Shown: positions 1-64,000 of the stretch, piece by piece
How positions within the stretch are numbered: position 1 is the stretch's first letter
Layout of the letters: every line of letters starts with the position of its first letter
NCBI GenBank assembly: GCA_022592445.1
Contig: JABYQR010000023.1
Span: 124,001-188,000, forward strand
Direction of reading: 5' to 3'
Source: Cytidiella melzeri
Taxonomy: Eukaryota; Basidiomycota; Agaricomycetes; Polyporales; Irpicaceae
DNA length: 64,000 nt
The notes under the pieces: model-generated
The model's database searches: none
What the model was told of the DNA's origin: nothing
Seen by the model: the letters and a program-made list of their open reading frames with translations, nothing else
Translations under genes and position numbers: made by a program

Positions 1-884
1 TGTTATAGATAAGAACGGATCGTTCATGTTAGAAGCGGTCAACATTCTACATGATGACGAGGGTTGGTTGGCAGAGAGGCCTGTTGACGTGGAGGCGGAT
101 AGCGGGTCGTCAAGAAATGGGGGAATGATCCCAAGCTCTGCGTATAGGTAGTCTATCTGTACCATGATAGTTGATAGATAATGCAGCCGTTTTCCCTATT
201 TACCATGACAGTCAGCTTTAATTTTTTTGTGCCTCACGAGGACGCTAGACCACTCACAATCTCGCTCTTTCCACGAACAAGTTCTTTCTCCAACTTCGAG
301 AAGCGTTCGGGTGTAACGTCTCGGTGCGCATCTGGCTCGATTTCATCTTCACCTGCTGCTATAAGGGGTTCAAGGTCTCGTGGAGGATAGAAGTCAGGGC
401 CCAGGGTACGAGATAGTGCAGCAATGCGGTTCGTCAAGGTAAGAAGCTGTTCGAGCTTGGTGTGGTATAGCTGTGACAGTACCCTGTCAGTTACTTCAGC
501 CGTCCGACACCAAGACTCACGTACCTGTCTCAGCTTCTCCTGGTACTCCGTAATCATGTCGAACCTCCTCGGCAACACTTGCTCCTTTCTGATTTCGCCA
601 ACGCTGCTCCCCGTAGCCTTTACGTGATTGCCTAGAGCTCGCCCATATCTAATACAGCAGTTCTCCACCTCCTCACATCGACCCATCCACTCATCGACCT
701 GCTCCTTTCGCGCGCCAACTTGTTTCTCCACACATTCTGTGAGTTGTTGCTGTAGTGTTGATAGGTCGTCGGCAAGGGCGGTTGGAGGAAGCCCAAGTTG
801 ATTGTGCAATGTCGGCAGTAGTTGAGTTTGGGATTGAAGGTGAGACTGCAAGGAGTTCAACAAAGACGTGATTGTGGTTGACAT
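1..884 (-). CDS. ase1: Anaphase spindle elongation protein Ase1/PRC1/MAP65 family, N-terminal part (runs off window)
   Basis: Ase1/PRC1/MAP65 proteins cross-link antiparallel microtubules at the spindle midzone in late mitosis. Exon 1 runs from 884 down to 258. It encodes a helical, Gln/Glu/Leu-rich segment with the family-like stretch LGPDFYPPRDLEPLI and then a segment ending KLEKELVRGKSEI. A 62-nt intron (196-257, GTGAGT donor, AAATAG acceptor) joins it in phase to exon 2, which opens with KRLHYLSTIMVQIDYLYAEL, the conserved MAP65 segment. I chose ATG 884 because the conserved protein begins there; the frame is open further upstream to 1145 but that part looks noncoding. Exon 2 stays open to position 1, though another intron near 45-60 is possible. 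The dimerisation-helix region is covered, but the microtubule-binding spectrin domain lies outside the window. Confidence 0.8.
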
Positions 885-1227
885 CGAAATGTTCGTCTTA
901 GGGACATGCGAATTGAATGGAAGGACGTCTGCACAGTAGGAATGCTCGTGGCCAGAGCATGAGGCCGGAGACCTGAGGTCGCGACGCGGTTGGGAAACGC
1001 GATCACGTGCAGAGTCTGCCTGATGTATTTTAGACGCGCTTGACACGCCTGAGGCTAGGAATACACGTGGTAACACCTTTAAAAAAACCTTGAAAAAGGC
1101 ACTGAAAAAGCGCGCGTGCTTGCTTACATTTTCTCCCTTGCACATGGGTATGCTTTCATGTGATCATTTCTATACTGTGTAGAGCAAATAGTCACCCATC
1201 ACATTGGCACTGTCCCCACCGCTGAGT
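885..1227. other. Promoter-side spacer between ase1 and the Plavaka element
   Basis: This 343-bp stretch lies upstream of the ase1 start codon and ends at the left terminus of the mobile element. It contains an A-run near 1078-1090 and no coding signal I trust. The ase1 promoter must lie here or inside the transposon end, so the insertion may have displaced upstream control elements. Confidence 0.5.
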
Positions 1228-1470
1228 CACTGTGTCGGAGAACTTGAAACTGCCTCTAAAGGCGCTTGCCTCCCGTCGGCCTCTAGATGCCGACTGGATG
1301 ACGGCCAGAGAGCGGCATCAGCCTCCAGATGGCAGCGAGAGAGATGGTATCAATCTCTAGATGCGTAATCAGACATGTCATCTAAATCTAGAGGCACCGG
1401 AGCGTTCTCCGTAGAACGCGGCATTCTCAATATGGTATCCAGAGGTTTGACACCTTCTCTAGAGGCCATC
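1228..1470 (+). repeat. Left terminal inverted repeat and subterminal CTAGA(G/T)G motif cluster
   Basis: The first 30 bases pair imperfectly with the reverse complement of 10521-10550. From about 1270 to 1470 the motif CTCTAGATG / TCTAGAGGC and one-base variants recur at least five times in both orientations. Subterminal arrays of this kind are transposase-binding sites in CACTA elements; that role is inferred here. Confidence 0.6.
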
Positions 1471-1567
1471 GTGAGTACGTATCTGTGTACTGATAGCTGA
1501 GATAATAATGATTCAGCACGTTCAGCGCTCAGCCTGCGACGTGATGAGCTTTTTCTCCCCCCTACTG

Positions 1568-2350
1568 TCATGGATGGCCTGACTAGCCCTTAATTTTCGC
1601 AATTTACCTCTTGTTTTTATCTGTAAAACTCCGGGCTACAACCTAGTTTCAATTCTCTCTGCATAAACTCCTTTGCACGTCTATTAAGCGCCCGTATCAC
1701 GTGGCTTAGACGCTCCACACGGTCACATTACTTGCTACTACGTCACACTGGCATGTGACTTAGCTTAAGTAAGACCACATGGCTACAACCACATGGCTCA
1801 GCCCATAGCTAGGGTTTGACGTCATAGATACCGTCCACATGGGCTCCTTATTGTTCTTTCCCTATTGTTCTCTTTATGGAAGGATGTTCTCACAGGTGTG
1901 GGAATGGAATACAATAGTTGGTCTCCTTTTAGATAGATTCTCTCACGAGTAGAGTTCTTGGCAAGGTCTAGACAATAGCTATTGTTCTCCTTTAGGTAGT
2001 TCTTTTGTTCTTCGTTCACACGGCTTCTTGCAAAGCCTGCCCTTAACATGGTCTGTGCGCAGGTCCCTGAAGTCTATATAAGCAGCTACATGTACGCTCC
2101 TAGCCCTCATCTCGACCTCTTGGTCTTTACTGGGCTAGGTAAGCAACACCCCTCTTGTACTACATAGCGAGTAGTATCAATGCTAACTTGGTCTTTACTG
2201 GGCTAGACAACTTGTATAAAGTCTGATAGCTGGTGAGAGCACTGTGCTACACGCCTGCCACCACCTCCTCGTCGATATCCACTTCGTGTCCCTATCTGTC
2301 ACGTCGAGCCTTGTCTCCGTGTCACCTACCACCACACTCTTTGACTTGAC
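1568..2350 (+). repeat. Diverged LTR-like sequence inside the Plavaka 5' region
   Basis: This stretch begins TGTCA and carries a TATATAAG box near 2077 followed by two copies of TTGGTCTTTACTGGGCTAG about 70 bp apart. The same layout (TATATAAA, then CTCCTGGTCTTTA, CTTGTACTAG and TGGTCTTTAG) occurs in the gypsy LTR at 19906-20393. I infer an old solo LTR inserted upstream of the transposase gene. No second copy, clean end or target duplication is visible, so the call is weak; it could instead be the element's own promoter region. Confidence 0.3.
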
Positions 2351-2412
2351 CCCCTTCTCTCACCACTACGCGTAAGTTGGACACTCCATCGTCTTGCAAG
2401 TTGCCTAACAAC

Positions 2413-5400
2413 ATGCTCAGATCGATTCAGATGTCTTCTTCCTTGCGAGCTCAAAAAAAGGATTCACACGGACTTGGACGTTATCAATGCAACGAGTCCA
2501 AAGAGTGCCCCAATTGTGGGAGGGTGTGCGCTGTCAGGGGTTTCCAGTCTCACTTCAAAGCTTGCGAAGAACAGCGCACGTACGCGGAAGCTGTCGCCAA
2601 CCGCAAACGTGCAGCAGCCTCTGACTTGCACCACACTCCCAAGCGAGGTATGAGGGAATCACAACATTGCTCACTCATTTGCATCATTCGTCTTTCCCCC
2701 AGGTCGACACATGAGGCAAGCAGACCCTGGACCCAGCTCAAACCGTATGAGCCCCATATCAGATCCTGGTGCACTCTCACAAACGTACGGTATTGAATTG
2801 ACACCATCTGACATACTCAAACAGGTACGCTGCAGATATCGCAAACAGCCAATCCATTTGGGCTGGAGATTCTGCCCGAAGCAGTCATGGAGGAACTTAT
2901 CATGGGCTCCGCTGCAACGGAAATCCAGGGCGTGGTGGACAATCTGACTCCTGCTGGAGGTGAGCCCTATTGACAACGCCACGCTCAGGCTGATAAGACG
3001 CCTGGCCAGGACCGGACTCCCATCAATGGGAAGGAGATGAAGATGAAGAAGCAGATTTTGATAAGAACGCACCTGATGCAGTACCCCAAGTACTGGAACC
3101 AGAAGTCGAGAATCCCTCTGATAATCACAATTTTATGCCAGGAGAAGGTGGGAAGATCTTATATGTTGTGTCGTACCCTAATAACCATGCTGACAAATCT
3201 TTCGCACTACGTCTTCTTGCGCCACCAAAGACCCTTCCGCTCATAGTGCAGCCATCAATGACGCGCAGATCGACAACATCAAGGTCGAGTACCACAAGTC
3301 CTCCCGCCGTCCGACTCATATCTATTCCTTCGAGAATTTCAAAAGGAATGAACGCACGGTTGACCTTGATTTGTTGACACCCGAGCCGTGGAAGCCATTC
3401 AAGACCCGCTTGGACTTCGAGGTCGCCGAAGTAATCCATGAGGCCAAACTCAACAGCAAACTCACGGATCGTCTACTCAAGGCTGTTCACAAGATCCTTC
3501 AGAAGCCGTGCGACTTCACTCTCGACTCCTCTGCCGATCTGAATCGTTATTGGCAGAGCGCAAAGATGTACTATCCCTCAGTAAGCACAACTTGTTCATT
3601 AACTCGAAACATGCATTCACATCCTCTAGTTCACTGCGGAAGAAATTACTATTCCGTACAAAGGTCAGCTCAAGACATTCGAGTTTCACTCACGGCCGCT
3701 TTGGGATTGGATCCTCTCACAGGTTCGAGATCCTTTACTCGCGCCCCACTTCAAGTGGGATGCGCAGCGTCTATCAAAGTTCGACGGCACAAAATGGGTT
3801 CGCTTCTACGACGAGCCATGGACCGCAAGCAAATTTGCGGAGGTTCAGGTGCGTGGCATTATGTGTGACTGGCTGAGCCCAATTTGAGCTGTAGAGACAG
3901 TCCCACATCTCATCTGTTCGCCCTGATGGCAAACCTCTCGCAATTATCCTATGGGCCGACACCAGTGTGCTGTCCACATTTGGAACCCAGAAGGGCCATT
4001 ACATTGTTGCTCGCATCGGTAATCTGCCACAGTCGATCCGAAATGGTAATTCTGTGGGTGGAGGGCGTGTTGTGGGGTTTGTTCCTATTGTAAGTGCTCA
4101 TATCTTGCGAGAACAACAGATACTACTTTTTTTCCAGGTCGGGGCGAATGCTGCAGAGCAGGGGAAACCCTCGTTTGTCAACTGGAAGAACGCAGTTTTC
4201 CACGAGGCGTTTCGCGCTTTCCTCAAAATCGTTGCACGCCTGTCAAAGGTGGGCCAAGTTGTGCACTGTGGCAATCGCATCTCGCGCGTACTGTTCCCGT
4301 ACATTCATATTCTCTCTGCCGACTACGAGGAACAGTAACGTATCAAATGTATCCCTGTTGTAATATTGACAAGTTGATTGTACTCTTCCTTGGTATAGAT
4401 GTTGCTTCGCACTAATCAGAGGGCTTGGCGGAAATGCCCCTTGCCCAGTTTGTCTCGTCCCAAAAGGAACACTGTCAGATTTAAGAACTGAGTACGCTTA
4501 TCGGGTGGCCGCGGAGGTGCAGGAGCTTGTCCACAAAGTGGAGTCCAAAAAAGCCAAGGAGGCCGCGCTAAAACCCTTGGGTCTGCGCGCCGTTAAGGTA
4601 GGTCAGGGCTATAATCGCATATCACGGGGCGCAACGCTAATTTTCTGGCACAGAACGCGCTATGGGACGTGGAGAATTCCGATGTTCACGAAGCAACGTC
4701 TTTTGACCGCCTCCACGCTTACATTATAGGATTGTTTCAGAAACATCTCCTTCCAGAGATCAAGATGTTGCTAGAAGACATGGGCAGATGGGCAGAAACT
4801 ACGTTTGATGAAGGGTACGTCGATATACCTGTGTGACACATCTACTCAAGATGCACCCAACCACCGTCTAGATTCCAGAACATGGAACACTGGCCGAATT
4901 TGAGCCATTTCACACACGGACTGTTCAAAATGGATTTTAGCGATGGAAAAAAATGGGAGCATGCATTTAAGGTACGCAATTGACTTGGATATCGTCTCAG
5001 CTTGTCTCAGAGTGATTGTGATTGTATACTAGATCCTTCTCCACGTCGCGTACCATATATTCAATCAGGAGCGTAGCCTCAAAGGTTTTGCCTTGCTCAG
5101 GCTTTTTCGGAGTTGGCAAGAACTGAACACATACCTGACGTTTGAGGTTCAGACGTCAGTCACCATCTCAGCGTTCGAACGGACACTTCTTTGTTTCCAT
5201 GATCGACTGGCGGTAAGTTGATTACATTGCATTGTGAACGAGCAGCAGACTAAACAAGAACGAGGCTTACAACCAGCATTGCGAAGGGATGCAGAGTCAG
5301 ACTGGATGGAGTCATCAAGATCCATTCTCACCTTCATGCCGCTGTGATATCCGACGGAAAGGTGTTATTGCTAACATGGATACAAAGGTGAATGAGAAAA

Positions 5401-6364
5401 TGAACCGGCCAATGCGAGAGACATATCATAGACAAACAACTTCAAGAACGTGGAGCCACAGGTACGATTGTACTCACATACAAAGCCTACTTCTCACAGC
5501 AAATCCTTGTTCATCAGCTGGGCAAGTTTGACGATCGAGATCAAGCAGCGGTCTCAATTCGTGCACATCTTGATGCTTTGGATAAGCAAGAAAACCTTGT
5601 CCATACGGGTCTGCCAAAGGAGCCAAAGTCTATTGAATGGCAGTTCGCACAGGTCTACCTTGGATCACGCCAGAAACCCACTGACTTCAAGGGCTTTGCT
5701 GCTCAAGCAGCGCTCGACGACGCTTTCATCAGGTTCCGCCAGAAGCTGACCGATTGCCTTACAGACCTTATACCTCGGGAAAACCCACGAGGAAACCAGC
5801 TTCTGCTGAATCGTTGAGCTCGCAACACACCGACCATTCACAACTCTGATAAGGCGAGTTTCATTGTCAAAAATGTACAGAACATTATATCTGATGCTGC
5901 TGACATGAGGTCACCGAATGCGAGTATTTGAAGGTAGACTACGAGTCTACAGTCTCCTGGCGGACGGCCACGGATCGTCTATACTGCAGGCCAAGTCGCC
6001 CAGGCCGTACAGAATGATGTGACTGCGTCATGGTACAGATGTTGGCAAATGATGTCACGTTCGCCAGACTGGTTCGACTTTTTGTCTATTTCTCTGAAGG
6101 TAATAGGTATGCTCTGGCTCTGGTTCACCCCTTCACAGCGGACAGAGCAGCACGGGACGGCGACACAGAGCTCGGACTATGTCGAATACGCGTGCAGCCC
6201 CGTCGAAGCTCACTGATCATCCCAGTGTGATCCATAATTCGTGGCGTTCTCGTGGTTGCAGATAACAAGAACGATGAAGAATACACCATCATGGACACTC
6301 TCGACCAAGACATCTTCTTACGGTTGATGCCTCTGTTCCCTAACAGAGATATGGAGATCATCTG
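2413..6364 (+). pseudogene. Plavaka-type transposase, multi-exon, disabled by in-frame stops
   Basis: The reading frame hops across many short introns. It starts with a cysteine/histidine finger near 2500 (CPNCGRVCAVRGFQSHFKAC) and an acidic linker. The body then matches the Plavaka group of fungal transposases: PWKPFKTRLDFEVAEV near 3390, SRPLWDWILSQVRDP, TASKFAEVQ, VGGGRVVGFVPI, HILSADYEEQ, CPVCLVPKGTLSDL, NALWDVENSDVHEATSFDRL, then ILLHVAYHIFNQERSL. The C-terminal part (LKVDYESTVSWRTATDRL and SIIRGVLVVADNKNDEEYTI) remains recognisable to the natural end at 6364. In-frame TGA codons occur at 5815, 6015 and 6228, and there are probable frame slips near 3220 and 5440, so it cannot make a full-length protein. 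ATG 2413 or 2431 are equally possible starts. Family identity rests on remembered motif patterns; I am confident of Plavaka-like, less so of subgroup. Confidence 0.7.
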
Positions 6365-7456
6365 ATCAACGTCTCAGTAAGCCCATACGTTATAGCCTCC
6401 TCGTCTTGATCTCCAAGGTATCTCGTACTTGCCAACAGCGTACCACAAATCATGGACATGCACGCCATCTCTTGTTCGCTCGACCACCCAGGCCCTGGTG
6501 CTTCACATTCCAAAACCTGCTGACAACGGTACACATGCACTACGCTCAACTCTTCGACTCCTCCCCCTCTGTCTTGATTGCCTCAGCAATATCTCAATAC
6601 CGCGGATACCTCCCCCATGCAACGTGTGTCAAGTCCCGCTGTCCGTTGAGTCAAGCCGTCAAATCCCTGCTCCGACTCGTCTACGACAGACAAATACAAC
6701 CCGCTTGTCAACAAACCACTCATACACCATACTGTGCGCAATGTCCAGCTTCCTTCTCCCATTTCTCCTGCAACACGACCTTCTCCTATCTCGACATCTC
6801 CGATCACGCTTACCGCTCAAATTGCGGCAACCTTAGACTGTTGTGTCTACCAAGTGGTACCCCTCCGAGAGTTCGTCCTTCGACGTTTGCGCACATCTAC
6901 AAGTGTCCTGCAGACTGCTTCGTGCTTGTACCACTCGCTACATCAACGCCATTAAAACACGCTTTGCCACCTCTGCTGTCTCTCCCATCGCTTCTATCTC
7001 CCCTCCGCTGCCCTTGTCACACATTCCCGCCTGTCACATCTTGGCCTCAAAGTTCTTGCCAGATTGTCGACTCTAACAAAGCATAGGGAAACTTTGCTTC
7101 CTCCTCCTCGTGAAAAATATCACGACGGCCAAAGCTCACCGCATCGTTTGGGTCCTTCAACAGGTTACGTGCATTTTAGTCTTCGTTGTGCATTATCTGA
7201 CATAACTTTACCCGTGTTAGTGCACGAGTTGGGTTGTCAGTACGTCTACAATACCGTGCACGCTGCTTATCGCCACTCACCCCCAGCAGTAAGTGACGTT
7301 ATCGAGGTCACGTACAGAGAAAATTCTAACCTCGTGTTATTGTTATTCTCACACGCTCTGATGCATGTGTAGCCAGCATGGACGGCAATATCCACGGTGC
7401 GGAACACGCGCTGCACTAGTTTTGATGTAAGCTATTTTCCTCCGTGCTTCAAGCAG
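6365..7456. other. Spacer between the transposase pseudogene and the second Plavaka gene
   Basis: The stretch is pyrimidine-rich on the plus strand and contains an open frame (6406-7086) rich in Ser, Pro, Leu and Thr. That composition is what C/T-rich DNA gives by chance. I see no conserved domain, intron pattern or repeat. It most likely holds the transposase 3' region and the promoter of the next gene. Confidence 0.4.
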
Positions 7457-7463
7457 TATAAAA
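7457..7463 (+). promoter_or_regulatory. TATA box of the second Plavaka gene
   Basis: TATAAAA lies 70 bp (7457-7463) upstream of the first in-frame ATG at 7533, within a typical fungal core-promoter distance, and is followed by a pyrimidine-rich leader. Confidence 0.5.
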
Positions 7464-7532
7464 GAGTGAGAACTCACGCCAACGTCACTCAGCACTGTAG
7501 CTCACACAGCCCCTCTCTCTTTGTCTCGTCTC

Positions 7533-9687
7533 ATGTCGCAAGCCCTCAGTTACCTCACTGTACCCACCAACAATGCTTTCGACTATGATGAACTGACAGA
7601 TCCCGACGAGGAACGCTTCGATGACGCACTCAATCCAACAATCACACAATTAAGCTCGATGGATCTCAGTGCTCGTGGACGCGATGGTCGCCACAGCTCT
7701 GCAAGTTCGCGTGGAGGACGCAGTAGAAATGTGACACCTGCCGCCGTGAACGCGAATATTGCACAGGTGAGTTATACAGCAGCATGTCAATACGTTGCAC
7801 GAACTTTCACTGACGTCTTAACTCAGGAGTTGTATCAGGTTCAGAACGAATATGCTGATCTCAGGACTCGTTATGAGCAAAGCGAGCAAGAGAGACAGGC
7901 TTTGTCAGACAGACTGCAGCAAGCCACGCGACGTGGAAAGAAAAAACCGTCAATGGAAGAGCAGTCTGGCAATTCGAGTCTCATGCAGCAGGAGCGAAAG
8001 GTTTCGGAGTGCGGAAAGAAATACGCACTCCTCCATCGGCCCTGGGCGAGCAAGGAGAACTGTGCAAAACTGAGCGAGGAGCGTCCTCTTGTCAATCTCG
8101 ACGACACTAAACGACGCTTCCGGGATATGCGGACACAGGAGGACGCGCACCTTGCCGAGATGTGGGATATTTTGGCGGCCGACCCCATTGTCAAACCGCT
8201 TTTGGGGAATGCGTTGTGGCTGCACAAAAAGGTTTGCGTTTGTTTATTCCATCTACAGCAACTGATTCAGTATCTAGTTTCGCGAAATGGTTCATGACGA
8301 GAAATCAAAATTCGTGCACACTGCCAACACAAACATCGTAGAGATCTTCGGCTCTCTTGGGATTGATAGGGAGTCTCTCGGGACCCCGGGAGCTCGGAAA
8401 AACTGCGCTGCTCTGCAAGCTCTAGGCCCTAAAGGTCCCAATGACTACTATTGCGACGTTCTATATCCCGAAGGCCACGAGAGGGAGATCAACTGGCTGT
8501 TTAGGACTAGAAGGATTGTCGTCGTATGTCAATCTTCATTATTATAATACTCCACAGATATTACATGTTGCATTGCTAACGTACTATTCTACCAGGTTAT
8601 ACAGAGTGGTATCCTCGGCCAGGGATCTCCAAGGGGGGCTCAAGCTACCAACACGCTTTCAAAGGCACACCAATGGGGCATCAAAGAGGTGACGCCTGGC
8701 CTGATCGCATTTGCAGCGGTTGTTGTGAGTACCATAACCGCGCGGTCGCTTTTGTGTACTGAGGAGACCATGGTCTAGCTCGTTTACCTCATCTCTGGTG
8801 ACAACACTTTCTCGCCGAAAAACTCCACCTTGAAAGTAACCTATGACTATCCGCTCTTTTTCTACCGCTTCGTCTGGCTTATGATCACAAAGCGCGATAC
8901 TCCAGGCACTCAGGAGTTATTCCAATGGATGAACCACCAGGTATTTGGGACAGAGAGGTCAGGGATGTCAGCCGATTCAGGGGACGAAGCATTGGATGGC
9001 GATATCGAGGCGCTCAATAATGAGATAGAAGCCATGTTCGGCTTAGCAGGTACTGATCCTATCGCTCGAAGCTCTTCGCCGCAATTGGTCGCTGCTCCTC
9101 GTCCACCCGCTCGAGGTAGCTCAACTCAATCCTTGGCCGCTGCTGTTCGTCCTTCCTCTCGATCCCCTTCTCCAATGCATGATGCCCCTCGTGCTGCTCC
9201 CTCTCGAGCTCCTTCTTTGACACACACTCTGTCTCGTTTGGCCCCTTCTCAAGCTCCTCCGACGGCACGCAGCGCCTCTCGTCCTGCTTCCAACCGGTCA
9301 TCTTCCGGTACGCTGTATCCCCCTCATGCTGCCACCTCTCGAGCTCGCCCTCTCGCGTCCCTCACCGATCATTCCCGAGCGGCCTCTCCCACCTGGCCTG
9401 TCCATGAGGCTGAGTACACACCAATCTCTCGAGGCCCGTCACCTGCTGCCAACGACGCTCCGTTGGTTCTTCCTAGCCTTTTTGTACAGCCGCAAGGTGT
9501 AGGTGCCGGTATACAGTTGTCATCGGCCAATGCTCGCATGTCTGCTGGTATCGAGTCGCAAGATCAGTCACTACCGCCGGCCGCGCCTGCACCCAAACCA
9601 AAGCGCAGCAAGAAAAACGCTGCCACTGTTGGGACGGAACAGCAGCAACCCATTGCAGGTGGACGGGTGTTGCGCAATAGGTCTTGA
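7533..9687 (+). CDS. Uncharacterised 640-residue Agaricomycete protein carried inside the Plavaka element
   Basis: Five exons join cleanly with GT-AG introns, each in phase 0: 7533-7766, 7827-8231, 8278-8523, 8596-8724 and 8779-9687. This gives 640 residues with no stop or frameshift. Exon 2 encodes a coiled-coil-like stretch (ELYQVQNEYADLRTRYEQSE onward) ending in a basic patch RRGKKK. The middle is a probably helical domain with the pattern WGIKEVTPGLIAFAAVV, then LISGDNTFSPKNSTLKVTY and LFQWMNHQVFG. Uncharacterised mushroom proteins, as I remember them, share this pattern; I know no function. The last ~220 residues are Ser/Ala/Pro/Arg-rich and disordered, ending with a likely nuclear localisation signal (KPKRSKK). 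Same strand as the transposase and inside the same inverted repeats, it may be a transposition accessory or a captured host gene. Confidence 0.65.
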
Positions 9688-9879
9688 TAGACAGCGAGCG
9701 TCGAGAGTCGTACCGTAAAATATTCTGTCCATGATGTGTTATGCAATATACTCTTCGCTTTTGAGTCTCAACCGTTATACACGTCGTTTCGCTGCGTTTA
9801 TAATGAGAGGAGCATAGACAGTAGTCAGTACCGGAAGTATAGCAGGTAACAAAAGCTGGTTTATATTTTATACCGATTA

Positions 9880-10200
9880 TGCAGTATATACGGTCTTATA
9901 GTGCAGCGGTTTTAATCGCTGAGTTGGCGCTTATACTACTTCACCTGCGCGGTAAGGGTTCGAATCCGACTCAGTGCAGTAATAAACAATCTTGTACTGT
10001 AGTAATAAATAGTGTATTGGGATTATAAACCTACATTCAATTAAGAGTAATAAGCCAGTAGTGGTCGATAAGAATTTGTATACAACATTGTAAGTGAGTA
10101 AGTAAACATATACATTCAATTGAGAGTAATAAGCAAGTCCACAATAACGACCCGTATAAGACACTGTAATTGAGTAAGTAAAAATCAATGTAATGAAGTA
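9880..10200 (+). mobile_element. tRNA-derived SINE-like insertion
   Basis: A perfect RNA polymerase III A-box consensus (TAGTGCAGCGG, near 9899) and B-box (GGTTCGAATCC, near 9957) occur at tRNA spacing on the plus strand. The sequence does not fold as a tRNA, because the T-stem and acceptor stem do not pair. It is followed by an A/T-rich tail with a duplicated ~77-bp unit. That is how tRNA-derived SINEs look: a degraded tRNA head and a repetitive tail. It lies within the right part of the Plavaka element. Exact ends are not visible. Confidence 0.45.
10030..10190. repeat. Two-copy ~77-bp A/T-rich tandem repeat
   Basis: Two adjacent units share TACATTCAATTGAGAGTAATA at their start and GTGAGTAAGTAAA at their end, with a divergent centre. 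A third partial run of GTAAGTAAAA follows. This is probably the tail of the SINE-like insertion. Confidence 0.55.
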
Positions 10201-10289
10201 ACGAATCAGTAAGTAAAAAACAATATCGCAGACGGAATCAAGTAAGGATGGGTAAGAAAGTCCAGCTAATAGCTACATTTGCCACGAGG

Positions 10290-10550
10290 CATCAAGATGG
10301 TCTCTAGAGACCAATAGACATCCGCATGGCCATCTAGATGTGCTCAGCTTGAAGTTGCGCGCTCTAGAGGCGAATAAGCTGCCTAGATGAAGAGGGTGTA
10401 ATCTAGAGGATATCATATCATCCAGATGAATTGATAATCTCTATATGATTACTGTCAGCTCTGGAGGCCGTCCAGAGGTGCTCCGCGCCTATCACTGCAT
10501 CTAGCCGTCTAGATGAGTCTAGAGGTGCTTTCAAAATGTCTGACATGGTG
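10290..10550 (-). repeat. Right subterminal CTAGA(G/T)G cluster and terminal inverted repeat
   Basis: At least eight copies of CTAGAGG, CTAGATG or close variants occur in both orientations between 10300 and 10526, mirroring the left end. The final 30 bases (10521-10550) are the imperfect inverted partner of 1228-1257. Confidence 0.6.
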
Positions 10551-11041
10551 TCACATGTCACTGGCAAGCCGGCCACTTGTGACAGCCATAACAAGACACC
10601 CATCCGCTATCTCACTCCTGTCACCGGTAAAACCTATCCCACATTGTCATCTGCTACCAAACTTCTTGCCACATGCCACAGCCCCATTCACTCTGCAATG
10701 ATATGTACAGTACCTGCGAAAGGCCAGTTATAGCTAACTGCAAACTTGTAGACACATGATCCTGGAATACTCACTAAGAGGTTATATTAGGCGCCAGACA
10801 TGAAAGAACCTGCTGAAGGCAATGTAACAGTTAAGGTCACTACTTGCCAGATAAGTTGGTAAACTTGAAGAGATGGTGTGAGATAGAGTGTAAGAGGTGT
10901 GGTGAGCAAAGTACTGAAGAGTACTAAGTAGTCCTGGCTCAACAAAGTGGATAAGACTGAGGAAATATGCCCTCAGGAGTGCCTCTATATATACACTAAG
11001 GCCTCTAATACCTACATGAGTAAGCAAAGTGATCTACCTTA
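10551..11041 (-). other. Flank between Plavaka and the gag-only element; possible old LTR remnant
   Basis: No coding signal. On the minus strand there is a TATATATA box near 10987, and near 10795 the sequence TGTCTGGCGCC, which resembles an LTR end next to a primer-binding site. Together with the sequence beyond 12556, this may be one old minus-strand LTR interrupted by the gag-only element. That is inference. Confidence 0.3.
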
Positions 11042-11046
11042 CTAAG

Positions 11047-11228
11047 TGTAGAAAATCGAGCACCAGGTACAGGGTAGAAGACGCAAGTCAATTTCGCTAT
11101 GTCCATTCAAGGTACAAAACCCGTAGCTATATACTGATACAAGTACTCCTATGTACGACCGATTGAGTCACGAGGAGATTGTGGCGCTAAAGCGCTGCAG
11201 CTTAAAACTCAAATTGTAATCTTCAATA
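11047..11228 (-). repeat. 3' LTR of the gag-only element
   Basis: 182 bp, direct copy of 12370-12551 with eight differences, all transitions, six of them C-to-T or G-to-A within a CpG of one copy. In element orientation it runs TATTGAAG to TTTCTACA, close to the TGTTG...CA ends usual for copia LTRs. Confidence 0.85.
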
Positions 11229-11289
11229 CACCCCCGCAAGCAAAGTGCAAACACCAAAAAATTTGGAACGCACCCCCGTAAGTGTCCAA

Positions 11290-12147
11290 CTACCAACCTG
11301 AGTCATCCGAGTCATCCATTTCATTGACAACATTCGTGAGATCCATCGTGGTGGTACTGGCGGTCTCTTTGACAACGACAGCCGCGGTGGTTGCCTGCTC
11401 ATCGAATTTCTCCTTGCAGTTGAGCTGATAATGCCCCTTCTTTCCGCATTTGTAGCAGGTGATGTGTGACAGATTCGACGAACTACCCTGTGCGCGCTTG
11501 GCCCGTGCCTGCAAAATGTACGAAGCGGTCTCCATAGACGGCTTCTCCTCCAAGTTGTGAGTCTCTTTTTCCTCCTGAGTGTGCTCGGCGTGTGATTCCT
11601 CGTTCAACAGCTGCGTGATAACGTCGTCGAGAGTGAGAGCGTTGGATGGAGTCGAGTCAAGAGCGACAACAAACATGTGGTAGGATTGGGGAAGGCCCAT
11701 GGTGAGGACCAAGATCAACTCCTTGTCATCAACAGTGACACCAATACCGCGAAGACAAAACGCAACACCACGTACGTCTGCAATCCACTGAGCCATTGGC
11801 TTATCGTCCTTTTTCTTCATCGTCAGGAAAGTCCGGCGCACAGCCAAACAGGTAGCCAGTCCGCGAGCGCGGTGCACCCTCTGCAACTCCTCCCAAACCT
11901 CTGACACAACCGTGCTCGTCATATGAGCCAGCTGATCCACCTCAACATGGAGAATCATCTCCGCCCTCGCCTCCGCATTCTTCCTTGTCCAGGCCCTACC
12001 CGCAACCAAGTTTGGACCTGTCAACGGCATGGGCGTATCCCCAACACCAACTTCCTTGATTCCCTTCTGGGTCATCAGCGCCTCCATAAGTACGCACCAC
12101 ACTTCATAGTTCTTGTTGTTCAGCTTGAGAACGTCTGACTCTCCCAT
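11290..12147 (-). CDS. Gag polyprotein of the gag-only copia-like element
   Basis: A 285-residue structural protein, complete from ATG 12147 to its stop at 11290. The N-terminal half has the copia gag layout: LNNKNYEVWCVLMEALM near the start, helical repeats, then FLTMKKKDDKPMAQWIADVR and LTMGLPQSYHMFVVAL. A CCHC zinc knuckle (CYKCGKKGHYQLNC, residues ~233-246) should bind RNA. The tail is acidic. No frameshift or stop is present, so the protein could still be made. It should assemble virus-like particles; any packaging of its own RNA by other elements' enzymes is inferred. Confidence 0.85.
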   Translation of the reverse strand: MGESDVLKLNNKNYEVWCVLMEALMTQKGIKEVGVGDTPMPLTGPNLVAGRAWTRKNAEARAEMILHVEVDQLAHMTSTVVSEVWEELQRVHRARGLATCLAVRRTFLTMKKKDDKPMAQWIADVRGVAFCLRGIGVTVDDKELILVLTMGLPQSYHMFVVALDSTPSNALTLDDVITQLLNEESHAEHTQEEKETHNLEEKPSMETASYILQARAKRAQGSSSNLSHITCYKCGKKGHYQLNCKEKFDEQATTAAVVVKETASTTTMDLTNVVNEMDDSDDSGW

Positions 12148-12149
12148 AG

Positions 12150-12310
12150 TGACAACAGCAACAGCGACAACAACAACAACGGCAATCCGGCTTCGGCCCC
12201 GGGATAGGCAGCAACAACGACAACAACAACGGCAACAACAACGACAACAAACGACGGGCGAGTTTGGCCTCGCTAAGGCAATTGACAGGCAAATTCGGCC
12301 TCGCTAAGGC
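12150..12310. repeat. CAA/CGA-rich trinucleotide tract with a short direct duplication
   Basis: Imperfect CAA, CAG and CGA triplets run from about 12152 to 12262 in the leader of the gag gene. They are followed by two copies of CGGCCTCGCTAAGGCA-like sequence around 12266 and 12296. It is low-complexity leader sequence; open frames across it are artefacts of the triplet repeat. Confidence 0.6.
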
Positions 12311-12369
12311 AGGGTTGCGACGAGCGTAGAGTGAAGCGGGGAACGACGTCGGCGGGTATAGCAAAATTG

Positions 12370-12551
12370 TGTAGAAAATCGAGCGCCAGGTACAGGGTAA
12401 AAGACGCGAGTCAATTTCGCTATGTCCATTCAAGGTACAAAACCTGTAGCTATATACTGATACAAGTACTCCTATGTACGACTGATCGAGTCACGAGGAG
12501 ATTGTGGCGCTAAAGCGCTGCAGCTTGAAACTCGAATTGTAATCTTCAATA
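12370..12551 (-). repeat. 5' LTR of the gag-only element
   Basis: 182 bp, partner of 11047-11228. It directly precedes the gag leader on the minus strand and is followed on the plus strand by the target-site copy CTAAG. Confidence 0.85.
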
Positions 12552-12556
12552 CTAAG

Positions 12557-12877
12557 CATGCCCTATGCTCTAGTAGTGCCACATCAATAATCAACCAATA
12601 GCAATTGTGCCCATGAACTGACCCCATGACCCAGTTCCAAGGCTAGACTTGTTCTAGCTTGTTCTAAGACAAGGCTAGACTTTTTCAAAAGGTTCTAAAA
12701 ACTGGGATTTTCTACCCACACTGTTTGATCACACCATCACGTGACTTTCCCCACGCCACAATGGTCCTGATCAAAATGGAGTGTTCTCGTTTTGCGTGCT
12801 CTTGGACGTGTTAGCCACTGCAAATGTACCATAAATAGAAATGTATATAGACTGTTTGAGGGATATACATGGGGACA
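12557..12877. other. Spacer between the gag-only element and the MULE pseudogene
   Basis: No coding signal. It contains near-repeats of AAGGCTAGACTT (12641 and 12671) and CACGTGAC at about 12739. It may include the other half of the old LTR suggested at 10551-11041. Confidence 0.3.
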
Positions 12878-15596
12878 TCATCGAATACCATGAGATTCTT
12901 TGCAAGCCTCCTTCAGCTGACGGTTGAACCTTGTTTGCTTATGCACCCGGTCGTCCAATGGCAAACTCCCAATTCTCCTTCGCTTTTGCGCCGAGTCGTC
13001 GGTCTGAATAAGTTGCGCGGGAGGTTTCTGGATGCAATTAGCAATCGCAACGGACATGTGTTCCTGTAAAACCTTCTCGCTAACTCCAAGCTGTACGAGC
13101 TCCTTGATGTATTTTGCTGACAGATCTTGTGCTAGGATGAGCTGTTGCCACGCAATTGAGCGCTGAGTCTCGAGGTTGGTGTCTTCTTCTCGTAAATCCG
13201 CCAAAATACTGCTGTCTGAGTGTTGATCTTCCTGCGCTAGCGCAAAGGGGAATTCTATGCTTCTTTCAGGGTTGACGGCACGTAGAATGTTATCCGTATC
13301 AAGCGCATGTTCGGATAGAATTTCCCAGCTGTTGTCTGATGGAATGTCTGATGGAACACGGTGTCGCGTGTTCATTTTGGTATTGGGGAATTTGTTCGCG
13401 CTTACAACTGGCCCGCCGTTATTGTCAAGTACCTCTAATACACATGCATACCCTCCAGTGTTGTCCTCAAATTCACAGACTGTGGTTTCTTCTTCAGCAT
13501 CTCTCTCCTCGTCTTCCTCAAGAATCTGAAGGTCTGGCTCTGGAAGAACATTGCGCTGTGCCTTGACAACCGGTTCCTGATGTGGCTGTGTCTCTGATGG
13601 ACCAGCGTCTTGTCCGACAGCTGTTGACACTCATTTGGCTGGGCGTGGACCAGGGGTGAAAGTCATTGCCGAGCGATAACTGTTCATGCTGTCCCGTTCC
13701 TCGCGTTCTTTGAGTATGAATGGAACCACCTCTTTAACCAGCATAAGAACATACACATCAATTCGAGGGAGCCGGCCACATTTCAAGTACAACTGAAAAT
13801 ATTTGTGCTTCAGCCGTCCATTGAAGGATTTGAGGTGGTTTGTTGTGCAAATCACGGTATTGGCTGGTATATGCAAGTGTGCTGAGGCTTCCTCCGCTGA
13901 TGCAGCTGACCACGAGCGCCAAAATGCGCGTTCCTTGAGGTAATCCTGCAAATATATCAAGAACAACAGTGCGCCTTGTGCCTGCTTTCGTGATAGTTCC
14001 GTATCAGAACCACTGAGATGCTGGTAATAGATGACCTCCGTATTGTACGCTGCAATGGCTCCGCAATAATCTGTGATGTCCCTGAGCAGCCGTCAAAGAA
14101 CCTTTCCCAGCCGCTTGTGTACTTGTTTCCGAGGATTGCCTTTGGGGATGACATAGAGATGCTTGTTCAGTGTGTTCCGCCACGCTTGAGACATGTGAAA
14201 AAGGCACATCATTAGGAACATGGATGGCCATTGGCTGCGAAGTGCACGGTGTTCTCGAGGATTGATATCGGTCATCCCTACAGCAAATTCAAAGTCTTCA
14301 CCAAGATCATTCTTGCCCATTGCTGCCCTGAATTGGAAAAGGAACTTCTCTAGAACTGTACTGTCATAGCTAGCGTGAACAGCCGTGTGCTTCTCCTTTG
14401 CGGTAAAGAGGAAGAATGCGACTGGAATGCCACGATTGGAGTTGTCGACGACCATAAGAATAAACAACAGTACACGTACTGAACATACTCCAAATGTTCC
14501 ATCCATGACAACAACATTCTTGTGGCCATATTTCCACGCCATGACTTGTTGCTCAGGTGTTGACAGTGCTAACTCGAATCGTGCGGTTTTGCCTTGTATG
14601 TGCGGCTGATAATGTATGAGCAAGTCGGTGAGTTGCGTTGTTGGCGGCTGTGGACTCAGTGACCGGAACCATTTGTCTAGATTGTCTTCTGCAAGTGAAC
14701 CTTGTGGTATAGAATTCTCTGCTTGAAGTGTACGGTACAGGGATGTGGTTTCTCGTGGACTAAAGCGGTAGCAATAGTTCTCATCTCCTACAGAACTCCC
14801 CCACTGCCTCTTGGCGTACGCGCGGCGCTCCATTTGTACCTGTGTGAGGGGGACATGACGACGGAGGAGGTTGAGTGCAAACTGTCGCAGCGCGGGGTGT
14901 AGTGGGACGCGGGGAATGATAATTGTTTGGGTGGTAGCCCGGCAGCTCGGAGAGTGGCTGAAAATCCCTACAAGCTCGTCAATGGCCAAAAGATCCAATG
15001 CTGCAATTGCGTCAGCTGCAAGTACAGCTGCAAATCAACTTGTACTCACCGGTAGACTCGCTACTCTGCTGGTGCGTAGTTGTCAGCTTAGCCCATGCCA
15101 TACAGCCAACGTTCTCCCACGCAATCCATCTCTTCTTTGCCGGTCCCTTCTTGCCTGCCACAGTATGATCAATGGCACAGCCACAGATGTAGTAGCGCAA
15201 GATGTGAACAAACTTCTCCGAGTGGTCCTTGAGACGTGAGTTGACGTTGTTAATGTTGGTGTTGACAACCGCGAACTTTGACACCGCGTCCCGAAGGCTG
15301 AAACCTGGGATATGGATTCCGAGACTATCGACGAGCTCATACACCTGATCTAGAACGCAATCAACACCTTGTGGCTGACACCCAAAATATAGCTACTCAC
15401 CTTGCTCCGTGGTATTGTACGTGAACCGTTGTTCATCCGGTCCAACTTCCTCCAGATGATGTTCCATTGCTGCACGAACATCAGCGTCCACGCGGAAATA
15501 CCTCGGTACATCAACTTTTTGCTTTCGGGATTTGTTCATGGGGCGCACGTTGATCCAAGGTGGTGGTGGTGGTGGTTGCAGCAACGGTGTAGACAT
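12878..15596 (-). pseudogene. MULE/FAR1-like transposase with two in-frame TGA codons
   Basis: Three exons are joined by introns 15350-15400 and 15001-15049. Exons 1 and 2 encode a Pro-rich start and a FAR1-like zinc-binding segment (LRYYICGCAIDH, RWIAWENVGCMAWAKLTTTH). Exon 3 carries the MULE transposase core: VVVMDGTFGVC (first Asp), AVGMTDINPREHRAL (second Asp) and LMMCLFHMSQAWRN, the Cys/His motif. Downstream lie VICTTNHLKSFNGRLKHKYF and a disordered acidic tail with a helix near the end. The frame stays open from 15000 to 12878 except for TGA at 14093-14095 and TGA at 13631-13633. No terminal inverted repeats were found, so the element boundaries are unknown. Mutator-like transposases cut and paste DNA; this copy cannot produce full-length protein without readthrough. 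Confidence 0.75.
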
Positions 15597-15973
15597 TGGG
15601 AAATGAATGATGGTACAATGTTAACAATGTGTATGTTGTGGGTAGTGAAAACGGGATATCGAACGTAGTCAGCCTCAAAGTCAAACACGCTCGTGTTTGC
15701 CACTTGTAATTCAAGCTCCGCTTTATTATTGATAAGTTTCTCTCAGTATATCCATTCTCCGATCACTTTATACAAAGCTCAGACACGATCAAAATTCAAT
15801 CGGCACTTGGATCGAACAGTGCCAGTCTTAATTCCTAAAAACTATGCCGTCATCTACTGGAACGTGCTTCACTATGACATCATAGTTCTAGCATGTTCCA
15901 CTCCAGAGAGTTTTATCATGTGATACACAGATAAGGAAAAGAGTGCATCAGCACATCAGAGACAGAGGGCGCA
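15597..15973. other. Upstream flank of the MULE pseudogene
   Basis: No gene or recognisable repeat. It includes the palindromic stretch CTATGACATCATAG near 15872. If the MULE had a right terminal repeat it should be here, but I could not find its partner. Confidence 0.35.
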
Positions 15974-16198
15974 TGTCGTGGAGCAACTGCTGCTAGACTG
16001 ATAAACCCTAAACAAGGGTGGAGTGGATGGGGAGTGGAAGTGGAAGTGGATCTCCAACAACGACAACGAGGTCAAAGTTGATGATAAACAGGCAAGCAGG
16101 CACAGAGGCCGCATACTAGTAGTGCAAATGACAGAGAGGTCAAGATGCAGAGCTAGAGACAGTAAGGTCTACTATATATACTGTGTCTGGGTTGTCTG
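15974..16198 (+). repeat. Old LTR-like repeat, left part, split by the copia insertion
   Basis: It starts TGTCGTGGAGCAACTGCTGC and matches 50286-50571 (TGTCGCGGAGCGACTGCTGC) along its length, including CTAAACAAGGGTGG, GGCAAGCAGGCACAGAGGCC and the TATATATACTGTG promoter-like box. The match resumes at 27676 after the copia element. Length, TG start and a TATA-like box suggest an LTR. Confidence 0.65.
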
Positions 16199-16369
16199 TG
16201 TTTAACTATCCTGTCTTTGTACTTAGCGCGCGCTTAGTGCCGTAGTTACCGTATATAAGACTTACTTTGATCAATGCACAGCTATCGCTTTTGATCCCCA
16301 ACTCTCTGTGTGACCACCACCTCAGTCTTCTCTCTCAACGCTCTCAACTCTCCTGATACCTTGTTAAAA
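16199..16369 (+). repeat. 5' LTR of the copia element
   Basis: 171 bp, TGTTTAAC to GTTAAAA, containing GTATATAAG near 16252. Partner of 27505-27675. Confidence 0.92.
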
Positions 16370-16382
16370 GGTTATGAGCCCC
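16370..16382 (+). promoter_or_regulatory. Primer-binding site, initiator-Met half-tRNA type
   Basis: GGTTATGAGCCCC begins at the base after the 5' LTR. It is complementary to the anticodon stem-loop region of initiator tRNA-Met (GGGGCTCATAACC). Priming by a half-tRNA cleaved in the anticodon loop is a known property of copia elements. Confidence 0.75.
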
Positions 16383-16437
16383 GCCTAAGCTCATTCTATT
16401 CACTCTACTTCACTTTTACAACTACTCCTCTCTGTTT

Positions 16438-17100
16438 ATGAGCTCTGATCTCGCTGATCAAGCTCAACTTCGTCACTCCACTAGAGAGCGTCACCAAACC
16501 AACTTCCTCAGGGGTACAAGAGCTCAACCCCGCCAAAGAACAACTACCACTCGCAGGACAACTCCCATTTTCACTCCTACTCCCTCTCCTGCTCCTACTA
16601 CACCTCCTCCCTCGATGTCTGCCACTACTATCACAAAAACTGATGCTCCCTCAGCTGGACCATCCAACTCTAATGTCCCTGACATCGACCCCCAAATTCA
16701 CAACGACAACCACTCTTCTAGCTCTGAGGATTGTGAGGCGATCCCAGGTGCTCGCCATGTCTCTGCTCCCCCAGCTGATTGCCGTCACACCCCCTTCGAC
16801 ACTCTTCGCAATGATGATTGCCGTTGTCACCCTCATGGAGGAGACAATGACAGTGACGAAGACCGTATGGATGAGGATGAGAGGCCTAGACAACGACGCG
16901 AGAAGCGTCCTGCTTGCCGTCCGACGACTCCCCCTCCTCCGGGCAGCTCTCCTGGTGGCTTGCCGCCGCCGCTCAAGGCAAGAAGAAAGAGTCCGCCGCT
17001 GCCGGCTCTTCCACTGCTACTGGCTTCATGGCCAGCGTTACTGCCGCTGCTGACTCGGACAAAGAGGTCCTCGAGAACCCTCACCCGAGCGCGTGGGTGA
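16438..17100 (+). CDS. First open frame of the copia element (Pro/Thr/Asp-rich, no zinc knuckle)
   Basis: A 220-residue frame starting at ATG 16438, 56 bp after the primer-binding site. It is rich in Thr, Pro, Arg and Asp with no helical gag domain and no CCHC knuckle. It overlaps the following pol frame by about 187 nt in another frame. It is probably a shortened gag remnant; a typical copia gag of about 300 residues with a knuckle is missing. Protein function is not evident. Confidence 0.4.
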   Translation: MSSDLADQAQLRHSTRERHQTNFLRGTRAQPRQRTTTTRRTTPIFTPTPSPAPTTPPPSMSATTITKTDAPSAGPSNSNVPDIDPQIHNDNHSSSSEDCEAIPGARHVSAPPADCRHTPFDTLRNDDCRCHPHGGDNDSDEDRMDEDERPRQRREKRPACRPTTPPPPGSSPGGLPPPLKARRKSPPLPALPLLLASWPALLPLLTRTKRSSRTLTRARG

Positions 17101-19905
17101 AGTTTCTTTCCAACTCGGACGTCACGATGCACATAAGTCCTTGTACCATTTCTTCTACTTTACTTCCACTGTTCGCAACTTCGTCGTCTGACAAGTGCGT
17201 TCATGTCATTGATACTGGTGCTACTATACAATGTACACCATATCGTGACTTACTTTTCAACATTCACTCTGTACCAACTATTTTACTTACTGTCGCCAAC
17301 TCAGAGCAAATAAGTCTCAAACTCGCTGGCGACATGGTACTGGAGGTTGAACAAGAAAATGGTACGCATAATCAACTCATGCTAAAGAATGTCTACTACA
17401 ACTCACAACTACCCTTCACGCTTATCAGTGTTTCAAAATTGGACGCTGACTATCGCTTCACTTTCTTTTCAAATACTTGTACTATATATGACTCGAACGT
17501 GTCTTGTGTAGCTGTGATACAAAAAATACACAATTTGTATTCACTTAACTCTACTCGCGTGACTTCTTTAGCAAGCGTGCATAAGTCTGGTATAACGATG
17601 CTTGAACTTCATAATAAACTCGGTCACATCAGTTATTTCCAGATAAACAAACTACTTGAAACGTTCAAACTTATCATTACTACTCATACCACCGACCGCA
17701 CAGAAACTCCGTGCGAGTACTGTATCTTGAATAATATTCATCATACTCCTGTCCCCAAAGCTTGTACTTTGCCGTTGGCTACTTCCTTCAGTGATCACTT
17801 TCATATCGACATCTTTGGGCCACTACCCACTGCATCAATTACTGGTCATTATCTGTACTGGTTGACTATTGTCGACGACTCAACTCGATGGTTAACACTT
17901 GCACCATTGAAAACAAAAGATGATGCCTTTAGTCAATGGGTTATCTTCTCTACTGAGCTTCTTACGCAATACAATATTTGCGTCAAGATCCTTCAATCTG
18001 ACAACAATGGCGTATTCACTGGTATAAATATGACAAACTACTTGAAGTCACAAGGTACTATACCCCGACTTATTGTGCACAATACTCCTGCACAAAATGG
18101 TGTTGCTGAACGCACACACCAGACTATTATGAACTTGGTTTGTGTAAACCTGCATACGGCTGCTTTACCAAACTGGTTATGGTGGTACGCTGCGCTTCAT
18201 GCGGTTTATATCTATGATCGCACTCCTCGTGCTCCTCTTCAATATAAAACTCTTTACATCAAACGCTATGGTACTGAAGCAAACCTTGATGCGCTTCAAA
18301 AGTTTGGTCAACCGTGTATTGTATACGACGAATACCGAACCAATAAACTTGCACCAAAAGGCAAGCGTGCCGTTTGGATAGGCTTTGCTGAATATTCCAA
18401 AGGCCACTATGTTTACTTCGGAACATGCGTAGGCGTCAAACAAAACTTGCAATTTATTGACTCTACGGCACAAATTGAAGGGGAGAAAGAACCAAATATT
18501 GAACAACCTACTGTCGAAAAACAACTTCAACTCAAGGAGAATCCTCATGTTGAACCCATGGACATCGACGGTCCTGACCCTTCTGGTCCTAGGCGTACTA
18601 CTAGAGAGCCTAAGCCTTTGCGCAAAGCTCGAGGCTTAAACTATGATGAAGTCGATACAAACATTGCCTTCTACTTAACTGAATTCAATGCATACTACAC
18701 TGAAGACGTCGGTGATCCAGTTACTTACAAAGACGTACTTAACCACCCACTCAAGATCGACTGGCTCAAGTCGATGAAAACCCAGGTTGATACCCTCAAA
18801 CAACTTGGCACTTGGGAATACTGCATCCCGCCGCCAAATGCAAACATCACTGGTTCGCGCTTTGTCTACAAAACAAAATACGAACATGGCAAAGTCACTA
18901 AACTTAAGTCAAGACTTGTTGCGCAAGGATACTCCCAGCGTGACGGCATTGATTACTACTCCAATGACTTATTCGCACCTGTTGCGCGTATGAGTTCATT
19001 ACGATTTGTACTTACTCTCGCAGCTTCACTACACTTCGAGATCACTCAGCTCAATATTAAGTCCACATACTTATACGGTAACATCCACAACAATGAAGAC
19101 CTTTATCTCCGTCCACCTCCTGGTGACTTACTTCCAAACCTGCCACCTGGCTGGGTACTTAAACTTTGGAAAACTATCTACGTCCTTAAGCAAGCCGGAC
19201 ATCGTTGGTACAAAGTACTATGCAACATACTCTTCGCACTTGGACTAAAGCGTTGTGAATTTGACAATGCAGTCTTCTACCTCTATCGAGGTGATAAACT
19301 CATACTTCTACTTGCTGTCCACGTCGATGACATTACTCTCGGCACTATCACTACTACTGTTGCTGAAAAATTTGAGATTGCACTCAGACAACATGTCGAA
19401 CTTACTAACGGTGGAACTATCCACTGGATGCTTGGAATGGAAGTTGCTTATGATAAAGCCGCAGGCATTATCAAGCTTCGTCAAAGGGATTATATCCTGA
19501 ACATACTTAAGCGATACAACTTTGACCACGAACATTCACACCGTACACCAATGGTACACGAGCACAACTTAGCCCCCTGTGCTGTGACCGAACCACGTCA
19601 GGACGCTGACGCCATAACACACTACATGTCTCTTGTTGGTGGCTTACGCTATGTCGCTGACAGTACTCGGCCAGACATTGCTTATTGCACTGGTCAACTA
19701 GCACGATACTTATCTGACCCTGCTAAGGAACACTACGCTGCAGCTAAACAGTGTTACCTTTACCTCAAGGGAACGTGCGACTACTGGCTTGTCCTAGGAA
19801 ACCAAGCCAACCCTACTTCTACTTCACTCGTAGGCTATGCCAACTCTGATGGTATGACTACGTACGGCAATAAACCAATAATGGGCTACACATTCACATA
19901 CAACG
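16914..19905 (+). pseudogene. Copia Pol: protease, integrase, reverse transcriptase (upstream part)
   Basis: One open frame of about 1000 residues up to the gypsy insertion. In order: protease motif VIDTGATIQCT (~residue 101), GAG-pre-integrase zinc region (LHNKLGH, then CEYCILNNIHH), integrase with FHIDIFGPL, LQSDNNGVFT and PAQNGVAERTH (D, D, E), and reverse transcriptase with SRFVYKTKYEHGK, LKSRLVAQGY and LAVHVDDITL. Two changes stand out. The usual QLDVK catalytic motif reads QLNIKSTYLYG, so the first catalytic Asp is Asn, and the YVDD box reads HVDD. The frame starts without a convincing ATG, which fits translation from an upstream gag frame or an indel. After 19905 the frame reads into the gypsy LTR. 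Confidence 0.85.
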
Positions 19906-20393
19906 TGTCACGAACATGCACACTTTTTCCTTTTAATTTCCTTATCTTATCTTATCGATGGTACATGGCTACTGCATGTGATCAAGTGCATGTGACAGAC
20001 TGGTCACATGATCATAGAAGGTGCTGGAACATTGTGGAACATTGTAGAACATTGCACCGTAGCACACCATACGTTCCCATGGCAGTGTTAGGAGTACAGA
20101 CCCGGTACCAGGGGTCCTTGTCTGAGATGTATATAAACCCACCCTGTAGCTCCCTAAAGACCTCAGATTCTACCTCCTGGTCTTTAGGTGACGTTCACCT
20201 TGTACTAGTCTCACCACTGTGCTGATATATTCTGGTCTTTAGCTCACTGCTAGCTGCTCCCTCGGTGTCGTCTCTCTCTCCTTCCTCATCACCATTACCT
20301 CGGTCATCATCGTCCACGCGAGTTCGCTCATCGTTCCTCTCCCCCTTGTCGTCACTCCCTCGCTCTTCACAGAGTTTGGTTGTGTTCCTGACA
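19906..20393 (+). repeat. 5' LTR of the gypsy element
   Basis: 488 bp with TGTATATAAACCC core promoter near 20127. Because it is spliced into the copia frame, the copia polyprotein reads on into this LTR to a stop at 20223-20225. Confidence 0.92.
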
Positions 20394-20498
20394 TTAGGTA
20401 GAATCTCCGTACGCTCGCCTGGACGTCGCGCAACCGCATAAATTTCCTTTCCCCAAAGTTTATAAAAGTTTAGTCCCCCCGGTTACCAGTACGTTGTA

Positions 20499-21218
20499 TT
20501 GGCCCGAACCTTTGATCCTACATCTCACTTTGTGGTTATAGTGCCCAAGGACGTACGCATTTGTCGCCGCATACCCGAGTCCTTCTTTGAGGCTCGTCGA
20601 GAACTACGCGAGCAAGGACGTCCTCGTCTCTACACAGAAAAGGATCTTGAAGCCATTGTATCCTACGTCTCACGCCGCCCTCACTACCATCCCCTGGGCA
20701 CCAGGCTTCCTGCCTTCGACCACGAAAAGTTTGCTCGTGACAACGAGTCCATCAAGGAACATGCACGCACAGAACGCGCGCAAACCCTTGCGGAGCGAAT
20801 TGAGAAACCATCTCTCAAGGACCGCGTCTCCCAGGCACCCCCGCCACCTCGCCCAGACGCACAAAAACCTGTGACGCTCGATTTCCACAAGTTTTCCATC
20901 AAGGACCAAGTCGGCATCCTCAAGCCGAAGATCGAGGCCACTACCAGACGCCTCAAGATCCTGATCGAACTCACTCGCGACCGCAACGACTCACAGGTTA
21001 GATCAGTCCTGTTACTCAACGACAAACTTCTGTACCTCACAGAACACACGGAGGAAGTACTCTCCACGTGCACGCCTGCCCAGCTCAAAGCACTGAACTG
21101 GGGCTTGCAGTCAGTGGGACAAATTAATTTCACACAATCGCGCAAGAGGTTGACGGAGGTTATGAGTCGAGTTGCATTTGTAGCGGATGGAGGATACTTT
21201 GAAAAACTTCCTTTGTAG
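20499..21218 (+). CDS. Unrecognised 5' open frame of the gypsy element
   Basis: A 239-residue frame in the leader region, ahead of the recognisable gag. It has no obvious ATG at its start (it opens near a TTG), a charged helical middle (SIKEHARTERAQTLAERIEK), a Pro-rich linker and a second helical region. I recognise no domain. It could be an N-terminal extension of gag separated by a frameshift, since the following frame opens at 21222, or an extra protein. The stop is TAG at 21216. Confidence 0.4.
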   Translation: MARTFDPTSHFVVIVPKDVRICRRIPESFFEARRELREQGRPRLYTEKDLEAIVSYVSRRPHYHPLGTRLPAFDHEKFARDNESIKEHARTERAQTLAERIEKPSLKDRVSQAPPPPRPDAQKPVTLDFHKFSIKDQVGILKPKIEATTRRLKILIELTRDRNDSQVRSVLLLNDKLLYLTEHTEEVLSTCTPAQLKALNWGLQSVGQINFTQSRKRLTEVMSRVAFVADGGYFEKLPL

Positions 21219-21221
21219 TAG

Positions 21222-22663
21222 ATAGCAATCATTGAGTGCGATAACCTTTTCCACATCTTCAATCCCAACAATCGTCAGGACTGTCACGATAACGAGGAAG
21301 ATCACGCCTATATCGAAGTCTGCGAACAGCAGCCGTGTCCAAATCGGAGTCAAAAGTTTGTGGTATCTTGTCATTTCAGACAAAGACAACGATACTTTGG
21401 TTACGTACCCTGTGATAACAGTCAAATTCCGTTAACTGTCGGAGTTCCTGAAGAAGTCAAAGTTGATACCAGTTTAGTTGTACCGGAAATTACACCGGTT
21501 TCACCAGACGTCACCCCCATTATTCCCGACCCCATCACTGCTCCTGTCAACCCCGAGGTTATACCAGAAACTTTACCCATTCAAACCGTTTCCCCTATCA
21601 CAATGACAACACCCGCGGTTGATCCTGCCTTGATCGCAGCCATTGTAGCGGCAGTTGTGCAAGCAGTGCCGAGACTGCAAGTCACGGTCAACAATAACGA
21701 TTCCAAGCCCGATAGATACAAGGGCGAACATGGCTGCGACTTAGAGCGGTTCCTGTCACAATGCAAGGCTTACTGGGTGACCGCCAGTATCACCGACAAA
21801 AAAACCAAGGTCCTGACAGCAATCTACCGGTTGTCAGAGAAGGCTGCCCAATGGGCAATACCAGTCACGGACCATATGGCTGATCACAACGGTAATTTGC
21901 CGGCCAACCTCGACACATGTGCCAAGTTCAAGACTGAGCTCAAGAAGTACTTCGGCGGTGCAACGCCCGAAGATACTGCTATCCGTGAGTTGGAGAAGCT
22001 CTGTGGAGCAGAGAAAAAGGAGAAGAATGCGCGTGACTAGGTACTTACGTCACCAATTTCCAATCCTACGTAGGACGCATCAATGGGTTAAGCGACAAGG
22101 ACAAGGAGATCCGGTTCATCAAGGGTCTCCCTGAATACATCTATGGGCGGCTGGCAACGGCCGAAGCACCTCCGGCCAATTACCAAGGCTGGATTGATAG
22201 GTCCCTGAAAATGGCAGCTGCATATGCCCACATCAGGGAGACAACGGAAAAGAAAACTCCGTCTGTTCCCCCGTCAACTACGTCGAGACCCACCCAGTCT
22301 CAGCCCAGGTTTACTCCGGTTCCCCGTCCTTCCAACGGTCCGGTTCCCATGGAGGTTGACGCCTCCGAAATGCAACAGGGTTGGCGGTGTTACAACTGCC
22401 AAGAGATTACCACCGACCCCAGTCACATTGCACGCACGTGTACCAAGCCCACAGTCCCTCGTCCACCTCCTCGTGGACCACGTGTAGCAGCTACCAATGC
22501 AGAGGCCTCGACCTCTAAAATCGAAGGGAAGAAACCGGAAGCAACTGGAGAGTCGATTCCATCAGGGGTATCAGAAGTAACCCTTAATGCAATACTTGGA
22601 GAGCTGGAAAAGTTGAAGGCGGAGAATGCCGACCTCAAGAAGAGACTTGAGGAGGGTTTTTGA
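21222..22663 (+). pseudogene. Gypsy Gag, broken by one frameshift
   Basis: The first frame (open from 21222, likely start near ATG 21603) ends at 22040. It contains a Cys/His-rich piece (ECDNLFHIFNPNNRQDCH), a Pro/Val-rich linker and the retrotransposon gag region (DRYKGEHGCDLERFLSQCKA, CAKFKTELKKYFGGATPED). Gag then continues in another frame from about 22043 (TYVTNFQSYVGRINGLSDKD) to 22663. A zinc-knuckle-like motif follows at ~22389-22442 with spacing C-X2-C-X8-H-X4-C, longer than the usual C-X2-C-X4-H-X4-C. The C-terminus is a short leucine/charge heptad stretch (ELEKLKAENADLKKRLEEGF). The frame change near 22020-22042 is most likely an indel. Confidence 0.7.
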
Positions 22664-25600
22664 TTTGGGCCGTGATTCGAGCTGCGCAAGCACGCGCCCC
22701 GCGTATACCATGTAACAATAGTTTTTCCGTACTCGCGTCTGATGTATTAGAGACTGGTTCTGAATCGGAACATTTTCACGTACCCATCACAGTTTCAGGA
22801 GTGCGGAGATCTAAAGAAGTCGCAGCAATGATTGATAGTGGAGCCTCGACACTATTCATTCATAAACGGTTTGTTTGAGAGCATCATATCAGAACCCGGA
22901 AGTTGAAACAACCCATTCCGCTGTACAACATAGACGGAACCCCAAATCGAGACGGGGCTATTGACGAAGTTGCCATTCTCAATATGAGGATAGGGGACCA
23001 CAAGGAGAGGACCATCTTCACATTCACTGATATTGGACCCGAAGACGTAATTATAGGAATCGATTGGTTGCGGTATCATAACCCCACCATTGATCGGTAC
23101 AAAGGCATCATCAGGATGGATGGATGTCCTGATGCATGTAAACCCAGGCAACGGGTTGATGAAGCGAAGGAGGTTGCAGCTAAGAGAACAGCTGAGCCTA
23201 AACGGAAGAAGAGAACTCCGGGATTACAGAAAGTTGTGGAACAACTTCCGTACTTGCCGGTGGATATGGAGGATGCCGAAGAAGACATTGAGGAAACCAC
23301 GGAAGGTTTAGGAAGTTTGGATGGGGCCGAATCGCCGAAGTTACAGGCACAGGCCACTACTCAGCTCGGTGGAAAAGGAACTCCCTGACGCATTGTACGC
23401 ACACGTCCGACACCGATGGTACAGGAAGGCAAACGCCTGTTCACTCTAGCGGGATACACATACTCTAGTGAACTAGCTGAGGTTGAGAACCGGGTTAAAC
23501 CAGTCAAAACCTTTGAGGAGATGGTACCTGAACAATATCGTCAACATGCTCACATTTTCTCTGAAACGGAATCTCAACGACTTCCAGAACACAAGTCGTA
23601 CGACCATGCAATTGAGTTAGTTCCGGAAGCAAAAGAATTCCATGCAAAGGTTTACCCGCTGTCACACCCTGAGCAAGAAGAGCTTGATAAGTTTATCCGA
23701 GAGAACCTAGAGAAAGGGTACATTCGACCGTCGAAATCCCCAATGGTGTCACCCTTCTTCTTTGTCAAGAAAAAGGATGGAAAGTTACGCCCAGTGCAGG
23801 ATTACCGGAAGTTGAACGAAGTCACTATCAAAAACAGGTATCCACTGCCGTTGATCTCCGAACTCATGGATAGATTGCGTGGTGCTAAGTTCTTCAATAA
23901 GCTGCACGTTAGATGGGGGTACAATAATGTCCGCATCAAGAAGGCAATGAACACAAAGCTGCATTTGTCACCAACCGAGGACTGTTTGAACCTACGGTCA
24001 TGTTCTTTGGTCTTACCAATTCCCCGGCCACATTCCAGAACATGATGAACAACATCTTTACTGATCTTATTGCTGAAGGCAAGGTCACCGTCTACCTAGA
24101 TGATATCCTCATCTATTCCAAGGAGATCTCCGAGCACCGTGAGGTGGTACATGAAGTTCTGAGACGGCTCAGACAACATGATCTGTTTCTTAAACCGGAG
24201 AAATGTGAGTTTGAGCGTTCAGAGACAGAATATCTTGGCGTTATCATTGGCCACAATCAGTTACGCATGGACCCTGTCAAAGTAAAGGCAGTGGATGAGT
24301 GGCCTGTACCACAGAACGTCTCCAATATCCGCCAATTCTGTGGGTTTGCAAACTTCTACCGGAGATTCATCAAAGACTTTGGAAAGATATGTAAGCCCTT
24401 AGACCGTCTCACGGGCAAGGTTCCTTGGAAATGGGGCCCTGAAGAACAGTCGGCGTTTGATGAACTCCGCCGACGATTTGTGGAAGCGCCGGTGCTGGCA
24501 ATGTGGAGTTTTGATAGACCCACACGTTTGGAAACGGACGCATCCGGATATGCAATGGGAGGGGTATTGGAGCAACGAGCCGAAGACGGCACGTGGCATC
24601 CAGTAGCCTATCAGTCTGAAGGCATGACTGAGACCGAACGGAACTACGAAATATACGACCGTGAACTCATGGCAATTGTACGAGCTCTTGAAGACTGGCG
24701 TCATTACCTGGAAGGACTACCAGAGAAATTCCCATTTTCTCTGACCACAAGAATCTCGAGTACTGGAAGACAGCTCGTAACTTGACACACCGTCAAGCAC
24801 GTTGGTCGTTGTTCCTCTCACGTTTTAACTTTGGAATCATTCCAAAGCCCGGAAAATCAATGGGAAAGTCGGATTCCATGTCCAGGCTAGGCCAACACAA
24901 GGTCAAGGACGAAGAAGATAATCTATCACAAATAGTCCTAGGACCAGAGGTCTTCCAAGCTGCTGCTTCTCAACGGGGGCAAGCTAGCGTACAACCAGAC
25001 AGAGACCTGTTAAAACGTATCCGTGAATGTTCTCTGCAAGAGACTGAAGTGGCAGAAGCACTTGCCAAAGTCAAGAAACTCGGACCTCGTCTTCTTAGTC
25101 GGGGACTCGAAGAGTGGAACGTGGAGAACGGACTGTTATTGTTCCGGGGAAAAGTTTATGTCCCTAAAGATGACGAAATCCGAAAGGAACTGGTTCGGAG
25201 ACATCATGACTTACCTGCCGCCGGACATCCAGGCGGGTACAAGATACTGGAACTGCTATCTCGGAACTACTGGTGGCCCAGCATGACACGCTTTGTCAAT
25301 GACTATGTAGACACATGTGACACCTGTCAAAGAATGAGACATACCCCGCTCCACCATGCGGTCCACTCAATCCGCTAGAGCCGCCCAATGCTCCATGGGA
25401 AAGCGTCACCACAGACTTTATTGTCAAGCTGCCGCCATGTAAAGGATACGATTCCATCACGGTTGCAGTTGATCAAACAACCGCGCAGGTGCACTGTTAC
25501 CCATCACGGGAAAGCATGAAAACCCCCGAACACGTGCAGGATTATATTGCAAACGTGTTTCGACTCCATGGTGTACCTCGACAGATGATCTCAGACCGCG

Positions 25601-26556
25601 GATCAGTGTTTGCATCCAAGTTCCTTTGTGCTATCTACAATGCACTTGGAGTAAAGTCGTCCATGTCCACCGCGTATCACCCTCAGACAGACGGCAAAAC
25701 AGAACGTATGAACCAAGAGATAGAACAATATCTCCGAGTGTTCTGCTCCTTCAGACAGGATGACTGGGTAGATTGGTTACCAATTGCGCAGTTTGCACTT
25801 AATAGCCGAGTACACTCGTCCACCGGGAAGGCTCCCTTCGAACTGATCTATGGGTATCTACCGGAATTCCAGGTGCCTTTGAACCCAGTGTCCAATGTTC
25901 CCGCAGCAGACGAACGTCTTCGAGCATTACGAGAAGCCCAAGAAGATGCTAAAGCTGCACTACAACTTACGGCAGAACGCATGAAACGGTTCTACGATCA
26001 TGGAGTTGCAAAAGCTCCGCAGTTTAAAGTTGGTGACAAAGTTTACGTGGAACGTGAAAAACATCCAAAGGAACAGCCGGTGGCAAAGCTAGCACCGAAA
26101 CGAGATGGTCCCTATGAGATCTTAGAAAAGATTGGGGATTTGAATTACCGGGTTAAACTTACCATTCGGGACAAACGTCACCCGGTGTTCCATGTGGATA
26201 GGTTGCGACCAGCCAAGACGGCAAGTTTGGTCCCTAACCAGGAATTTCCTGAACCTGAGCCGATTGTGGTAGACAAAGAAGAGGAGTATGAGGTAGAACA
26301 GATTCTTGATTCAAGGATCTTCGGGCGAAAGAAGGAGTTTCAGTACTGTTTTAAGTGGAAAGGATACCCAGAATCAGAAAATTCCTGGGAACCAGCCGTC
26401 ACTCATGCCGATGAAGCCGTAAAGGATTTCCACAGACGACACCCAGGAGCTCCACGACCAATTGCTGCATCTCTATTCTTGGCAATGAATTTCCGACCAA
26501 TTAATGAGAATTTTGAGAAGCTACCTTCAGAAACTCTACGACGCGTATCCTTGTAG
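22664..26556 (+). pseudogene. Gypsy Pol: protease, RT, RNase H, integrase, chromodomain (multiply disrupted)
   Basis: Protease motif AAMIDSGASTLFIH lies near 22825. In-frame TGA codons follow at 22876 and 23386, with the same frame resuming after each. Reverse transcriptase spans ~23650-24300 with RPVQDYRKLNEVTIKNRYPL and VYLDDILIYSKE. The motif usually reading LDVRWGYNN reads LHVRWGYNN, so the first catalytic Asp is His. Frames shift near 23943, 24735 and 25350-25375. RNase H (ETDASGYAMGGVLEQ), the HHCC zinc domain and the integrase core (TDFIVKLPP, SDRGSVFASKF, HPQTDGKTERMNQEIE) follow. A chromodomain sits at ~26285-26400 (EVEQILDSRIFGRKKEF, FKWKGYPESENSWEP). Chromodomains target integration to heterochromatin. 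Confidence 0.9.
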
Positions 26557-26602
26557 GAAGACGGAAAAGACTCAACTCCTGCCTTCCGGAGAAAAGGCCT
26601 TT

Positions 26603-26612
26603 AGGAGGGGGG
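26603..26612 (+). promoter_or_regulatory. Polypurine tract of the gypsy element
   Basis: AGGAGGGGGG lies four bases before the 3' LTR at 26616, where plus-strand DNA synthesis is primed in LTR elements. Confidence 0.7.
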
Positions 26613-26615
26613 TAA

Positions 26616-27103
26616 TGTCACGAACATGCACACTTTTTCCTTTTAATTTCCTTATCTTATCTTATCGATGGTACATGGCTACTGCATGTGATCAAGTGCA
26701 TGTGACAGACTGGTCACATGATCATAGAAGGTGCTGGAACATTGTGGAACATTGTAGAACATTGCACCATAGCACACCATACGTTCCCATGGCAGTGTTA
26801 GGAGTACAGACCCGGTACCAGGGGTCCTTGTCTGAGATGTATATAAACCCACCCTGTAGCTCCCTAAAGACCTCAGATTCTACCTCCTGGTCTTTAGGTG
26901 ACGTTCACCTTGTACTAGTCTCACCACTGTGCTAATATATTCTGGTCTTTAGCTCACTGCTAGCTGCTCCCTCGGCGTCGTCTCTCTCTCCTTCCTCATC
27001 ACCATTACCTCTGTCATCATCGTCCACGCGAGTTCGCTCGTTGTTCCTCTCCCCCTTGTCGTTACTCCCTCGCTCTTCACAGAGTTTGGTTGTGTTCCTG
27101 ACA
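26616..27103 (+). repeat. 3' LTR of the gypsy element
   Basis: 488 bp; seven differences from the 5' LTR, six transitions (four at CpG) and one transversion. Confidence 0.92.
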
Positions 27104-27108
27104 CAACA

Positions 27109-27497
27109 ACTCGCTTATCTCTTGGTCAAGTAAGCGCGGTTCACTTGTAACTTTATCGGTCACCAAAGCCGAACTGTACGCACTCGCTCATGCGTCCACA
27201 GAGGCCATCTATTTGAAGAGTCTCATAGATGAAATACTTAACTGCACTATGGACCCTGTCAAGCTGTACACCAACAGTGCGTCAACTCTTGCGATTGTTT
27301 GTTCCCCCAAGGAACAACACTCTCAACGTACTAAACACTTCAACATTTGCAAGAACTTCATCAGCGATCATGTAACTAAAGGGTACATCACTGTGCACCA
27401 CGTACCTTCTGCCAATCAACGTGCTGATACTCTTACTAAAGCACTACCTCTCGAAAAACTCAAGCACTTCAATGAACTACTTCATGTTCAGGCTTGA
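27109..27497 (+). pseudogene. Copia RNase H, downstream part after the gypsy insertion
   Basis: This resumes the copia frame broken at 19905: SLISWSSKRGSLVTLSVTKA, ELYALAHASTEAIYLKSLID, then KLYTNSASTLAIV and RTKHFNICKNFISDHV, ending ADTLTKALPLEKL and a TGA at 27495. These are the C-terminal RNase H motifs of copia Pol. Removing the gypsy element and one target copy would restore continuity. Confidence 0.88.
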
Positions 27498-27504
27498 AGG
27501 GGAG
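27496..27504 (+). promoter_or_regulatory. Polypurine tract of the copia element
   Basis: GAAGGGGAG directly precedes the 3' LTR at 27505. Confidence 0.7.
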
Positions 27505-27675
27505 TGTTTAACTATTCTGTCTTCGTACTTAGCGCGCGCTTAGCGCTGTAGTTACCGTATATAAGACTTACTTTGATCAATGCACAGCTATCGCTTTTGA
27601 TCCCCAACTCTCTGTGTGACCACCACCTCAGTCTTCTCTCTCAACGCTCTCAACTCTCCTGATACCTTGTTAAAA
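27505..27675 (+). repeat. 3' LTR of the copia element
   Basis: 171 bp, four transitions from the 5' LTR, three of them at CpG in one copy. Confidence 0.92.
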
Positions 27676-27830
27676 GTCTGTGCGCAAGTTCCCACACTAG
27701 GGACTGGAGTAACTGTGGGGCTGGAGTAACAATAGAACAATAACGAACCAGGGTAACTATCAGGGACCAGGGTACATAGAACAATAGAACAAGAACAATA
27801 GAACAATAGACACTGGGGGAATCCCTGTAC
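27676..27830 (+). repeat. Old LTR-like repeat, right part
   Basis: Continues the repeat begun at 15974: GCGCAAGTTCCCACACTAGG, GGACTGGAGTAACTGTGGGG and runs of GAACAATA, ending CTGGGGGAATCCCT. The same order occurs at 50567-50764. Confidence 0.65.
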
Positions 27831-27870
27831 TGTCAAAAATGTAGCGTGTTCAAAAAATTCATTTTTTCTA

Positions 27871-28065
27871 CTGGTTACAATTTGGGTATATGGAAAGAAA
27901 GTGCAGGTCGAAGCTCTGGTAGATTCAGGAGCCACAACCACATTCATCAGTAAGTCAGTGGTTGAAAGTAACAATCTGGTAACAAGTCAACTGGCATCAC
28001 CGTCTAATGCCATCAACATTGACGGTATGGGAAAAAGCACGAGAGTGGTGAAGTGGAAGGATTGA
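27871..28065 (+). pseudogene. Gypsy aspartic-protease fragment
   Basis: A frame without its own start encodes KVQVEALVDSGATTTFIS, the retropepsin active-site region of gypsy-type elements (DSGA), followed by AINIDGMGKSTRVVKW and a stop. It directly follows the LTR-like repeat, so it is probably the internal remnant of that old element. It sits about 360 bp upstream of POL2. Confidence 0.6.
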
Positions 28066-28304
28066 AAAACAAAACAAACCCAAATAGTGGTTGTGTGCGT
28101 GACGGGCACCCAGCGCTGCGACAGCACGGATTGTGTACAATGTACTTTGTTTTCATTGTAGACATATTCTATACATACAATGCTCAATGTATAAAACAAG
28201 ATCAAATACGATACGCAGTTTTGAGCTCAAACGGGGAGCAAAGAGTTGTGAGCTTGCGGTGTCGCGAGACTTTTTGCCGCTGCTGTATTGAGAGACTGTG
28301 ACGA

Positions 28305-28310
28305 ACGCGT
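28305..28310 (+). promoter_or_regulatory. MluI cell-cycle box (MCB) upstream of POL2
   Basis: ACGCGT lies 112 bp upstream of the POL2 start, with a second near-match ACGCGC about 14 bp downstream. MBF-type factors use this site to induce replication genes in late G1 in yeasts. The position fits, but a 6-bp palindrome can arise by chance. Confidence 0.4.
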
Positions 28311-28421
28311 GTAGTCACAGTCGACGCGCTTCGGTCACATCGCACAGACTACGACTCAGCTATACGCTATCTTCGTATGCTCTAGTGTGTCTCTCGCCCA
28401 ATTCCCCTACCTTTCGTCTCA

Positions 28422-31400
28422 ATGGCCCGTGGCTCGGCTGGCGGTGGTAGCAGAGGCAGAGGCAGAGGATTTTCTAGATTTAGCTACCGTGGGTCTACTC
28501 ATTTCCGTGGAGGTCGTGGTCGAGGCAGAGGTCGCGGAGGTGCGCCAGCAGAAAACCAGCCGCAGAGAGAAGATGATGGGACACAACTGGCGGAGAGGTT
28601 TGAACAGGTCAGGCTACAGGATGAAATCGACGAGAAACTTGGTTTTGCCCGCGTCTCGGAAGGAGTGGCCAGGGAAGGGTGGCTAGTCAACATGCACCCG
28701 GTGAGTACAACCATGTCATTACCATGCAGTACTGACAACTTCTTCTTAGACTCTTGTAAAAGACCCAGAATATGCAGGGGGTAAAGCCGCTGTTGATTAC
28801 TTCTTCATTCAAGACGACGGGGGTATGTTCAAGTGCACCTTCCAGTACGAGCCCTACTTTTACATTGCATGCAAGGTATGCGAATACATAGCAATCCATG
28901 GTGCCCATACTTATAGCTAGCAGAGTGGGATGGAAACTACAATAGAAGAGTGGTTACTCAAGAAGTACGAGGGCGTCCTATGCAGGGTAACCCGCGACAG
29001 GAAGGAGGATCTTGACTTGCCCAATCACCTGCTCGGACATAAACGCCTCTATCTGCAACTCCACTTCCGCAACGTCTCAGACTTACTTACTGTTCGTCGA
29101 GACATCATGCCTCTCGCCTTAGCGAACAGCGCGAAGCTGGATGCCGTCGACGCCTACGCGGAAGTCGTGCAGGCAACAACCGATGCCAGCATGTCCATCG
29201 AGATTGAATCGGAGTGGGGCGTAGACATTAACCACCGAGGCGATAGAGGTGGCAGGGACAAGGATCCAAGAGAAGGCATCATTGATATCCGAGAATATGA
29301 TGTGCCCTACTACCTTCGTGTAGCCATGGACAACGACCTACGCGTTGGTCTTTGGTACGCCATCACTTTCACCGCTGGCCACCCAGCCTTCAAGCAACTG
29401 GCGGAGCGTGTCAAGCGCGCGGATCCCGTGGTCATGGCCTATGATATCGAGACGACGAAGGCACCGCTCAAATTTCCCGACCAGGCTATTGACCAAGTTA
29501 TGATGATATCATACATGGTTGACGGGCAGGGTTTTCTCATCACGAACCGCGAAATAGTCAGCGAAGATATCGACGACTTCGAGTACACACCTAAGGAAGG
29601 ATACGAGGGACCGTTCACTGTTTTCAACGAGGCTGATGAGGTGGGAATCCCTCTGACAATATTTGCACAGTTAACTTAGCAAAATCATCAGGCTGCTACC
29701 ATTCAACGATTCTTTTCGCACATCCAGGAAGTGAAGCCGACTGTGATGGCTACCTTCAACGGAGACTTCTTCGATTTTCCTTTCCTCTATGCAAGGGCGA
29801 AAGTCCACGGCATCGACATGTTTCTAGAGACCGGATTTGCTAAGGACTCTGAAGACGAGTTCAAGAGCCGAACATGTGTGCACATGGACTGTTTTCGCTG
29901 GGTGAAACGAGACTCCTACTTGCCGCAAGGTAGCCAAGGTCTCAAGGCAGTGACCACTGCCAAGCTAGGCTACAACCCTATAGAGCTCGACCCGGAGCTC
30001 ATGACTCCGTGAGCACACTTCCAATCCAAACATTGAGGTTTACCTACCAACTTATGGTGTCAGATACGCCGCAGAGCAGCCGCAGATACTAGCCCAGTAT
30101 TCCGTTTCCGACGCCGTGGCCACATATTATCTCTATATGAAATACGTCCACCCTTTCATATTCTCTTTATGCAACATAATTCCCCTGTGTCCTGACGAAG
30201 TTCTGCGCAAAGGCTCTGGCACGCTGTGCGAAACCTTGCTTATGGTAAGTGGCATGTCTTCCAATAGGCGGTCCGAAATTGACTGTTTTGTTAGGTTGAA
30301 GCCTTTCGTGGCAATGTCATCATGCCAAATAGGCATGAGGAGTCGCACGGGCAGATGTATGAAGGTCATCTGATTGCTTCAGAGACTTACGTAGGTGGTC
30401 ATGTCGAGGCTCTCGAAGCTGGCGTTTTTCGTAGCGATATCTCTACCCATTTCAAGATAGAGCCAAGCGCTGTTCAAAGTGTGGGCAGCATGCATCATTC
30501 CCGACGGGTTCAACAGCTGATGCGTTTTTGCAGCTAATTGACCAATTGGACGCCGCTCTGAGGTTCTGCATCGTGGACGAATCGAATACATCTCTCGAGA
30601 GCGTTACGAACTACGACGAGGTCAAGGATCAGATACAGGCCAAGTTAGAGGAAATGCGCGACAATCCACTTCGCATGGACAAACCTCTCATATATCATCT
30701 CGACGTCGCCGCCATGTATCCCAATATCATGTTGTCCAACCGTCTCCAGCCCGACTCTGTGGTTGACGAATCGGTCTGCGCCGTCTGTGATTATAATCGA
30801 CCTGGCAAGAAATGCGATCGACGGATGACTTGGGCGTGGCGTGGCGAATTTTTTCCGGCAAGACGCGACGAGTTCAATATGATCAAACACGCTCTGAACC
30901 AGGAGAACTTCCCTCCCAAAAAGCCAGGAATGTCGCAGCGGAAGTTTGTCGATTTGACTGACGCCGAACAGACGGCTCTGCTCCATAAACGTCTCGGAGA
31001 TTATTCCCGCAAGGTTTACAAGAAGGTCAAGGACACGAGGGTGGAAAATCGTGAATCAATCATCTGCCAGCGAGAGAATCCGTTCTACATCGACACCGTC
31101 CGCCGTTTCCGCGACCGTCGCTATGAATACAAAGGACTGCATAAAACATGGAAGAAGAACTTGGATAATGTCCTCTCCGAGGGTCGTTCAATAGCAGAGA
31201 TCGACGAAGCGAAAAAAATGATTGTTATCTACGACTCTCTTCAACTCGCTCACAAGTGTATTCTCAACTCTTTTTACGGCTACGTCATGCGCAAGGGTGC
31301 TCGTTGGCACTCTATGGAAATGGCGGGTATCACCTGTCTGACTGGCGCCACGATCATTCAGATGGCTAGACAGCTCGTCGAACAGATTGGGCGACCTCTC

Positions 31401-34400
31401 GAGCTGGACACAGACGGTATTTGGTGTATGCTTCCTGGAATATTCCCGGAGAACTTCAAGTTCAAGCTCTCAAACGGGAAGGCCCTCGGATTCTCGTATC
31501 CGTGTACCATGCTGAATCATCTCGTTCACGCTCAGTTCACCAACCACCAATACCACGACTTCAATCCGGAAACCGGGGAGTACGCTATCCACAGCGAAAA
31601 CTCCATCTTCTTCGAGCTCGACGGTCCCTACAGGGCCATGATTCTTCCTTCGTCGAAAGAAGAAGATAAGTTGTTGAAGAAACGCTACGCGGTTTTCAAC
31701 GACGATGGCTCGCTCGCCGAACTCAAAGGTTTTGAGGTTAAGAGGAGAGGAGAATTGCAGCTCATCAAGATTTTCCAGTCCCAGATTTTCGAGAAATTCT
31801 TGCTGGGGACGACAACCGAAGAGTGCTACGCTGCGGTCGCGGAGATCGCGGATCGCTGGCTAGACGTGCTGTTCAGTAAAGCCGACAATCTGGACGACAA
31901 CGAGCTTGTCGAGCTAATTGCCGAGAACCGTAGCATGTCCAAGACCCTCGCTGAATATGGTGGCCAGAAGTCGACTTCCATCAGTACCGCGAAACGTTTA
32001 GCCGAGTTCTTGGGTGACCAGATGGTGAAGGACAAAGGCCTCGCATGCAAGTTCATCATTTCTGCCAAACCCGCTGGTGCCCCTGTGACAGACCGCGCGG
32101 TTCCTGTGGCCATTTTCTCCGCCGAGGAGAGCGTCAAGCGCACGTACCTTCGGAAATGGTTGAAGGACAGTAGTCTCACCAACTTTGACCTTCGCTCTAT
32201 TCTCGACTGGGAATACTACATTGAGCGCATGGGTTCGGTCATTCAGAAACTCATCACCATCCCTGCAGCGATGCAGAAGGTCGCGAACCCCGTACCACGT
32301 ATTCGACACCCGGATTGGCTTCATCGCAGAGTGGCCGCGCAGGATGACAGGTTCCGTCAGCATAAGATGACTGACTTCTTCCGCAAGATGACTGTGGAAG
32401 AGCAGACAACGCAGCAGATTTCCGTGGACGTGGAAGACTTTCAACCTGCTCAAAACAAAGACGGGCGGCTGCGAATTGCGGTCGTGAATCGCAAGCCAGT
32501 GAGACGAGAAGAGACACCGGATGCCGTGGAAGAGCGGATCAAGACACCACCGGCCAAGGTGAACTACTCGGCTTGGCTAAAAGGAGCCAGACGGTATTGG
32601 CGACATGTACATGCGGCGAAACTGGGGCAGGCCTCTGCGGATACTGTACCGGAAATGTTCCGAGGGGTTGCTTCCACCAGGATTGTAGGTGGTCGTTGGG
32701 ACATCGTCCAAATACGTCCAACAAGAACCCCAGGAAAGTTCAATTTGTGGATCTCAATCGACACACGCCTGGTCTCTGTCCCCCTTCGCATTCCTCGAGA
32801 GTTCTACATCCACCTTCGGGCAGCTCCTAAAGACAATCGTTTTAAGACCGATATGTACAAGTGCGAGAAGGTGGTCAAGAGTCTTCCTCGAGATCGACCA
32901 TGCGTAAATCTGTACAAGCTTACGGTACGAGAGGACATGTATCTCACGGGCCAAGAACACTTCGTCGATCTTACGAATGATCCTTTGGTGGATGGAGTAT
33001 TCGAACTCCAGGTCCGCGACTCACCTGATACAATCACATTTTCTGAGCTGACTGTTTATGCGGCAGGTACCGTTGGTGGTCCGCGCACTTCTACGCTTAG
33101 GCAAGACGTGCTCCACGGACGTGAGCGGATTGACACTCAACCGTGCGGAAAACGTCGGATTCGACTTGCACCAACTGGATCGAGCTGGCTTGACTACTCG
33201 TCACAAGTACTTGGACGAAGGGAGGGCAGGAAAGTATGTCTTCCTTTATCATGCCACTACAAGTCAATCGAACGTGCATGTGTTCGCACTGTTCTTTCCA
33301 ACTGGACCTGTACGACTACATATCGTGGACCCTGCTACACAACGCCAGGCAATACCTCGTCTACAAGAGTCGTATGTTGAGCTACTTGAGAAAAAGCTAC
33401 AAAGTATCGGCCCTGGTGTCGCCTTCACATACCCTCCCCAGCGTGACTTCAATTCTTCATATCATCAGGACGACAAACGAGCCCTCAAAGCTATCTCCAA
33501 AGAATTGGGCTTCCTCGAGAACCAAGGGTTCACTATGGTCATCTCGTCGGTGAAAGAGCAGAACTATTTCGACGGAAATGTACCGAAGCTTTCCAAATTT
33601 CCCGTTCTGTCTATGCCAAAAGCTAAGACGCCTCATACCTTGACTGGACTAATGTGGCAGCGAGAAGCAGCTCTCAAGATGCTCAATCGTTATCTCAACC
33701 TCGGCGCCTGGTTGGACCGCACGATCGCGCTCGCAGAATACTACGACATCCCCATTGGCCATATTGACGGTGACCAGCCACTACTTCTCGCCGACATCGA
33801 TTTTGCGCGGAGGTTGGCTAATCAAGACATCGTCCTGTGGTACTCTCCTGGCAATCGTCCTGACCTCGGAGGACTCGAGGATGATCTTCGATCGGATGAG
33901 CTGCCTAAGACAGAATTCACGTCTCCGGGATGCTACTCCAATGTTTCTTTGGAAATCACAGTTCGAAACCTGGCCGTGAACGCTGTTTTGCACTCAGTGC
34001 TGGTGAACGAGCTGGAAGGCAGTGGAGGCGCTACCGCGTTCGACTCATCACATACCTTGGAACAATATGTCGGAGACAATAATCAGAAGGATATCAGCTT
34101 GGGCGAATCATACGTATCTCCAGTGACCTTCGGCATTCTTCGGAGCATGGTCAAAACGTGGCTGTTGGACAAAATTCAGGGAGGAATTGAAAGCCCTGCT
34201 TCACTTGCCGTCGATCACTTCTGGCGTTGGATCAGCTCTACTTCTTCCTGCCTCTATGAGCCAAGTTTGCATCGATTCGTGCATGGGTTGATGCGGAAGA
34301 CTTTTATCCAGATGCTCGCTGAATTCAAGCGCCTTGGTTCGCAGGTGGTCTATGCTGATCTCAGCAGAATTCTTCTGGTCACCTCGAAGCCTCCTGGAAC

Positions 34401-35583
34401 CGCACACGCGTATGCAATGTACATCAATACCGCGATAACATCACACGAGCTATTCCAACATGTCTATCTCAATACTGAGCGGTTCTACGACTTCCTTTTG
34501 TTCATGGACCCGGCAAACCTTGGTTGTATCGTCTGCGAGGACCCTTTGGCCATCGAACCTGCCGCAGAACTATCGCTTGAAATGCGCTGGAACATCGAAT
34601 CCTTTTTACCCCCCGCCATTCAGAAAGAGTTTCGCTCTGCAATCCGATACTTCCTCGTAGAATCGTTCCGTGTCCGTCAGAAGAGTAATGGAGGGTCACG
34701 AGCGCCCCTCAGGGTCATAGGGAACGGGACGCCCGATGCGACTCAACGCGATATTGGCAAGACAAAGGAGCTCGAAGCCAGTCGGGAATTCGTAACCCGT
34801 CGCCTGACCCGCAAGATGCTGAAGGTGGTGGGAAATGTCTTGGACCAGCATCGAGACGCGATGATGGACGAGCAGATTCTCGCGACGTGGGAGTTCCCTG
34901 TGCTCCCTGGTTCACATCTACACATGACCAACCCTTCCTTGGAGTTCGTCAAGTTTGTTTGTGCGGTCTTCGGGCTTTCGAAGGAGCATCAGATCGAGGT
35001 TGGACTTCTCAAACGAAACCTTCTCGAGCTCGTCGGTGTGCGAGAATTTGCTACTGAGGCTGCATTCCAGAACCCATGCGAGCCCCTCAAGCTGTCGAAT
35101 GTACCATGCCGACACTGCGATAGTCTGCGCGACTTCGACTTCTGCAGAGACTCCGAGCTGCTTCCCGCCAATCGTGCCAACGACAATATGGATGAGCCGC
35201 AGGACCGTACCAGAGACCACGAGCGAGCTCCACGGTGGATGTGTGCTAATTGTGGCGGAGAGTACGATCGGACTATGATTGAGTTTGCTCTTATAGAGAT
35301 GGCGTTCGAGCTTGAGCGGAGGTTTGTCCAACAGGACATGCGATGTACCAAGTGCAAGCAAATCCAGTCGGACAATGTCTCGAAGCATTGCCAGTGTTCT
35401 GGGAATTATCAATTGACCGTGAGCAAGGCAGATGTGAGGCGGAGGTTACGAACTATGGTGAATGTCTCTCGCGTCCACAATCTTCGTCGCCTCAAGGTGC
35501 GTAGTATGGTTTGCTTAACCGTACCCATCTGATTTCTCATCTTGCTACAGGAATGCGCCGAGACCATGCTTAACGCGTGGTAA
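28422..35583 (+). CDS. POL2: DNA polymerase epsilon catalytic subunit A
   Basis: Leading-strand replicative polymerase with 3'-5' proofreading. Nine exons join in phase: 28422-28700, 28750-28875, 28921-29640, 29680-30008, 30064-30244, 30295-30480, 30534-33011, 33067-35496 and 35551-35583, giving about 2253 residues, close to yeast Pol2 (2222). Exonuclease motifs are [27 protein letters not shown] and [26 protein letters not shown] matches the Pol epsilon iron-sulphur ligand region. Polymerase motif A is [15 protein letters not shown], motif B is [16 protein letters not shown] and motif C is ELDTDGIW. After residue ~1259 comes the inactive second polymerase half, ending in two zinc modules ([13 protein letters not shown]...CANC and [18 protein letters not shown]) that bind the B subunit. 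The N-terminus carries a long Arg-Gly-rich stretch ([19 protein letters not shown] onward). No disruptions seen; the 39-nt intron at 29641 is unusually short. Confidence 0.95.
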
Positions 35584-36185
35584 TCGTCTTCCCTGGATAT
35601 CGTCCAGTTTTCTTCGTGATACCCACCCTGCTGTCTGTCCCTGCTCTAGTTGACCTGCTATCGGATTTTGTTTGTATGTCAGCCACACGCATAAATTATG
35701 GCGACTAGTACTAGCCGTTCAGTGTAGACATCATATCACTTTTATTTGTATATTGTACAAGTGTCAACACAACTAAATCAAAACGGTCGCCCAGGCTGTG
35801 GTGACTCCACTCAGGTTTTGATACCGCCGAAAGTTGGCTTATACGACGATCTGGCAATTGAAGACACTGCACGAGCGGTGTACATCGCAAGCTGCTTGTA
35901 GCAGACGCGTACGAACGTGCGACTTGCTGTCATGCAAGGCTGTGCCGCTGATAGCTGTGAGCGCAACAAGTGGAACAGCCTCCGACGAACAGCGCCTGCC
36001 AAACTAGGCCAAAACATCGGGAAGTTATAAGTTAACACGCTAGGGCCTAGGAGCGCCATTCTCCACCACCGTCTCTCAACTCTTCCCCAGTTTCCTCGCC
36101 TTTCTTTCGTTTCTTGACCACAACACCCGCTACACAACCCACACCGGTCTTTTCATACACGCACGCGCTATCTCAGGACACCATA
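35584..36185. other. Intergenic region between POL2 and GNA1
   Basis: 602 bp holding the POL2 3' end and the GNA1 promoter. A pyrimidine-rich stretch (36060-36120) precedes GNA1. I see no RNA gene or repeat; minus-strand open frames here are short and featureless. Confidence 0.5.
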
Positions 36186-36848
36186 ATGCCTTTCACAACC
36201 GACAGCGAGCTCGAATTACAATTCCCTGCTGATTACATCCCTACGGAGGTAAAGGAGCAGTTGCACCCTGACGTTCATGTGAGCCCACCCAGCTGCATTT
36301 CTAAGGATGGTTTATCTGACTAGGTGCTTGCGGTAGTTGCGGCCGCTCGCTGCCTCTGACTACAAGCGTGGACACCTAGACGTGCTTAAGGTCCTCACCG
36401 TCGTCACGGACCCTGGCGAAGTAGCCTGGGTGGCCCAATTCAATGCCCTTAAAGCTGCAGCGAACACTTACTACTCCATCGTCATGGTCGACAAAGCATC
36501 AGATCGCATCATTGGCGTCGGCACTCTCTTCGTCGAACGCAAGTTCCTTCGCGGATTGGGTAGCGTCGGACATATCGAGGACATTGCTGTCGACGAGCGT
36601 CAGCAGGGCAAGAAGCTCGGATTGCGCGTCATTCAGGCATTGACAGGCATCAGTGAGAACAGTGGTTGCTACAAGACCATTCTTAACTGTAGTGACAAGA
36701 ATATACGTGAGTTAGCCACTATAGCCGTCCAATGCCCTTGTTAATTGAAGCGATGGCTGCAGCATTTTACCAGAAGTGTGGATTTGAGAAGAAGGAGAAC
36801 GAAATGGCGAAGTACGCTCCTGAACGTGTTCGTACCCCAAGGCTTTAG
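36186..36848 (+). CDS. GNA1: Glucosamine 6-phosphate N-acetyltransferase
   Basis: A GNAT-fold enzyme that transfers acetyl from acetyl-CoA to glucosamine 6-phosphate on the way to UDP-GlcNAc, the donor for chitin, N-glycans and GPI anchors. Three exons (36186-36278, 36337-36706, 36763-36848) join in phase to 182 residues, near the usual fungal length. Visible family motifs are RPLAASDYKRGHLDVLKVLT, IIGVGTLFVERKFLRGLG, VGHIEDIAVDERQQGKKLGL (acetyl-CoA binding) and NCSDKNI followed across the last intron by FYQKCGFEKKENEMAKY. The second intron's acceptor was chosen as CGGTAG because the earlier ACTAG leads into a stop. A LINE begins 29 bp after the stop codon, so the original 3' UTR has been cut. 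Confidence 0.92.
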
Positions 36849-36863
36849 ACCTAACCAGTTCAT

Positions 36864-36877
36864 AACGTATTTATTCT
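36864..36877 (+). repeat. Left target-site duplication of the LINE
   Basis: AACGTATTTATTCT is repeated exactly at 42912-42925, right after the LINE poly(A) tail. The first two A bases cannot be separated from the tail at the right copy, so the certain duplication is 12 bp. Confidence 0.9.
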
Positions 36878-37072
36878 CGACGCTTCTTGAACCCGTACCA
36901 CCACCACTAAGAAAATTCCCACGCTTAAACATAACGCCTCCCTCGCCACCATTCCCCCTCCCTCCTCTTTAATCGCTCGAGTTCCTCTTTAAAAATATCT
37001 TAATAACATCTCTGATTCTAGTACCCGCGTTATAAGTCTCCCCTTTAGAGCTCCAACCCGCCTTAATCCATC

Positions 37073-38896
37073 ATGTCTGCCGTCCCACAAGACGCAGACA
37101 TGACTTTACCTCCGTCCCAGCAATCGCTGGATTATGTGACCCCCCCGATCCCACCGCACCAAGCTGAGCTTAATCAGCCACTGCCCTCAGAGGCTCCTGG
37201 TGCGCCTTATTACAATCACCCTCAGAGCACCCCGGTCAGCTTTATCCCGCAGCCTCCACAACTTGCCGCTTCCGTCGAACCGCAATCCATCGAGGAAGAT
37301 GCTGATTTGTGGGGAGATGACGTCTCTCCAGAAGCACCGTGCAACGCCTACCTCCCGTACGACAGCGAAGACCAGATTAGCGAATCATTGCCGGTCTTCG
37401 CTGCCACCCTCTCCACCCTCGCCGCATTCCTCACCGAGCCAGCAGTCATGCACCGCATTCGAGAGCTAGCGAGACACACGAAAGCATTTGATAGCACCAT
37501 CCTGCCCATGTTCAACAACTTGCGCGGCCTCGTCAATACTTGGAACAACACGGTGGACGCCGAACTCGCCATTCAACGCAGCGTTTCCGCTCCGTCTCCT
37601 CGCACAGCAACAGCCCCAGCTTCCACCTTCGTCCAGCCCGCTCCCCAAACAGTGCGCCCTACACACGCGTTGGGGACCACCCAGAGGCCCTTCAGAGTTG
37701 GAGGTAATCCGACCCACCAGACTGTCCAAACAACTCTCCCCTTCGCCGCTGCTTCGAGGCCTCCCCCCATCCCCTTAGCCAACCGACCAGCCCCAACTTA
37801 CGCGCAGGCCCTCAAGTCACGACCTGCCAACACCTTGTTGAACATTACCTCTGCTCTCGCCACTGCCCTGCCTGACGCCCCAGCTGAGGCTGTTCTCTCC
37901 ATGGCCACAAGAATGATCCCTTCGCCGCCCAATAGAGCCGTCCCTCGACACGCTCCACGCAACGCCTCAAAGGTCATCACGGTAAAGCCGTCCAGCGGCA
38001 ACGTCTCAGTCTCTGATATTCCTAACGACCACCAGCTCCTGAGTGCCTTCTCGATCGTGTACGAGGAGGCCAAAATCGACAAGCGCATCCCATCGGATGC
38101 GCCTGATATCTTATTCGTGCGCTGGCTCAACAATGCACTACACCTCCAGTTCCGGACCTCGCCATGCGAAGGAACGGAGGCGGTCATTGAGTCTTTCTGG
38201 TACAAGTGCAGGGGCCTGTGCAATGCCACTCCGGCTTGCTCAAAGTTCCGATTCCGCAACGGTGTGCTATACCGTCGCGTCCCTTTCTCAGACCCGTCCA
38301 TTGCCACATCTGACGAGTCCGTCCAACAGATTAAACAGGCCCTTCTTAGTCAATATGCATGGGAAGGGGTCACCATGATCGGCAACCCGCGCATCCAAAT
38401 CTCCGAAGGCTCCTCCTTCGGCACTGTCTTCGTGGACTTCTACGACAGCTCCACGTCTCGCTGCATGCGTCAGATAATGCGTCAAATCGTGTACCTCAAC
38501 GGTGGTACTTGCCGAGCTGTGCAGGCTCACAACTTCCGACCCGCTACTCCCCGCTGCGCTGTATGTCAGCGCTGGGGCCACCCTGCAGACATCTGCCGCT
38601 CGCAGGTGGTAAGGTGCCCGGTGTGCACACAACCACACGACGAACGTGACCACGAACGGCTGGCACCTTTCGCCGATACCAAATGCTTTAACTGCGGTGA
38701 GGCTCACCGCTCTGACTCTCCTGACTGCCCCTTCTTCCAGCATCGTCGCGACCGGGAGTGGATCCAGGCTCATCAGCCAGCATCGCACTCCGCACGCAAC
38801 GCTCCCCACACCGATACCCGGCAGGTCGCACGACCTAACCGGAGCACGCGCGTTGGCATGGGACGTCAACCCCATGGCCCCGCTAGAGCTTCTTAA
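37073..38896 (+). CDS. LINE ORF1: nucleic-acid-binding Gag-like protein
   Basis: 607 residues. The first ~290 are Pro/Ala/Thr-rich and look disordered. A folded middle (~300-480) contains APDILFVRWLNNALHLQF and GTVFVDFYDSSTSRCM and may be RRM-like. Zinc-binding motifs follow: CAVCQRWGHPADIC (CCHC), CPVCTQPHDERDH and CFNCGEAHRSDSPDC. In related elements this protein coats the RNA and brings it to the target. The stop codon is three bases before the ORF2 ATG, suggesting termination-reinitiation or similar coupling for ORF2 translation. Confidence 0.88.
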   Translation: MSAVPQDADMTLPPSQQSLDYVTPPIPPHQAELNQPLPSEAPGAPYYNHPQSTPVSFIPQPPQLAASVEPQSIEEDADLWGDDVSPEAPCNAYLPYDSEDQISESLPVFAATLSTLAAFLTEPAVMHRIRELARHTKAFDSTILPMFNNLRGLVNTWNNTVDAELAIQRSVSAPSPRTATAPASTFVQPAPQTVRPTHALGTTQRPFRVGGNPTHQTVQTTLPFAAASRPPPIPLANRPAPTYAQALKSRPANTLLNITSALATALPDAPAEAVLSMATRMIPSPPNRAVPRHAPRNASKVITVKPSSGNVSVSDIPNDHQLLSAFSIVYEEAKIDKRIPSDAPDILFVRWLNNALHLQFRTSPCEGTEAVIESFWYKCRGLCNATPACSKFRFRNGVLYRRVPFSDPSIATSDESVQQIKQALLSQYAWEGVTMIGNPRIQISEGSSFGTVFVDFYDSSTSRCMRQIMRQIVYLNGGTCRAVQAHNFRPATPRCAVCQRWGHPADICRSQVVRCPVCTQPHDERDHERLAPFADTKCFNCGEAHRSDSPDCPFFQHRRDREWIQAHQPASHSARNAPHTDTRQVARPNRSTRVGMGRQPHGPARAS

Positions 38897-38899
38897 ATC

Positions 38900-41800
38900 A
38901 TGATGGATTCAGCACATAACGCATTCAGGGTAATTTCTTTTAATGCCAACCATACAGCTACTAATACCGCAGCCGTACTACAACACTTCGTCCAAGCAGA
39001 CGCCATATTCATCCAGGAGCCTGCGTACGCAGTGCTCAAACACACTCCCTCTACCACGAACCCCCATGGCGATGAGTTCTTTGGTACTCAGGCGCAATCA
39101 AGGGACTGGATCCTCCTTGAGGTGGGCAACATCCGAGAGGCACGAGTAGCGTGCTACGTCAACCGTAGGTGGGCGGGTTCCAACCCGCGGACCCGCCATG
39201 ACATTATCTCACATCCCCATTTATTGTGTTTCTCCGTCCTCTTTCATAATACTGAACGCCTTTTTCTGAATGTGTATAGCCATCCTGACACGCACGAGGC
39301 CACTCACGCACTTCTCGCAGCGCAGCACCTTCCGCCGTTCACTCTCGTCGCAGGCGACTTTAACCTGCATCACATGCTCTGGGAATCAGGACGCCGCGAT
39401 GACCGACATGCGCAAGAAGTCATCGACTTCATGCCGGACATCAGAGTCACTCTCTTGAACTCTCCAGACGTGCACACTCACTTTCCACATCGGCGCGGCT
39501 TCGCGCCATCAGTCATCGATCTGGCATGGATTGACTCGACTCTCATAGATCATCCTCTCACTACACTTACTGTGGACGCCAACATGCGCATGGGCTCAGA
39601 CCACGCTGTCCTGATCATCGACATCCCCACCACTCCGGAATACGTCGCACTCCCGCGCATTCCTCCTAACTCTGAAGCGGAAACGGAGTTCATGTTAGAC
39701 ATCCTCGATGCGGCCCGCACGCGCATCCACGACCCTCTTTATTCTTCTCAGGATGTTGAACGCTCGCTAAACATGTTTTTCAACTCCACACAGGAAGCAT
39801 TCAATCGGCATTCGTCGATCCCACGCATCACCAGCCACTCCAAGCCGTGGTGGAACGAGGAGTGCCGGGAGACTCTTCGAGTGTTCCGGCTCACCAATCA
39901 GCAAGAGGACCGGTGGGCTTTCTTTCGAGCGGTGCGGAAGGCCAAGAGATTACATTTCGACAACGTCATCCAAGACATGGCAGCTAAAAAGCGTGTCTGG
40001 GACCTCACGTCGTGGTCCAAACCACGTCCGGTTTCAACTGCATCCCACATTAAAGGTAACGATGGGGTCACCCTACACTCCTTCGACGACTTCGTCAGGG
40101 GATGCTCCGAACAGTTCTACTCGGCACAGGATCGTCCAGTCGATCTCTCCATTGTCGACGTCCTCGAACAGCGCGACGAAAGGGCGTTTCCGCCTTTCTC
40201 TCGGCAAGAACTGAGGGAATGCCTTGCCTCAACGTCTTCCCGCTCTGCACCAGGGCCAGACCACCTTACATGGTCAATGATCAAGTCCCTTGTCGCTGAC
40301 CGCGAGATCGAGACGTACCTTCTCTCCGTCTTTAACGCATGTGTGACTAACAGTTTTTGGCCCCCGCAGTTCAAATCATCGGTGACTATTGTCATCCCGA
40401 AGCCCAAGAAGACTGACTACTCAGTTCTGAAGGCTTACCGACTGATTGTACTCCTCAGCTGCTTAGGCAAGTTGGTGGAGAAACTAATCGCCAACCGTAT
40501 GCAGTACGACTGCATACGGTACCAGCTGCTACACCCTTCCCAGTGCGGGGGTGTACGTCTCCATTCCACGGATGACGCTGGTTTACTCCTTGTCCACCAC
40601 TTACGAGCGGCGCGTGCAGCGGGGCTTCATTCCTCCTGTCTCGCGATGGACATCGCCCAATTTTTTCCTTCTATTAACCACCACTTGCTGGTGGCTATCC
40701 TTCGACGTCTCGGATTCCATTCGTCCCTGTGTCTTCTCATTGCCAATTATCTCTCCAACCGCACCACCCAGTTTCGGTGGGCAGAAAGACTGTCTGACCA
40801 GGTCGGCTGCACGGTCGGCGTCGGACAGGGCTCCTGCCTTTCCCCCAACTTCTCTGCGCTCGCCATCACACCCGCTCTCGCCCTCATATCTAAACTCCTC
40901 CCATCACAAGATCCCTCCTTGCGCTCCCTTCTTCTGTTCTTCGTAGACGACGGCACTCTCGCTCTTTCATCGGACTCGTTAGGAACTAACGTCTTCATCC
41001 TTCGCCACCTCTACCTCCGCATCGTTGAAACATTCGCTCGCATAGGCATCATCTTGGAACTCGACAAACTCGAACTTGCTCACTTTCCCTGTCCTAAGTA
41101 CCAGGGCCCTCTACCCTCCCTCACCATCTCCATCGACAACTCCTCCATCACGCTCAAACCCAAGCACATCTGGCGATATTTGGGATTCTTCTTCGACTCT
41201 CAACTCAACTTTCGTCACCACGTTCGCTTCTATGCCACCAAGGCCCTCAGCACTGTCCGCGGTTACCCCATGTTGGGCAACTCCAACCGAGGCCTCGCCC
41301 CGGCGCAGAAGCGCCTCCTTTACATATCATGTGTTCGCCCCATCCTCACCTACGGCTTCCGTCTTTGGTTCAATCCACGCAAGCCGCAAAAGTCTCTCAT
41401 CTCCTCACTCTCCCAAGCCCAGTCCGCCGCTGCTAGGTGGATTCTAGGCGCGTTCCGCACATCCCCAGTCGGCGGGATGGAAATTCTCGCCGGTCTCCTT
41501 CCGATTCGTCTCCACCTCCGTAAACTCTTCGATACCTCCGTCCTCCGCACGCAATGCCTCCCGGCCAGCCACATCGTCACAATCGCGGCCACCCCCAAGT
41601 CCGCCCGCAACTCATCTCACCCCATTGGTTTTCCCGTCCACAACATCCTTCCTCGTTCGTCCCTCCCCCTACAAATTCATCATCAGTCGTCAACGCCCAA
41701 TCTCGAACCCATCAGCCATTCGCACCCGGAGTTACAACCTGGAAATAGATTAGTAGATTTATTCTCTTCGCGCTTTTCTTTCATTCTCTCACATCCTAAG

Positions 41801-42757
41801 AAATCCTCAGACGAATTTCAGCCTTGGTTAGAACGCAAACGCAATTTTATCAATAGTTTAGCATCCTCCCCCTTAACCACCTTCGCTTTTTCTGACGGGT
41901 CAGCTCGTACAGGAACTCCAGACGTTGCCGCCGCCGCCTACCGCTTGTACGTTGGTCGCGCTCTAGTCGCCTCCATGGCCTTCACTTATTCAGAGGCCAC
42001 ATCGTTCGACGCCGAACTCCTCGCTCTCGCCGCATGCATCGCCCGCGGCATCAACATCACCACCACGGACCTCCACATCTTCTGCGACAGCGAGTCTGCC
42101 ATTACCACTATCCTCAGGGTGGAGCCGCACTCAGCCCAAGCCATCTCTATTAGCACTGCCACGCGTCTGCGCGCTTGGTTCTCCCTAAACCCTGCAGCGC
42201 ATCTCCACATCCACTGGTGTCCAGGACATGTGGGCATCGAACAAAACGAATTGGTCGACCAGCAAGCTCGCGAGGCGCTGGAAACCCCCAACCCCATTCC
42301 ATTCACCTCAGTCGCATGGACCAGAAAAACCGCCAAGATGCGCGCTCTCGATGCATGGGCGAACATGTGCAAACACCCTGCATATCGTGGCCACAACTTC
42401 CTACACGGTCGGCGAGCAATCGCCCCCACCACACATAAGGGAGGAAAGTTTTTAACCCGCTTCACCACAAATAGCCTGGCCGCTCGAGCAGCTCGTGCCA
42501 TTCTAAATCACGCCCCCACCGGGGAATATCGCTCGCGCTTCTTCCCAAACGAAACCTCTCGATGCGACAACTGTAACGTCTTCCACTCACGCGCGCACAT
42601 CCTAAACCAGTGCACTCGGTATTACCGGCCGCGACGCAACTTCCTGGAGTTTCTGAAGAACTCCTCTGACCCCGATCCTGCGCTTTATACCTTCCTTACT
42701 GAAAATCCTCTTGCATTTACATTCGAGCACGCTCCCACCAACAACTTAATTTTATAG
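38900..42757 (+). CDS. LINE ORF2: AP endonuclease, reverse transcriptase, RNase H
   Basis: 1285 residues. The N-terminal apurinic-like endonuclease (residues ~8-245) has VISFNANH, IFIQEPAY, VAGDFNLHHMLWE and MGSDHAVLII. Reverse transcriptase (~440-740) has SAPGPDHLTWSMIKSL, VIPKPKKTDYSVLKAYR, LAMDIAQFFPSINHHLL, VGVGQGSCLSP and FFVDDGTLAL with both metal-binding Asp residues. RNase H (~993-1130) has AFSDGSARTG, FDAELLALAAC, IFCDSESAITT and HWCPGHVGIEQNELVD. A C-terminal Cys/His knuckle (CDNCNVFHSRAHILNQC) ends the protein. The endonuclease nicks the target and the reverse transcriptase primes from it. No inactivating change was seen. Confidence 0.92.
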   Translation: MMDSAHNAFRVISFNANHTATNTAAVLQHFVQADAIFIQEPAYAVLKHTPSTTNPHGDEFFGTQAQSRDWILLEVGNIREARVACYVNRRWAGSNPRTRHDIISHPHLLCFSVLFHNTERLFLNVYSHPDTHEATHALLAAQHLPPFTLVAGDFNLHHMLWESGRRDDRHAQEVIDFMPDIRVTLLNSPDVHTHFPHRRGFAPSVIDLAWIDSTLIDHPLTTLTVDANMRMGSDHAVLIIDIPTTPEYVALPRIPPNSEAETEFMLDILDAARTRIHDPLYSSQDVERSLNMFFNSTQEAFNRHSSIPRITSHSKPWWNEECRETLRVFRLTNQQEDRWAFFRAVRKAKRLHFDNVIQDMAAKKRVWDLTSWSKPRPVSTASHIKGNDGVTLHSFDDFVRGCSEQFYSAQDRPVDLSIVDVLEQRDERAFPPFSRQELRECLASTSSRSAPGPDHLTWSMIKSLVADREIETYLLSVFNACVTNSFWPPQFKSSVTIVIPKPKKTDYSVLKAYRLIVLLSCLGKLVEKLIANRMQYDCIRYQLLHPSQCGGVRLHSTDDAGLLLVHHLRAARAAGLHSSCLAMDIAQFFPSINHHLLVAILRRLGFHSSLCLLIANYLSNRTTQFRWAERLSDQVGCTVGVGQGSCLSPNFSALAITPALALISKLLPSQDPSLRSLLLFFVDDGTLALSSDSLGTNVFILRHLYLRIVETFARIGIILELDKLELAHFPCPKYQGPLPSLTISIDNSSITLKPKHIWRYLGFFFDSQLNFRHHVRFYATKALSTVRGYPMLGNSNRGLAPAQKRLLYISCVRPILTYGFRLWFNPRKPQKSLISSLSQAQSAAARWILGAFRTSPVGGMEILAGLLPIRLHLRKLFDTSVLRTQCLPASHIVTIAATPKSARNSSHPIGFPVHNILPRSSLPLQIHHQSSTPNLEPISHSHPELQPGNRLVDLFSSRFSFILSHPKKSSDEFQPWLERKRNFINSLASSPLTTFAFSDGSARTGTPDVAAAAYRLYVGRALVASMAFTYSEATSFDAELLALAACIARGINITTTDLHIFCDSESAITTILRVEPHSAQAISISTATRLRAWFSLNPAAHLHIHWCPGHVGIEQNELVDQQAREALETPNPIPFTSVAWTRKTAKMRALDAWANMCKHPAYRGHNFLHGRRAIAPTTHKGGKFLTRFTTNSLAARAARAILNHAPTGEYRSRFFPNETSRCDNCNVFHSRAHILNQCTRYYRPRRNFLEFLKNSSDPDPALYTFLTENPLAFTFEHAPTNNLIL

Positions 42758-42911
42758 TGTGGTAGTGTACTTCCCTTGCGCGTATCGCGCGTCTAGGCTT
42801 TTAAGTCTCCCCGTTACACGTAGAGTATTAGGTGTATAGTCGTATAGCTTGTATCGTCCCTGGCCTCGCCGACGTTTAATATTATTGATTTAAAAAAAAA
42901 AAAAAAAAAAA

Positions 42912-42925
42912 AACGTATTTATTCT
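42912..42925 (+). repeat. Right target-site duplication of the LINE
   Basis: Exact copy of 36864-36877. Sequence beyond it (GGACATTCTCAAATATACAC onward) is the displaced original GNA1 3' flank. Confidence 0.9.
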
Positions 42926-43407
42926 GGACATTCTCAAATATACACTGTGCAATATGGTATAATCGTTTGTGTATATGTAATCATATTTTCCGCTACTTCT
43001 TCTCGGCATCCGTGCTGAGATCAACTACTCAGCGATAGTGCAGAAACTTCATGTTGCAAGTCGGGTAGTGGCAAGTTAAACGCATACCCTACGAACAAGT
43101 GAGCGTTCGCTAGCTTTCGGAAGGAGGGTCGCTGTGCAAGTCCCAGGTAAACCAACCGAGCAAAAAGGTCGCAAGTGAACTTGCCCTGCTCACGTTTAAG
43201 CGATGGCGGTTGGCCGCCATGGGGCCATGGCCACTGGCAGCAGTGACAGTGGACTGCCGCACGCGAAGCTCACGTGCCACGCGCGTCGCACGTGATGCCT
43301 TTGTTGACCGCGAGTTTCCAGGGTTCGCCCGAAATCGGTTTAAGCGCGTAATTCTTGCCCCTCTGCATCTTGTCCTCGTTCCTCCACGAAGTAGAACATC
43401 TTACACC
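42926..43407. other. Displaced GNA1 3' flank and promoter of the next gene
   Basis: A/T-rich up to about 43010, then more G/C-rich. Repeated CACGTG-like sites occur near 43264-43285 (CTCACGTGCCACG, CGCACGTGATG). No coding signal. Confidence 0.4.
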
Positions 43408-44130
43408 ATGCCCCGCAAAGCCGCCGCTGCAACCACCGATACCGCCTCGGAGCCTCGTCGCTCCTCTCGCATCAAGGACCAACCAAGAGTTGAGCCTGCA
43501 CCAAAGAAAGCTCCTGCCAAACCCAGAGGGAAAAAGGCTAAAGCTGCGGAGGCTGTAGTAGCACCTGAAGCCGATGCTGAAAAAGCGGAGGAAGCTGTCG
43601 TTGAAAAGCCCAAGTCTACCAAGGGTAGGAAGAGGAAAGCTGATGAAGAGGACGCTGAGGAGGTCGCTGCCGAAGCCAACGGTGCTGAAGCCGCCAAAGA
43701 AGATGTTGCAAAGCCCCCACCATCCAAGAGGGTATGTTTGTAGTGGCATGTAGAGAGCACACGCTTACAAGGCTCTCGATCTTTCTAGGCTAAGCCTGCC
43801 TCCAAGGCTGCGAAGCCTGCTTCGAAGGCTGCTGGAAAGCCTGCCTCCAAGGCTGCCGGTAAACCAGAGTCAGAGGCTGCAGGCTCTAAGCCCGCATCCC
43901 GTGCTGCTTCGGACAAGCCTGCGTCAAAGGCTAGTGCCAAGCCCGCTTCGACTGCCAAAAAACCAGCATCTCGTGCAGGTTCTAAGAAGCCTGCGTCTAA
44001 AGCAGACCACGGCAAGACCAATGGAGAGGCAGTCGCTGCTCAAGAGACCATCCCTGAAGAGGATGAGGCTGAGGTGGCAATCGATCCCGCCGCTGCCGCC
44101 GCCACTGCTCCGGAACCCGTTGAGGCGTGA
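43408..44130 (+). CDS. Ala/Lys-rich chromatin-like nuclear protein
   Basis: Two exons (43408-43731, 43789-44130) give 221 residues. The start, ATG 43408, follows CACC and begins MPRKAAAATT. Near residue 19 is RRSSRIKDQPR, a basic motif seen in many mushroom nuclear proteins. Then come an AT-hook-like KPRGKK, a likely nuclear signal (KGRKRK) and acidic spacers. Exon 2 is built from about ten degenerate copies of KPASKAA, which resembles the lysine-rich tail of linker histones, and ends acidic. There is no winged-helix H1 globular domain, so I do not call it histone H1. DNA or chromatin binding is inferred from composition. Confidence 0.65.
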
Positions 44131-44806
44131 TAGTGAGTAGTCCGAGAAGTTATTGTCGATCAACGCTAATCCGTGAGTGCAGGGCTGGTGTCACAAAGAC
44201 CTTCTCACGCCGTCATTATCACCTCGTTTCTGGACCTTCTGGCACTCCATCCATACCCAGCCCGGAATTGCAGCTTTCTTTCGACAGTGTGCCCTGATTA
44301 CTGTGCTTTTATCGTGTCCGTGCTGAGCTCACTCTGCGCTTTCCTCTCCTCCCTCTCCTCCGCGATCTCCCATACTTCTTCGACCCCGAAATGTAATCGT
44401 GAGCACAAGAACGTTCTATTCCCTGACTCTTCTCAATCACGACTGATGTGTAGCCTTTTCTACTTATCGTCTTATTTGTTCTCTCGCTATCGTTCTCCTG
44501 CAGCCGGTGATCATACGTTGCTTCATGCCTTCCCTGTTATATTAGTAGTACACATGTACGCTGGTTTGTATGCCCCCGCGCTGTAGTTGCGAGAACAACG
44601 CCACAACAGCAAGAATGAACTGGATTGTCATGTCTGTCTGGGCGAGTACTCTGCTTTTGGGTGCAAACACCCTGGATGTCGGATTTGTCACACAGTCAAC
44701 TTGAACTTTTGAGGTGGTGAATTGAAGATGCGTCCAGGAGCTGAGAGTCAATTGATTGCGTTGTAGCTGTTGTACATAGAATACACGATTAGATTCTGTG
44801 TGATGT
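44131..44806. other. Convergent intergenic region
   Basis: Between the 3' ends of the chromatin-like gene and the minus-strand oxoprolinase-like gene. Pyrimidine-rich on the plus strand at 44310-44390. No gene, repeat or RNA recognised. Confidence 0.45.
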
Positions 44807-47119
44807 TTAGAAACCCGCTTGAGCAGCTTCTCTTTCCGCTATGCTCCCTCTCGGCGCCCAGGCCTTTACATGCGAATGGTCAGCACTGGGCTCGTTCTCC
44901 TTATCCACGTCTGGCAGACCCCAAGCCCCAGCTCCTGGTGTTTCAATGAGAATTCTGTCGCCTTTCCCCATAAAAATGGTAGCCTTGCCGCCAATGTTAA
45001 TATGTCGAGGGGAAAGAGCTTTGCCATCCTCATCTTGGAGGTCTTTATCCTCCTTCCTGGGCTGCTTCACCCAGGTGTTGCGTCCGAGTGCACCAGGCTC
45101 GCCTCCTTCCATGCCATAAGGCTGCCTTGTTCTCCGCTGTGCATAAAGTATTGTGAGCCATGGTCGACATTGACTGCAAAGGGAAAGAGCCACCTCGGAC
45201 AGAATGGAGACCTGGAGAGGCTCTGTGAACTCAATGTCCCGAACGACACCGTCCCCGCCGCTAAACTTGCCCTTGCCTCCCGAGCCTTCACGTAGACCGA
45301 ACCGGTGTATCATGACGGGGTAGCGACGTTCAAGGATCTCGACATCGCCGATACGCGTGTTTGTGATGTGCGTGTGTACGCCAGATGTACCGTGCCATGA
45401 TGGACCGGCCCCTGAGCCTCCTGCGATGGTCTATAAGATCATTTTGGCGAAGATGAGTGGATAGTTCAGCCATCGATGGTCATGTACGCACTTCGTAGTA
45501 ACCCCATCCTGAGATATTCTTGCCGTCCTTGTCTTTGCCACCAGCGCCGAACGTCAAATTACTGATAAATGCATCAGAGGGATATGGGTGTTTACGATAG
45601 CTGTCATCATCGAATGGCGGACACGCACTTTGTACAGCCCTGGCTGGCGGCGCATGCGTGAAAGGCTTTGAGCACGACGTCCACGATGCGCTGAGAGGTC
45701 AGCACATTTCCGCCGCAGACGGCAGCGGTTGGGGACGGTGATAGGAGAGAGCCTTCCGGTATTTTGACTACGGATGGCGCTATACCATGAGCAAATTAAG
45801 CTGCATGAGAGGATACGTACCTGTCAGTGGTACAAGACAGCCCGCGTTGAGCGGAATATCCATGTCGAGCATCGAGCGCATACAGTAGATGACAGCGGAA
45901 TGTACAACGGAGATCGGCGCATTGAGGTTGCCTCTGACTTCGCAACCAGTGCCAGTGAAATCCAGATGTGCGGAGCCGTCTGTTTCGTTGATCACAACTT
46001 TGAGCTGAATCTGGGAATGGGGTAAGAACAGTCAAGCACAACTGAAGAATATGTGAACGCTGGCTTACGGGTGAGCCATCATCGAGGTAGTCGACTGCCT
46101 CTAAGACAGTCGTGCCTGCGCGTTTGACAACATCCTTGAGGAGGTTGCGGACTGCTAGCTCGGCATTTGCCCGAATGTGATACATGTACTCTTGTACCGT
46201 CGACAACCCGTAGTCGTCGACGACTACCAACGGAGTTGTCAAGTGAAAGCTGCTATGGACAACGGCGGGTACGCACTTGCTTTGATGAGCTGAATTCCCT
46301 TGTGATTCGCGGCAATTTGCTGTGTATTGTATAATGAGGAGTGTGCGTTTGAAGTACGCGAAGGTGAAGTACCGCTTTCAGATCGCTCTCGACATCGCGG
46401 ATATTCCTGCACCCTGAGCTTCCAGGATATTGGGCGGGGTCCTCAATCATGTACTTGACCAGACCTTCACGATCGAACATTCCTTCCCTGACGATCTTGA
46501 AGCTGACGATATGAGCACCTTCTTCGAAAATGTTGGTCGACGTTGGAGGCATGGAACCAGGAAGGATGCCACCGATGTCGGCGTGGTGCCCTCGAGAAGC
46601 TGTGAAGAATATGATCTCGTTCGACTCGTCATCGAACACAGGACTGATGACGGTGATGTCGGGAAGGTGTCTGCAAGGTTGCGTGTCAGACAGGCGTTGC
46701 CCCGCGCGAGAGTAGGAGAAACATACGAGCCGCCTGCATGTGGAGAATTCGTCATGAGTACGTCTCCCGGCTTAAGATCCTTCTTGTGTAGGTTCATCTG
46801 GTACTTCACCGCACTAGAAGAGTAATTCAAGAGCTTGTCAGGCTGAAGCACATACGATATGACGGGATGAGAACTCTCACAAGCTCATTGATCCCAAGTG
46901 TATGGGGATAAAGGGTGCGTTTGCAACGAGATCTCCATCTGGGGCGAACAGTGCACAAGAAAAGTCGAGACGTTCCTTGATGTTGGTGCTGATAGCTGTC
47001 TGCTGTAGCGAACGACCCATAGCTTCAGCAACGCTCATGAACCGATTGGCGAACAGGGTCAGGAGAATCGGGTCAGGCCCCTCGAAATCTGGCCCACCCG
47101 CGCTCGGTAGAGTCGTCAT
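44807..47119 (-). CDS. Hydantoinase B/5-oxoprolinase B-type protein without a HyuA half
   Basis: About ten short exons on the minus strand rebuild one continuous HyuB-type domain. In order: [174 protein letters not shown] and [18 protein letters not shown]. No stop interrupts the joined exons. Eukaryotic 5-oxoprolinase, which turns 5-oxoproline into glutamate using ATP in the glutathione cycle, normally fuses HyuA (ATP-using) and HyuB in ~1280 residues. Here nothing like HyuA precedes position 47119, and the next gene starts at 47555. It is either a stand-alone HyuB protein or a truncated gene. Confidence 0.8.
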
Positions 47120-47554
47120 TTTGCTGCTCGTGTACGGTATTTTAGCGAGAAGTGAAGCTTTCTGCGATGCTGACTCTGACCTAGTATTAGATCTAAGATG
47201 AAGCGCAATCACATTCAAAGGCCACTCGGGCTACTTGCGAGGAAGAGCAATCAGTAGTGTCCTGTATAGACGGCCGTTATTGTGGTACTTTCAACATTAT
47301 GACTTCACAGCAGACTCACCTTCAAGTCAAGTGCGAGATGGTGGCTGCACTGTGGAATCTACTGGCCGACTACCGTGTGCGAGCCGCAGCGGTGTCACAC
47401 ATATCTCGACGGCACGACGGGCCGCTCTATCGGCGAACTTTCAGCACAACGCCAACTCTCAGGATGCGGCGACCACTGCTATAGACCAGCTCGTGAGTAA
47501 GTCTTCAAATCTCTGCAACCAACCTTCTGAACGCGGTGTATGCCTCTAGCAACA
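47120..47554. other. Divergent promoter region
   Basis: 435 bp between the oppositely oriented oxoprolinase-like and UBR7-like genes. It contains GTGAGT-like donor sites on the minus strand near 47317, so a 5' noncoding exon of the minus-strand gene is possible. No HyuA motifs in any frame. Confidence 0.4.
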
Positions 47555-49060
47555 ATGGGCTCTGTAACATTGTCTGCGATCATCGCGTCCCAGTCGTCGC
47601 TGGTCCAGGAAGCGTCCGAAGCACTTCCACACTCCTTCTCCCAGTGTACCTACCCTCTAGGGTATATTCGCCAAGCGGTCTACTGGTGTAGGACGTGCAA
47701 TGAAACCAGAGGTATTTGTTCCGCGTGCTCGGTAGCATGTCACACAGACCACGAGCAGCTGGAGCTCTTCCCTAAACGCAAGTTCAGGTGTGACTGCCCC
47801 ACGAATTCTCTCGCCCACAATTGTACCCTGCATGAGCATCCTGAGGACACAAATACAGACAACGTGTACGGTCGGAACTTTGACGGCAAGTTCTGTCGCT
47901 GTGGACGAGAGTACGATGCGGAGAAAGAGCGAGAGACTATGATACAGTGCTTGGCATGTGAGGTGCGTTTTATGTCTTTCACCAGCGATGTTAAGCTCAA
48001 ATGAAGTGTAGGACTGGTTTCACGAGTCGTGCTTGAACCTTCGCGCTCGCCCGTCCTCGCGTGACCCATCGCCAGAGCCACATCACATTGAGACTACTCC
48101 CGACGACGATGCGCACTCTGACACATCTTCGTCTGGGCTACCTCCACCACTCTTGACTGCCTCAGAATACGAGGCCCTTGTTTGCGCTAGCTGCGTGCGC
48201 AAGACTGACACGCTTCGACGCTATGCCGGAACCAGCGGTGTTTTGATGGTCGTGCGAACGTCTCCTCAAGAAAATTGGCGTGTCATCGGGCAATCGGAAG
48301 GCGAGGAGGAACGCGTTGAGATAGACGGTGAGGGAAGTGTTACTGGGGAGAAGCGTGGCCGATCGCCGTCTGAGCAAGATGGACCACAGACGAAGAGGGC
48401 TCGAGCTTCTCAGGGGGCGGAGATGGAAAAGTCTCCTGCGGCCATAATAAAACCAGAACGACCTATGTCCACATGTTTAGCACCAAACGCTCACAAGGCT
48501 GCGCAGGCTTTGGTGTCTACAAACGACACTAGCCTCGAGATGACTGGCTTGGAAGGAGCGGGGGATGTTTTTCTCACTGAGGGATTCCGAGATCGTTGGT
48601 GCAAATGCGCATCTGTCTGTCCTTTCATTCTGCACCTCTTTCAGGGGTTCTAATGGGTCATCAGTGTCTACCCTCGCTAGAAGCGCATTCATACCTCCTG
48701 GAAGAAGAGGAGACTTATGAGCCGCCTGAGGACCCTGATTCAGGTCCGTATTCCAATTAATGCCCTCGTACTAAACGTTGAAGATGCCTGTAGGTCTATC
48801 ACTAGAAGAGCTCGGTATGCGTGCTTTACAAAACCTACCCCGCGAGCGTGCGATCAACGGTATACATGCCTTCAACGAGATGCGGTCAGAGCCATTCCTT
48901 CATAATACGTGAGGGATGACTGATTTTTTTCTGGGTGATTTTCAGCGATCAGTTGTTGAAGCACCTTCGTCCAATCGCTGAGGAAAATCGAGAAGTCACA
49001 GAGGCAGATATACATGCGTTCATCGAAGCCGCTAAGCAGGCAAAGAACGCGATTCGATGA
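47555..49060 (+). CDS. UBR7/Mlo2-type UBR-box and PHD-like zinc protein
   Basis: UBR7-family proteins carry a UBR zinc box, which in other UBR proteins reads N-degrons, and a PHD-like finger. The best start is ATG 47555 (MGSVTLS); an upstream in-frame ATG lies at 47540. The UBR box reads CTYPLGYIRQAVYWCRTCNE, GICSACSVACHTDHEQLELF and FRCDCPTNSLAHNCTLH. Next is the Cys-rich finger FCRCGREYDAE, MIQCLACEDWFHESC, joined across the intron 47963-48011. A disordered acidic linker includes KRGRSPSEQD. The C-terminal part has RDRWCKCASC, LLEEEETYEPPEDPDSG, LSLEELGMRALQNLPRERAI and DQLLKHLRPIAEENREVTEA, as in UBR7. Further introns lie near 48619-48670, 48744-48792 and 48885-48945. The stop is TGA at 49058. 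Confidence 0.85.
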
Positions 49061-50285
49061 CCATTCGAGCTCCGAGTCGATACGAATAGCATGCGATGGC
49101 TCAGTCTACGCATGGCAACTTGTACTCGATTGTCACGCAGCTGCAATGATTGGAGAATTGAGAGTACATTCCAGCTGACTCTGTCACTTACCTATGGTGA
49201 ATTGACATACTGAATATGAGAATAACCCTCTACATCTCTTTCGAGCGCCCAGCAACCTCCGCCAGAGGTGAAGGAGATTATCACGGCTATCATCTTGAAA
49301 ATGTTATGTTTGGGCTCCGCTGCTACGCGACTGTGTGGTTTGTTCTGGATCTTACAACTATTGTTTTGCACTTAGCTGTAATGCGAACTCTTGTCCCTCT
49401 CCTCCAGCCAGCCAGCTGCATCAGACCACCTCCTTCCTCCAATGCAGAAGGAAGGAGTAGAGGGAAAAACTTGGCCTACACCTGCAAATCCATCCTTCCA
49501 GGTACCCCCAGTCATCATCCCGAGCTCTCAGGTCAAGTTCAGCCGTGAACACAAAGGCCGGATACACTAGCGATGGGCTCCCTCTCATCATCTCTAATAG
49601 TGTGTAGATTGACCACTATCACCCTTTTGTTTGTGTCAGGTCTCTGATACATACCACTTGCCTTAGAAGAGCCTCTGCAGTTGCATCTGTCGCAGATTCT
49701 CCCCGTGACGGGACAGCTCCGCAACTCGCCTACATAGTCTCGTTGCACTCACGTCAAATACGCATGTGGATGAAGCATCCCAATAATGTCATAAGCCAAC
49801 CACCAACAACACCAACAAAGCTTGAAGTTGCTCATTCTCTTGACACCACGCATTGAATCCTCACTGCCAAGAGGTAGCTAGCCAATGTTTCCCTAAACAG
49901 AAGCATCTTCCATCCATGCGTCGCGCAAGATGCCACCCATTCACAATTGCAGCAACATGGAAGCTAGGTTCGCGCAGCCACACACTCACCTGGAGATTGT
50001 ATCTGCCTTGCAATCTGTAAGGCACTTGGCTACATAAACCCAAGAGATTCAGGGTGCCCATCCCCACAAACCATGGCTCAACATGGCTGCAGTGGTCCCC
50101 TCTCTGTAGTTGCAACTGACCCTCACCAAGCGCAGTATGCTCACAAGGGCCAGCTCCTTGCTAACAGCTGTACGTGTGTGTGCTGTTTAGATTTGCCTGT
50201 CCACTGCTGATGCCACCACTATACCCTAGGTGCTGATCTCGGCTGCCATATCACAGTTGGTGTGTCTGTCCGCTCAGTGACAAAT
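49061..50285. other. Gene-poor stretch
   Basis: No coding signal I trust in either strand. Open frames are short, lack motifs and do not join by introns. The right end abuts the LTR-like repeat at 50286. Confidence 0.45.
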
Positions 50286-50768
50286 TGTCGCGGAGCGACT
50301 GCTGCTATGCTGCTAAACCCTAAACAAGGGTGGGATGGATGATGGTGGAAGAGAAAAGAGATCTCCAACGACGACAACAAGGTCAGAGTCGATGATAAGC
50401 AGGCAAGCAGGCACAGAGGCCGAATACTAGCAGTGCAAATGACAGAGTTAATATGGTATGATACTAAGTTACATGCAGTAACTCACCTAGCAGTGCAAAT
50501 GACAGAGAGGTCAAGATGCAGAGCTAGGGAGGGTAAGGTCTACTATATATACTGTGGCTGGGTGGTCTGTGCGCAAGTTCCCACACTAGGGACTGGAGTA
50601 ACTGTGGGGCTGGAGTAACAATAGAACAATAAGGAACCAGGGTAACTGTCAAGGACCTGAGTAACTGTCAAGGACCGGGGTACATAGAACAATAGAGCCA
50701 TAACAATAGAACAATAGAACAATAGGATAGGAACAATAGAACGATAGAAACTGGGGGAATCCCTAACA
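50286..50768 (+). repeat. LTR-like repeat with the unoccupied copia insertion site
   Basis: About 483 bp starting TGTCGCGG and ending CCCTAACA, matching the split repeat at 15974-16198 plus 27676-27830. It contains a TATATATACTGTGG box near 50540 and, at about 50567, GTCTGTGCGCAAG uninterrupted. It is probably a solo LTR of the old gypsy-type family whose protease fragment lies at 27871. It has a small internal duplication (GCAAATGACAGAG occurs at 50434 and 50490). Confidence 0.6.
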
Positions 50769-50850
50769 ATAGACAAAAGACAATAGAACAATAAGAACTG
50801 GGGGAATCCCTATCAATGGAAGAAGAACAATAGAACAATAGCCTAGGTTG
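50612..50850. repeat. AACAATAG-type simple repeat
   Basis: Many imperfect copies of GAACAATAGAACAATAG, interleaved with two or three copies of CTGGGGGAATCCCT. Related short runs occur at 27735-27812 and, on the minus strand, around 1850-2000. Confidence 0.65.
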
Positions 50851-53272
50851 ATCTGGAACCGCTCCAGATTGAGTCTAGGGTTTGGGTCTGGACTATTGAT
50901 AAATAAGGCAGGATGTCATGTGACCCGGGTTAGAATTAGGTCCGGTAACACTCCTAGCCGGAAAATAAGCACTCTAGATAGGCGCCTAAGGCTGTAAACT
51001 TGTGACAATATTGGAAAAATCCGGTCTCTGTTGGACTATCCATGTCACAAACATTGTCAGTGGTCACACTTGCTCGGCTGCTATCCACAACAACCCAGCC
51101 ACTCACACTGGCTTTGGGCTGACATTTGGGAAGGCAAGTAACAAGTATAGTCACACTACAAACTTGTCTGCAGTCAGGCTACAACAGCACCAGAATCACA
51201 CTGTCACTGCAAATCCCTACATCTGTCCACCCCCTCCAGCCCACGCTCAAAACCCTCCTCACGGCAATGCCCGACACCCTTCACCTCTACCCCTGGAGAG
51301 ACCTGTCCCCTTTTAATAGGCATATGCAAGTCCATTCTCACTCTGTTGTCTCTTCCATGCGTACTTGCTTCACCTAGGAAAATTCACACCCCTTGGTGGC
51401 AGCTTGTGCTCGAGATGGTGACAGACCATCCAGACACGTTCAAGTGTCCTCACGCAGCCTGTTCATTCATGTAAGCATTCATTCTCCCACAATGCAGAGC
51501 TATCTCTTACCTGTCTACTGGCATTACACACTTGAGCCAATCTGCAGGCACATGAAGTCCAACAAATGTCTTCAACATGTACAATTCTGTGAGATGTGTG
51601 AGGAACACTTAAAATCTGATACCCCCATGGAACTAAAGAGATTAGTCTAAAACAAAATATTCAAGCTTGTCAGCATCAAGCAGAGGCAAGCAACAATGAC
51701 ATTGGTAATGAGGCATCCCTACAAGGTGACAGGATAGAGAATCAGCCCACCCAACTTGATGATCAGCCTTTTTAGCATGGGGGTCTGTCTTTGCAGCATG
51801 AGGATTTGTCTTTACAGCATGGAGATAGAGAGGACAAGCATGCACAATTGAATGACCAGTCTCTGCAACATAGGGGTTTATCTTTGCAGCATGAGGATAG
51901 AGAGCAAGTGTCTGCACAAGTTCAGGATCAGCCTCTGCAGCACGAGGACCTGTCTTTCCATTACAAGGAATGATTTAACTATCAGCCTCTACAACGTGAG
52001 GGTTCAACTTTGCAATGCCAAGGTCACGCTCAACAGTTCTCAACCAGTGGTACATATTTTCTACCATGCTCTACTACCTCCTTTATTGACTCTTGGCACA
52101 TAAAGACATTGTTAACAGTGTACAAGCCATGCTGCATGGGCTGCACATGCATCTCTCTGCACTTTTCAGCCAAAGGGTAAGGTAGGTATTCTCTTGAGTG
52201 CCTTCGCAACTCGCGTCAACTCAACTCTCTTACCATCAGGACCAAAGGGAACTTGCCTTAACATTTGCTGAGCTGATGAACACATACAAATCCTTCTGTT
52301 GAGCGGCCATGCCTGTATTGGTACAAAGTCTGCCTCTCTGAATCCATGCTAAGTTGTACTCTAGTAGCCAAACTCTTTGTGCACACTGGAAGATGTGTTG
52401 CAGCCATTGTAACATAGCTGCCAAGAGTAAAAGCTGTCCATGCTGCCTTGGTAGCCAAACTCATCATCAACACACATGGTACCCTGACAGTACATCACAT
52501 CCCTTTGCAGGGCATAATAATGAGCAGGGTCATGAACATATATGTGTCTGTCCTCTTGTTGGTGCATAGGGAAGCCTGGAATGTAGTAAGGAGAGTAGTC
52601 TTAAACATATGCGCCGTGAGCACCAGTACTGCCTTGGGCACCCATACCAAAACCTTTGCCTTGGTAGGGACCAGTGAATGGAAAAGAGCCAAAACCTGGA
52701 GTGCCCCCTGCACTGGCCCCGTGGTTGGACATAGTTGCTTCTGGTGAGGTCACTTTGAGTGACTGTGAATGCTCGCACCAGTTGAGTTTGTACCTGAGGA
52801 GAGTGCTGGTGTGTTTGTAGCTGATATACCACAACAGAAGTTATCCATTATGCCTGGATGTAGAAACGGTTGTTTGTCACATGTTCAACCCGCATATATG
52901 CGCCTTACCAAAGTCCAAAATGTCAAGAGCAGGTTCAATGAGCAGAAAGCACCCTGCTTTGGCGGATTGCCTTTGCCTAGAAAGGCCAATCTGTCTGAGA
53001 TACTCGAAGAAAGCAGGTATGAGAATATCCATAGGCAGGGCTGAGCTTGTTCAGTAGATATTTTGGATGTGTGCACATATACCAGTATCTGGTGCCGCCT
53101 TACAGAGGTTCCGTGTCTGTAACATGACCAATGCCGTGCAGATGTATGCTATTGATGGGCTCACCAAAGAAGATTGTGCCAAGAATGTCAATGCAGATAG
53201 AGGTTGTGGTCAAGTTTAACTTCAGGTGCACACAAGGACGAGACACAGCTGAAGAGTATCATGTGTACTACA
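50851..53272. other. Decayed sequence without recognisable genes
   Basis: About 2.4 kb of old, probably transposon-derived DNA. A Gly-rich minus-strand frame near 52600-52830 and a short frame near 52769-53044 show no known motif. I cannot assign function. Confidence 0.4.
51740..52040 (+). repeat. Degenerate ~30-bp tandem repeat
   Basis: Successive units of CTTTGCAGCATGAGGATTTG and variants recur at roughly 25-35-bp or double spacing. In one frame (51791-51973) they translate to repeated LQHEDLSLQH-like units with DREDKHAQ and DREQVSAQ spacers. It may be the relic of a repeat-containing coding region. Confidence 0.5.
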
Positions 53273-53312
53273 ACATGACAGGCGCATGTACCAACTGATA
53301 TACTACCAGGGA
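53273..53312 (-). pseudogene. 5' half of a tRNA-Asp gene (duplicated fragment)
   Basis: On the minus strand it carries the acceptor 5' strand TCCCTGG, the D-arm and the anticodon stem start with CCTGTCATGT, then stops matching inside the position of the tRNA intron. Similarity to the complete tRNA-Asp locus continues on the other side into the upstream flank (53313-53420 against 57083-57183, including TAGCCCGG and CAGTG(C/T)CAGAC). Confidence 0.7.
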
Positions 53313-53866
53313 TTGGTAACTTGCCTCACAGAATATTACAAGTTTGATATGGCTAGCCCGGCAAAATCCAGTGCCAGACATTTTTTTACTACTTTTTACA
53401 AAGCATGTAGCATATTGTAAAGCATTCTGCGCACATTACAATACTGTAGTAGGACAACTTTTGCAAACGGTTATGAGTATCAATTCAATATCTCATCAGC
53501 CACTCACCTGAAAATTATGATTCTTGATGAAAAGCTAGATTATTGAGTTAATGACACTTTCCTAAGGTTTTCGTGAGCGTTGAATGAGCTGTACGACGAG
53601 CGGAACGTTGCCGGCGTCGAAACACGAGGTTTTGCAAAAATTGTCCAGTTTTTCGTCACAGATTGATTAGATCGTCACGTCGGCAGGTTCAAACTGCGTT
53701 TGGCATGTACCAAAGCGCCTGTCGTCCAGCGCGGTGTCACACCTCGTACGGAGACAACGGAAGGGTGAATTGACAACGGAGATGGCCAGACATTATACAA
53801 GTGGTAAGTATGTACACGAAGTAAGCTACAATATACACAAATAAAAAGATAATGGAGTTGTAAAGA

Positions 53867-56373
53867 TCAGCTATGAGGGGCGAGCATAGCCATCAAGCAA
53901 GGGTGATAGCGACTCGGGGTCTGCTGATAAACACGGGAGCTGTTCGAGGTCGGAGAGAGGGGAATGCGCTGAGCGGGAGGTAGGTTACGTGAAGATCTAG
54001 TTGGTGTGGATGGTAATAGGATAGTGTCGCTACCAGTTCCCGCAGGTGTGGACTCGGATGATGGCCAATGCCAGAGCTGAGTTGGCTCGAGTGGGACTGG
54101 TGGCAGGTCTGCGGCTGTAATCACATTCTCGCTACCTCCAGCTGTACGCCGACGACGTCCTGAGGCACGGGGGAAAAGATCGGCAAAACGTGGATCGAGC
54201 TTTTGTTCCGGATGGGTGTCAAAGTGAGCAGTGATGCGTGCGCGAAGCGTCTTCATGCTGTCTGACTTGTCAATAGTCATCCCAAGGATGATGACAATAT
54301 CTTCGACGCCATCTCGCTTGCACTGAGACAGCGGTGTGTCGAAACGAAGTCCGGACCCTTGCTGTATAAGGTGAGCACGGCGGCGCTGTGTTGTACACAC
54401 CTTCTCAGTGTGCGCCTGCTCCTTAGCAGCCTGTTTCTCTGCCCGTGCGCGGCCCTTGACAGCCTGCTGATCCCAAAGCATCTGCGCCTCATCGCCCGTA
54501 AGGTGAGCTACGTGAGTTTTGAGCGTGCGGCGCTTTTGCTTGTTTTCGCGAGCGTTCAGCTGATTCTTCAACTTCTTGTTCTCCTCACGAGCAAAGTGAC
54601 AGTGTGTCTCTGCCGTTTCGGCCTGCGCTCGAACCTTGTTGATCTCTTCTATGGCGCACCGGTAGTTCTCGTTGGCTAATTCAACAAGTCATGCTTTGGA
54701 CAACCGCACGTCAAGCCGGATGAGGTTGCCAATATTGCAGTTCGAGCGGGATGATGCAGAGGGGATTGGAGGCACAATAGTCTGAGTAGGGACAGTCATA
54801 TGAGGAGGAGAAGTGGAAGAGGAGGAGGAAGATGGTGCAGGGTGAGGAGCGACGTGCGAAGAAGTGGAAGGAGACAGCGATGACTGATGGCTGATGACTT
54901 TGTTGCTGCGTGGGACTTCTGGACGAAGTGATTCCTCGTTGAGCGTGTCATTGGCAGCTGCATCATCAGGGGCAGATTCTGAGTGAGACAGGTTCCCGTC
55001 CGCCTCATCGTCACCCTCGTCGTAGAAGTTGTCATCACAGAAGCCGCTGTCCACAGGGTGTTGTACAGTTGGTGTCGGGAAAGAGTCTGGCATGTGCGCG
55101 CGAGTTGATGTGACATTACTAGGAGCAAAGTCGTCGGTGGTGAAGGCATGTGCGTCAAAAGGAGATAGACCAGTCTTCTTCCATGATGCCAGAATGACTG
55201 CTGGTGACATGCATTTGTCACGCACTGCAAGGTATTCACTAACAAAGTCTCCTCGGGCAATGTTCTCACCAGTCTCCTCGATGACCTGCTTGCATTGCTC
55301 TAACCACTTCTTAGCCAGAAGTCCGAAGCATCCGACATCAAGAGGTTGGAGTTTGTGGGTAGTATGCGGAGGGAGACGGAAGAGGTGAATGTTATGTGCA
55401 CGGCCGAGCTCAGCCATCTGACCCGTGCAATGCGAGCCGTGTCCATCAACAACAAGTAGAATCAGCTCCTCTGGATTTCCTGCGCGGGCACGAGCTTGCG
55501 GAGTAAATGTCTTCTCGAAACACTGAAGACCTTGAAAGTCATCAGTCCACCCGTTTTCGGTCCTGCCGACTCTATTGACAATTGCATTGGTGAGTCACTT
55601 GGACAATTACAGCAGAGCGATGCTTACGAGATGTTTGGATGATCTGTACGAGGTGCAAACCAATCCATATCAAAGGTGCTTCCACTGAAGACAAAGCCTG
55701 GGTCGAGTGCTATTCCATCTGCAGAGACGCACTCAATAATCGTCACCAGCTCAAGGTCGGCGCTGCGTTTCTTGTACCGTGCACAATCTGCACGTGAGAA
55801 GAAGTACTTGATCCCGCTAGACTTCCTGCCACCACCCATCTGTGCACCCTTCTCGTCCATGTTATAGATGTTCCGAGCTTTAAACGGCCCTTCGCTACGC
55901 AGAACAGCCAGGAAGTCCTCGAAATGCCTGTCGACAGCGGTCGAGTTGAAGCATCGTGCGCGCTTTGTGTCCAATGGTGCCGATTTGGCACAAACAAGGG
56001 TAGGGTGCTTTTTGCGAAATCTGGCAACCCACTTCAAGCTCGGTAACTTTCCTGACAACTTTTCAACCTTCACCCGCACTCCCTGTTGGCTGACAGGTGT
56101 TCCTTGGGCTGCCCAGAAACACAGCCATGTTACGAAGACGGCTTCCTGCGGCAACGACAATAACCGCTTCTTCTTTTGAGCGACTCTGGCCGGACAGTTG
56201 AGGAATTTATAGCGACGACGGAATGTTTGATAGTCGACATCAAATCGAGTGGCAGCTGCGAACATGGTGACATTCTTCTGTCGCCGCAAGTATCGACAGC
56301 CCTCCTCAATACGGGCCTCCTGTCCCACCTTTTGACGAACTTTATCGACACGCAATGCCTTCGCCTTTGGCAT
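53867..56373 (-). pseudogene. Pogo-like (CENP-B/DDE) transposase with one in-frame TGA
   Basis: Exon 1 (56373-55628) encodes a Psq-type helix-turn-helix region (NVTMFAAATRFDVDYQTFRR), a CENP-B-like HTH (QEAVFVTWLCFWAAQGTPVS, LKWVARFRKKHP) and the first catalytic motif IYNMDEKGAQMG. Intron 55572-55627 joins exon 2 with GRTENGWTDDFQGL, LLVVDGHGSHCTG (second Asp) and PPHTTHKLQPLDVGCFG (third Asp), so the DDD triad is intact. A disordered Ser-rich and acidic region follows, then a coiled-coil and basic tail (AREENKKLKNQLNARENKQK) and DSMKTLRARITAHFDTHPEQ. The only break is TGA at 54689-54691, between the disordered region and the tail. A ~540-residue product with the full catalytic core could still be made. 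Terminal repeats were not identified. Confidence 0.8.
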
Positions 56374-56989
56374 TGTCGCGTCAATACGTTCAGGTAGGAG
56401 CTGGAGGCCGCGTATGAAGGGACGTGTCTTCCGTGGACAAAGTCACAACACCGCAATATTGTATTATATATATTGTAATTTTCACGCATCCACCGCAGTG
56501 CCACTTGGTACATTAAAAGTGGTCATTTGGAGACTTTGAATCCATGGCCACTGCGCAGACATCATGAAGTCTGCATCAATCGGACTTTGAATCAGTGTCA
56601 CTCTGCTCGCTCTGCTGGTCACGCAGATTCACAACTTTGTCTCTCTAGCTCGATTGAGTGCACCAACTATAAATCAAGGCTTACAAGTGTATACAATACT
56701 ATCAGAAAGGTTACCACCAAGCTTTTTGAGCAGACCACTGGCCGACATCTCTGGGATCTGAGAGATATGATGTAGCAATGAGAACAAAAAAAACACCGGT
56801 AACACTCGGTAGCCCGCATCCCCCCTTTGAATATTTAGAAAAGTAGACAGCTATGTCTGTGATGAGTGTTCACGTGTAATTCTACTCTTCCCGGTACGAA
56901 AACAATAATGCGGAAGCGGCAGGAATGTGATTATCAAATGTTGTCCAGTTTGCAAAAGATGTCCCATCACAGTACATGAAAATGAAGCG

Positions 56990-56996
56990 AAAAAAA
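56990..56996 (-). terminator. RNA polymerase III terminator
   Basis: Seven T residues on the minus strand, five bases after the 3' end of tRNA-Asp. Confidence 0.8.
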
Positions 56997-57001
56997 TAAA
57001 C

Positions 57002-57082
57002 TCCCTGGCGGGGAGTCGAACCCCGCTTTCGCGCGAACCCCGACATGACAGGCGCGTGTACTAACCGATATACTACCAGGGA
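57002..57082 (-). tRNA. tRNA-Asp (anticodon GTC) with a ~10-nt intron
   Basis: The acceptor stem is TCCCTGG with CCAGGGA. The D-arm is GTAT...GTAC, the anticodon stem is CGCGC with GCGCG, and the T-arm is CGGGG TTCGACT CCCCG. The anticodon loop starts CTGTCA (anticodon GTC) and is followed by an insertion TGTCGGGGTT after position 37, the canonical site for nuclear tRNA introns. Without it the loop reads CTGTCAC, as in other eukaryotic tRNA-Asp. A and B boxes and the T-run terminator are present. The tRNA decodes GAC and GAU. Confidence 0.95.
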
Positions 57083-57183
57083 TTGATAACTTGCCAAACA
57101 TGATGTTTTAGGTATGTTATGTTTAGCCCGGTATATTCCAGTGTCAGACGTTTTTGTACTACTTTGTACAAAGCAAAGTTGCA

Positions 57184-58405
57184 ATGGCTGGCTTAAGTTG
57201 ATCTCTGGCAGCCATGCTATTCATGGAATATAATCAATGAGCTACGGACGATCACTGCGACGTGAGCCGGACTAGCATATGGTCTCTGGATAAAACCCGA
57301 AAAACTAATGCAGAGGGGCGGGTATTTGCCCAGCTAGCGCTACATAATGTAGCTCTCACGGTCAACCTGAGAAAGACTTGTCTGCAATAGCGGGCATCAA
57401 CTGCATCGACGCTTGCGCCGTAAACTGTGAGCGAAGAACTCCCCAACGTCGCCCGCCGAAGATCACGCACAACGTGTACAGATTTATGAGGGATCTTACG
57501 CATCTAGTGCGCCGGAATCATTGGACAGGGACGGCTAACAAGCACGATGTCGAAGACGGGAGACGGCGGTATGCATTGACGTTTGGCATCAAAGCAATAA
57601 TTTGTCTCGCTTCCGAGTCATGCCACCCCTCCGTCCTCGCCTCGATGCACAAAACTTGTAACATTGCAGGGCCCCGACAAACGCATGGTATGGTCCATTG
57701 GCACTCGTACGCCACAGTCCGCTTTGTCCTGACCGTTGCATGTTGCTTTCTTTATGCAGGTGGAGACTGAAGTTGGACGTCGCTACCACACCCGACCGTG
57801 ACGTCGGTCGGCATCGTGCAATGTGCCCTGAGCAATTTCGCCAAAAGGTTCCAGCATACTTTCAAATGCAAACGGCATCTCACGCCTCTCGTTCTAGGAT
57901 ATGAAAGGATGTGTTTCTCACCACGCTATGTCCGCGTCGATGCAAGACTTGTTGATGGACATGGAGAAGAGCATGGTATTCCAGGGATAGCTACGTGCGA
58001 CTCGAGGATCTTCCAAACTGCTGGGGCCGGCCGTCTCTCGCGTAAGTCTTCTCTGTGTGATCGCGTTCATGTCCGCAGTTTGAAACGTCTTCACTGTCAG
58101 TCGACAGCAGCTGCGCGTCAAGCATCCCGACGACAGAGCCGCTAATCCGTCGCTGTGTTTTTTGACTCTCTCTCTCTCTCTTTCTCTCTTGCTGGAAGTG
58201 CCTCGCTTCTCTACGAAGTCGGTGCAGTCATGGCGACCTCCGTCGCTCGTCAACGTCGAAGAAAAGAATTCGAAGCCAGGGAAGGCACTATTCTAGAAAA
58301 GGCAAAAGTCCGTCCCAATGCGGAAGGTGACGTGAACCCAGCTCGCAACTTTGAAGCCTCGGCGTGCGTGTCAAATGTCACAACTTCTATCCCCTTCCGG
58401 AGGGA
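57184..58405. other. Intergenic region upstream of the CPL1-like gene
   Basis: About 1.2 kb. It contains a CT-dinucleotide tract at 58164-58191 and no recognisable gene. Open frames around 57378-57770 and on the minus strand are unsupported. Confidence 0.45.
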
Positions 58406-58409
58406 AACA

Positions 58410-58416
58410 TATATAA
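58410..58416 (+). promoter_or_regulatory. TATA box of the CPL1-like gene
   Basis: TATATAA about 95 bp upstream of ATG 58511, with a C/T-rich leader between. Confidence 0.6.
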
Positions 58417-58510
58417 TCTGCAATCTGCCGCGTCCCATATCCCCTCCCCAGTCGACCTCTTCCTCCCGCCTCCGCCATCTCCCCTCGTCCAGACGCAAAA
58501 GTTTGACAAG

Positions 58511-59758
58511 ATGCGTGTCTCCACCGCTCTCATGACTCTTTTGGCCGCCACCAACGTCGCCTTCGGTCGCACCGTCGTCGCTCGCAGTACCAAGACACTC
58601 CCTCTTCGCTCTGACAGCGAACTCTCCCGTCGTGCGTCCGAACTGATCACTGCTCGCCAGTTCCACTACCTTCAAACCCGTGCTCCTTTGCTCGACGTCT
58701 GCGCCAGCATCAACACCGACACTATCCTCGGCAACAGCGAAATCTTGGGCATTCCACTCAAAGATCTCCTCGGCCTCGACCTCTGCCTGTGTCTTTCTGC
58801 GTTCCCACTCAAGCTCGGCCTGAGCCTGCAGCTCGACGCTCTCATCAACAAGTACGGTGCCCCTCTTATCAACGCCGTTTTGGAACTCTTGGTAGGCCTA
58901 TGTGCGCCGTCCGTCTCCCTAAACCCCCGCTGATGACTGGTCATTAGATCGACCTGTCTTCCAACAAGCAGTCTTGCTCGTACCCAGAGTTCTCGACTCC
59001 TATATGCTCATCGACTGATCCTTGCGGCTTCACGTGTAATGCTCCCTACACTAAAGTCGGCGACCAGTGCGCGTGCGAGGCTCCGTACACGCTGTGCAAC
59101 GGTCAATGTATCTCTGCTCCCGGTGGCGTGAGTCTCTTCTTATTAGGACGAACGATAACATTAAGCTTTGCGTTTGACAGGTCTGCAGCTCTGCTTCAGT
59201 GCAACGACGTGCTCACCGGGATAACATGTACCAGAATGCCCGTTCAGAGTGCAGGGCCCACGAAGAGGTACGCCATTCCATTCTTGTGAAAGCAGAGGAT
59301 CTAACGTTCTCTGTGACCAGGTTTGTGGGGTTTACGATGGCTCAGCGTATGACTATGACTGCGTGGATACCAAGAAAAACATGGAAAGCTGTAAGTGTAC
59401 CTCTCTTCCAGCCATTGTTCCTCATGAGTAATATTCATATGCAGGCGGTGGTTGCGTGATTCCCAACCCCTTCCTCTCGTCTTCGTCCTCGTCACCCGTC
59501 GGAGTCGACTGCGGAAGCATTGCGCATGTCGATTCCGTATCATGCGTTTCCGGTCGTTGCGTCGTCGAGTCGTGCCAGAGTGGCTGGGAGGCTGACGAAG
59601 CTCGACTGACCTGCAAAAAGTCCGGGTCCGAAGCTTTCGAGTCGTCTTCGTCCACGAGCATGTTCAACGTCTTGGCCGATCTGTTGAACGTCAAGCGCGA
59701 CGAGCACAAGCCCGCTGTCAAGGCGGGGGATGATTTCGTCGTAGGTGCGTTCTGGTGA
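58511..59758 (+). CDS. Secreted cysteine-rich protein with a CPL1-like domain
   Basis: Five exons (introns begin near 58892, 59129, 59271 and 59391) encode about 330 residues. The start MRVSTALMTLLAATNVAFG is a signal peptide. A helical hydrophobic segment (~70-125) precedes Cys-rich repeats (CSSTDPCGFTCNAPY, CACEAPYTLCNGQC). The C-terminal CPL1-like domain reads ESCGGCVIPNPF, GVDCGSIAHVDSVSCVSGRC and VVESCQSGW. The family is named after the Cryptococcus capsule protein Cpl1; members are abundant in mushrooms and mostly uncharacterised. A cell-wall or extracellular role is inferred. The exon joins are supported by the frame, for example AGC T joined to GC GGT GGT at the last intron. Confidence 0.85.
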
Positions 59759-60369
59759 GCGCAGGAGCATTGTGGTTCTGTAAAGTTTTGGTGGGGGTTG
59801 GCTCGAACTTTTTCTTTGGACTTTCTGGGTTGAACGCTATAGCTACGCTGCATTCGTTTGAACTTTGTCGATTCGTTTTGAAGTGGTCCTAGTCGTACAC
59901 GCACTGGGCCGTCCTGTCTTTTCTGTGTGGTTGGAGTTAGCGTTCAACGTCCAGTAGTGGCTTGGAGTATGTAGCGTAAAACTCTGTTTCGGGTATTTTG
60001 TCAAGTAATGAGGTATTATCTTGACTTTGTTCATTTTTCTCCATTATTGAAAGCCAGAAACTTTGGATAGGATCGACATGAGGTGAGCGCAGTTGGTAAT
60101 GTTCAAGTTCGTGGGTTATGTCCGTGTTTCGACATATCTTGTGTCAAGACAAGGTGATTGGTGAGCGGCCGTATATTAGATAATGACCTCAGCGTTTATC
60201 TGGGCACGATAATGCATCAACAAGTATATAATTGTCGTCACCTATGCGTTTGTACAGAGCAATCTCAAGCAGCTATGAGATGCTCGACGGAATAATAGAT
60301 AAACGCGTCGACAACACCGAAGATGAGTCTAAGTATAATACTCCCACCGCCCAGTAGCCCAAAAATACA
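59759..60369. other. Convergent intergenic region
   Basis: 611 bp between the 3' ends of the CPL1-like gene and the minus-strand membrane protein. A/T-rich in the middle; no feature recognised. Confidence 0.45.
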
Positions 60370-61478
60370 TCATACAGCAGCCTCGTTCGCACGCGACAGC
60401 ACCCTAACCTCTACCCACTCGTCTGATCCACCACCTGCCCCCCTCTTCTTCTTCTTCTTCCTCTCATTGTCCTCCTCCTCCTCCTCCTTTCTCTCCTCCT
60501 CCTCTGACACCTGTCTTCTTCCTCCCCCTCCTCGGGCTTTTCGATGGAAAAGCCACGAGCGGGCGACGCAGATGTAGCGGACGAGGATGAAGATGACTGT
60601 GGCGGCGAGGGCGACGCCGACGATGTAGACTGCGAGTTTGGCGTGTTCAGTGGAGGGGTCGAGGAAGCTGTATGCTGGAGGGGGGGGGGGGGGGTTAACG
60701 ATGAGAAACACGACTGGTAAGAAACGAAAGACAGAAAAAAAACGAGAATTTAGGGGTAAAGGGAGAGAGAGAAAGGGCGTACTGTAGAACCCTTGAGTTG
60801 TCTTGGTGATGTACGCCACGCCTAGGTACCCTGCGAGGATGAGAAGGATAAAGGGGAGGTGAATCAAAGGGAGGTTTACGCCTTGTGGGTATGCGGGGGA
60901 GGAAGGAGTGGCGTTCGTGCAGAGGATCTCGAACGCGGCAGAGACGGTATTGAGCACGTGTTCGCTGATGTTGATCCAAGCGTCGTATCTTGTGGAAAAG
61001 GTGGAGGGGGAGGAGAGCAGGGACCAGAATATGATGGTGACGAGGATGGGGAGGGTGGTGATGGTGGAGTGGAGGAGGAGGTGGAGGAATTGGAGGGGGC
61101 GGGGCCAGTGTTGGAGGGGGTAGGAGGTGTGGTGGCAGAAGGTGAAGAGGAGGGTTTGGACGCCTGTGGCCCAAAAGTAGGAGATGAGGCCGACGTAGGA
61201 GAGGGTGGTGAAGTAGGCGAAGAACCTGTGGGTGGATGAGTGAGGAGGACGCGCTTGGCGAAGGAAAGAGAGACGTACGAGTTGTCGGTGTGCAGTATGA
61301 TACCTTCGTATAGGAGGCGAGCGAGTATGAATATGGTGCCGTATACTGCCAGAGTAAGTCGGACGATGGCTAGGACCGTGGGTGAGACTACGGGCGATGT
61401 GACGAGCGAAAAAGTGGTGTCGAACGGGGCGGGGACGCGCAGGAGGCGGTGTACGCCTGAAGGGTATGTCGCCGCCAT
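60370..61478 (-). CDS. Multi-span membrane protein of an uncharacterised fungal family
   Basis: Three exons (61478-61279, 61225-60783, 60674-60370) join in phase to 315 residues. Hydrophobic segments include TVLAIVRLTLAVYGTIFILA, FFAYFTTLSYVGLISYFW, ILVTIIFWSLL, PLIHLPFILLILAGYLGVAY and LAVYIVGVALAATVIFILVR, giving about six membrane spans. The strings WPRPLQFLHLLLHSTI, WINISEHVLNTV and TKTTQGF match, as I recall them, an uncharacterised basidiomycete family; function unknown. The cytosolic tail is a strongly acidic then basic run (SEEEERKEEEEEDNERKKKK). ATG 61478 (MAATYPSG) was chosen over an upstream ATG at 61556 because the conserved part begins there. Intron 2 has a run of 15 C residues next to its acceptor. 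Confidence 0.75.
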
Positions 61479-63013
61479 GGCACTTGCGCGCACTGAAGTA
61501 GAAGAGAGAGAGTTGTGCGCGTTGATTGTAGAGAGGGCGGAAAGTGTTATAGGCACTTGCTGAAACTGCTCGTTGGATCAAAACGACAACACATTCCCCT
61601 GGCGCCATGTGATTTCTGTGTTTCCTCGTCGTTCGGTCTCGTACTCAGTGATCAAGTCGAAACGACTATGTCCGTGCAACATCCGTGTCTGTCCATCCAC
61701 AGCCACCCATCAATCATGGTGTATCAAGTATAACGGAGTCTTCACTCGCGAACTGTTGTTTGCTTCGGATGTTGTCGATGATTGTTGGCCTACTGGTTGT
61801 GGTTTAAGTAGTTCCTTAAGGTGCTGTTCAAGAAGGCATCTGAGGTGAGAGGGCAAAGGCGCAAATCTTCATTTGGAAAGGCGGCGGCTGGTGGCGTTCC
61901 GGCGTCCTCCATGATACGCTGCTCAAAACTCCCACGCTCACGAGGTTGTTGGTTTCGAGAGTTTATTAATCATTCCACATCAACCTGTTGATTCAGCCGA
62001 ATATTTGCACAAACTTTTACTGTATCTGCAATATTAAAGTAGCCACTCATATAGGCTGTGAAGATGTCGAACATGGTTGGTTGATTGCCTGTTTTTTTTC
62101 TTCTCTAGTTCCCGGGCCGAGTGATTGACTCGTCACTCGTAGGTTCGATGATCTGGTTAGAAATGACGTAGGCTTTTGCTAGAAACATGGGTAAGTACAT
62201 GACTTGCATCGGTACTTCTTCAGAGTAGCAGAGAGCTTTGCAGAGCGAGTACACCTCGAGGACGCCAACGTTTCCTTTGCGCGTGGATCAGTCCATGCAT
62301 GGAGAAGAAGTTGTTCGGACGCAACTCGGTCAACGTAGAACGTGGTGCCGCCATGATCACCTGAGGAGAACTCCAGACTGGCCGACTGCCAACGAACAAA
62401 TCATGCGAGCGAATTCGGTGACAGATGTGAAGGACAGCCCACAACTAGACATGATATATAGTCTCGATGGATAGCCTTGGACACCGCACCTTTCGGACTC
62501 TACAATGAAAACCGCAAGCTCATTGCCCTCGAAAGGAGTGGCCCCAAGCAGGGTCATGGCTGGCAGCGGCGACAACAAAGCGCCGTCAACGTCCGTCCTT
62601 CGGGAACCAATCCGATCCGAGATCCAGGGAGGTATCGATCTACAACCACAACCGGTTGCAGCGGAAATGGAAGGTGAGCAAGTTCACTCCGGTCGGCACG
62701 TCCACGGCATTTCTCTCAGGCGCGACCTTGCTACTGGCAAAGGTGGCGGCTCGACTCTCGTCTGTGGAATATCGCATTGTTCCATGCAAGGGGACTGTAT
62801 GCGGTAGGATGGGGAAGATGGTCCAGGCACACAAGCTCCGCTTCTGTGATGTCGTCGAACTGGGATTCTTGCCTTTTCAGGACGACACGAAGGCGACATC
62901 GAAGTTTCGTCGGTGTCAACGCACTGATCAGATCCCAAGCTGCTCGTCCAAATGGGGAACGTGTGTCGTACTGAGCTCGTTCGTCAAAGACTCCATTCAG
63001 CCGAGCAAACCAG
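61479..63013. other. Long intergenic region upstream of the hydrophobin
   Basis: About 1.5 kb. Open frames at 62505-62807 and 62656-63018 lack motifs, overlap in different frames and do not resemble a spliced gene. I regard this as promoter and spacer for the hydrophobin, which often has a long upstream region. Confidence 0.4.
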
Positions 63014-63020
63014 TATAAAT
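63014..63020 (+). promoter_or_regulatory. TATA box of the hydrophobin gene
   Basis: TATAAAT about 113 bp upstream of ATG 63133, with a C/T-rich leader. Confidence 0.6.
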
Positions 63021-63132
63021 ACTCGCCTGGCCAGCTCTATCCTGTCTCCTCATCTTCATCGGCATCCTCAGTCTTCCTCTCAAAAATCTCACTCTCCTTT
63101 GTTCACTCGCTCTTCATTCTCAACCAGTCGCC

Positions 63133-64000
63133 ATGCTCTACCGTTCGTTCGTCGCCTTGTCCCTCATTTCCCTCGTGACTGCCAGGCCGGCTTTCCACAC
63201 CGTCAATCCCGACAATGAGGACTGCAACTGCGCTACTACCGTCATCACTACCACCGTCCTCGGAACCCCTACCGTCATGACCTCCATCTTGCCGGCCCCT
63301 CCTACAAGCATCGTCTCTTCTATCGAGAGCAGTGCCACCTCCGCCGTGGGCAGCGTCGTCTCTTCCATCGAGAGCAGCGCAACCTCCGTGGTAGGCAGCG
63401 TCGTCTCGTCCGTTCTCTCGGTCGCAACTTCGGTTCTTGCCACTCCCCCCGCTACCACCGTCACCCTCACCGAGACCGTCGGCGGACCACCCGCTCATCC
63501 TACTCACAGCCAAAGCCACGCCGCTCCAGGTCAACCTGACCCGACGCAGGGTCAAGGTCATTCCACTCCAGGTGCACCTGACCCGACCGAGACCAGCTCT
63601 GACTGCGATGGCACCACCGAGTACACGACCGTGACTGTCGAGCCATCCCTACCTACCTCGGTCCCTGTCGCCGCTCCCACCACCTCGGCTCACGGTGGCG
63701 TCGGTACAACCTCCTCTGCTGCGGCTGCATCCAGCCCGTCGGCGGCCGGTGGCAATGGTCAGTGTGCAGCTGGTAGCAGCCTATTGTGCTGCGGCAACGC
63801 AGGGGTAAGTCCTCTTCGTCATCGCTCATCGAAACCTCGGATTGACGCATATCTATAGGGTGCTGCACTCGGTGATGTCGTGGACGGCATTCTCTGCGGT
63901 GTATTGGATCCACTTTTGGGCACTGGCCAGTGTGCCACAGGTACCCCCGTGTGCTGCGATGCTGCCCCTGGTTTGGTCTCCGTCGGCTGTGTTGTTGTCA
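63133..64000 (+). CDS. Hydrophobin-like secreted protein with a long Ser/Thr-rich N-terminal region (3' end outside window)
   Basis: Exon 1 (63133-63804) begins with a signal peptide (MLYRSFVALSLISLVTARP). A ~190-residue stalk rich in Ser, Thr, Val and Pro includes a near-duplicate unit (SSIESSATSAVGSVV / SSIESSATSVVGSVV). The intron 63805-63858 lies in phase 0 just after the Cys-Cys pair. The C-terminal domain shows the eight-Cys hydrophobin pattern as far as visible: C-X7-CC-X16-C-X11-C-X6-CC-X10-C, reading CAAGSSLLCCGNAG, ILCGVLDPLLGTGQC, TPVCCDAAPGLVSVGC. Hydrophobins coat aerial structures and self-assemble at air-water interfaces. Usual class I members have ~100-120 residues; this is more than twice as long and its C2-C3 spacing is short. 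The last Cys counted and the stop lie at or beyond 64000. Confidence 0.8.

Follow-up and report, generated by a model that had tools for sequence, protein, structure and literature searches.

Plavaka elements can form a large share of the DNA transposons in mushroom-forming fungi; in Marasmius oreades, DNA elements account for 6% of the genome, with KDZ and Plavaka together contributing about half of those elements, according to the accessible part of PMC8290104. The gene content so far described for Plavaka, in the portions of the literature available to us, is a transposase plus, in some PlavakaB, TET/JBP. All TET/JBP-bearing Plavaka families fall within PlavakaB in the accessible text of PMC12730594. 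Besides these lineages, the closest described systems are the plant CACTA elements En/Spm and Tam1 (PMC2613891) and the Nuwa elements (PMC12730594), each with a two-product design. We analyzed a 64,000-nt stretch of DNA from the wood-rotting fungus Cytidiella melzeri (assembly GCA_022592445.1, contig JABYQR010000023.1, positions 124,001–188,000, forward strand), hereafter the window. Judged by domain, termini and target duplications, the window contains a two-gene PlavakaA transposon, here in a recently inactivated copy. The features of this copy, in window coordinates, are listed here.

1231–1232, no strand: left target-site duplication, TG, from reading both flanks of the window copy
1233–10545, plus strand: PlavakaA-type DNA transposon, 9,313 bp; homology to copies at other sites begins and ends here
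1233–1262, plus strand: left terminal inverted repeat, TGTCGGAGAACTTGAAACTGCCTCT..., agreeing with the right end at 20 of 30 bases
1233–1522, no strand: left subterminal region, 5 CTAGA(G/T)G by motif count
1566–2324, no strand: nested sequence of 759 bp read as a solo LTR, missing from the C342 copy and repeated elsewhere
2413–6365, plus strand: Plavaka transposase, broken by three in-frame TGA codons and four small coding gaps relative to C342
3895–4338, plus strand: open stretch matching the Plavaka domain PF18759 (46.8 bits, cut-off 26.3)
7533–9687, plus strand: second gene, open, 640 aa, five exons (7533–7766, 7827–8231, 8278–8523, 8596–8724, 8779–9687)
10256–10545, no strand: right subterminal region, 8 CTAGA(G/T)G by motif count (stretch counted, 10257–10546)
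10516–10545, minus strand: right terminal inverted repeat, 20 of 30 bases agreeing with the left end
10546–10547, no strand: right target-site duplication, TG, from reading both flanks of the window copy

Copies at other sites share sequence with the window only from position 1233 (TGTCGG, TGTCGGAGAACTTGAAA) to position 10545 (CTGACA, TTTCAAAATGTCTGACA). An earlier note on this DNA had the ends starting CAC; the copies place that CAC in the flank and the real ends at TGTC. Its figure of 21 agreeing bases in 30 was correct as a count, but the first five columns, with three of the matches, are flanking sequence, and the 20 of 30 given above applies to the true ends. All six independent insertions with both flanks read have 2-bp target duplications (TG, TT, TG, TA, TA and CA). 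The CACTA label given to the element in the earlier note is not supported: in place of the CACTA or CAC..GTG termini of CACTA/EnSpm elements there is TGTC, the duplication is 2 bp rather than 3 bp, and the transposase of a sister copy (C342) has no match to the Transposase_21 (tnp2) domain at E 0.1. A CACTA/EnSpm trait that the window element does have is clusters of subterminal repeats at both ends. Consistent with PlavakaA, it combines the PF18759 domain with TGT..ACA termini (TGTCGG..CTGACA) and 2-bp target duplications. The length of 9,313 bp includes a 764-bp insertion, composed of the LTR and one copy of the LTR's target duplication, that the earlier note had overlooked; the LTR stretch is flanked by CCTAC at 1561–1565 and 2325–2329, and bases 1566–2319 match at least 39 other places over 753–754 of 754 bases (best 40 of 1,447 candidates).

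The window transposase, annotated as BC835DRAFT_1304172 (884 aa), is Plavaka-like and carries three in-frame TGA codons, as had been claimed. Comparison with C342, in which the counterpart gene is open (15 exons, 1,064 aa; a model spliced by hand, with two of its 14 introns just 35 bp long), showed that the three stops are substitutions, and also revealed the four coding gaps. The C342 protein matches PF18759 at 129.6 bits (cut-off 26.3), and the KDZ transposase domain PF18758 is absent from its Pfam matches at E 0.1. As regards the motifs of the CMCT clade, C(2)C and H(3–4)H between the second D and the last E, a CPVC can be seen in the C342 protein.

The undamaged five-exon gene of 640 residues reported in the earlier note is likewise confirmed, and its product is 100% identical to an annotated C. 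melzeri protein (P0001). Residues 254–394 match DUF6698 (PF20414) at 48.0 bits, against a curated cut-off of 23.7. There were no other Pfam matches above cut-off, so the protein has no recognized catalytic domain; nor did it match Myb/SANT at E 1. The structure model, built from 8 sequences, is of low quality (mean pLDDT 35.2), with a pLDDT of at least 50 at 44 of 640 residues, almost all within about 73–115, and a predicted helix at 69–114 is its sole confident part. A profile search of solved structures returned no relative at E 0.1. A basic C-terminal tail is conserved in an alignment of six proteins. Sequence searches aimed at DUF6698 proteins of other species yielded 6 and 8 proteins, all from C. 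melzeri, among the best 7,995 candidates by word sharing, from which low-complexity words may, we guess, have crowded out others. The term DUF6698 was absent from the literature searched, and a literature search for Cytidiella melzeri with genome found nothing.

Among the matches listed in the C. melzeri genome, the second gene occurs at 24 places, and 18 of these have a related transposase upstream on the same strand. Both termini enclose both genes at at least 11 places, two of which have common flanks. The paired termini therefore recur elsewhere in the genome, a check that the earlier note had proposed, and its picture of a Plavaka element whose shared inverted ends also enclose a second gene is supported. 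The gene pair spans subfamilies in the same orientation, with exon matches to about 46% identity and lower. Moreover, distances between the two proteins, calculated for the first 330 residues of the transposase and the first 430 of the second protein, correlate with r = 0.93 over 11 elements (Mantel P = 0.0002). The gene pair is co-inherited across subfamilies, and the second gene appears to be a regular component of this PlavakaA lineage in this one genome. The second gene was undetected, among the matches listed, at two transposase places (C233 and C723) and at two more divergent ones (C246 and C124). The transposase protein search covered the best 43 of 220 candidates and the second-protein search the best 69 of 89; with scoring and listing incomplete, the place counts are lower bounds.

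A further 17 places have a DUF6698 match but no Plavaka match listed within 15 kb, suggesting that the family may not be exclusive to the Plavaka element. None of these places has a KDZ match (99 of 99 candidates scored) or a Transposase_21 match (21 of 21) within 7.5 kb; the closest match to either family, one to KDZ, lies about 7.7 kb away on C401. The argument from the 17 places is weak because both family searches also miss the window's own pair: the window transposase is not among the matches listed for Plavaka (best 123 of 207 candidates), and the window second gene is not listed for DUF6698 (46 of 46 candidates scored) because such genes match exon by exon. Incomplete scoring and listing likewise weaken the absences near other DUF6698 places.

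Both genes bear the signs of purifying selection when subfamilies are compared: omega is 0.29 and 0.32 for the second gene (0.16 and 0.22 over residues 131–430) and 0.21 and 0.18 for the transposase, values that rest on high dS (1.0–1.8 overall, with one segment saturated). That the second gene instead came from the host and was recently picked up as a passenger is a reading to which the 17 further DUF6698 places lend something, although both lists are incomplete; the association across subfamilies in one orientation and at low exon identity, the low omega, the in-step divergence of the two proteins and a five-exon layout common to the window and the annotated gene on C401 (six exons in the annotated C279 gene) all argue against it, and we consider it highly improbable. 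The dN/dS comparison suggested in the earlier note found purifying selection on both genes between subfamilies (0.3 and 0.2 in round figures). Among young copies, omega is 0.61–0.87 in three pairs of second genes, and 0.96 when the window transposase is compared with that of C342. The earlier note had further proposed that selection keeps the second protein of the window copy itself, in trans for other copies or for the host. The frame of the second gene is indeed intact next to a broken transposase, and it has no indel, against the four coding gaps of the transposase (P = 0.15). However, the private changes of the window second gene are 9 nonsynonymous, 2 synonymous and 0 stops, against a neutral expectation of 7.2, 3.3 and 0.49, so nonsynonymous changes are no fewer than under neutrality; with 0.49 stops expected, finding none has P = 0.61. 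Substitution density is equal in the two genes (20/1923 in the second gene, 34/3195 in the transposase), and three stops versus none gives a Fisher P of 0.29. Four young copies, which sit in differing flanking sequences, have transposase/second gene states of open/open, open as far as read/broken, broken/open and broken/broken, with a stop in the second gene of two of the four; the sister copy C155, its transposase open as far as read and its second gene broken, is the opposite of the window. For C155 and C386, the transposase comparison covered 1,420 of the 3,195 coding bases, with gap runs opening 3' pieces treated as alignment edges and excluded. Across the young copies, private changes in the second gene are 29 nonsynonymous, 12 synonymous and 2 stops, against a neutral expectation of 28, 13 and 2.1. 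We saw no sign of the window copy being kept for supply of the DUF6698 protein in trans. Selection on this copy is thus unsupported, and we regard it as very unlikely. The window copy has 40 private changes; 34 of them run from C:G to T:A, and 26 of these 34 are at CpG, against a background of 24%. Since the private changes look neutral and are mostly C-to-T at CpG, which gene breaks first looks like chance, as does the dead transposase beside an intact second gene here. A dead gene beside an intact one, when seen in a single young copy, is no evidence of selection.

The CTAGA(G/T)G clusters described earlier are confirmed: 5 copies of the motif fall in the first 290 bp of the element and 8 in its last 290 bp, compared with one in the intervening 8,734 bp and 4 elsewhere in the window. 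A looser form has 7 copies at the left end and 11 at the right, whereas 2,000 shuffles of each end gave means of 0.5 and 0.7 and never more than 5. For other subfamilies, the end counts of CTAGA were made without a shuffle control. On the strength of gene position, selection and these repeats, we think it reasonably likely that the window holds a recently inactivated two-gene PlavakaA copy whose DUF6698 protein is a TNPA-like partner at the ends. By analogy, the element would be CACTA-like in having two genes, and its second product is likely to act on the subterminal repeats in the manner of plant TNPA. The DUF6698 protein would bind the CTAGA(G/T)G-type repeats, act in the nucleus as a coiled-coil multimer and either join the two ends for the Plavaka transposase, which would cut at TGT/ACA, or regulate its access; intact second genes may provide the protein in trans.

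The main rival to this TNPA-like role is that the second protein is an anti-silencing factor, recognizing the repeats of its own element and relieving that element of DNA methylation or of its consequences, as TET/JBP may for PlavakaB. The CpG C-to-T decay of the window copy, which indicates that the copy was probably methylated, is consistent with such a factor, as is the presence of TET/JBP in some families of the sister lineage PlavakaB (accessible text of PMC12730594). Short repeated motifs at both ends fit either role, but their location at the ends is as expected for a transposase partner, and the protein lacks a recognized catalytic domain; we view the anti-silencing reading as unlikely. 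We are similarly doubtful of a combined role, in which DUF6698 would be the terminus-recognizing protein of PlavakaA, a TNPA equivalent of separate origin from plant TNPA, and would also counter methylation of the element, as TET/JBP may for PlavakaB. Some other structural or regulatory function, such as repression of transposition, has a precedent in plant TNPA, which the available part of PMC2613891 describes as a positive and negative regulator, but seems to us improbable. The conserved second gene offers a lead to function for DUF6698, an entire Pfam family of unknown function, and raises testable questions: whether excision requires the DUF6698 protein, and whether that protein reads the subterminal repeats.

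Known systems, as far as the accessible parts of the sources describe them, compare with the window element as follows. Nuwa, of the Harbinger group, has a two-gene design like that seen here, made up of a transposase and a DNA-binding Myb/SANT protein, but its transposase belongs to another superfamily and the window second protein has no Myb/SANT match at E 1 (PMC12730594). PlavakaB elements with TET/JBP have a related transposase family and, in some members, an extra gene, but differ in their CATCA..TGATG ends and in carrying a dioxygenase instead of DUF6698 (PMC12730594). The plant CACTA elements En/Spm and Tam1 share two products and clusters of subterminal repeats at both ends that differ between elements (PMC2613891). 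By contrast, the element described here has TGTC rather than CACTA ends, duplications of 2 rather than 3 bp, a transposase that in C342 matches Plavaka and not Transposase_21, and a second product encoded by a separate downstream gene of a different family. PlavakaA itself (Kojima 2025, PMC12730594) is alike in its Plavaka transposase, TGT..ACA termini and 2-bp target duplications; the accessible text describes no second gene for it, and a search of that text for a DUF family hit just an author name in the references, whereas here the DUF6698 gene appears to be a regular component.

The limits of the element in the window (C146:124001-188000; assembly of 49.7 Mb) were determined from copies lying in different flanks, in which homology ends at an identical base. 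At the left end, matching DNA breaks off at TGTCGGAGAACTTG, and at the right end it breaks off at CTGACA, placing the element at 1233 to 10545 and not at 1228 to 10550, as the earlier note had proposed.

Features of the element (window positions)
1233-10545: Plavaka element, delimited by copies with different flanks
1566-2324: nested LTR-like sequence, ends TG..CA, flanked by the 5-bp duplication CCTAC and absent from C342, another young copy
2413-6365: transposase gene, broken relative to C342 by three TGA codons in frame and four coding-sequence gaps
7533-9687: second gene, intact, matching DUF6698 (PF20414, 48.0 bits)

We observed a 2-bp target duplication in all six independent insertions with both flanks readable: TG for the window copy (C146), TT, TG and TA for the other young copies (C342, C386 and C155, each named by contig), and TA and CA for the related elements C279 and C618. 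The chance of this is ~6e-8, assuming equal base frequencies. Because its adjoining bases are those of C618, the element at 54406 on C30 (C30b) was left out of the count. The left-terminus pattern TGTCGGARAACTYRAA had 39 genome matches with at most one mismatch, versus 7 for a control pattern, and 17 of the 19 exact matches lie at one of the related transposases (exceptions, C561 and C664). Termini, duplication length and transposase domain agree with the description of PlavakaA in PMC12730594; on the same three features, CACTA membership was rejected. A Copia-type gag open frame (11293-12303, minus strand; PF14223, 89.8 bits) adjoins the element. A minus-strand open frame at 237-1163, with its apparent 5' end a few hundred bases from the element, shows an ATG17-like match that is weak (20.8 bits) and falls short of the cut-off, 43.

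The C342 transposase is open, with 15 exons, 1,064 residues and all introns GT-AG in a hand-made gene model; its protein has a Plavaka domain (PF18759) at residues 300-616 (129.6 bits) and a Cys/His cluster near the N-terminus. The alignment of the annotated window protein (884 aa) to it ends at C342 residue 893. The nested sequence stops 88 bp upstream of the transposase start codon. Bases 1566-2319 match at least 39 other genome places over 753-754 of 754 bases, some of them paired with ~7 kb between, and 1566-2324 reads as a solo LTR. Relatives of this sequence lie between second-gene pieces at C618:9051-9804, C30:57642-58395 (in C30b) and C315:8532-9284.

Relatives of the second protein occur at 24 or more places in the genome (exon matches grouped manually), and for 18 of 24 there is a related transposase upstream, in the same orientation (C146, C342, C155, C386, C401, C315, C30 twice, C279, C113, C267, C302, C623, C114, C137, C332, C272 and C618). 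The other six are C112 (three places) and C459, where matches begin no earlier than residues 177 and 185, respectively, with ~1 kb of upstream sequence covered; C585, where little besides the last exon was recovered; and C176, which is fragmented. Conversely, 18 of 23 transposase places (21 plus C618 and C30b) carry the second gene. Of those that do not, C522 and C101 run off the contig and C621 has less than 1 kb remaining; a genome search with the second protein did not detect the gene at C233 or C723, or at the more divergent transposases C246 and C124. Both termini enclose both genes at 11 places (C146, C342, C155, C386, C279, C113, C114, C623, C332, C618 and C30b). A second gene for PlavakaA is not mentioned in the available portion of PMC12730594, and the term DUF6698 was not found in the literature searched.

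The C112 units lie ~11 kb apart (32-36, 43-47 and 54-56 kb), and C459:10-13 kb holds a similar unit; all have a second gene lacking its start, no transposase was detected in any, and a matching right terminus is listed in the C459 unit and two of the three C112 units. Seventeen further DUF6698 places (C1, C401:186 kb, C74, C5, C568, C300, C728, C28, C557, C579, C141, C216, C153, C11, C365, C158 and C549) have no listed Plavaka match within 15 kb, in family lists that both miss the window's own pair. Several have near-equal scores and match ends and are therefore probably repeated families. C618 and C30b (C30:52000-61999) share a left-end deletion into the transposase, the nested LTR position and adjoining bases, and are probably a single insertion present twice in the assembly; their upstream flanks are identical at 1,549 of 2,406 bases in an ungapped comparison.

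The earlier note took an intact second gene beside a dead transposase to suggest selection; per-copy mutation counts give no sign of it in that contrast. Of the four young copies, C146 and C342 have an open second gene, and C155 and C386 have a stop in it, at residues 538 and 276, respectively. For the transposase, C342 is open and C146 broken; within the 1,420 coding bases compared, C386 has three stops and C155 none. Thus, all four open/broken combinations are present, with C155 read only in part. Private second-gene changes in C146 (9 nonsynonymous, 2 synonymous, 0 stop) compare with 7.2, 3.3 and 0.49 expected from identical mutation types, and those pooled from C146, C155 and C386 (29, 12 and 2) with 28.0, 13.0 and 2.1; C342 has none. 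Pairwise omega (dN/dS) for the second gene of young copies is 0.78, 0.61 and 0.87, and transposase omega is 0.96 for the window versus C342. The transposases of another close pair, C272 and C137, give 0.62; omega below 1 is therefore seen too, which is expected when a pair's divergence includes time preceding the last jump. Between the window and C342 there are 34 differences in 3,195 bases of the transposase and 20 in 1,923 bases of the second gene. Three stops versus none gives Fisher P = 0.29, and for all four gaps to lie in the transposase P = 0.15. Of 40 private window changes, each polarised by at least two other copies, C:G to T:A accounts for 34, of which 26 fall at CpG (background 24%). 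C-to-T decay concentrated at CpG is a mark of methylated DNA.

Between subfamilies, second-gene omega is 0.29 (C342 versus C401) and 0.32 (C342 versus C279), falling to 0.16 and 0.22 over residues 131-430 (largely helical in a low-confidence prediction) and reaching 0.59 and 0.48 in the Ser/Pro/Arg-rich tail. Transposase omega is 0.21 and 0.18 (C342 versus the annotated C272 and C137 proteins). With dS at 1.0-1.8, and at saturation in one segment, these values are rough. Across 11 elements, the distances measured for one protein correlate with those for the other (r = 0.93, Mantel P = 0.0002; first 330 transposase and first 430 second-protein residues, with coverage gaps). Together, the low omegas and correlated distances argue that both genes were retained together while subfamilies moved and diverged.

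We propose that the transposase would cut at TGT/ACA and that the DUF6698 protein would bind the subterminal repeats. CTAGA(G/T)G occurs five times at the left end, eight times at the right and once in the element's middle, and CTAGA is found 4 to 11 times per 290 bp in 12 of 13 ends examined in other subfamilies (counted without a shuffle control). The exception is the C618 left end, with none, where a deletion extends near the end. A conserved core and basic tail recur in the second protein across subfamilies, and a helix at ~69-114 holds the sole confident part of its structure model. The main rival is an anti-silencing role for this protein, since the window copy appears methylated, judged from its CpG decay, and some PlavakaB elements carry TET/JBP, according to PMC12730594. 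For a repeat-binding role, there is a parallel with plant CACTA elements, whose ends have subterminal clusters resembling the CTAGA(G/T)G clusters of the window element. PMC2613891 describes TNPA as the protein that binds those clusters and is needed along with TNPD, and TNPA-type proteins as varying from element to element; by analogy, the DUF6698 protein fits the position of TNPA and may take its place.
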